A model generated the notes under the pieces. That model was not told the DNA's origin and made no database searches. It saw only the letters and a program-made list of their open reading frames with translations. Positions 1 to 22,803 of a stretch of 22,803 nt of DNA are shown in pieces; the first letter of the stretch is position 1; each line of letters begins with the position of its first letter. The translations under genes and the position numbers were made by a program. Where the stretch lies: IMG/VR virus record IMGVR_UViG_3300034190_000381, positions 1 to 22,803 of that record. One strand, given 5' to 3'. This stretch comes from a virus.

Positions 1-19
1 CAAACAAAGGAGAGAACTA

Positions 20-442
20 ATGCCTAATCACTGTTATCAATCTGTGTACATCATAGGACCGAGTGCCTTGGTGCGCGAACTTTACCACAATCTGGACGAC
101 AATCGTTTCTGTGACGTTGTGTTGCCTATTCCTTTTGCCCAATCGGCTGGGATGACTGGCTACAACTGGCGCGTGGCGAACTGGGGCACGAAGTGGGATG
201 TTGCTGACGTTGAGATCATAGATGCGCTGGAGGTGTCTGATGAGGAGGGCCCCGAGGAAGTTGCGTGGTTCTCGTTCCGCTGCTGGACGGCGTGGTCTCC
301 ACCTGTTCCTGTTTGGGATGCGCTACAGTCCCATGGCATCGACGTCGAGGCTGACTATAAGGACGAGGGCGGCATTTTCGAGGGTGAGTACCAGTACGGC
401 AAGAACGAAAGCTGGGTGCCAGAGCACGAGGAGGAGGCGTGA
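20..442 (+). CDS. Api92-like ferredoxin-fold phage protein
   Basis: This 140-residue protein resembles the Api92/YubB-like family (DUF1281-type ferredoxin-like domain) found in phages and plasmids; its biochemical role is unknown. Visible hallmarks are the short beta-strand start (VYIIGP, about 9-14), the signature NWGTKWD at 54-60, the aromatic FRCWTAWSPP stretch near 86-95 that normally follows it, and the DEGG-F-GEY turn near 115-124. The tail is strongly acidic (EHEEEA). The start is supported by an AAAGGAGA ribosome site just upstream. Its stop overlaps the start of the GcrA-like gene (TGATG), so the two are probably translated together. Family call is from remembered motif patterns, not an alignment. 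Confidence 0.75.
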   Translation: MPNHCYQSVYIIGPSALVRELYHNLDDNRFCDVVLPIPFAQSAGMTGYNWRVANWGTKWDVADVEIIDALEVSDEEGPEEVAWFSFRCWTAWSPPVPVWDALQSHGIDVEADYKDEGGIFEGEYQYGKNESWVPEHEEEA

Positions 443-618
443 TGCCTAAAGGACAATACGAAAGAGAGCATGGTCGCAAGTGGACCGACGATGATATCCT
501 TGAGGCGCTATGGATGCGCGAAGAGGGGTATACGTTCAAGGAGATAGGAGCACACTTCGACGTAACAAAGAACGCGGCGATTGGAGTGCTGCACAGAGTA
601 GCAAAGGAAAGCGCATGA
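442..618 (+). CDS. GcrA-like small HTH DNA-binding protein
   Basis: A 58-residue basic protein resembling the N-terminal DNA-binding half of GcrA, the alphaproteobacterial cell-cycle transcription factor that works with sigma70 at promoters carrying methylated GANTC sites. The sequence shows KWTDDD at 13-18, a helix ending in LWMREEG, a second helix FKEIGAHF, and the recognition segment KNAAIGVLHRV at 43-53, which matches the GcrA pattern RNAVIGK-hRl. It lacks the C-terminal sigma-contact region of full GcrA (cellular GcrA is roughly three times longer). The start codon overlaps the stop of the Api92-like gene, and its stop overlaps the next ATG. Inference: it may bind GcrA-type sites or interfere with host GcrA. 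A generic HTH is the alternative. Confidence 0.7.
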   Translation: MPKGQYEREHGRKWTDDDILEALWMREEGYTFKEIGAHFDVTKNAAIGVLHRVAKESA

Positions 619-833
619 TTTACTGGCATATACTTGTGTTGACATACACGTTTGAAACCCAGACTTTTGAATCGACGATTGCGTTTCGGGATCAGTCATC
701 CTGCGCCAATGCAATGGACGAGATATATCCAACGATCTTGGCCGCGTACTCAGACTCGATGGCCCAGTGCCAGCCGACTGATGTGGCCTCTAGCTGGACC
801 GTGCGTCCCAAAGCGCGGGGACAGAAGCTATGA
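615..833 (+). CDS. small hypothetical protein (72 aa)
   Basis: A 72-residue protein of unknown function. The start chosen is the ATG in the ATGA overlap with the GcrA-like gene; longer in-frame versions would run through that gene and are unlikely. It begins with a short hydrophobic beta-like stretch (IYWHILVLTY), followed by a segment rich in Ser/Thr and three Cys-containing helices, and ends basic (RPKARGQKL). The shape, a short beta strand followed by alpha/beta alternation, is common among small phage accessory proteins, but I recognise no family. Its last codons overlap the next ATG. Confidence 0.6.
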   Translation: MIYWHILVLTYTFETQTFESTIAFRDQSSCANAMDEIYPTILAAYSDSMAQCQPTDVASSWTVRPKARGQKL

Positions 834-1006
834 CCGATGCGGAGAAACTAGCCAAGGTCAACGCCACCTGTTCTCGACTACAGGTTAAGAACGACAAGCA
901 GCGCAATGAGATAGCGCGTTTAACTATGAAACTAGAAGCAGTGACCAAGGACAAGACCGACCTGCTTCGTAAAATTAAATGGATGAGAGGAGAGATCGAT
1001 GAGTAG
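830..1006 (+). CDS. small coiled-coil hypothetical protein (58 aa)
   Basis: A 58-residue, highly charged and almost entirely helical protein. The pattern of leucines and isoleucines between Lys/Glu/Asp residues (for example RLQVKNDK, IARLTMKLEAV, DLLRKIKWM) suggests a single coiled coil. It starts at an ATGA overlap with the gene before and its end overlaps the start of the Myb-like gene, so it sits in a translationally coupled chain. Its 3' part carries the GAGGAG ribosome site of the next gene. No family is recognised; dimerising small coiled coils like this often act as adaptors or inhibitors, but that is only a guess. Confidence 0.55.
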   Translation: MTDAEKLAKVNATCSRLQVKNDKQRNEIARLTMKLEAVTKDKTDLLRKIKWMRGEIDE

Positions 1007-1238
1007 GACATACAAGTACTGGACCAAGGAGGACGATGCGTTGTTGCGGGATTTACGTGCTGAGAAGTACCCGAGCGACCAGATTGCGGATCACATGGGG
1101 CGCACTAAGTCCTCGATCAGCAACCGCATTGTTATCTTAGGCCTTCCTGTGCGCAAATTTGTGCGCACACCCAAGCCTGTGGTTAGGCCGTGGTATCGTA
1201 TGGGTAGCCTGATGGCCATGCTTACGGGGAGGAAGTGA
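999..1238 (+). CDS. Myb/SANT-like (GcrA-type) HTH protein
   Basis: A 79-residue protein with a three-helix DNA-binding unit of Myb/SANT or GcrA type: YWTKEDDALLRDL at 7-19, the middle helix SDQIADHMG at 26-34, and the recognition helix RTKSSISNRIVILGL at 35-49. This layout (W-E-D-L, then IA..MGRT, then S-I-N-R) is typical of SANT-like phage and plasmid proteins. The C-terminal third is basic with Arg/Lys and Pro (KPVVRPWYRM), which suggests added nucleic-acid contact. The start follows a strong GAGGAG site. It is the second protein of this fold within 0.6 kb, after the GcrA-like gene. Role: probably a transcription regulator; target unknown. Confidence 0.7.
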   Translation: MSRTYKYWTKEDDALLRDLRAEKYPSDQIADHMGRTKSSISNRIVILGLPVRKFVRTPKPVVRPWYRMGSLMAMLTGRK

Positions 1239-1507
1239 TGGGCAAGATGAAAGAAGAGTTCATGCGGCTGCAAGAGACGCCTGTCATGGACGATTGTCCG
1301 CAGTGCAATGGTGCGGGTGAGGTTGAGGCTGATCACTACATGCCGCACAACACCAGCCGCGATGTTGGATTCATCGATACTCGTGTCGAGGAGTGTGACA
1401 TGTGCAACGGCAGCGGTGAGATGGAGCGGCTGTGTAATTGCGGCGAGTGGATTACGCTGATCAGAGGCGAGGGCTCCTATGTATGTGAGGAGTGCGCCGA
1501 TGAGTGA
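1238..1507 (+). CDS. DnaJ-type zinc-finger protein
   Basis: An 89-residue protein built around cysteine-rich repeats of the DnaJ central-domain type (CxxCxGxG). The repeats are CPQCNGAG at 20-27 and CDMCNGSG at 53-60, followed by CNC at 66-68 and CEEC at 83-86, enough for two zinc sites. No J-domain (HPD) or peptide-binding domain is present, so this is not a co-chaperone on its own. The ATG used overlaps the preceding stop (GTGATG); the GTG one codon earlier is possible. Such isolated modules are common in phages and probably mediate protein or nucleic-acid contacts. Zinc binding is inferred from spacing of the cysteines; partner unknown. Confidence 0.7.
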   Translation: MGKMKEEFMRLQETPVMDDCPQCNGAGEVEADHYMPHNTSRDVGFIDTRVEECDMCNGSGEMERLCNCGEWITLIRGEGSYVCEECADE

Positions 1508-1691
1508 TGATCGCGTGTGCATTCACTACGTTCTTGATAGGCTAGACGATTGGTTGGAAAATACGGCGAAGATAACGGCCAAGGTATCAGATGTTGAGTA
1601 CGTCAAAGCCGATGACATCAAGAAGTTTAAGAGCGAGTTGATCTTCAACCTCGGAGTAAACCAGCGGATCGCGCGGCATGAGGATGAATAA
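1500..1691 (+). CDS. small hypothetical protein (63 aa)
   Basis: A 63-residue acidic protein of unknown function. The start taken is the ATG lying in the last codons of the zinc-finger gene (overlap of 8 bases); the in-frame earlier ATG would extend further into that gene. The middle part (DRLDDWLENTAKITAKVS) looks helical and amphipathic, and the end (NQRIARHEDE) is charged. No conserved motif is recognised. It belongs to the same chain of overlapping small genes and may be co-expressed with them. Confidence 0.5.
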   Translation: MSDDRVCIHYVLDRLDDWLENTAKITAKVSDVEYVKADDIKKFKSELIFNLGVNQRIARHEDE

Positions 1692-1839
1692 GGTGGACAC
1701 GGCTTATGCCCTCGCCACGGTGGATCGCATTGACAAGACACTGGACGATGCGGAGACCAGACTGCTCAACGCAATTAACATTTTATTTAACAAGGAGACG
1801 ACCGATGACAGCGAAAGAGATGGACGAGATGTTGGATGA
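1684..1839 (+). CDS. possible small helical protein (51 aa)
   Basis: A short reading frame that fills the gap between two firmer genes. From the ATG at 1684 it would encode 51 residues; a start at the ATG at 1678 adds two. The segment AYALATVDRIDKTLDDAETRLL is strongly helical and resembles a coiled coil, which is what one would expect of a real protein rather than chance. Against it, there is no convincing ribosome site, and its end runs through the ribosome site and start of the 22-codon frame at 1805. It could be real or a leftover of a longer gene. Confidence 0.35.
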   Translation: MNKVDTAYALATVDRIDKTLDDAETRLLNAINILFNKETTDDSERDGRDVG

Positions 1840-1873
1840 TGCATTCCGCAAGGTGTTTGGAGATCGATGGTGA
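1805..1873 (+). CDS. possible 22-residue micro-ORF
   Basis: A 22-codon frame starting with ATG 7 bases after a perfect AAGGAG site (1792-1797). The peptide MTAKEMDEML... is acidic and helical and ends FGDRW. Its stop codon lies inside the start region of the 65-aa gene that follows. The well-placed ribosome site is the main support. It could be a real micropeptide or a translational lead that couples ribosomes into the next gene, whose own ribosome site is weaker. Confidence 0.35.
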   Translation: MTAKEMDEMLDDAFRKVFGDRW

Positions 1874-2064
1874 GCAGAGAAGAAAAAGCACTATCCCCTG
1901 CGGATGAAGCGATACTCAGATATCTGCGCAGCCAAGTGGATAGGTTACAGGACGAGCGTTACAGGAAGGATGCGCGTCCCTCGATAGCCAACGAACTACA
2001 GATCGCCATGAGAGATTTGACCCAGTTCACCAGTGATCTACGAAAGAAAGGAAAGAACATATGA
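1867..2064 (+). CDS. small hypothetical protein (65 aa)
   Basis: A 65-residue, charged, mostly helical protein with no recognised family. The segment ADEAILRYLRSQVDRLQDERYRK has the heptad look of a coiled coil, and the C-terminal helix (AMRDLTQFTSDLRKKGKN) is basic. ATG at 1867 is used, preceded by TTGGAG at close range; GTG at 1870 is an alternative. The stop overlaps the ATG of the next gene (ATATGA), implying coupling. Confidence 0.5.
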   Translation: MVSREEKALSPADEAILRYLRSQVDRLQDERYRKDARPSIANELQIAMRDLTQFTSDLRKKGKNI

Positions 2065-2414
2065 CCCCTGACCAACGTGTTAAGTACGAGGACATGTACC
2101 GATCCCTTTGGATCAAGCAGAATATCTTGGACAAGAAGGCTAATCCATTAGCTCGAGGGCCGAGCGTTCACTTCAAGGTCGGTCTGCAAGGCGGACACCA
2201 CGGGGCTCGGGGAGGACGATCAGAGGGCCCAGTAGTAGAGCCCAACAAGACTAAGGTCTACAAGATGTCCAACCAAGCGAAGATCGCGAACCGATTGATC
2301 AAGCAGGGCCTGACACTAAAGCACATCGCGGACATCTTTGGTGTCAACACTCAACACATCAGCAATCTCAAGAGCAGGTTTGATCTGCCAAGAGACGAAG
2401 AAGAAACAACTTAA
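2061..2414 (+). CDS. HTH-tailed hypothetical protein
   Basis: A 117-residue basic protein. The N-terminal half (MTPDQRVKYEDMYRSLW...) is helical and is followed by a flexible glycine/histidine/arginine-rich linker (about 35-60, including GGHHGARGGR). The C-terminal part at about 72-107 is a helix-turn-helix of the kind found in resolvase or sigma-like proteins: IANRLIKQGLTLKHIADIFG, then VNTQHISNLKSRF. This predicts specific DNA binding. The linker could contact nucleic acid by charge. The start has an AAAGGAAAG site in good position. No named family is recognised; a regulator of the following gene is one possibility. Confidence 0.6.
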   Translation: MTPDQRVKYEDMYRSLWIKQNILDKKANPLARGPSVHFKVGLQGGHHGARGGRSEGPVVEPNKTKVYKMSNQAKIANRLIKQGLTLKHIADIFGVNTQHISNLKSRFDLPRDEEETT

Positions 2415-2426
2415 AGGACTATTACA

Positions 2427-2951
2427 ATGGAAATGAACAAAGCATTCGAGACTAAAGCAATGAACGTAATGATCGAGGACGTGACTGTAGCGGGCAGTGC
2501 GTTTGGATCGAACGAGGACGGGGACACTGTGTTCTTCAACGCACGTCTGGTTGAGCGGATGAAGCTAGACTTCGGGGATATTGTCTGCGCCAACGCCATC
2601 CCAAACTACGAGGACAAACGCGCCGAGACACCGTGGAGAGCGGTTCGAGTATCTGCTGCCCAGAACACTGAAGAGAAGATGCTGAACGACCTAATGGCCC
2701 CGGTCCCAGCAGCGCGGACAGCCCCGCAGCTAGACGCTGAGATATATGCCACACTTCAGGACCCAGAAGTTAGTTACTGGACGAGTTCTGACCTGGGATC
2801 TGCTGTAGATGCCGACACCAAGACCGTAGGCAACTCCTGTCTGCGCTTGTTCAACAAAGGTCGCATTGCAAAGGCCGATGTTCACGGTGGTCCCGACCAA
2901 GAACGTGCCTCATTCTGCCTTTGGGCACGTAACGCTGACCAATTTAAGTAG
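2427..2951 (+). CDS. putative OB-fold/winged-helix protein
   Basis: A 174-residue protein of unknown function with two visible parts. Residues about 14-75 look like a small beta barrel of cold-shock type: SAFGSNEDGDTVFFNARLV followed by FGDIVCANAIPNYEDK and WRAVRV resembles the G-FG...VFFH...GD-V pattern, though RNP motifs are not exact. Residues about 103-150 (AEIYATLQDPEVSYWT, then SDLGSAVDADTKTVGNSCLRLFNKGRI) have the helix-helix-wing spacing of a winged helix. The gene has an AAAGGA site and is followed by a promoter for the next gene. Nucleic-acid binding is inferred; I recognise no named family. Confidence 0.6.
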   Translation: MEMNKAFETKAMNVMIEDVTVAGSAFGSNEDGDTVFFNARLVERMKLDFGDIVCANAIPNYEDKRAETPWRAVRVSAAQNTEEKMLNDLMAPVPAARTAPQLDAEIYATLQDPEVSYWTSSDLGSAVDADTKTVGNSCLRLFNKGRIAKADVHGGPDQERASFCLWARNADQFK

Positions 2952-2954
2952 AGG

Positions 2955-2983
2955 TTGCTTCCTGCCACCATGTGCCCTATAAG
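2955..2983 (+). promoter_or_regulatory. sigma70-like promoter for the ribbon-helix-helix gene
   Basis: A TTGCTT -35 box (2955-2960) and a TATAAG -10 box (2978-2983) are separated by exactly 17 bases. This is a good match to the bacterial housekeeping consensus and lies in one of the few non-coding gaps of the plus-strand block. Transcription would start near 2990, giving a short leader before the ATG at 3007. It suggests that the small DNA-binding gene has its own transcript. Confidence 0.55.
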
Positions 2984-3006
2984 TGGACAACAAATAGGAG
3001 GGCATC

Positions 3007-3177
3007 ATGGCTCGAAAAAAGTTAGACGACAAAGACAAGCAGAAGTTTCAGAACGTGGGCCTCATCAAAGAGGACCACGACCTGCTTCGTAAGCTGGCGG
3101 ATGGAGAGCAGCGGTCCATGGCCCGACAACTTTCAGTGTTGATTCGTAAAGCGATAGCTGACAAGGTAGAGGCGTAA
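3007..3177 (+). CDS. ribbon-helix-helix-like small DNA-binding protein
   Basis: A 56-residue basic protein. After a lysine-rich N-terminus it shows the pattern of an Arc/CopG-type ribbon-helix-helix: a short strand (NVGLIKED), helix A (HDLLRKLADGEQ), and helix B starting RSMARQLSVLIRKAI. Such proteins dimerise and bind DNA through the beta strand, often repressing their own promoter. It has an excellent AGGAGG site (2997-3002), an independent sigma70-like promoter upstream and two terminators downstream, so it looks like a stand-alone, self-regulated unit at the end of the early block. Its targets are unknown. A generic helical peptide is the alternative. Confidence 0.7.
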   Translation: MARKKLDDKDKQKFQNVGLIKEDHDLLRKLADGEQRSMARQLSVLIRKAIADKVEA

Positions 3178-3208
3178 ACCGCTCATGCCTGTTGCGTTTT
3201 ACGCCTCT
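3168..3208 (+). terminator. first of two tandem hairpins, overlapping a stop codon
   Basis: An 11-bp perfect inverted repeat pairs 3168-3178 (AGAGGCGTAAA) with 3198-3208 (TTTACGCCTCT), with a 19-base loop, and is followed by a short T run (TTTTA). The left arm contains the TAA stop codon of the ribbon-helix-helix gene. It can act as a plus-strand terminator, though the T tract is brief. Confidence 0.6.
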
Positions 3209-3214
3209 TTTACT

Positions 3215-3240
3215 TAGCCCCCTCACGGGGGCTATTTTTT
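3215..3240 (+). terminator. strong rho-independent terminator
   Basis: An 8-bp perfect stem, TAGCCCCC (3215-3222) and GGGGGCTA (3227-3234), with a TCAC tetraloop, is followed directly by six T residues. This is a textbook plus-strand terminator. It closes the early block and separates it from the convergent minus-strand helicase unit, whose last codons begin inside the stem and T run. On the minus strand the same stem lacks a T tract after it. Confidence 0.9.
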
Positions 3241-3480
3241 ATGCTCGTTGGGTGTCCCGATCTTACTCTTGCGAAGACGTTCGGGTTCTTTACTGTACCC
3301 GCGGATATTTGTGACGGAGGTGTATGATTTGTTCATCACTTTAAGCAGGGCTTTTGCCACGTCGTTCTCTAGCCCTGTTTGATCGGCGAGGACCTTGGCC
3401 CCTGTTTCGAGGGTCCGAAGTCCTTTCTTGTAGTCCACCATGGTTTCGATTATTTGGTCGTGGGTTTCAGACTTAGCCAT
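3232..3480 (-). CDS. small hypothetical protein (82 aa)
   Basis: An 82-residue basic protein of unknown function, encoded just downstream of the SNF2-like helicase and overlapping its end by 31 bases, so the two are probably coupled. A GAGAGGA ribosome site precedes the ATG. The first two thirds are helical (HDQIIETMVDYKKGLRTLETG, then NDVAKALLKVMNKSY) and the tail is rich in Lys/Arg. No family is recognised. Its position suggests that it assists or regulates the helicase. The stop lies in the shared terminator region with the plus-strand block. Confidence 0.6.
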   Translation of the reverse strand: MAKSETHDQIIETMVDYKKGLRTLETGAKVLADQTGLENDVAKALLKVMNKSYTSVTNIRGYSKEPERLRKSKIGTPNEHKK

Positions 3481-4919
3481 TCTTTTGCGTCCTCTCCTAG
3501 AACTTTTGCGCCGATGTCGATTTTTGCTCGTAGTGCTTTTACGATCTGTTCATCGATGCTGCCTTCAGTGATCAGATCGATGTACGTTACGTTGTTCTTC
3601 TGACCGATACGGTGAGCGCGATCCTCTGATTGAACGCGCGTCTCGAGGTTGAAGTCGTTGGCATAGTACACGCACAGGTTTGCCTCTGTCAAAGTCAGTC
3701 CGTAGCCAGCAGTGGATGGGTTACCAACGAAATACTTGAGCGGATGATCAGGGTTCTGGAAGTTGAGTACCGCAGCAGCGCGATCCTCGTCTGATGTGTC
3801 CCCGAAGTACGCTGCGGCACAGCCTTGGCCGAACTTATTGTTCAGCATCTCGGTAATACCTATGATATCGTGTCGGAACCGAGACCAGATGATCGCCTTG
3901 CCATCGTGCTCGTTGATGATTTCCTCGAGCGCATCCATTCTTTTGGACGGGAAGTACAGCATCTCACCGTCATCAGTCTTGAGGTGACCTGACATGATCT
4001 GCTGCAAGCGTAGCATCTGAGTGATTACAGCGGGAGCAGTGGACATTTCACCACTTTCCAATAGGACCATGGCGTGTTTGCGGATCTGTTCGTACATATC
4101 GAACTGCTCTTTGGTCATACCAACGTACCGAGCGGTGTATATTTTCTCGGGAAGATCAAGGCAGTCCTTCTTCAGCACACGAAAACTAAACTGATCGATA
4201 CGTTGGGTTAGCTCATCAAGGTTTCGGAACCCAATGATCTGTTGGAAAGCTGCCATACCCATGGTTTTGCGCTGCACTACAGCGTACCGACCTTGGAAAG
4301 CGTAGTATGATTCGAAACCCAAGAGCCCAGGACGGAGGAACTCGCACTGCGAGTAGATATCCATTGGACTTTTTGTGACGGGAGAGCCTGTCAATAGCCT
4401 TCTGAACTTGAACTTAGCCGCGATCTTTAATAACGATTTGGTGCGCTTGGCCTTGTGGTTTTTGATCGTAGTTGATTCGTCGATGGCTATCATACCATTA
4501 GAACCAAGCGCACGACCCATCCACTCCCCGGCTGTCTGACCCTTGAGCGAGGAGAACGCTTCGACGTTCATCACAAAGATTGTCAGCCCATCGAAATCAT
4601 CTTGGACCGAGCGCATCTCTTCCTTCTGCTTTTTGTTAGGTCCACTAACCCAGCGTATCACACGGTGCGGCACGTCATCAGACATGTGCTCGGGGATTTC
4701 TTTGGCTACCCAGTTACGGTACACGCCCTTGGGAGCTAGGACCAAAGCGAAGTCTATCTCTCCCGCTTTGTACAACATACCCATGTTGTCGATCAAAACT
4801 TTTGATTTGCCTGTCCCCATTTCCATGAAGAGACCAAACTCTGTGCGGTCCCAACCGTAATCAAGAGCGTCTCTCTGGTGATTAAACGGGGGAAGTTTAA
4901 ATTTGTAGTTGACAGTCAT
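3450..4919 (-). CDS. SNF2-like SF2 helicase/ATPase
   Basis: A 489-residue DNA-dependent ATPase of superfamily 2, SNF2/DEAD-like type, that likely translocates on or remodels duplex DNA during replication or repair. In order: a Q-motif-like FNHQRDAL at 12-19, Walker A MGTGKSK at 34-40 (K38), motif Ia LVLAPKGVYRNW at 59-70, Walker B IDEST at 146-150 (D147, E148), motif III LTGSP at 176-180, and near the end AGYGLTLTEA followed by motif VI QSEDRAHRIGQ at 430-440, typical of SNF2 proteins. It is shorter than cellular SNF2 enzymes and has no extra domains. The ATG at 4919 fits the GGAGGT site best; a GTG one codon earlier is too close. It is divergent from the replication operon. Confidence 0.93.
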   Translation of the reverse strand: MTVNYKFKLPPFNHQRDALDYGWDRTEFGLFMEMGTGKSKVLIDNMGMLYKAGEIDFALVLAPKGVYRNWVAKEIPEHMSDDVPHRVIRWVSGPNKKQKEEMRSVQDDFDGLTIFVMNVEAFSSLKGQTAGEWMGRALGSNGMIAIDESTTIKNHKAKRTKSLLKIAAKFKFRRLLTGSPVTKSPMDIYSQCEFLRPGLLGFESYYAFQGRYAVVQRKTMGMAAFQQIIGFRNLDELTQRIDQFSFRVLKKDCLDLPEKIYTARYVGMTKEQFDMYEQIRKHAMVLLESGEMSTAPAVITQMLRLQQIMSGHLKTDDGEMLYFPSKRMDALEEIINEHDGKAIIWSRFRHDIIGITEMLNNKFGQGCAAAYFGDTSDEDRAAAVLNFQNPDHPLKYFVGNPSTAGYGLTLTEANLCVYYANDFNLETRVQSEDRAHRIGQKNNVTYIDLITEGSIDEQIVKALRAKIDIGAKVLGEDAKEWLSLKPTTK

Positions 4920-4995
4920 CACATACCTCCACTATTGTCTTCAGTACGGATAGCATGAGGCTACCGCACAAATCAACCCTGAAGAGGAAAAACTT
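4920..4995. promoter_or_regulatory. divergent intergenic region with imperfect inverted repeat
   Basis: This 76-base gap separates the minus-strand helicase unit from the plus-strand replication operon and should hold promoters for both. I see no box pair close to sigma70 consensus on either strand; the nearest minus-strand candidate is TTGATT and CTATCC with 17-base spacing. Between 4948 and 4965 lies GGATAGC-ATGAG-GCTACC, a 6-bp inverted repeat with one bulged base, which could be an operator. The outer parts carry the two ribosome sites (GGAGGT for the helicase, AGAGGA for the plus-strand gene). Confidence 0.4.
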
Positions 4996-5556
4996 ATGGA
5001 CGACATATTTGACGACATATTCGATGAGGCTGACGCAGTCGGTCGCGTTGATACAGGAACGGGGAAGCAGCTCAGTCAACTGGTTCGCAACCTCCGCACT
5101 GTAGAGAACGACATCGAAGATGCAGAGACTCACTTGAAAGCACTGAAGCAAGAGAAGCATAAGCTCTCTGTTGAAAACATCCCAGCCTTGATGGATGAGA
5201 TGGGTGTTGAACGCTTGGACGTAGATGGCGTGACAGTGGAGCGCAAGATGATTGTTGCCGCATCCATCCCTGTTGCGAACAAGGACCAAGCATTCGATTG
5301 GCTACGGTCCAATGGCCTAGATGATATCATCAAGAACGATGTCACCTGTTCCTTTGGTAAGGGCGAAGACAACGTGGCGGGAGATGTCATTGGCATCTTG
5401 CGTGACAAGGGTTTCGACCCCAAGACCAAGACCCACGTACATCCATCCACGTTGAAGGCGTTCGTCAAGGAACGCATCACTGACGGCAAGCCAATCGACC
5501 TCGACCTGTTCGGGGCATTCATCTCAAACACAGCAGTAATCAAGAGGAAAGCGTAA
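4996..5556 (+). CDS. coiled-coil protein heading the replication operon
   Basis: A 186-residue protein of unknown function and first gene of the replication operon. It opens acidic (MDDIFDDIFDEAD), followed by a coiled coil at about 25-60 (LRTVENDIEDAETHLKALK and QEKHKLSVE). The rest is a globular domain with DVDGVTVERK, IIKNDVTCSFGKGED and VHPSTLKAFVKER. The arrangement, N-terminal coiled coil plus globular domain next to an ssDNA-binding protein, recalls Gam-like nuclease inhibitors or recombination mediators, but I cannot place it in either family. Its TAA overlaps the ATG of the next gene (TAATG), so it is coupled to the ssDNA-binding protein and may be its partner. Confidence 0.65.
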   Translation: MDDIFDDIFDEADAVGRVDTGTGKQLSQLVRNLRTVENDIEDAETHLKALKQEKHKLSVENIPALMDEMGVERLDVDGVTVERKMIVAASIPVANKDQAFDWLRSNGLDDIIKNDVTCSFGKGEDNVAGDVIGILRDKGFDPKTKTHVHPSTLKAFVKERITDGKPIDLDLFGAFISNTAVIKRKA

Positions 5557-6350
5557 TGACTAACGCAGTAGCAACAAAACAAAATGCAGAGTTAAGCACA
5601 GACTTAATGGACGACATCCTAGAATTTGCAGGTGAAGGCGCTGCCTTTGGTGCAGATGAGATGCAGATCCCGTTCGTTCGTGCGCTCCAAGCATTGTCCC
5701 CACAACTGGGCAAGAAGAAGCCTGAGTACATCGAAGGTGCGGAGCAGGGCGATCTGTTCAACACTGTGACAGGTGAGGTCTGGAAGGGCGATGATGGCGT
5801 AACGATCATCCCTTGCTACCAGACTACAAAGTATCTGGAGTTCACACCTCGTGACCAAGGTGGAGGATTCCGCGGCGAGATCAACCCTACTGATCCAATC
5901 CTGCAGCGCACCTCGCGTCAGGGTTCCAAGGAAATCCTTCCGACAGGCAACGAACTGGTCAAGTCTGATCAGCACTTCTGCTTGGTCATGAGCAATGACG
6001 GCGCATTCCAACCTGCTGTCATCGACATGAAGTCCACGCAACTGAAGGTCAGCCGTCGCTGGAAGACACAGATTGCTATGCAAAAGATCAAGCACCCGAA
6101 GACGGGAGTCATGGTTGTGCCACCGCTGTTCGCAACAATGTGGAAGATCACCACTGTTGAGGAGAGCAATGACCAAGGTACGTGGTTCACGCCTTCTGTT
6201 GAGAAGGTCGGTCTTGTAGAGACCCGTGAACTTATGCTCGAAGCCAAAGCCTTCCGCGACAGTGTCGCTGCGGGCGAAGTGAAAGCTGCTTCAGAGGGGG
6301 TTGTCCCACCATCTCCTTCTGTCCAACAGGATGACGACATCCCGTTCTAA
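5556..6350 (+). CDS. putative ssDNA-binding protein with SSB-type tail
   Basis: A 264-residue protein that probably coats single-stranded DNA in replication. The strongest sign is its C-terminus: a flexible Pro/Ser/Gln stretch (VVPPSPSVQQ) followed by the acidic tip DDDIPF, the same peptide that bacterial SSB uses to recruit replication and repair enzymes. The body is beta-rich and Gly/Pro-containing (VTIIPCYQTTKYLEFTPR, GGGFRGEINP, VSRRWKTQIAMQK, WKITTVEES), consistent with an OB-like fold, though I cannot align it with known SSB families. It lies between a coiled-coil gene and the primase and is followed by a hairpin that could limit downstream transcription. The function is inferred from the tail and context. 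Confidence 0.7.
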   Translation: MTNAVATKQNAELSTDLMDDILEFAGEGAAFGADEMQIPFVRALQALSPQLGKKKPEYIEGAEQGDLFNTVTGEVWKGDDGVTIIPCYQTTKYLEFTPRDQGGGFRGEINPTDPILQRTSRQGSKEILPTGNELVKSDQHFCLVMSNDGAFQPAVIDMKSTQLKVSRRWKTQIAMQKIKHPKTGVMVVPPLFATMWKITTVEESNDQGTWFTPSVEKVGLVETRELMLEAKAFRDSVAAGEVKAASEGVVPPSPSVQQDDDIPF

Positions 6351-6358
6351 GCAGCCTC

Positions 6359-6405
6359 GGGAGTGGCGACGACTGTTGGCGCATTCTCCACGCCACTCCC
6401 ATTTT
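6359..6405 (+). terminator. hairpin attenuator or terminator after the ssDNA-binding gene
   Basis: A perfect 10-bp inverted repeat (GGGAGTGGCG at 6359-6368 and CGCCACTCCC at 6391-6400) with a 22-base loop lies just after the stop of the ssDNA-binding gene and is followed by ATTTT. The stem is GC-rich and stable. Because the downstream primase is on the same strand without an obvious promoter, the hairpin may act as a partial terminator or mRNA stabiliser that raises ssDNA-binding protein relative to the rest. Confidence 0.65.
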
Positions 6406-6423
6406 CCACAACAGGAGCAGTAC

Positions 6424-7956
6424 ATGACACAGGCAAAGAGATTGCTTGCAGTATTCGTCGGTGCAAAGGCTGCACATGGCACGACCACAGTGGGTCGCAT
6501 CGGACGTAACGGTAAAGCAGAATCCAAAAGTATGATTGTCCGCAATCCTCTGACAGAAGAACTTGTTCAGGGCCACATAGATGGCAAGCAAGGTGTCGGG
6601 GCGATTCCAATCAACGAAGAAAACAAGTGCCAGTTTGGTGCGTTAGATATCGACATCTACGATCTCAACCACAACGAGGTGCAAGAGAAGATACAGAAGA
6701 TGAAGCTGCCCTTGATCCATTGCCGATCAAAGTCTGGCGGCGCACACCTGTACCTCTTCCTGAAAGAGATGGAGCAGGCTGCTGTTATCCGAGATTACCT
6801 GACCGAGATGTCTATAGCTTTAGGCTACAGCGGCTGCGAAGTATTCCCGAAGCAAGACACGATCATCGCGGAGCGTGGAGACGTAGGCAACTTCATCAAC
6901 ATGCCGTACTTTGATGCAGAGTTACCGCAGCGGTATGCCTTCAACGAGAAGTGCGAAGCCTTGGAACTCGACGATTTCTTGGATGCGGTGGACAAGGCAC
7001 GAGTTTCGCTGTCCGACCTCGAGGCTATGCGCCTGTCCAAGCCTCGCAAGTATTTCACAGACGGACCACCCTGCCTCGAGCATCTGTTCGCAGAGGGGCC
7101 TATATCTGAGTTCCGCAACAACACTTTCTTTAACGTGGCTCGGTACTGCAAGATGAAGAGCCCTGATGATTGGAAGGATGAGTTCGAGGGATACAACCGG
7201 ACTTTGTCCAGCCCTCCGCTACCGTCCAGCGAGATCGTCAACCTGAGTAAGCAGCACGAGAAGAAAGAGTATCTGTATACCTGCAAGGAAGAACCGATGC
7301 GCAGCTACTGCGATCCGGCGATCTGCGCTACTCGCAAGCACGGCATTGGATCCGATGGCCCAGACGCTGTGGCTGTAGGTGGACTTACAATTATGCTGTC
7401 GGAGCCTCGTCTGTTCTTTATGGACGTTGATGGTGACCGAATCCAGTTGAGCACGGAGCAGTTGCAGAACCAGACGTTGTTCCAGCGGGCGTGTATGGAT
7501 CAAAAGAACATGATGCCTCCGACGATGAAGCCTCAGAAGTGGCAGCAGTTGGTTAACAGTTTGATGCAAGGTGCTACCTTCTTGGATGTACCACCAGAAC
7601 TCACGATCTCAGGGCAGTTTAAGGATCACCTCCGCTCGTACTGCACAAGCCACGTACGAGCCATGTCTCCTGAAGAGATCGAAATGAACAAACCTTGGAC
7701 CGATGCAGGTACAACCAAGTTTAAACTCGATGGTCTTCTGGAGTATCTGCACCACCGTAGGTTCAGCGCACTGACCAGAGGGCAGATCATGCAGATGATC
7801 CGTGATCTTGGTGGCGACACTGGGAAACAGAACATAATGAAGCGCACCTCAAAGGGCGAGGCACGGTCCACGCTGCGATGCTGGGTAATCCCTGCGTTCG
7901 AAGAAGAGGAAATAGAACTACCAGTCAAGGAGATCTCAAATGACATCCCATTCTAA
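6424..7956 (+). CDS. archaeo-eukaryotic-type primase with SSB-like tail
   Basis: A 510-residue primase of the AEP superfamily, close to the TOTE-type or primase-polymerase branch, expected to make primers or extend DNA at phage forks. Visible: the metal motif ALDIDIYD (D75, D77), the RSKSGGAHLYLFL segment with the S-x-H motif (H108), and the third acidic site GCEVFPKQ (E139). After it comes PPCLEHL at 215-221, then YTCKEEP, SYCDPAICAT at 295-303; Cys217, 287, 296 and 301 form a four-cysteine set like the PriL C-terminal Fe-S/zinc domain. A winged-helix-like part follows, and the protein ends EISNDIPF. ATG at 6424 is chosen for its AGGAG site; an upstream TTG would overlap the ssDNA-binding gene and hairpin. 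Confidence 0.85.
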   Translation: MTQAKRLLAVFVGAKAAHGTTTVGRIGRNGKAESKSMIVRNPLTEELVQGHIDGKQGVGAIPINEENKCQFGALDIDIYDLNHNEVQEKIQKMKLPLIHCRSKSGGAHLYLFLKEMEQAAVIRDYLTEMSIALGYSGCEVFPKQDTIIAERGDVGNFINMPYFDAELPQRYAFNEKCEALELDDFLDAVDKARVSLSDLEAMRLSKPRKYFTDGPPCLEHLFAEGPISEFRNNTFFNVARYCKMKSPDDWKDEFEGYNRTLSSPPLPSSEIVNLSKQHEKKEYLYTCKEEPMRSYCDPAICATRKHGIGSDGPDAVAVGGLTIMLSEPRLFFMDVDGDRIQLSTEQLQNQTLFQRACMDQKNMMPPTMKPQKWQQLVNSLMQGATFLDVPPELTISGQFKDHLRSYCTSHVRAMSPEEIEMNKPWTDAGTTKFKLDGLLEYLHHRRFSALTRGQIMQMIRDLGGDTGKQNIMKRTSKGEARSTLRCWVIPAFEEEEIELPVKEISNDIPF

Positions 7957-8155
7957 CAAGCTGATGCGGGTATCAGACGTAGCAGAGTTGCTCGGGGTAT
8001 CTAAGTCCTACGTCTACAAGCTGGCGTCTACCGACCCATCATTCCCAGTACCGATCGTGCTTGGGTCCGAACACAAGAAGCGATCATCGAGCCGTTGGGT
8101 TCTGACAGAGATCGAGGACTGGGTGAACTCTAGACCACGGGGGAAAGAACTATGA
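7940..8155 (+). CDS. AlpA-like winged HTH protein
   Basis: A 71-residue MerR/excisionase-type HTH protein of the AlpA family. The helix-turn-helix MRVSDVAELLGVSKSYVYKL at 9-28 is followed by a wing around FPVPIVLGS, a basic HKKRSSSRW turn and the usual closing helix EIEDWVNSR at 57-65. AlpA proteins act as transcription regulators or recombination directionality factors. Its start lies in the last codons of the primase, and its stop overlaps the helicase start (ATGA). No integrase is visible here, so regulation or origin-related DNA binding is as likely as excision. Confidence 0.85.
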   Translation: MTSHSNKLMRVSDVAELLGVSKSYVYKLASTDPSFPVPIVLGSEHKKRSSSRWVLTEIEDWVNSRPRGKEL

Positions 8156-9681
8156 TACCCAATGCAAAGCTACTACTAGGTCCGCCTGGCTGCGGGAAAA
8201 CCTACCGCCTGATACAAGAGATTAAGGCTGCGCTTCAAGCTGGGACCCACCCGTCTCGCATTGGCGTGATCTCGTTCACTCGTAAGGCGATCGAGGAGAT
8301 GATCTCTCGCTCCTGTGCTGAGTTCAACCTACAGGCTAAAGACTTTCCGTACATGAAGACCAGTCATGCATTCGGGTTCCATGGACTTGGGCTCAAGACC
8401 ACAGACATCATGGACCCAGAGGACTACAACAACATTGGCAGGGAGATCGGCCTCACCTTCGAGGGCAAGGACTTCACGTCGGTTGACGGCGGCGTAACTC
8501 TCCCCACGATCGGTGGATCAGGGGCACGTTACCTGCAGCTGGACAGCCGTGCGCGTCTGCGGATGATCGACATCGAACAGGAATACAACGACGAAGCGGA
8601 TTGGAACCTGTTCTTTGCCAAGCTACAGCAACTGTCTGCCCAGTTGGTCGAGTACAAACGATCAGTGGACAAATACGATTTCGTTGACATGATCGAGCAG
8701 TACATCGAGCACGGCGAGGTTCCCAACTTGGACTACCTGTTCATTGACGAGGCCCAAGACTTCACGCCTCTACAGTGGGAGATGGCCAAGAAGATTGCTG
8801 CGTCTGCTGAGAACGTGTGGATCGCTGGAGATGATGACCAAGCCATCCACCGTTGGACAGGCGTGGATGTTAATCTGTTTAACAAAAGTTCGGACAACAT
8901 CGAGGTGCTGTCCCAGTCCTATCGCATACCCAAGTCGGTACACAGAGTAGCTAACAAGATCTCCAAGCGGATCGGTGGTCGTCACGAAAAGATCTTTACC
9001 TCTCGGGATGAGGAGGGCAGCGTAGAGTACGTCAACTACCTGTCCGAGGTTCCACTGTCCTCTGGGTCGTTTACTTTGATGGCTCGAACCAATGGGTACG
9101 TGTCTGAGATGGCGAACTACTTGCGGTCCAACGGGTTCAAGTATTCCCGCAATGGTAAGTCCAGCCTGTCCGATGATCTGGTCGGCAACATTATGACGTG
9201 GGACACCCTGTGCCAAGACAGACCTGTCGGTGTGCAGCAGATTAAAACGCTTTACTCTGGTGTTAAGAAGCAGGGTAAAGATGCGGTTGTCCGCAGAGGA
9301 TCAACTCAGATGCTGGATGCGTTGGCACCGGAAGACATGTTGGACATGGACACCCTGATCAAGGACTACGGTCTGCAAAGGGACGCCTCTAGCAGCGCAT
9401 ACGATGTGCTGAATGTTTCGTCCTCTGAGCGGGACTACATCGATGCAATCTTCCGCCGAGGAGAAGACCTTCTGTCTGCGCCTCGTATCAAGGTCTCCAC
9501 GTTCCATGCTATGAAGGGCGGGGAGGATGACAACTGCGTGGTTTGGACAGCATCGACCAAGGCCTGTGTGCAGAGCAAGTTCCCTGACGATGAGCACCGA
9601 GCGTTCTACGTTGGTGTTACCCGAGCCAGACACAATCTCTACATCCTGCAATCCGACAACAAGTATAGGTACTCGCTATGA
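8152..9681 (+). CDS. UvrD/PcrA-like SF1 DNA helicase
   Basis: A 509-residue superfamily 1A helicase that unwinds DNA 3'-5' by family precedent. Motifs in order: Walker A GPPGCGKT at 10-17 (K16), motif Ia VISFTRKAIEEM, Walker B FIDEAQD at 197-203, motif III GDDDQAIHRW at 226-235, motif IV SQSYRIP, motif V STFHAMKGGE at 449-458, and motif VI YVGVTRARHN at 486-495. It is considerably shorter than PcrA/UvrD (about 700 aa), mainly in the 1B/2B inserts, as common in phage enzymes. It sits between the AlpA-like protein and the polymerase genes. No DnaB-type replicative helicase is visible in the window, so it may serve at the fork, or it may act in recombination. Confidence 0.95.
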   Translation: MIPNAKLLLGPPGCGKTYRLIQEIKAALQAGTHPSRIGVISFTRKAIEEMISRSCAEFNLQAKDFPYMKTSHAFGFHGLGLKTTDIMDPEDYNNIGREIGLTFEGKDFTSVDGGVTLPTIGGSGARYLQLDSRARLRMIDIEQEYNDEADWNLFFAKLQQLSAQLVEYKRSVDKYDFVDMIEQYIEHGEVPNLDYLFIDEAQDFTPLQWEMAKKIAASAENVWIAGDDDQAIHRWTGVDVNLFNKSSDNIEVLSQSYRIPKSVHRVANKISKRIGGRHEKIFTSRDEEGSVEYVNYLSEVPLSSGSFTLMARTNGYVSEMANYLRSNGFKYSRNGKSSLSDDLVGNIMTWDTLCQDRPVGVQQIKTLYSGVKKQGKDAVVRRGSTQMLDALAPEDMLDMDTLIKDYGLQRDASSSAYDVLNVSSSERDYIDAIFRRGEDLLSAPRIKVSTFHAMKGGEDDNCVVWTASTKACVQSKFPDDEHRAFYVGVTRARHNLYILQSDNKYRYSL

Positions 9682-9971
9682 AACGTGATGAAGTATTAGA
9701 CACCGCAAAAGAACTGATCAATGGACAGAGGGCCAAGGACTACGGGGATGCGTTCGATAACTTCGAGCGGATCGCTGAAGGATGGAACGCCATCATCCGA
9801 GAGGCCATGGTTACCCACGGTTATGTGACCGAGCAGCACGTTGCGTTGATGATGGACTGGCTCAAGACAGCACGTCTGCTCAACGACTTGTCCAACGCAG
9901 ACTCATGGATCGATAAGTGTGGGTACAGTGCGCTTGGGGCAGAGTTTTCGGACAGAAAGACTAAGCCATGA
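9678..9971 (+). CDS. DUF6378-like phage protein
   Basis: A 97-residue helical protein matching the pattern of the DUF6378 family of phage proteins often found beside replication genes. Seen: RAKDYGDAFDNFERIAEGW at 18-36, HVALMMDWLKTARLL at 54-68, then D-SW-DKCGY near 75-82. The conserved Asp/Tyr/Trp and the MM--LK-AR helix are characteristic. The arrangement of acidic residues on helices recalls MazG-type all-alpha NTP pyrophosphohydrolases, but the typical EExxE motif is not present, so an enzymatic role is uncertain. It overlaps both neighbours at ATGA junctions, which ties its expression to the helicase and the polymerase. Confidence 0.75.
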   Translation: MKRDEVLDTAKELINGQRAKDYGDAFDNFERIAEGWNAIIREAMVTHGYVTEQHVALMMDWLKTARLLNDLSNADSWIDKCGYSALGAEFSDRKTKP

Positions 9972-11902
9972 GCCAGAAGAACCTGTTTTCGGAAGACGGC
10001 GGAGAGCATAGTGATCTTAGCTACCATATCAAAGGCGAGATGGATATCATCGAGGTCGATTGGAACATCCCTACTGAGTACCCTGATCTGACAGCCTACA
10101 AAGAAGTGGCCGTCGATCTGGAAACCAAAGACCCGAACCTGACAACCTTGGGCCCAGGTTGGGCGAGGAACGATGGGCACATCATAGGCATTGCTGTAGC
10201 TGCAGGAGAGTACAAGGGGTACTTCCCTATCCGGCACGAGAACGGGCACAACCTAGATCCGCGGATCACGATGAAGTGGCTGAAGAAGCAGATGTCTGTT
10301 CCGGGGATGGACGTGATCATGCACAACGCCACCTATGATGCGGGTTGGCTGAGAGCCGAGGGCGTCGAGATCGAGGGTCGTATCATCGACACGATGGTGA
10401 CAGGCGCATTGGTGGACGAGAACCGTTGGACCTTTGGCCTTGATGCGATGGCCCGTGACTATGCTGGTATCCGCAAGGACGAGAAGCTGCTCAAGGCTGC
10501 TGCTCTAGAGCGTGGACTAAACCCCAAGTCAGAGATGTACAAGCTGCCCCCTAAGTTTGTTGGTGGGTATGCTGAGATGGACGCTGTTGCTACGCTGGCA
10601 TTGTGGCAAGCCCTGAAGGTGCTGATCGACAAGGATGAACTGTGGGATGTTTGGAACCTTGAGATCGGCTTGATCCCCTGCATGTTGGACATGCGTACCA
10701 AGGGTGTGCGGGTGGATCTTGAGAAGGCAGAGCGCAACAAGAAGTCTCTCCGTGAGCAGAGCAAATACCTGCGTGGTGTGCTTGAGAAAGAAGCCAACAT
10801 GGACGTGGACATCTGGGCGTCCGCATCTATCCAGAAGATGTTCGACAAGCTGGATCTGGAATACCCAAGGACCGAGAAGGGTGCGCCATCATTCACCAAG
10901 TCATTTCTCAATGATCACCCAGCTAAGATCGCACAGGTTCTCGTCAAGCTGCGAGAGTTTGACAAAGCTGACAGCACGTTTATCGACAGCATCCTGCGAC
11001 ACGAAACCAACGGGCGCATCCATACGGAACTGCACTCCACACGTAGGGATCAGGGCGGCACGGTGACGGGTAGATTCTCGTCATCTAACCCTAACCTACA
11101 GCAGATTCCAGCACGAGACCCTGACATCAAGCGTTTGATCCGTGGCCTGTTCATACCAGAAGAGGGCTGCAAGTGGGGATCGTTTGACTACTCGAGCCAA
11201 GAGCCGAGGTTGTTGGTTCACTTCGCATCGATGATCCCGTCTACGATCAGGCATCCTGTTGTGGACGATATCGTGGAGGAGTTTAACAACGGTGACGTGG
11301 ACTTGCACCAGATGGTAGCGGACTTAGCTAACATCACACGTAAGCAAGCCAAGACCGTGAACCTCGGGATCATGTACGGCATGGGCGTGGCTAAACTGGC
11401 TGACCAGCTGGGCATTTCCAAGGAAGACGCCAAGGATCTGATCGAAAGACACCACACCAAAGTACCTTTCGTTAAAGGTCTGGCAGACTTGGCCTCTAAG
11501 CAGGGGGACAGGAACGGGCAGATACGCACCCTGATGGGCCGTAAGAGCCGCTTCCACCTCTGGGAGCCTGTCACCTTCGGAGCAGGCAAACCACTGCCCT
11601 ACGACGAAGCTGTGAAGGAGTACGGGGGTGCGGGTGGTAGAGGCATACGCCGTGCGTTTACATACAAGGCTCTGAACAAGCTGATCCAAGGATCGGCGGC
11701 GGACCAAACTAAAAAAGCTATGCTCGATTGCTACAACGAGGGGTTCACCCCTATGCTGACGGTGCATGACGAACTATGCTTTAACATAGAGAGTGAAGAA
11801 CAAACCGCTCGGATCAAAGAGATCATGGAGACGGGGATCAAGCTCTCTATACCATCGAAGATTGACGTAGACATAAAAGAAGATTGGGGAGAAATCGAAT
11901 GA
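9968..11902 (+). CDS. polA: family A DNA polymerase with 3'-5' exonuclease
   Basis: A 644-residue replicative polymerase of the Pol I type without a 5'-3' exonuclease domain. The proofreading domain is complete: Exo I VDLET (D50, E52), Exo II HNATYDAGW (D124) and Exo III YAEMD (Y201, D205). The polymerase part has TGRFSSSNPNLQQIP, motif A FDYSSQEPR (D407), the O-helix RKQAKTVNLGIMYGMG (about 458-473) and motif C VHDE (D601). In the O-helix the residue matching E. coli Phe762 is Leu466, while the following Tyr (equivalent of Tyr766) is kept. The gene is coupled to the DUF6378-like gene before and overlaps the next start. It is the core of the phage replisome. Confidence 0.97.
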   Translation: MSQKNLFSEDGGEHSDLSYHIKGEMDIIEVDWNIPTEYPDLTAYKEVAVDLETKDPNLTTLGPGWARNDGHIIGIAVAAGEYKGYFPIRHENGHNLDPRITMKWLKKQMSVPGMDVIMHNATYDAGWLRAEGVEIEGRIIDTMVTGALVDENRWTFGLDAMARDYAGIRKDEKLLKAAALERGLNPKSEMYKLPPKFVGGYAEMDAVATLALWQALKVLIDKDELWDVWNLEIGLIPCMLDMRTKGVRVDLEKAERNKKSLREQSKYLRGVLEKEANMDVDIWASASIQKMFDKLDLEYPRTEKGAPSFTKSFLNDHPAKIAQVLVKLREFDKADSTFIDSILRHETNGRIHTELHSTRRDQGGTVTGRFSSSNPNLQQIPARDPDIKRLIRGLFIPEEGCKWGSFDYSSQEPRLLVHFASMIPSTIRHPVVDDIVEEFNNGDVDLHQMVADLANITRKQAKTVNLGIMYGMGVAKLADQLGISKEDAKDLIERHHTKVPFVKGLADLASKQGDRNGQIRTLMGRKSRFHLWEPVTFGAGKPLPYDEAVKEYGGAGGRGIRRAFTYKALNKLIQGSAADQTKKAMLDCYNEGFTPMLTVHDELCFNIESEEQTARIKEIMETGIKLSIPSKIDVDIKEDWGEIE

Positions 11903-12108
11903 TGCATGTAGAAGATATCAAGGCCATGGGCTTTAAACAAATGCACACCGTCCAAGTGGAGGCCCTGTTGATGTTTGTACAGGACGCACTGAACCTAGCT
12001 GCGATGACCGAGGATCCAGAGATCGTTGCCGACGTTGAGCAGACGGCAGACGAACTGGTCCGCCTGTTCGGTGGCAACGGTGTCTCTATTAACTACGTCA
12101 TCGATTAG
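11899..12108 (+). CDS. small helical hypothetical protein (69 aa)
   Basis: A 69-residue acidic protein, last of the replication operon. It starts at an ATGATG overlapping the polymerase stop; either ATG could be used. Most of it is helical (VQVEALLMFVQDALNLAAM, then VADVEQTADELVRLFG) with a short beta-like end. No family is recognised. It ends convergently with the virion operon, with 11 bases of its 3' end lying opposite the final codons of the 1378-aa gene and no terminator between them. Confidence 0.6.
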   Translation: MMHVEDIKAMGFKQMHTVQVEALLMFVQDALNLAAMTEDPEIVADVEQTADELVRLFGGNGVSINYVID

Positions 12109-15100
12109 ATCTGTCTACGATCTCTTGGTTTCTCGGGTCTCCTAGTAGACCTGGGGCCAAGGTTCGAGCACGTTGCAGCAAGTTACCGCCCAGATCGGAG
12201 AACGAGTCCGCCGCTCCAGTGACTGCTTCCGAAGCGGTGTCAACGAATGACGGAGCTGCTTGCGGCTGTGGTGCCGCGACAGGTTGAGGGACAAACTGAG
12301 GCTCGGCAGCAGGAACCGGAGCAAAGGATTCCTCTACCTCCTCCGTAGGAACAATCTCTGTACGCATTAACGAACGGCGGATGTCGTTGATCTCTTGCTT
12401 TGGAAGGCGTTGCAAGATGCGGGCCTCTTCTTTCTGGTTAACCTCTTGGCGAACCTCACGGATCAAGGCTCGACTTATCTTGATCGGAACATAACGGTTC
12501 TTAATTATGTTCGAGAGTTCTGCGTTGGAGACACCAGAGTTATCAAATGCTTTATATATTTCCCGACGGCTCATACCCGCTGCCATAGCGGTATCAATCT
12601 TGGCCTTCAACGAAGCCTGCTGACGACGACGCGCATCATTAGCTTTAACGTATGCGTTCAGGATATCTTGATTTGTTGCGTCATTGTCATCAGCAACCTT
12701 CGTAAAGATAGACACCGCACTTGACCGAAGACCTGAGTACTCAGACCCTGCGTAGCTGAGACTGCGAGGTATGTTCAGCTTCAATGCCCGAAGACCTGTG
12801 AGCATGGTCCCAGCTTCTTCAAACGGGGTGTACTCGTCTCCCTGCTTTGACGGGGTTCCTGTAAACGCACGAAGTGTACGTCCTTCAACGAACTCCCCGC
12901 CCTTGACAGTGGTTACCTGATCAACAATCCCAGGGATAAAGGCCCCGACAACATGTGTAAGAGACTTGCTTAGTCGATCACCCAAAGGCTCGGCAGGCTC
13001 GTAGATCTCTGCGCCCGTCTGAGTCTTACCTTGGCGTGTGGTTACGTCGATAATTCTTTCCGCAGCCATAGACTCTGATGCGAACGGTTCAGCAAACTTC
13101 TTGAACCCTTCCCACGCTGCAGTGCTAACCTGCTCTGCAAACCCAGCGTCAACCGATCCTTTAGCAAAATACTCTTGCATCGCAGCGCGGGCAGGGGTGA
13201 GCATGAACTCATACGGAAGCATGTATGACAGATCAAGGTACTCGGCTTCGCCCTTCTCGTCCGGCTTTGTCAGATACACAAGCGTGTTACCCTTGGTCCA
13301 AGGAGCAGCGCCTGACTGCAGGATATCCTCTTCCGCCTCGGTAACGCCAAGCATGTCATGTGCCGCGGACTTGAATGCGATAGGAGCAGCGCCCGCCATT
13401 GCAACGTACCCAGACAGACGTTGAGCGCCGATGGCTCGGACCTGTCTAGCAAAGATATCAGCTTGTTCCTTGCCCATGGCTTTCACTAAATCGTCTGTTG
13501 CTTGGAAGCCCATCTCTTTAAGAGAACGACTCACGATGTTGCCAGACGTACGGATAATCTCCGCAGGGAACGCCATGAAGTTACCGACAACAGGGATTCG
13601 ACGAAGCTGTTTAATAGCTTCGGGGACCATGGAGTACGTAGGCATAGTCTGACGAACGATATCAGTCACGAACATGTTGCCGAAGTCCGTTCCTGCAACC
13701 GACGAGGACCGCTGCGACAAACCTGATTTGGTGAGTGCGTCTTGAACAGCAGGGGTCAGGTTGTCAATGTCGATCCCTGCCTTGCGCATCGCTGCGCCGT
13801 ATCGTGCTTTCTCACCAAGAGCGCCAACAACTTTCCAGTAATCGTCGCCCAGCTTGTAGGTCTTCTCCATGAAGCGGACAGGAGCTCCAACCTTAGAACC
13901 TCGGAATGATTCTCCGGCTTGACGCAGACGGGCAGACACACCGCCCTCGACCTGTTCTTTCATCAGACGGGTTAGTTCGTTGACCTGAATGTTCTGGCCA
14001 ATCGCGCCCTCGTCTGACATCGCTCGTAGCAGCTTGTACTGCTCGGGACTATCGATTGCGTTGGCGAGCAAGACTTCGGCACTCTCCAAGACACCCATGT
14101 TTCTGCCCACAAGGCCGTTGGCCCCTACAACAAAAGTGTTAGAGATAAAGTTTCGGACTTGAGACAGTGGGTTGAGCACTGTCTTGGCCATTTGAGACAC
14201 ACCCTTGAGCTGAAGAGAAACCGCCAGCGCATCTTGGGCCCCAGAATACGCACGAGCAGGCATGGTCAGAGCGTTGTAGACCTCAACAGGCACATAGCTA
14301 CCAGATAAAGAACCGAACTTTCCACCAAACGGGTTGTTCGGATCAATCTCGCCTGCCTTAACATAGCCCATGTCCCCAGTCAGGTCCGCAGCTTGGCGTT
14401 CGGTTAGGTTTGTCCCGTCGATAACCATGGGCCGAGCACCGTTGTTCATCTCTGCAACAGCTTGAGCCAGCGGCTTGGCGTTTCGAGGGATAAGGTTGCC
14501 CGCCACCCCGCGATCGATTCCACCAGACACGGTGTCAAACACACGCTGCCCAGCCATTGTCGTAGACAAACTGTCCACTGTGCGCAGGAATGCTTCCTTT
14601 GGGTCTCGGATCTCGCCCATCATCTCACGCAGGAGCGGGGCCTCAGTCAGCATGTCGCTGCGGCCCTCGAGCATTCCCTTTGAGATACTAAACAGAGATG
14701 ACCGACCCTTTTCAGTTGGGGCAGCGGAACCTTTGGTGTATTTAAGCGCCTGCTTCCGAGCTTCAGGGGTAAGACCTGTGCTGTTCAGGGTCTGATTAAA
14801 GATCCTGTCGATCTCTTGCGCGGCTTGCTGTGCAGCAAGTGTCGGATCAGCGGCGTACTGAGGGTTCGTCTTCATCATGTAGCTAGTGACTTGATTAAGC
14901 GCGGCTTTGTACTGCGGCATCTGAGCGACAGGCGTTGTGAAGTCGTCGGGTCTCGTATGCAGCGCATATACGCGGCGGATGTATGACCCTTGGTTTGCGT
15001 CGAATTGGTCCTTCAGTGCCTTCTTTGCGGCAGCATCAAGGTTGGTGGTGTCGATGGATGACTTGAAGTTTGCGCTCAAGTCATCAACCTGCATACGCAT

Positions 15101-16234
15101 TGCGTCTACAGCATCCGTGGCCTTCTGACCGTAGGATTTCAGGAAATCAACCCTCGCTAAATCCCCGGTCATATAGTCCATGGTTTCGTTGTACGCTCTC
15201 TGAACAGCGGCCTTACTGCCGCCTTTCTTCAAGCCCTGAAAACCCACTGCCTTTTTAATCGCCGTATCGTAGTTAGACAGAAGCCTGCTAGCGATTGTTT
15301 GCTCTGCTTCACCCATGCCTTCGGCTGTGCGAACTGCGTCTGCAATCTCAGGGGGAGTGAACCCATTAGGGGTCAGGTATCTGCGGACAAACGGAACACT
15401 GGTCGCCTTATCACCCAAGAACTCAAGCCCTTTGGACAAAGCTCTAGCCGTAGCCGGGACCCCAGGAACCATGGCCGCGCTCCGAACAGTTCCGCCGATA
15501 ACAGGAAGAAGAATCTCGCCTGCTGCGTTGAACATCGCACCTTCTAGCCCGAGTTTAAACTTGTTGCGAAGTCGAACGGCGGACAGTGCCTTACCTGTCA
15601 AGCCGTCTTCGTCTTCTGTGCGCAACTGTTCTGGCATAGCGTCCCAGCTATCAGCCAAAGTTGTGTTTGTGCTAGGGGAAACAAGGAAATCCGCAACGCC
15701 TGTGCCTGCCGTAGTTAGCGCAGCGCGTCCGGTGCGGGTCGTTGGCAACTTGCTTTTCTTACCGAACTCTACCGCCGACTTGCCGAACCACGTCTTCGCG
15801 GCAGGCATAGCAGTGCCCGCCTTCAGAGCGGCAGATGCCCGTCCTGCTTTGCTCACCCAACCAAGGACAGGAATAGCAGCGGAGCCGTAGTTCACGACTT
15901 GCTCTACAACCTTACCTGCCGCTCTTTCCGGAGTGAACCCCAAGGCCTCTTTGCTGTCTTGAAAGAACTTGGTTGTCGCCTCTTGAGAACCCTCGTCTAC
16001 TACACCTGCAGCCTCGAGGCCCATGGCCCCAAGTTCACCGATACCCTGAACAGCAGAAACCAATCCGGCTCCCGCTCCTCGGGCCACGGACCCAAGAACT
16101 GTTTGGTCAGACTCTTCTTCCGCAACTACAGGGACAGGAACAGGAACAAATCCGCTCTCTTCTTGGTCAGCAAGGACAGGAACAAATCCGCCCTCTTCTT
16201 GGTCAGCAAGGATAGGGACAAAATCTTCAGCCAT
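12098..16234 (-). CDS. very large putative internal virion/ejection protein
   Basis: A 1378-residue protein, probably part of the virion and, by analogy of size and gene order with T7 gp16 (about 1318 aa) and P22 gp16, a candidate DNA-ejection protein. It begins with 12-residue repeats (FVPILADQEEGG, FVPVLADQEESG, then FVPVPVPV at 5-42). A long helical body follows, with Gly/Ala-rich amphipathic stretches (GAGAGLVSAVQGIGELGAMG; GYVAMAGAAPIAF) that could insert in membranes, and the segment LNPLSQVRNFISNTFVVGAN, a pattern I recall from large marine phage proteins. The end is Pro/Ala/Gln-rich at about 1304-1328. No lytic transglycosylase motif is seen. The start overlaps the upstream stop (TAATG) with AAGGTG as ribosome site. 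The role is inferred. Confidence 0.7.
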   Translation of the reverse strand: MAEDFVPILADQEEGGFVPVLADQEESGFVPVPVPVVAEEESDQTVLGSVARGAGAGLVSAVQGIGELGAMGLEAAGVVDEGSQEATTKFFQDSKEALGFTPERAAGKVVEQVVNYGSAAIPVLGWVSKAGRASAALKAGTAMPAAKTWFGKSAVEFGKKSKLPTTRTGRAALTTAGTGVADFLVSPSTNTTLADSWDAMPEQLRTEDEDGLTGKALSAVRLRNKFKLGLEGAMFNAAGEILLPVIGGTVRSAAMVPGVPATARALSKGLEFLGDKATSVPFVRRYLTPNGFTPPEIADAVRTAEGMGEAEQTIASRLLSNYDTAIKKAVGFQGLKKGGSKAAVQRAYNETMDYMTGDLARVDFLKSYGQKATDAVDAMRMQVDDLSANFKSSIDTTNLDAAAKKALKDQFDANQGSYIRRVYALHTRPDDFTTPVAQMPQYKAALNQVTSYMMKTNPQYAADPTLAAQQAAQEIDRIFNQTLNSTGLTPEARKQALKYTKGSAAPTEKGRSSLFSISKGMLEGRSDMLTEAPLLREMMGEIRDPKEAFLRTVDSLSTTMAGQRVFDTVSGGIDRGVAGNLIPRNAKPLAQAVAEMNNGARPMVIDGTNLTERQAADLTGDMGYVKAGEIDPNNPFGGKFGSLSGSYVPVEVYNALTMPARAYSGAQDALAVSLQLKGVSQMAKTVLNPLSQVRNFISNTFVVGANGLVGRNMGVLESAEVLLANAIDSPEQYKLLRAMSDEGAIGQNIQVNELTRLMKEQVEGGVSARLRQAGESFRGSKVGAPVRFMEKTYKLGDDYWKVVGALGEKARYGAAMRKAGIDIDNLTPAVQDALTKSGLSQRSSSVAGTDFGNMFVTDIVRQTMPTYSMVPEAIKQLRRIPVVGNFMAFPAEIIRTSGNIVSRSLKEMGFQATDDLVKAMGKEQADIFARQVRAIGAQRLSGYVAMAGAAPIAFKSAAHDMLGVTEAEEDILQSGAAPWTKGNTLVYLTKPDEKGEAEYLDLSYMLPYEFMLTPARAAMQEYFAKGSVDAGFAEQVSTAAWEGFKKFAEPFASESMAAERIIDVTTRQGKTQTGAEIYEPAEPLGDRLSKSLTHVVGAFIPGIVDQVTTVKGGEFVEGRTLRAFTGTPSKQGDEYTPFEEAGTMLTGLRALKLNIPRSLSYAGSEYSGLRSSAVSIFTKVADDNDATNQDILNAYVKANDARRRQQASLKAKIDTAMAAGMSRREIYKAFDNSGVSNAELSNIIKNRYVPIKISRALIREVRQEVNQKEEARILQRLPKQEINDIRRSLMRTEIVPTEEVEESFAPVPAAEPQFVPQPVAAPQPQAAPSFVDTASEAVTGAADSFSDLGGNLLQRARTLAPGLLGDPRNQEIVDRSNR
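16141..16224. repeat. 36-bp in-frame tandem repeat, about 2.3 copies
   Basis: Two adjacent 36-base units (16141-16176 and 16177-16212) differ at a single base, and a diverged partial third unit follows. They encode the repeated FVP-I/V-LADQEE peptide at the N-terminus of the 1378-aa virion protein. Near-identity of the copies implies recent duplication or ongoing slippage. A shorter ACAGGA repeat just to the left encodes the VPVPVP run. Confidence 0.9.
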
Positions 16235-18732
16235 TACTGCACCTTATAGTTGTTTCCGTCTGGGCCAACATATTGTGTTTGACCCGCAGCCTTGGCCGCA
16301 GCGTTTAGTTCGGCGTGGGTTGATGTCCCGCCGCCACCAAGATCCAGTTTATAGTCTTGTCCGACCTGAGTCCTTGCGGCTTTTAGAGCGTCCTCGTAAG
16401 TATCGTATTCGCCTGCGCCGCCTGCGTAAAGGGTTTCCGCAAGCTGGTACGTTTGAGTCAAGGGGTCTTTACGTTTGCCGTAAATGCTGTCTGCGCCCCT
16501 GGCTTTTTGAAGGGCTAGGTCCCGAGCGAACTTCTCACGAGCCCGTTCGTCGGCGAGTACCTCACCAAAAGCAGTGAGCGTGAACTTGTCGTCGCGGGCT
16601 TTCTTGTCAGCCTTGCCTTTGGTGATCTGAGCTGTGCCTGCAAGTAGACCATCGGCGATATTCTTCATTGCGTCAGGGCTGTCTCCTGATGCGATACCGA
16701 AGCCAATCATGGCCATGTTCATCCAGAACTCTTCTTTTTCGTCAGCGTCTGTCTGCCCCATGAGATCATTAAGCATTTTCTTCATCGCAACCGTGCGCTC
16801 TTTGACACCCATGTTGGAGGTATCAACGCCAGAACCGTCTAGCATGGCTCCGCTGACTATGGCCCCTGCGTTGGCGGGGTCTTCGTCTATTTTAGTGATT
16901 ATTGGTGCGAACTCGGCATCGCCAGATGATTCAGGATCAGGACGACTCTGTGGACGAGGGCTGGACTCGAGAGCGCCCTCATTAATTACCGCTCCGGGCG
17001 CTGCGTCGGGTGCATTTTCTACTGTGAGTCCGGTTCCGAACTCGTTGCCGTACGCCATCTGCTCACGCTCTTGATCGGACAGCCGACGATTACGAATTTC
17101 AGAAAGCGCGGCGTCTTGAGCAGCGATGCGGGCATCCTCTTGAGGGAACCTGTCCTCCTGCTCTTGAATATTCGTGAGCCCTGCATCGGCTGCCTGCTCA
17201 CGTTCGATAAGTACTCTTTCTGAAACTTCATCCATGGTCAAAGGAACACCAATGCTGGTGTCATATGCCGGGGGGGATGAAGCTTCGCTGGACTCTACGG
17301 GCATCTCCCCAACTGGGACATTGAAACCTGATTCTTCGCCGAGCATGGAATCATCACCGAAGGATGGATCGCTGAGTACGCTATCCGCAACCGGAGGTTC
17401 CATTTTCCGAGCCTGAATTACAGAGTCCGGTAGGTCGTCACCAAGAGATTCGACTGGAGCGCCTTCGGAGAACAGAGACTCGTCTCCAGCCACCATTGCG
17501 TCGGAGATGTTACGAAGCGAGTCCATCTCGATCTGAGCTAAACGCTCCGCCTCTAGATCAGGGTCGGGTTTGGCTTCGGTCTCCGCTCCGTTGAACAACC
17601 TCGGCAAGAGATTTCCTTCGGGAGTAAATGTGTCCGCAGCATCGCTCAAGCTGTCCGCCGCATTAAACAACGCACCACTGACATCTCCGCCGCCAGTGAC
17701 ATACCCCAAAGCATCTGCTCCTAGGGATAAGCCCGTTAGGCCTGTGTCCGCAAGATAACCGCCACCGACGTTCAATGCGTCGTTGAAGAATCGAGCCCCA
17801 GTAACTGCTCCCTGACCTGCGCCTTTAGCAAGATCGCCTGCGCCTTCAGCAATGGCGCGAGATGTTCGTCTTTGCTCCAGAACTCGCAGCTGTTCGGCCA
17901 TCTCAGGAGAAATCTCAGGCTGAAACTCCTCGGGTCCTCCTCGATTGTTCGGATCATATGACGGGGAAAGGATCTCGTTCTTCCTAGTGTCGTCAGCCGA
18001 GGCTAAAGCAGCTATCGTTGCCATGATGCCCTCTGGCGGCAACTCAGGGCTAATGGTTACCTCGTTTTCCGCGGGCATCACTTCAGATGTGGTGTCTACA
18101 CCAGACAACTCGAGAGACATCTTCTCTTGCGCGGACATTCTACCTGCATTTTGGAGCGCGGCTTCTCGAGCATCGAGTCCAATGTCTTCAATACCTGCAA
18201 ACGTACTTGCTTGTGGCTCAGACACTACTTCTGGGATCCGAGGAGCGTCTACATCAGACAACTCCGCCATCATCTTCTCTTCCGCAGTCATTCGACCTGC
18301 GTTTTGGAGCGCGGCTTCTCGAGCATCAAGGCCAGTGTCTTCGATACCTGCAAACGTATTTGCTCGTGGATCAGACGCTACTTCAGGGGGAATGAACCCC
18401 TCTTGAGGTTGGGTCTGAGGCAAGACCTGCTGCATCACGGCGTTCAAGACGCTAGGATCGCGGACCACGGAGCCTTCTGCGTCAACAATGTATCCGCCGT
18501 CTTCAGACAAAAAGAAACTCTTGCCGCCAATAGTAGCGATAGGGGCAGAGGACTCTAGGCTCTCTGATAAACGTGGGCTGTCTGGGACACCGCGTGGCGT
18601 AGATACACCGCCGTCTTGGAACCGTTGAGTCGCGCCCATTAGTTCTGGGGAAGAGGCGAGTATGCCTCCCATCCCCGCCAGCTTGTTTCTGGCATCTCGG
18701 TTAGCAAACATCTTCCGATTCATAACACTCAT
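16234..18732 (-). CDS. large putative internal virion protein (832 aa)
   Basis: An 832-residue acidic, low-complexity protein upstream of the 1378-aa gene and likely a virion component. Its size and place match the middle member of podoviral ejection-protein series (T7 gp15, 747 aa). The N-terminus (NRKMFANRDARNKLAGMGGI, then ASSPELM) is of a type I recall in marine phage structural genes. Two 51-residue repeats (about 118-168 and 169-219) share TFAGIED-GLDAREAALQNA. A long Glu/Asp/Ser/Pro-rich middle follows, and near 675-690 the segment IGFGIASGDSPDAMKNIADG. The ATG at 18732 lies 8 bases after GGAGGT; an in-frame TTG abuts that site and is rejected. Its stop overlaps the next start. The function is inferred from context. 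Confidence 0.7.
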   Translation of the reverse strand: MSVMNRKMFANRDARNKLAGMGGILASSPELMGATQRFQDGGVSTPRGVPDSPRLSESLESSAPIATIGGKSFFLSEDGGYIVDAEGSVVRDPSVLNAVMQQVLPQTQPQEGFIPPEVASDPRANTFAGIEDTGLDAREAALQNAGRMTAEEKMMAELSDVDAPRIPEVVSEPQASTFAGIEDIGLDAREAALQNAGRMSAQEKMSLELSGVDTTSEVMPAENEVTISPELPPEGIMATIAALASADDTRKNEILSPSYDPNNRGGPEEFQPEISPEMAEQLRVLEQRRTSRAIAEGAGDLAKGAGQGAVTGARFFNDALNVGGGYLADTGLTGLSLGADALGYVTGGGDVSGALFNAADSLSDAADTFTPEGNLLPRLFNGAETEAKPDPDLEAERLAQIEMDSLRNISDAMVAGDESLFSEGAPVESLGDDLPDSVIQARKMEPPVADSVLSDPSFGDDSMLGEESGFNVPVGEMPVESSEASSPPAYDTSIGVPLTMDEVSERVLIEREQAADAGLTNIQEQEDRFPQEDARIAAQDAALSEIRNRRLSDQEREQMAYGNEFGTGLTVENAPDAAPGAVINEGALESSPRPQSRPDPESSGDAEFAPIITKIDEDPANAGAIVSGAMLDGSGVDTSNMGVKERTVAMKKMLNDLMGQTDADEKEEFWMNMAMIGFGIASGDSPDAMKNIADGLLAGTAQITKGKADKKARDDKFTLTAFGEVLADERAREKFARDLALQKARGADSIYGKRKDPLTQTYQLAETLYAGGAGEYDTYEDALKAARTQVGQDYKLDLGGGGTSTHAELNAAAKAAGQTQYVGPDGNNYKVQ
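18076..18381. repeat. two 153-bp in-frame direct repeats
   Basis: Units at 18229-18381 and 18076-18228 encode a 51-residue duplication in the 832-aa protein. The DNA copies are clearly related; for example TTTTGGAGCGCGGCTTCTCG occurs at 18149 and again at 18302. They differ at scattered, partly synonymous positions, so the duplication is older than the 36-bp repeat. The conserved core peptide is FAGIED-GLDAREAALQNAGRM. Confidence 0.88.
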
Positions 18733-18737
18733 AGTAT

Positions 18738-19733
18738 TCAACCTCCGAACATGCCTGTTTGACCTAGACTATATAGACCTCCGGCCAACCCTGCAAACTG
18801 TGATATCGGACTTGCACTAGGCTGCTGCTGAGACGTGAACGTGGACTGAGACGTCGGCATGCCTTGGAAAATATCAGAGTAGAAGCCAAGTTGTTGATAA
18901 GGCTGCATAACATTTTGGTATTGTGTCTGGCGCTGGGCGTCCAGTTCTGCCTGACGTTGCGCCTGCTCCTGTCCGCCAAAGTTAGACAGTGTGTTTATAT
19001 CGTTCAGGTTCAAGCCTTGGAAAGCCTCGCCCAACTTGGCTTGGTTCATGCCCAAGCTGCCAAGCCCTTCAGCAAGCTGGCCGTAGCGAGCGGCACCCTC
19101 TTGCATAAGCTGCGCCCCAGCCAGACCCGCTTCGCCTGCGGACTGTGCTCGTGCCAGTTGTTGTTGTTGCGCTTGGTTGTAGCCAGACTGGCGCAAGTTA
19201 GCTGCCGTGCGAGCCTGTGTGTCCAACGTATTGCGTTGCTGCTCCGCCGCTTGGATTCCCTGACGAGAACCGCCAAATGCACCCGCGCTCACAGCTTGAG
19301 CGTTAAGACCCTGCTGCTGGATATCGCTTTGACGTTGGATATCTTGCATGGACTGGTCGATTACAGCCTGTTCGTACGGATTCATGTACGCTTGAGCGGC
19401 GTTGGGGTTCAGAATGTTCTGGACAGTCTGCTGTCCAATCTGGCCTGCTGACGTAATCGAAGCTGCCAGTGGGTTGAGACCAGCCTGCGCTGCAGCAATT
19501 CCGGTGCCAACGCTACCTACGCCAGCCTGCAACATCGGAGCGTATGCCCCTACGCCCTGACGTGCTAAGTCCCCCGCCTGCTGCTGCATAGGCGTACGCC
19601 CTGCAACCTCATAGCTGGGTAAAGTATAGTTTTGTTTTCCGAGGGCCTGAGATCTGTCAAGGATCTCCTTCATGTACGACTTCTGCCACTCCGGCAGATC
19701 GGAAATCGACGTGCTTGTTACTGTTTCAACCAT
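18738..19733 (-). CDS. Gln/Ala-rich putative internal virion protein
   Basis: A 331-residue protein very rich in Gln, Ala and Gly. It has an N-terminal helix (SDLPEWQKSYMKEILDRS), then helical repeats and the motif YMNPYEQAVIDQSMQDIQRQ at 116-135 followed by AGAFGGSRQG at 150-159. This motif pair is one I recall as widespread in marine phages, usually annotated only as structural or hypothetical. Composition and position, before two much larger genes, resemble the small ejection proteins (T7 gp14, P22 gp7). It starts one base after the stop of the glycine-rich gene, and its last codons contain the GGAGGT site of the 832-aa gene. No catalytic motif is seen. The role is inferred. Confidence 0.72.
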   Translation of the reverse strand: MVETVTSTSISDLPEWQKSYMKEILDRSQALGKQNYTLPSYEVAGRTPMQQQAGDLARQGVGAYAPMLQAGVGSVGTGIAAAQAGLNPLAASITSAGQIGQQTVQNILNPNAAQAYMNPYEQAVIDQSMQDIQRQSDIQQQGLNAQAVSAGAFGGSRQGIQAAEQQRNTLDTQARTAANLRQSGYNQAQQQQLARAQSAGEAGLAGAQLMQEGAARYGQLAEGLGSLGMNQAKLGEAFQGLNLNDINTLSNFGGQEQAQRQAELDAQRQTQYQNVMQPYQQLGFYSDIFQGMPTSQSTFTSQQQPSASPISQFAGLAGGLYSLGQTGMFGG

Positions 19734-19734
19734 G

Positions 19735-20352
19735 TTAGCGGCCTTTCATTCTAGCCGCTTCAGCAAACATCTTTGCAGCTTCGGCACCTCGAGTTCCATT
19801 TGCTGCGCCACCAAGGCGCATACCTGCCCGCTTCATGTTCCCGTCAGGGTCCATGTTAGCGAGGTCTTTCCCAGATAATATTACTTCGCCGTTCCCGACT
19901 GCGATCTGCTCAACAGGGCGACCATTCTGCATAATCTGCCCCGGTATAGAATCGCTGGTCACGGTCCCCGGACCTTGGATCAAGCCGCCTTGAGCGAACT
20001 GCGCGATCCCACCTTGAGACATACCTCTGTATACAGGCTCTATCCCAGAGGACTGGGCGGCTCTAGCCATCACGCCACGGTCATACTCATCCCGCTCTTC
20101 AGGGGTGCTGAACGCAGGGGCTTCACCGTCAGGTCCTGTATATCGGGACTTGTATAGATTGTCGTCCCAGCCTTCTTGCTGCTCGGGGCCCGCGTCCCAC
20201 TTGGCTTTTTTCTCTTCCATAGGATCGACGTCTGGTTTGTCGAAGAGTTGTTCTTCAATCATTCCTCCGGCGAGAGACCCACCTAAAATCCCACCTAAAC
20301 CGGGGAAAAGCAAGTTGCCGCCGATAGCGCCGAGTAGTGAACCTAGTCCCAT
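19735..20352 (-). CDS. glycine-rich virion-module protein with GPG-SDSIP motif
   Basis: A 205-residue protein. Its first 30 residues are hydrophobic and glycine-rich with G-x-x-G spacing (LLGAIGGNLLFPGLGGILGG), possibly a membrane-active hairpin. Then comes an acidic, charged segment. The C-terminal half holds GGIAQFAQGGLIQGPGTVTS followed by DSIPG (127-138), then VGNGEVILS at 152-160, a motif seen at the ends of many phage tail and minor virion proteins (G-G...GPGTG-SDSIP...NGE-V). Its ATG overlaps the stop of the zinc-ribbon gene (TAATG). Likely a minor virion or ejection component; no enzyme motif is visible. Confidence 0.65.
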   Translation of the reverse strand: MGLGSLLGAIGGNLLFPGLGGILGGSLAGGMIEEQLFDKPDVDPMEEKKAKWDAGPEQQEGWDDNLYKSRYTGPDGEAPAFSTPEERDEYDRGVMARAAQSSGIEPVYRGMSQGGIAQFAQGGLIQGPGTVTSDSIPGQIMQNGRPVEQIAVGNGEVILSGKDLANMDPDGNMKRAGMRLGGAANGTRGAEAAKMFAEAARMKGR

Positions 20353-20579
20353 TATGTCTCACCTAATATCTGTTCGGGCATTGTAACCACAATCGTAGTG
20401 CTGCGCCGTTCTGCTCCTGTCCAAGACTGATTACAGTCAGGGCAATCTCCATTCGGGTAGGATGCTAGCTCTTCTGGCGTGTCCACTGCGTTGTCACAGT
20501 TTACACAGTGCACCATATCAGAACTCGTGGAAGGTTTCCACTGTGTGCCGTTAGGCATCTGAATAATTTGTCCGCTCAT
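20352..20579 (-). CDS. zinc-ribbon protein in the virion operon
   Basis: A 75-residue protein with two CxxC pairs, HCVNCD (C25, C28) and DCPDCN (C46, C49), separated by 17 residues, which fits a small zinc ribbon. The rest is short and polar, ending with a beta-like STTIVVTMPE stretch. It is translationally coupled on both sides (ATGA with the 94-aa gene, TAATG with the glycine-rich gene), so it is made with the virion proteins. Whether it is packaged or assists assembly cannot be told. Zinc binding is inferred from cysteine spacing. Confidence 0.65.
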   Translation of the reverse strand: MSGQIIQMPNGTQWKPSTSSDMVHCVNCDNAVDTPEELASYPNGDCPDCNQSWTGAERRSTTIVVTMPEQILGET

Positions 20580-20860
20580 GTTATCACCACCGTTACTACA
20601 CCGACTTGGCCTGTTGCCGACGCGCTTCCTGAATAGATGTCGTTCGTACGAATGATCTTTAAAAACCCGTTGGCCTCAAAGATGTCACCTAATTCTAACG
20701 TATTTGCCGCGCCGTCGCTAGGTATTCCTTGAAAGTTTACAATCGGGCTCCGCTGCTCGTCAATAAAGTTGTCCAAGGTCCGCGCTAATTGGTTCACATA
20801 CGCATGACTGTACTCCAGTGGAGCGATCGGAATAATCTGGCGGATGATCTTTCTGGTCAT
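20576..20860 (-). CDS. hypothetical virion-module protein (94 aa)
   Basis: A 94-residue protein of unknown function between the head-closure-like gene and the zinc-ribbon gene. The N-terminal half is helical (EYSHAYVNQLARTLDNFIDE) and the C-terminal half beta-rich (ILELGDIFEANGFLKI-type strands, ending VGVVTVVIT). The overall size and helix-then-beta plan would suit a small head- or tail-decoration protein, but no family is recognised. Both ends overlap neighbouring genes by ATGA, so it belongs to the late operon. Confidence 0.6.
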   Translation of the reverse strand: MTRKIIRQIIPIAPLEYSHAYVNQLARTLDNFIDEQRSPIVNFQGIPSDGAANTLELGDIFEANGFLKIIRTNDIYSGSASATGQVGVVTVVIT

Positions 20861-22725
20861 CGGCGACCGTCTGGGCGCATCTCAAGTCGAGGGGAACCCA
20901 GCCTCCAGTCAACCCCTGTTGTATCGCTTGAAACCTTCAGGTTCATCTGTCTGCCACGCAGTCGCATAAACAACTGGTTGGTGTAGTTGTCCTGCCCTGA
21001 AACCACAGAGGTACGAATCACGTCACCCGAGTCTGAGCCTTGCCCTGAAGCACTGCCGTTGTAGTTACGAGCCGTCATCGTAAACTCTACCTGCGGTGCT
21101 GCCGCCGTTGAGTTGCTGAAGTTTAAATCAGGAATAATCCTGCGGATAAACATAAACTGATCTCCGTCGCCGATATCAAAGTCCGACGACTGGACAAACG
21201 CATCGACCGGAACAGCAGGGTTCTGGCTCCCGTCGTCCAAACCAAACTCTTGGTCGTACAGATACTGGTCGGTGCTTGCGGCTTGCGGGTATGAACGCTG
21301 GCCTGCGGCTCGGTCGTTCCAAGCTGTGCGGGCTAGCTTACCGTAGTACCACGTCTGCTCGAGGTAGTTGTACACAACGTAGCTGTCGATTTCTTCGCTG
21401 CTTGCGGAGCAGTAGTACCACCAGACTTCGCTTTGGCTGGCCAAGCTGCCTGCATGGAACTTAAACGACTGGTTGCGGTTGATGTCTTTAAACACATACT
21501 GGCGAACGCTGCACGGAATCGGCTGAATACGACCATCGTACATGTAGAAGTTCTCTTGCCCCATCCAGAACACAACGTCGTTAACGCTGATGGCGGTGTT
21601 AGGTCCAGCAATGCGGATGTTATCCCCAAGCAAAGCCGTGCCGAATGTGTACGGTGGTCCTAGGAACTGGAGACTGTGCAAGCTGTGGTCAGTCCAAATA
21701 AGGATCTGACGAGTAGTCCGAAGCGCCGTTACAATCTCAGAACCCTGTGACAAGCGAAGATCACCAGCGGTGTTCGTTGCGGTAGGGGTCCAATCTGTAG
21801 GGCTTTCTTGGCTTGACCAGCGGATTAACAACGGATCCTGTTCAGTTTCACCGATCGGGTTCGCACCAAAGCAAAGAACGTGTCTGTCAACCTCAGAAAC
21901 CAAGACCTTGCGGGCTACAGTCGGAACATCGGAAGCGCCTGCCAGAGAAGACAGAGACACGGCCCGTGATCCTACGCCCGCAGAAGCATCCCAATAGTAG
22001 ATGTCTTCGTCGGCAATGTTCATCAACAAGTCTTCGCCAAAGTCGTCTGCGAACCAAAGACGAAGCGATTGCCCCGCCAAGGAACCTGCGCCAGAACCCC
22101 AAGTAAATCGGCCCCATGTACCAGCACCCCAGCCAGGGCCGAGGATCGTGGTGTTTAGACCGATGTTGATTTGATACGCAGCTTCAACAGAAGATCCACC
22201 GCCAGCAGTAGAGCCCGAGGTAGAAACCCCACCCGTGTCCACAGTGTAGGTGCTGGAGTCGATGACGGAGGTGACCTCCTGCTCTTTGTTGAGGTCGGAT
22301 TGTGTTAGTCCGTCAACTGCATTGGCCCCAGAGAACGTCACGAAGTCCCCGACCACAGCTCCGTGCCCCGCGTCGGTCACTCGGATAACGCCTGTGCCAG
22401 CGGTCTGCGTTGTGAATGGGTTAGCTCCGAGGGTCACGGTCCGACGAATCGGCGTGATATCGTACAGAACCCCTGAGTCCTCTAGATATGCCTTGGTGTT
22501 TGTCCCCATGAACAAAAGGTTCTCGGAGGACAGAGTCACGAAGTCGTGTAGCTTGCGGCACGTTCCGTTGAACGCCTCGGTTCCAACCTTCACCCAACCT
22601 CCAATGCGTTCGACAAAGCCCGAGCGGAAACGGATTTTATCCCCGTCGTACCAACCGCCCTCGTTAGAGTAGTTGGTGCCCTCTCGGTTAATGCCGGGGC
22701 GAAATTGGAGTTTGGTTAATGGCAT
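20857..22725 (-). CDS. putative head-closure/tail protein (P22 gp10-like)
   Basis: A 622-residue beta-rich protein. It starts with FRPGINREGTNYSNEGGWYD, then KIRFRSGFVERIGGW, a pattern (W-D-D-VRFR-G--E-IGGW) that I recall from structural proteins of podovirus-like marine phages related to the P22 gp10 stabilisation/head-closure family. The body is repeated beta strands with Gly/Ser/Thr loops and many Trp/Tyr (for example WTDHSLHSLQF, FWMGQENFYMYDG), as in a beta-propeller hub. It is longer than P22 gp10 (472 aa). It lies first among the recognisable late genes here, ahead of the ejection-like genes, as in P22. A CGGAG site lies 11 bases before the ATG. The structural role is likely; the exact one is less sure. 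Confidence 0.65.
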   Translation of the reverse strand: MPLTKLQFRPGINREGTNYSNEGGWYDGDKIRFRSGFVERIGGWVKVGTEAFNGTCRKLHDFVTLSSENLLFMGTNTKAYLEDSGVLYDITPIRRTVTLGANPFTTQTAGTGVIRVTDAGHGAVVGDFVTFSGANAVDGLTQSDLNKEQEVTSVIDSSTYTVDTGGVSTSGSTAGGGSSVEAAYQINIGLNTTILGPGWGAGTWGRFTWGSGAGSLAGQSLRLWFADDFGEDLLMNIADEDIYYWDASAGVGSRAVSLSSLAGASDVPTVARKVLVSEVDRHVLCFGANPIGETEQDPLLIRWSSQESPTDWTPTATNTAGDLRLSQGSEIVTALRTTRQILIWTDHSLHSLQFLGPPYTFGTALLGDNIRIAGPNTAISVNDVVFWMGQENFYMYDGRIQPIPCSVRQYVFKDINRNQSFKFHAGSLASQSEVWWYYCSASSEEIDSYVVYNYLEQTWYYGKLARTAWNDRAAGQRSYPQAASTDQYLYDQEFGLDDGSQNPAVPVDAFVQSSDFDIGDGDQFMFIRRIIPDLNFSNSTAAAPQVEFTMTARNYNGSASGQGSDSGDVIRTSVVSGQDNYTNQLFMRLRGRQMNLKVSSDTTGVDWRLGSPRLEMRPDGRR

Positions 22726-22731
22726 CGAGCA

Positions 22732-22803
22732 TTACTCCGCGTCTTGAATTGTCAGTGTACCCGCAGCAACCTGCTTGGATATTTCTGCGTAGTGACGGTT
22801 GGC
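22732..22803 (-). CDS. 3' end of an upstream late gene (partial)
   Basis: The last 23 codons of a gene cut by the window edge. They read in frame without stop from the edge to TAA and end KQVAAGTLTIQDAE. The stop lies 6 bases before the ATG of the head-closure-like gene, in keeping with the tight late operon. The piece is too short to identify. Confidence 0.5.
   Translation of the reverse strand, partial: ANRHYAEISKQVAAGTLTIQDAE

Follow-up and report, generated by a model that had tools for sequence, protein, structure and literature searches.

The window analysed here, the whole 22,803 bases of a virus record from IMG/VR, contains a replication block in which two adjacent genes encode an SSB-like protein and a primase of the AEP family (Table 1). 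An earlier note on this DNA had pointed out that the first of these proteins ends in DDDIPF and the second in NDIPF, and direct reading of both ORFs, whose translations terminate in SVQQDDDIPF and VKEISNDIPF, respectively, confirms this. The locus thereby raises the question of why a primase should carry the same kind of C-terminal tip as the SSB-like protein encoded next to it, and which partner the two tips would bind.

Table 1. Features of the replication block, with positions in the window
Feature	Position	Strand	Basis or remark
Source record	22,803 bases		IMG/VR virus
SNF2-type helicase	3450..4922	-	PF00176; control protein without tip
DUF7307 (Pam3 gp33-like) neighbour	4996..5556	+	PF23984, E 6e-30; control protein without tip
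SSB-like protein, 264 aa, Pam3_Gp34 family	5556..6350	+	PF23977, E 9e-68
DDDIPF, C-terminal tip of SSB-like protein	6330..6347	+	sequence; conserved
AEP-family primase, 510 aa	6424..7956	+	AEP-TOTE, PF22548, E 5e-14
Primase F399 codon	7618..7620	+	tracks tip class across lineages, phi 1.00
NDIPF, C-terminal tip of primase	7939..7953	+	sequence; PF end in 80/80 homologues
Small AlpA-like HTH gene	7940..8155	+	first 17 nt shared with the end of the primase gene, covering tip codons and stop
UvrD-like helicase	8152..9681	+	candidate partner; no significant correlated signal
DUF6378	9678-9971	+	
Family-A DNA polymerase (PolA) with 3'-5' exonuclease domain	9968..11902	+	PF00476/PF01612; candidate shared receptor
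PolA W65 codon	10160..10162	+	GPGW loop after exonuclease motif DLET

The two proteins

The SSB-like protein belongs to Pam3_Gp34, an uncharacterised Pfam family whose profile covers residues 16-243 as a full domain (E 9e-68), and the canonical SSB profile PF00436 has no match in this protein or anywhere in the record. In the AlphaFold2 model, the core has a pLDDT of about 93 and the tail (residues 248-264) falls below 50, so that the last 17 residues are expected to form a flexible tail, as such low values would suggest. The top rows returned by VIA-align for this model are ssDNA-binding OB proteins with Z scores of 5-7, which lie below Z 8 and do not prove the fold; they include the BRCA2 OB domain (6.8), the T4 gp32 core (6.6 over 152 residues) and RB69 gp32 (6.6). 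Foldseek found no PDB match for the model below E 0.001, a PDB sequence search with the profile of the SSB-like protein gave no match, and the BFVD matches of the model are mostly uncharacterised phage proteins. An OB-type core is predicted for residues ~36-244, and the protein likely binds ssDNA.

The primase is of the AEP type, not the DnaG type (PF22548, E 5e-14), and aligns with the CRISPR-associated Prim-Pol (CAPP Prim-Pol, 7nqf) at Z 20.6 over 191 residues. Residues D75, D77, S104 and H108, which make up the DxD and SxxxH motifs, as well as C287, C296 and C301, are invariant in 51 sequences, and no match to a helicase domain was found in the window primase. The start was taken as the ATG at 6424; an alternative TTG at 6301 would overlap the upstream gene. 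In the AlphaFold2 monomer the tail of the primase has a pLDDT of 61-72.

Conservation of the two tips

The first scan for homologues was queried with internal peptides of the primase, with no search pattern touching the tail. It recovered 80 primase homologues with identities as low as 35%, every one of which ends in PF; at these loci, 59 partner SSB-like proteins were readable, and each of them has a PF end as well. The earlier note had proposed comparing the primase tip with the residues that precede it; in the nr90 sets, identity is 100% at the last two positions, P and F, of either protein, and positions -7 to -36 have a mean identity of 32% in the primase and 15% in the SSB-like protein. 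Later scans widened the sample to 486 readable pairs. Among 73 lineages with less than 70% primase identity, an F end occurs in 71% of the SSB-like proteins and 73% of the primases, and a PF end in 55% and 52%, respectively. The control proteins of the same genomes (UvrD, PolA, DUF7307, SNF2 and HTH) have an F end in 0-6% and a PF end in 0% of cases. Since the tips were recovered in 80 of 80 and 59 of 59 proteins by queries that did not include the tail, behind variable linkers and with 0% PF in the controls, the paired tips are more than a chance resemblance.

The codons for P, I and F at the tips show synonymous variation, and the tip is retained whether the next gene overlaps it, has an ATGA-type overlap only, or does not overlap at all. 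It follows that the tip is a protein-level trait; the overlap with the downstream HTH gene was considered as the cause of its conservation and is excluded by these same two observations. Both proteins combine the attributes of an SSB-Ct-type docking tail, namely a flexible tail, an acidic-x-P-F end and a tip conserved above the level of its linker.

Parallel changes of the tips among lineages

Beyond the window clade (DDDIPF on the SSB-like protein and NDIPF on the primase; pairs are given in this order below), the tips take other forms. The DSL-LC04 clade has mostly APF, VPF and the like paired with SPF, the 023Pt clade STPY with PYQxENF, and the HTVC027P clade QDIV with ENIV, the latter in 77 of 78 readable primases and in all readable partners. 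Pairs from SAR11 single-cell genomes read KQPY/EAPY and EAPY/ETPY, that of a Sneathiella genome MPY/EPY and that of ct3Et533 IPFA/PPFV; the existing annotation of ct3Et533 had placed the SSB-like gene on the opposite, incorrect strand. Two relatives of PSA28 carry ETEL/EPDL and EPEL/EPDL, and other PSA28 relatives match more loosely. The downstream SSB of PSA28-like phages was considered as an Enc34-type SSB, an identity that was dropped, these proteins being Pam3_Gp34. EL, EM or HF tips are thus also in use outside the SAR11-type phages.

Tip classes match in 16-19 of 30-32 lineages that share less than 50% identity, as against about 7.5 expected (p<=1.5e-4). For a phylogenetic test, a two-state model was placed on a tree of the primase and SSB cores and the two traits were simulated independently; over 95 lineages, the correlation between the two proteins is phi 0.62 (p 0.0007) for a PF end and phi 0.59 (p 0.0003) for a proline at position -2, with the two tips discordant for PF in 18 of the 95. 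For a subset of 62 lineages, four alternative trees also gave the tip correlation (p 0.001). The tips of the primase and of the SSB-like protein co-evolve, switching in parallel.

Several phages depart from the pairing. Homologous primases lacking the tip, which the earlier note had named as evidence against a shared function, occur only in two side lineages, the Nanhaiviruses (R26L, Pan1, R5C) and the HTVC023P clade, where the SSB-like partners still end in PF. The Pbunavirus Ab27 encodes a polymerase of the Pol III type; its SSB-like protein ends in AEEF, and no second F-tipped protein was found among the genes checked. The Prim-Pol helicase of Vibrio phage 69E27.1 has no tip, and a separate protein of 159 aa ends in the canonical MDFDDDIPF. 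Given these exceptions, the pairing is widespread and not obligatory. Outside the set, Pseudomonas phage Epa43 has a primase-helicase of the DUF5906 type ending in DKNPF and, ~14 kb away, a Pam3_Gp34 protein ending in GKAPF, so that the pairing recurs there with a different primase architecture and with the genes apart.

A proposed shared docking site and its alternatives

We favour, with a probability of roughly 0.55, the reading that the AEP primase and the SSB-like protein share one type of docking peptide for a single site of a phage-encoded replisome. Each protein would display this peptide at the end of a flexible tail, and both tips would bind one site on a component of the phage replisome, where the primase and its cognate SSB-like protein could be brought in, take each other's place or compete; a fresh primer on an SSB-coated template might, for example, be handed to the polymerase in this way. 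We infer one receptor common to both tips and consider it most likely to be phage-encoded; by analogy with T7, it may be the family-A DNA polymerase. It had been proposed from the window alone that the primase might share or compete for the partners of the SSB-like protein, in host or phage, or dock to the same pocket. Conservation and correlated evolution of the sequences appear to support the sharing, whereas the version with host partners seems weakened by the SAR11 phages with PY or IV tips.

That version supposes that both tips copy the tip of the host SSB and occupy the pockets in which host proteins receive the SSB-Ct (PriA, chi, RecO, ExoI, DnaG), pulling host replication factors to the phage DNA. 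The DIPF of the window clade is identical to the host SSB-Ct, and DD[DE]IPF was found at each of the 11 host SSB ends that were read, which include four from SAR11 genomes; moreover, the SSB-Ct is bound in basic pockets that contact both the terminal Phe and its carboxylate (PMC5872125), which would suit such mimicry. In the SAR11-type phages, however, both tips have turned to PY or IV. The SAR11 cells with PY-tipped phage contigs keep the IPF tip on their SSB (L575 and L599, read from the SSBs of their own genomes, L627 and L626), a comparison that assumes that each phage contig belongs with its single-cell genome. IV tips are found in HTVC027P, a phage that was isolated on a strain of Pelagibacter, the SAR11 SSBs compared being those of strains other than its host. 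With phage tips in PY or IV and SAR11 SSBs in DD[DE]IPF, the phage tips therefore match each other and not the host, and the PY-tipped SAR11 lineages are not explained by mimicry of the host tip; the EL, EM or HF tips of other lineages likewise speak against it, and we regard docking on the host pockets as unlikely overall. Far less probable still is that common ancestry and composition bias have produced look-alike tips without function. Neighbouring genes are co-inherited and the deep lineages do group by tip type in the tree, but the linkers diverge while the tips stay constant, PF is never found at the ends of the control neighbours, the correlation outlasts phylogenetic simulation, and both the synonymous codon variation and the repeated parallel switches speak against it.

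For the receptor of the shared peptide, the columns of PolA, UvrD, SNF2, DUF7307 and the two cores were scanned for residues that track the tip class, the null distribution coming from traits simulated on the tree; the PolA scan used full-length polymerases, with gaps as missing data. In 50 concordant lineages, W65 of PolA, in the context DPNLTTLGPGW that follows the exonuclease motif DLET, tracks a PF end of both tips with phi 1.00 (null maximum about 0.69, p 0.004), and F399 of the primase tracks the tip class with phi 1.00 (null maximum about 0.66, p<0.00125). The scan gave p 0.046 for SNF2, 0.065 for the SSB core, and 0.17 and 0.24 for the remaining two. In a wider nr90 set, the SSB-like protein of lineages with W65 ends in F in 94 of 94 cases and in PF in 86 of 94, and a PF end occurs in 1 of 35 lineages without W65. 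The HTVC023P clade has W65 in PolA and PF on the SSB-like protein, with the primase lacking the tip. These associations are to be read with the facts that the trees show only about 3-6 changes of W65 and F399, that several tests were made, and that the PolA signal comes from one scan. A search for PolA found it in all of the isolate genomes and in almost all of the large records covered. Two outside phages with PF-tipped primase-helicases, Epa43 and Rhizobium TM26, carry V in the PolA loop in the place of W65, and W65 as a general docking residue of PolA is thereby ruled out.

The same scan bears on another explanation, by which the pocket for the SSB tip lies in the primase, whose own tail, as a copy in cis, would either block this pocket until displaced by SSB-coated DNA, a form of autoregulation, or link primase molecules to one another. 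F399 tracks the tip class with a score that equals or beats that of W65 (phi 1.00, scan p<0.00125), in L456, which represents the HTVC023P clade, tip and F399 alike have been lost from the primase with the SSB-like tip retained, and the E. coli primase DnaG binds the SSB-Ct (PMC5872125). Against this, the AlphaFold2 monomer shows no confidently docked tail, and the near-perfect collinearity of F399 with W65 makes the two pockets, in PolA and in the primase, inseparable by these data. As the SSB-like tip of the HTVC023P clade persists without F399, a pocket in the primase would require another receptor besides, and we judge it improbable. For the favoured reading of a shared replisome site, PolA is tentatively the leading receptor candidate, from the T7 precedent and a modest statistical hint. 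A more specific form of it, which we offer as a possibility somewhat short of even odds, is a lineage-specific tip code, in which matching tips would fit one co-evolving pocket of the phage replisome, possibly the loop of the PolA exonuclease domain around W65, independently of the host SSB-Ct network.

Relation to known systems

The tails of T7 gp2.5 and gp4 are reportedly interchangeable. In the primase-helicase gp4, the terminal Phe and the acidic tail are essential for binding the family-A polymerase (PMC12230644), the tail contacting basic patches of the polymerase, gp5 (PMC12230644, PMC12593628), and the acidic tail of the T7 SSB, gp2.5, has been implicated in binding both the polymerase and gp4 (PMC5686142). 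The suggestion in the earlier note that such a pairing had not been described for phage primases overlooks these gp4 and gp2.5 tails (PMC12230644, PMC5686142). As in T7, where the tails are acidic, the Phe of gp4 is essential and the polymerase is engaged (PMC12230644, PMC12593628, PMC5686142), the SSB-like protein and the primase of one phage both carry tails here, and a family-A DNA polymerase (PF00476) is encoded in the window and its relatives. Unlike T7, the window has a stand-alone AEP primase and no TOPRIM primase fused to a hexameric helicase in its place, the SSB-like protein is of the Pam3_Gp34 family, the tip is of the bacterial x-P-F type, and the partner is a candidate.

The window clade shares with the bacterial SSB-Ct the tip itself, in which acidic residues precede a terminal I-P-F (PMC5872125), and differs from it in that the carriers are not PF00436 proteins, that one of them is a primase, and that the tips drift in parallel to PY, IV, PFA or EL. 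Eukaryotic PrimPol is likewise an AEP primase tied to a ssDNA-binding protein system of the fork (PMC5457501); PrimPol binds RPA, whereas the window primase carries the SSB-like protein's own tip. No paper on SSB-Ct-like tips of phage AEP primases was found among the open-licence literature, which is a weak negative. The principle, tail sharing as in the SSB-Ct and T7, is known; what is found here is a new version of it and not a new principle.

Tail sharing of the T7 type would extend to a wide range of environmental phages, marine and freshwater ones among them, with unstudied replication proteins, and the paired tips offer a sequence signature for spotting SSB-like proteins and primases that may work together. 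The natural PF, PY, IV, PFA and EL variants are ready swap material for locating the shared receptor. A peptide that is identical to the host SSB-Ct in one clade and diverged in others may also help in asking how phage replisomes come to draw on the host SSB network or to part from it.

Two minor observations concern the TOTE-type domains. S1CSD-TOTE-2 has a weak match at positions 2427-2951 of the window (E 0.002, below the cut-off), and a search for AEP-TOTE in 190 genomes of the class to which the Mesorhizobium genome belongs returned one further match only.

PF tips beyond the primase of the window

The PF tip, the C-terminal peptide that the window primase shares with the SSB-like protein, is also found at the C-terminus of AEP-type primase-helicases from other phage and prophage lineages, ending in DEDIPF in Mesorhizobium, DEDIPF and DEDLPF in Rhodospirillales, SDTPF in Rhizobium phage TM26, DKPPF in YuA and DKNPF in Pseudomonas phage Epa43. 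Among these lineages, a Pam3_Gp34 gene, encoding the SSB-like family, was additionally seen in Epa43 only. The PF tip may be a feature shared by a wider range of phage AEP primases. A second short motif, E/F-x-L/T/V-P, lies ~10 residues upstream of the primase tip and is repeated across many loci.

In Vibrio phage 69E27.1, a Pam3_Gp34 protein with a DIPAEM end is encoded close to a tipped protein that is apparently a host-type SSB. The unassigned 174-aa protein of the window may be a further nucleic-acid-binding protein. In MW202510.1, the annotation gives an opposite-strand ORF (UOF78077.1) in place of the SSB-like gene.

Features by locus (L, record of a relative or of another phage or prophage, with its own coordinates)
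Feature	Position	Remark
159-aa protein, Vibrio phage 69E27.1	L728:11990-12469	end PPMDFDDDIPF
174-aa protein	window 2427-2951	weak S1CSD-TOTE-2 match, E 0.002, below cut-off
SSB-like gene	L082:4104-4886 (MW202510.1)	absent from annotation
UvrD-like helicase	window 8152-9681	
AEP-type primase-helicases	L604:4986-7247; L608:2201-4954; L615:4905-7688; L721; L722; L723	PF end

Helicase and polymerase

The UvrD-like helicases of the window and its relatives have a conserved hydrophobic C-terminal residue (L or I in 48 of 59), frequently within Tyr-x-Leu/Ile, which may be either the end of the fold or an additional docking motif. In L661/L663 and L712/L720, several hundred residues split the family-A polymerase (PolA) domain within a single open frame of 971-980 aa, an interruption that looks like an intein or a different in-frame insertion.
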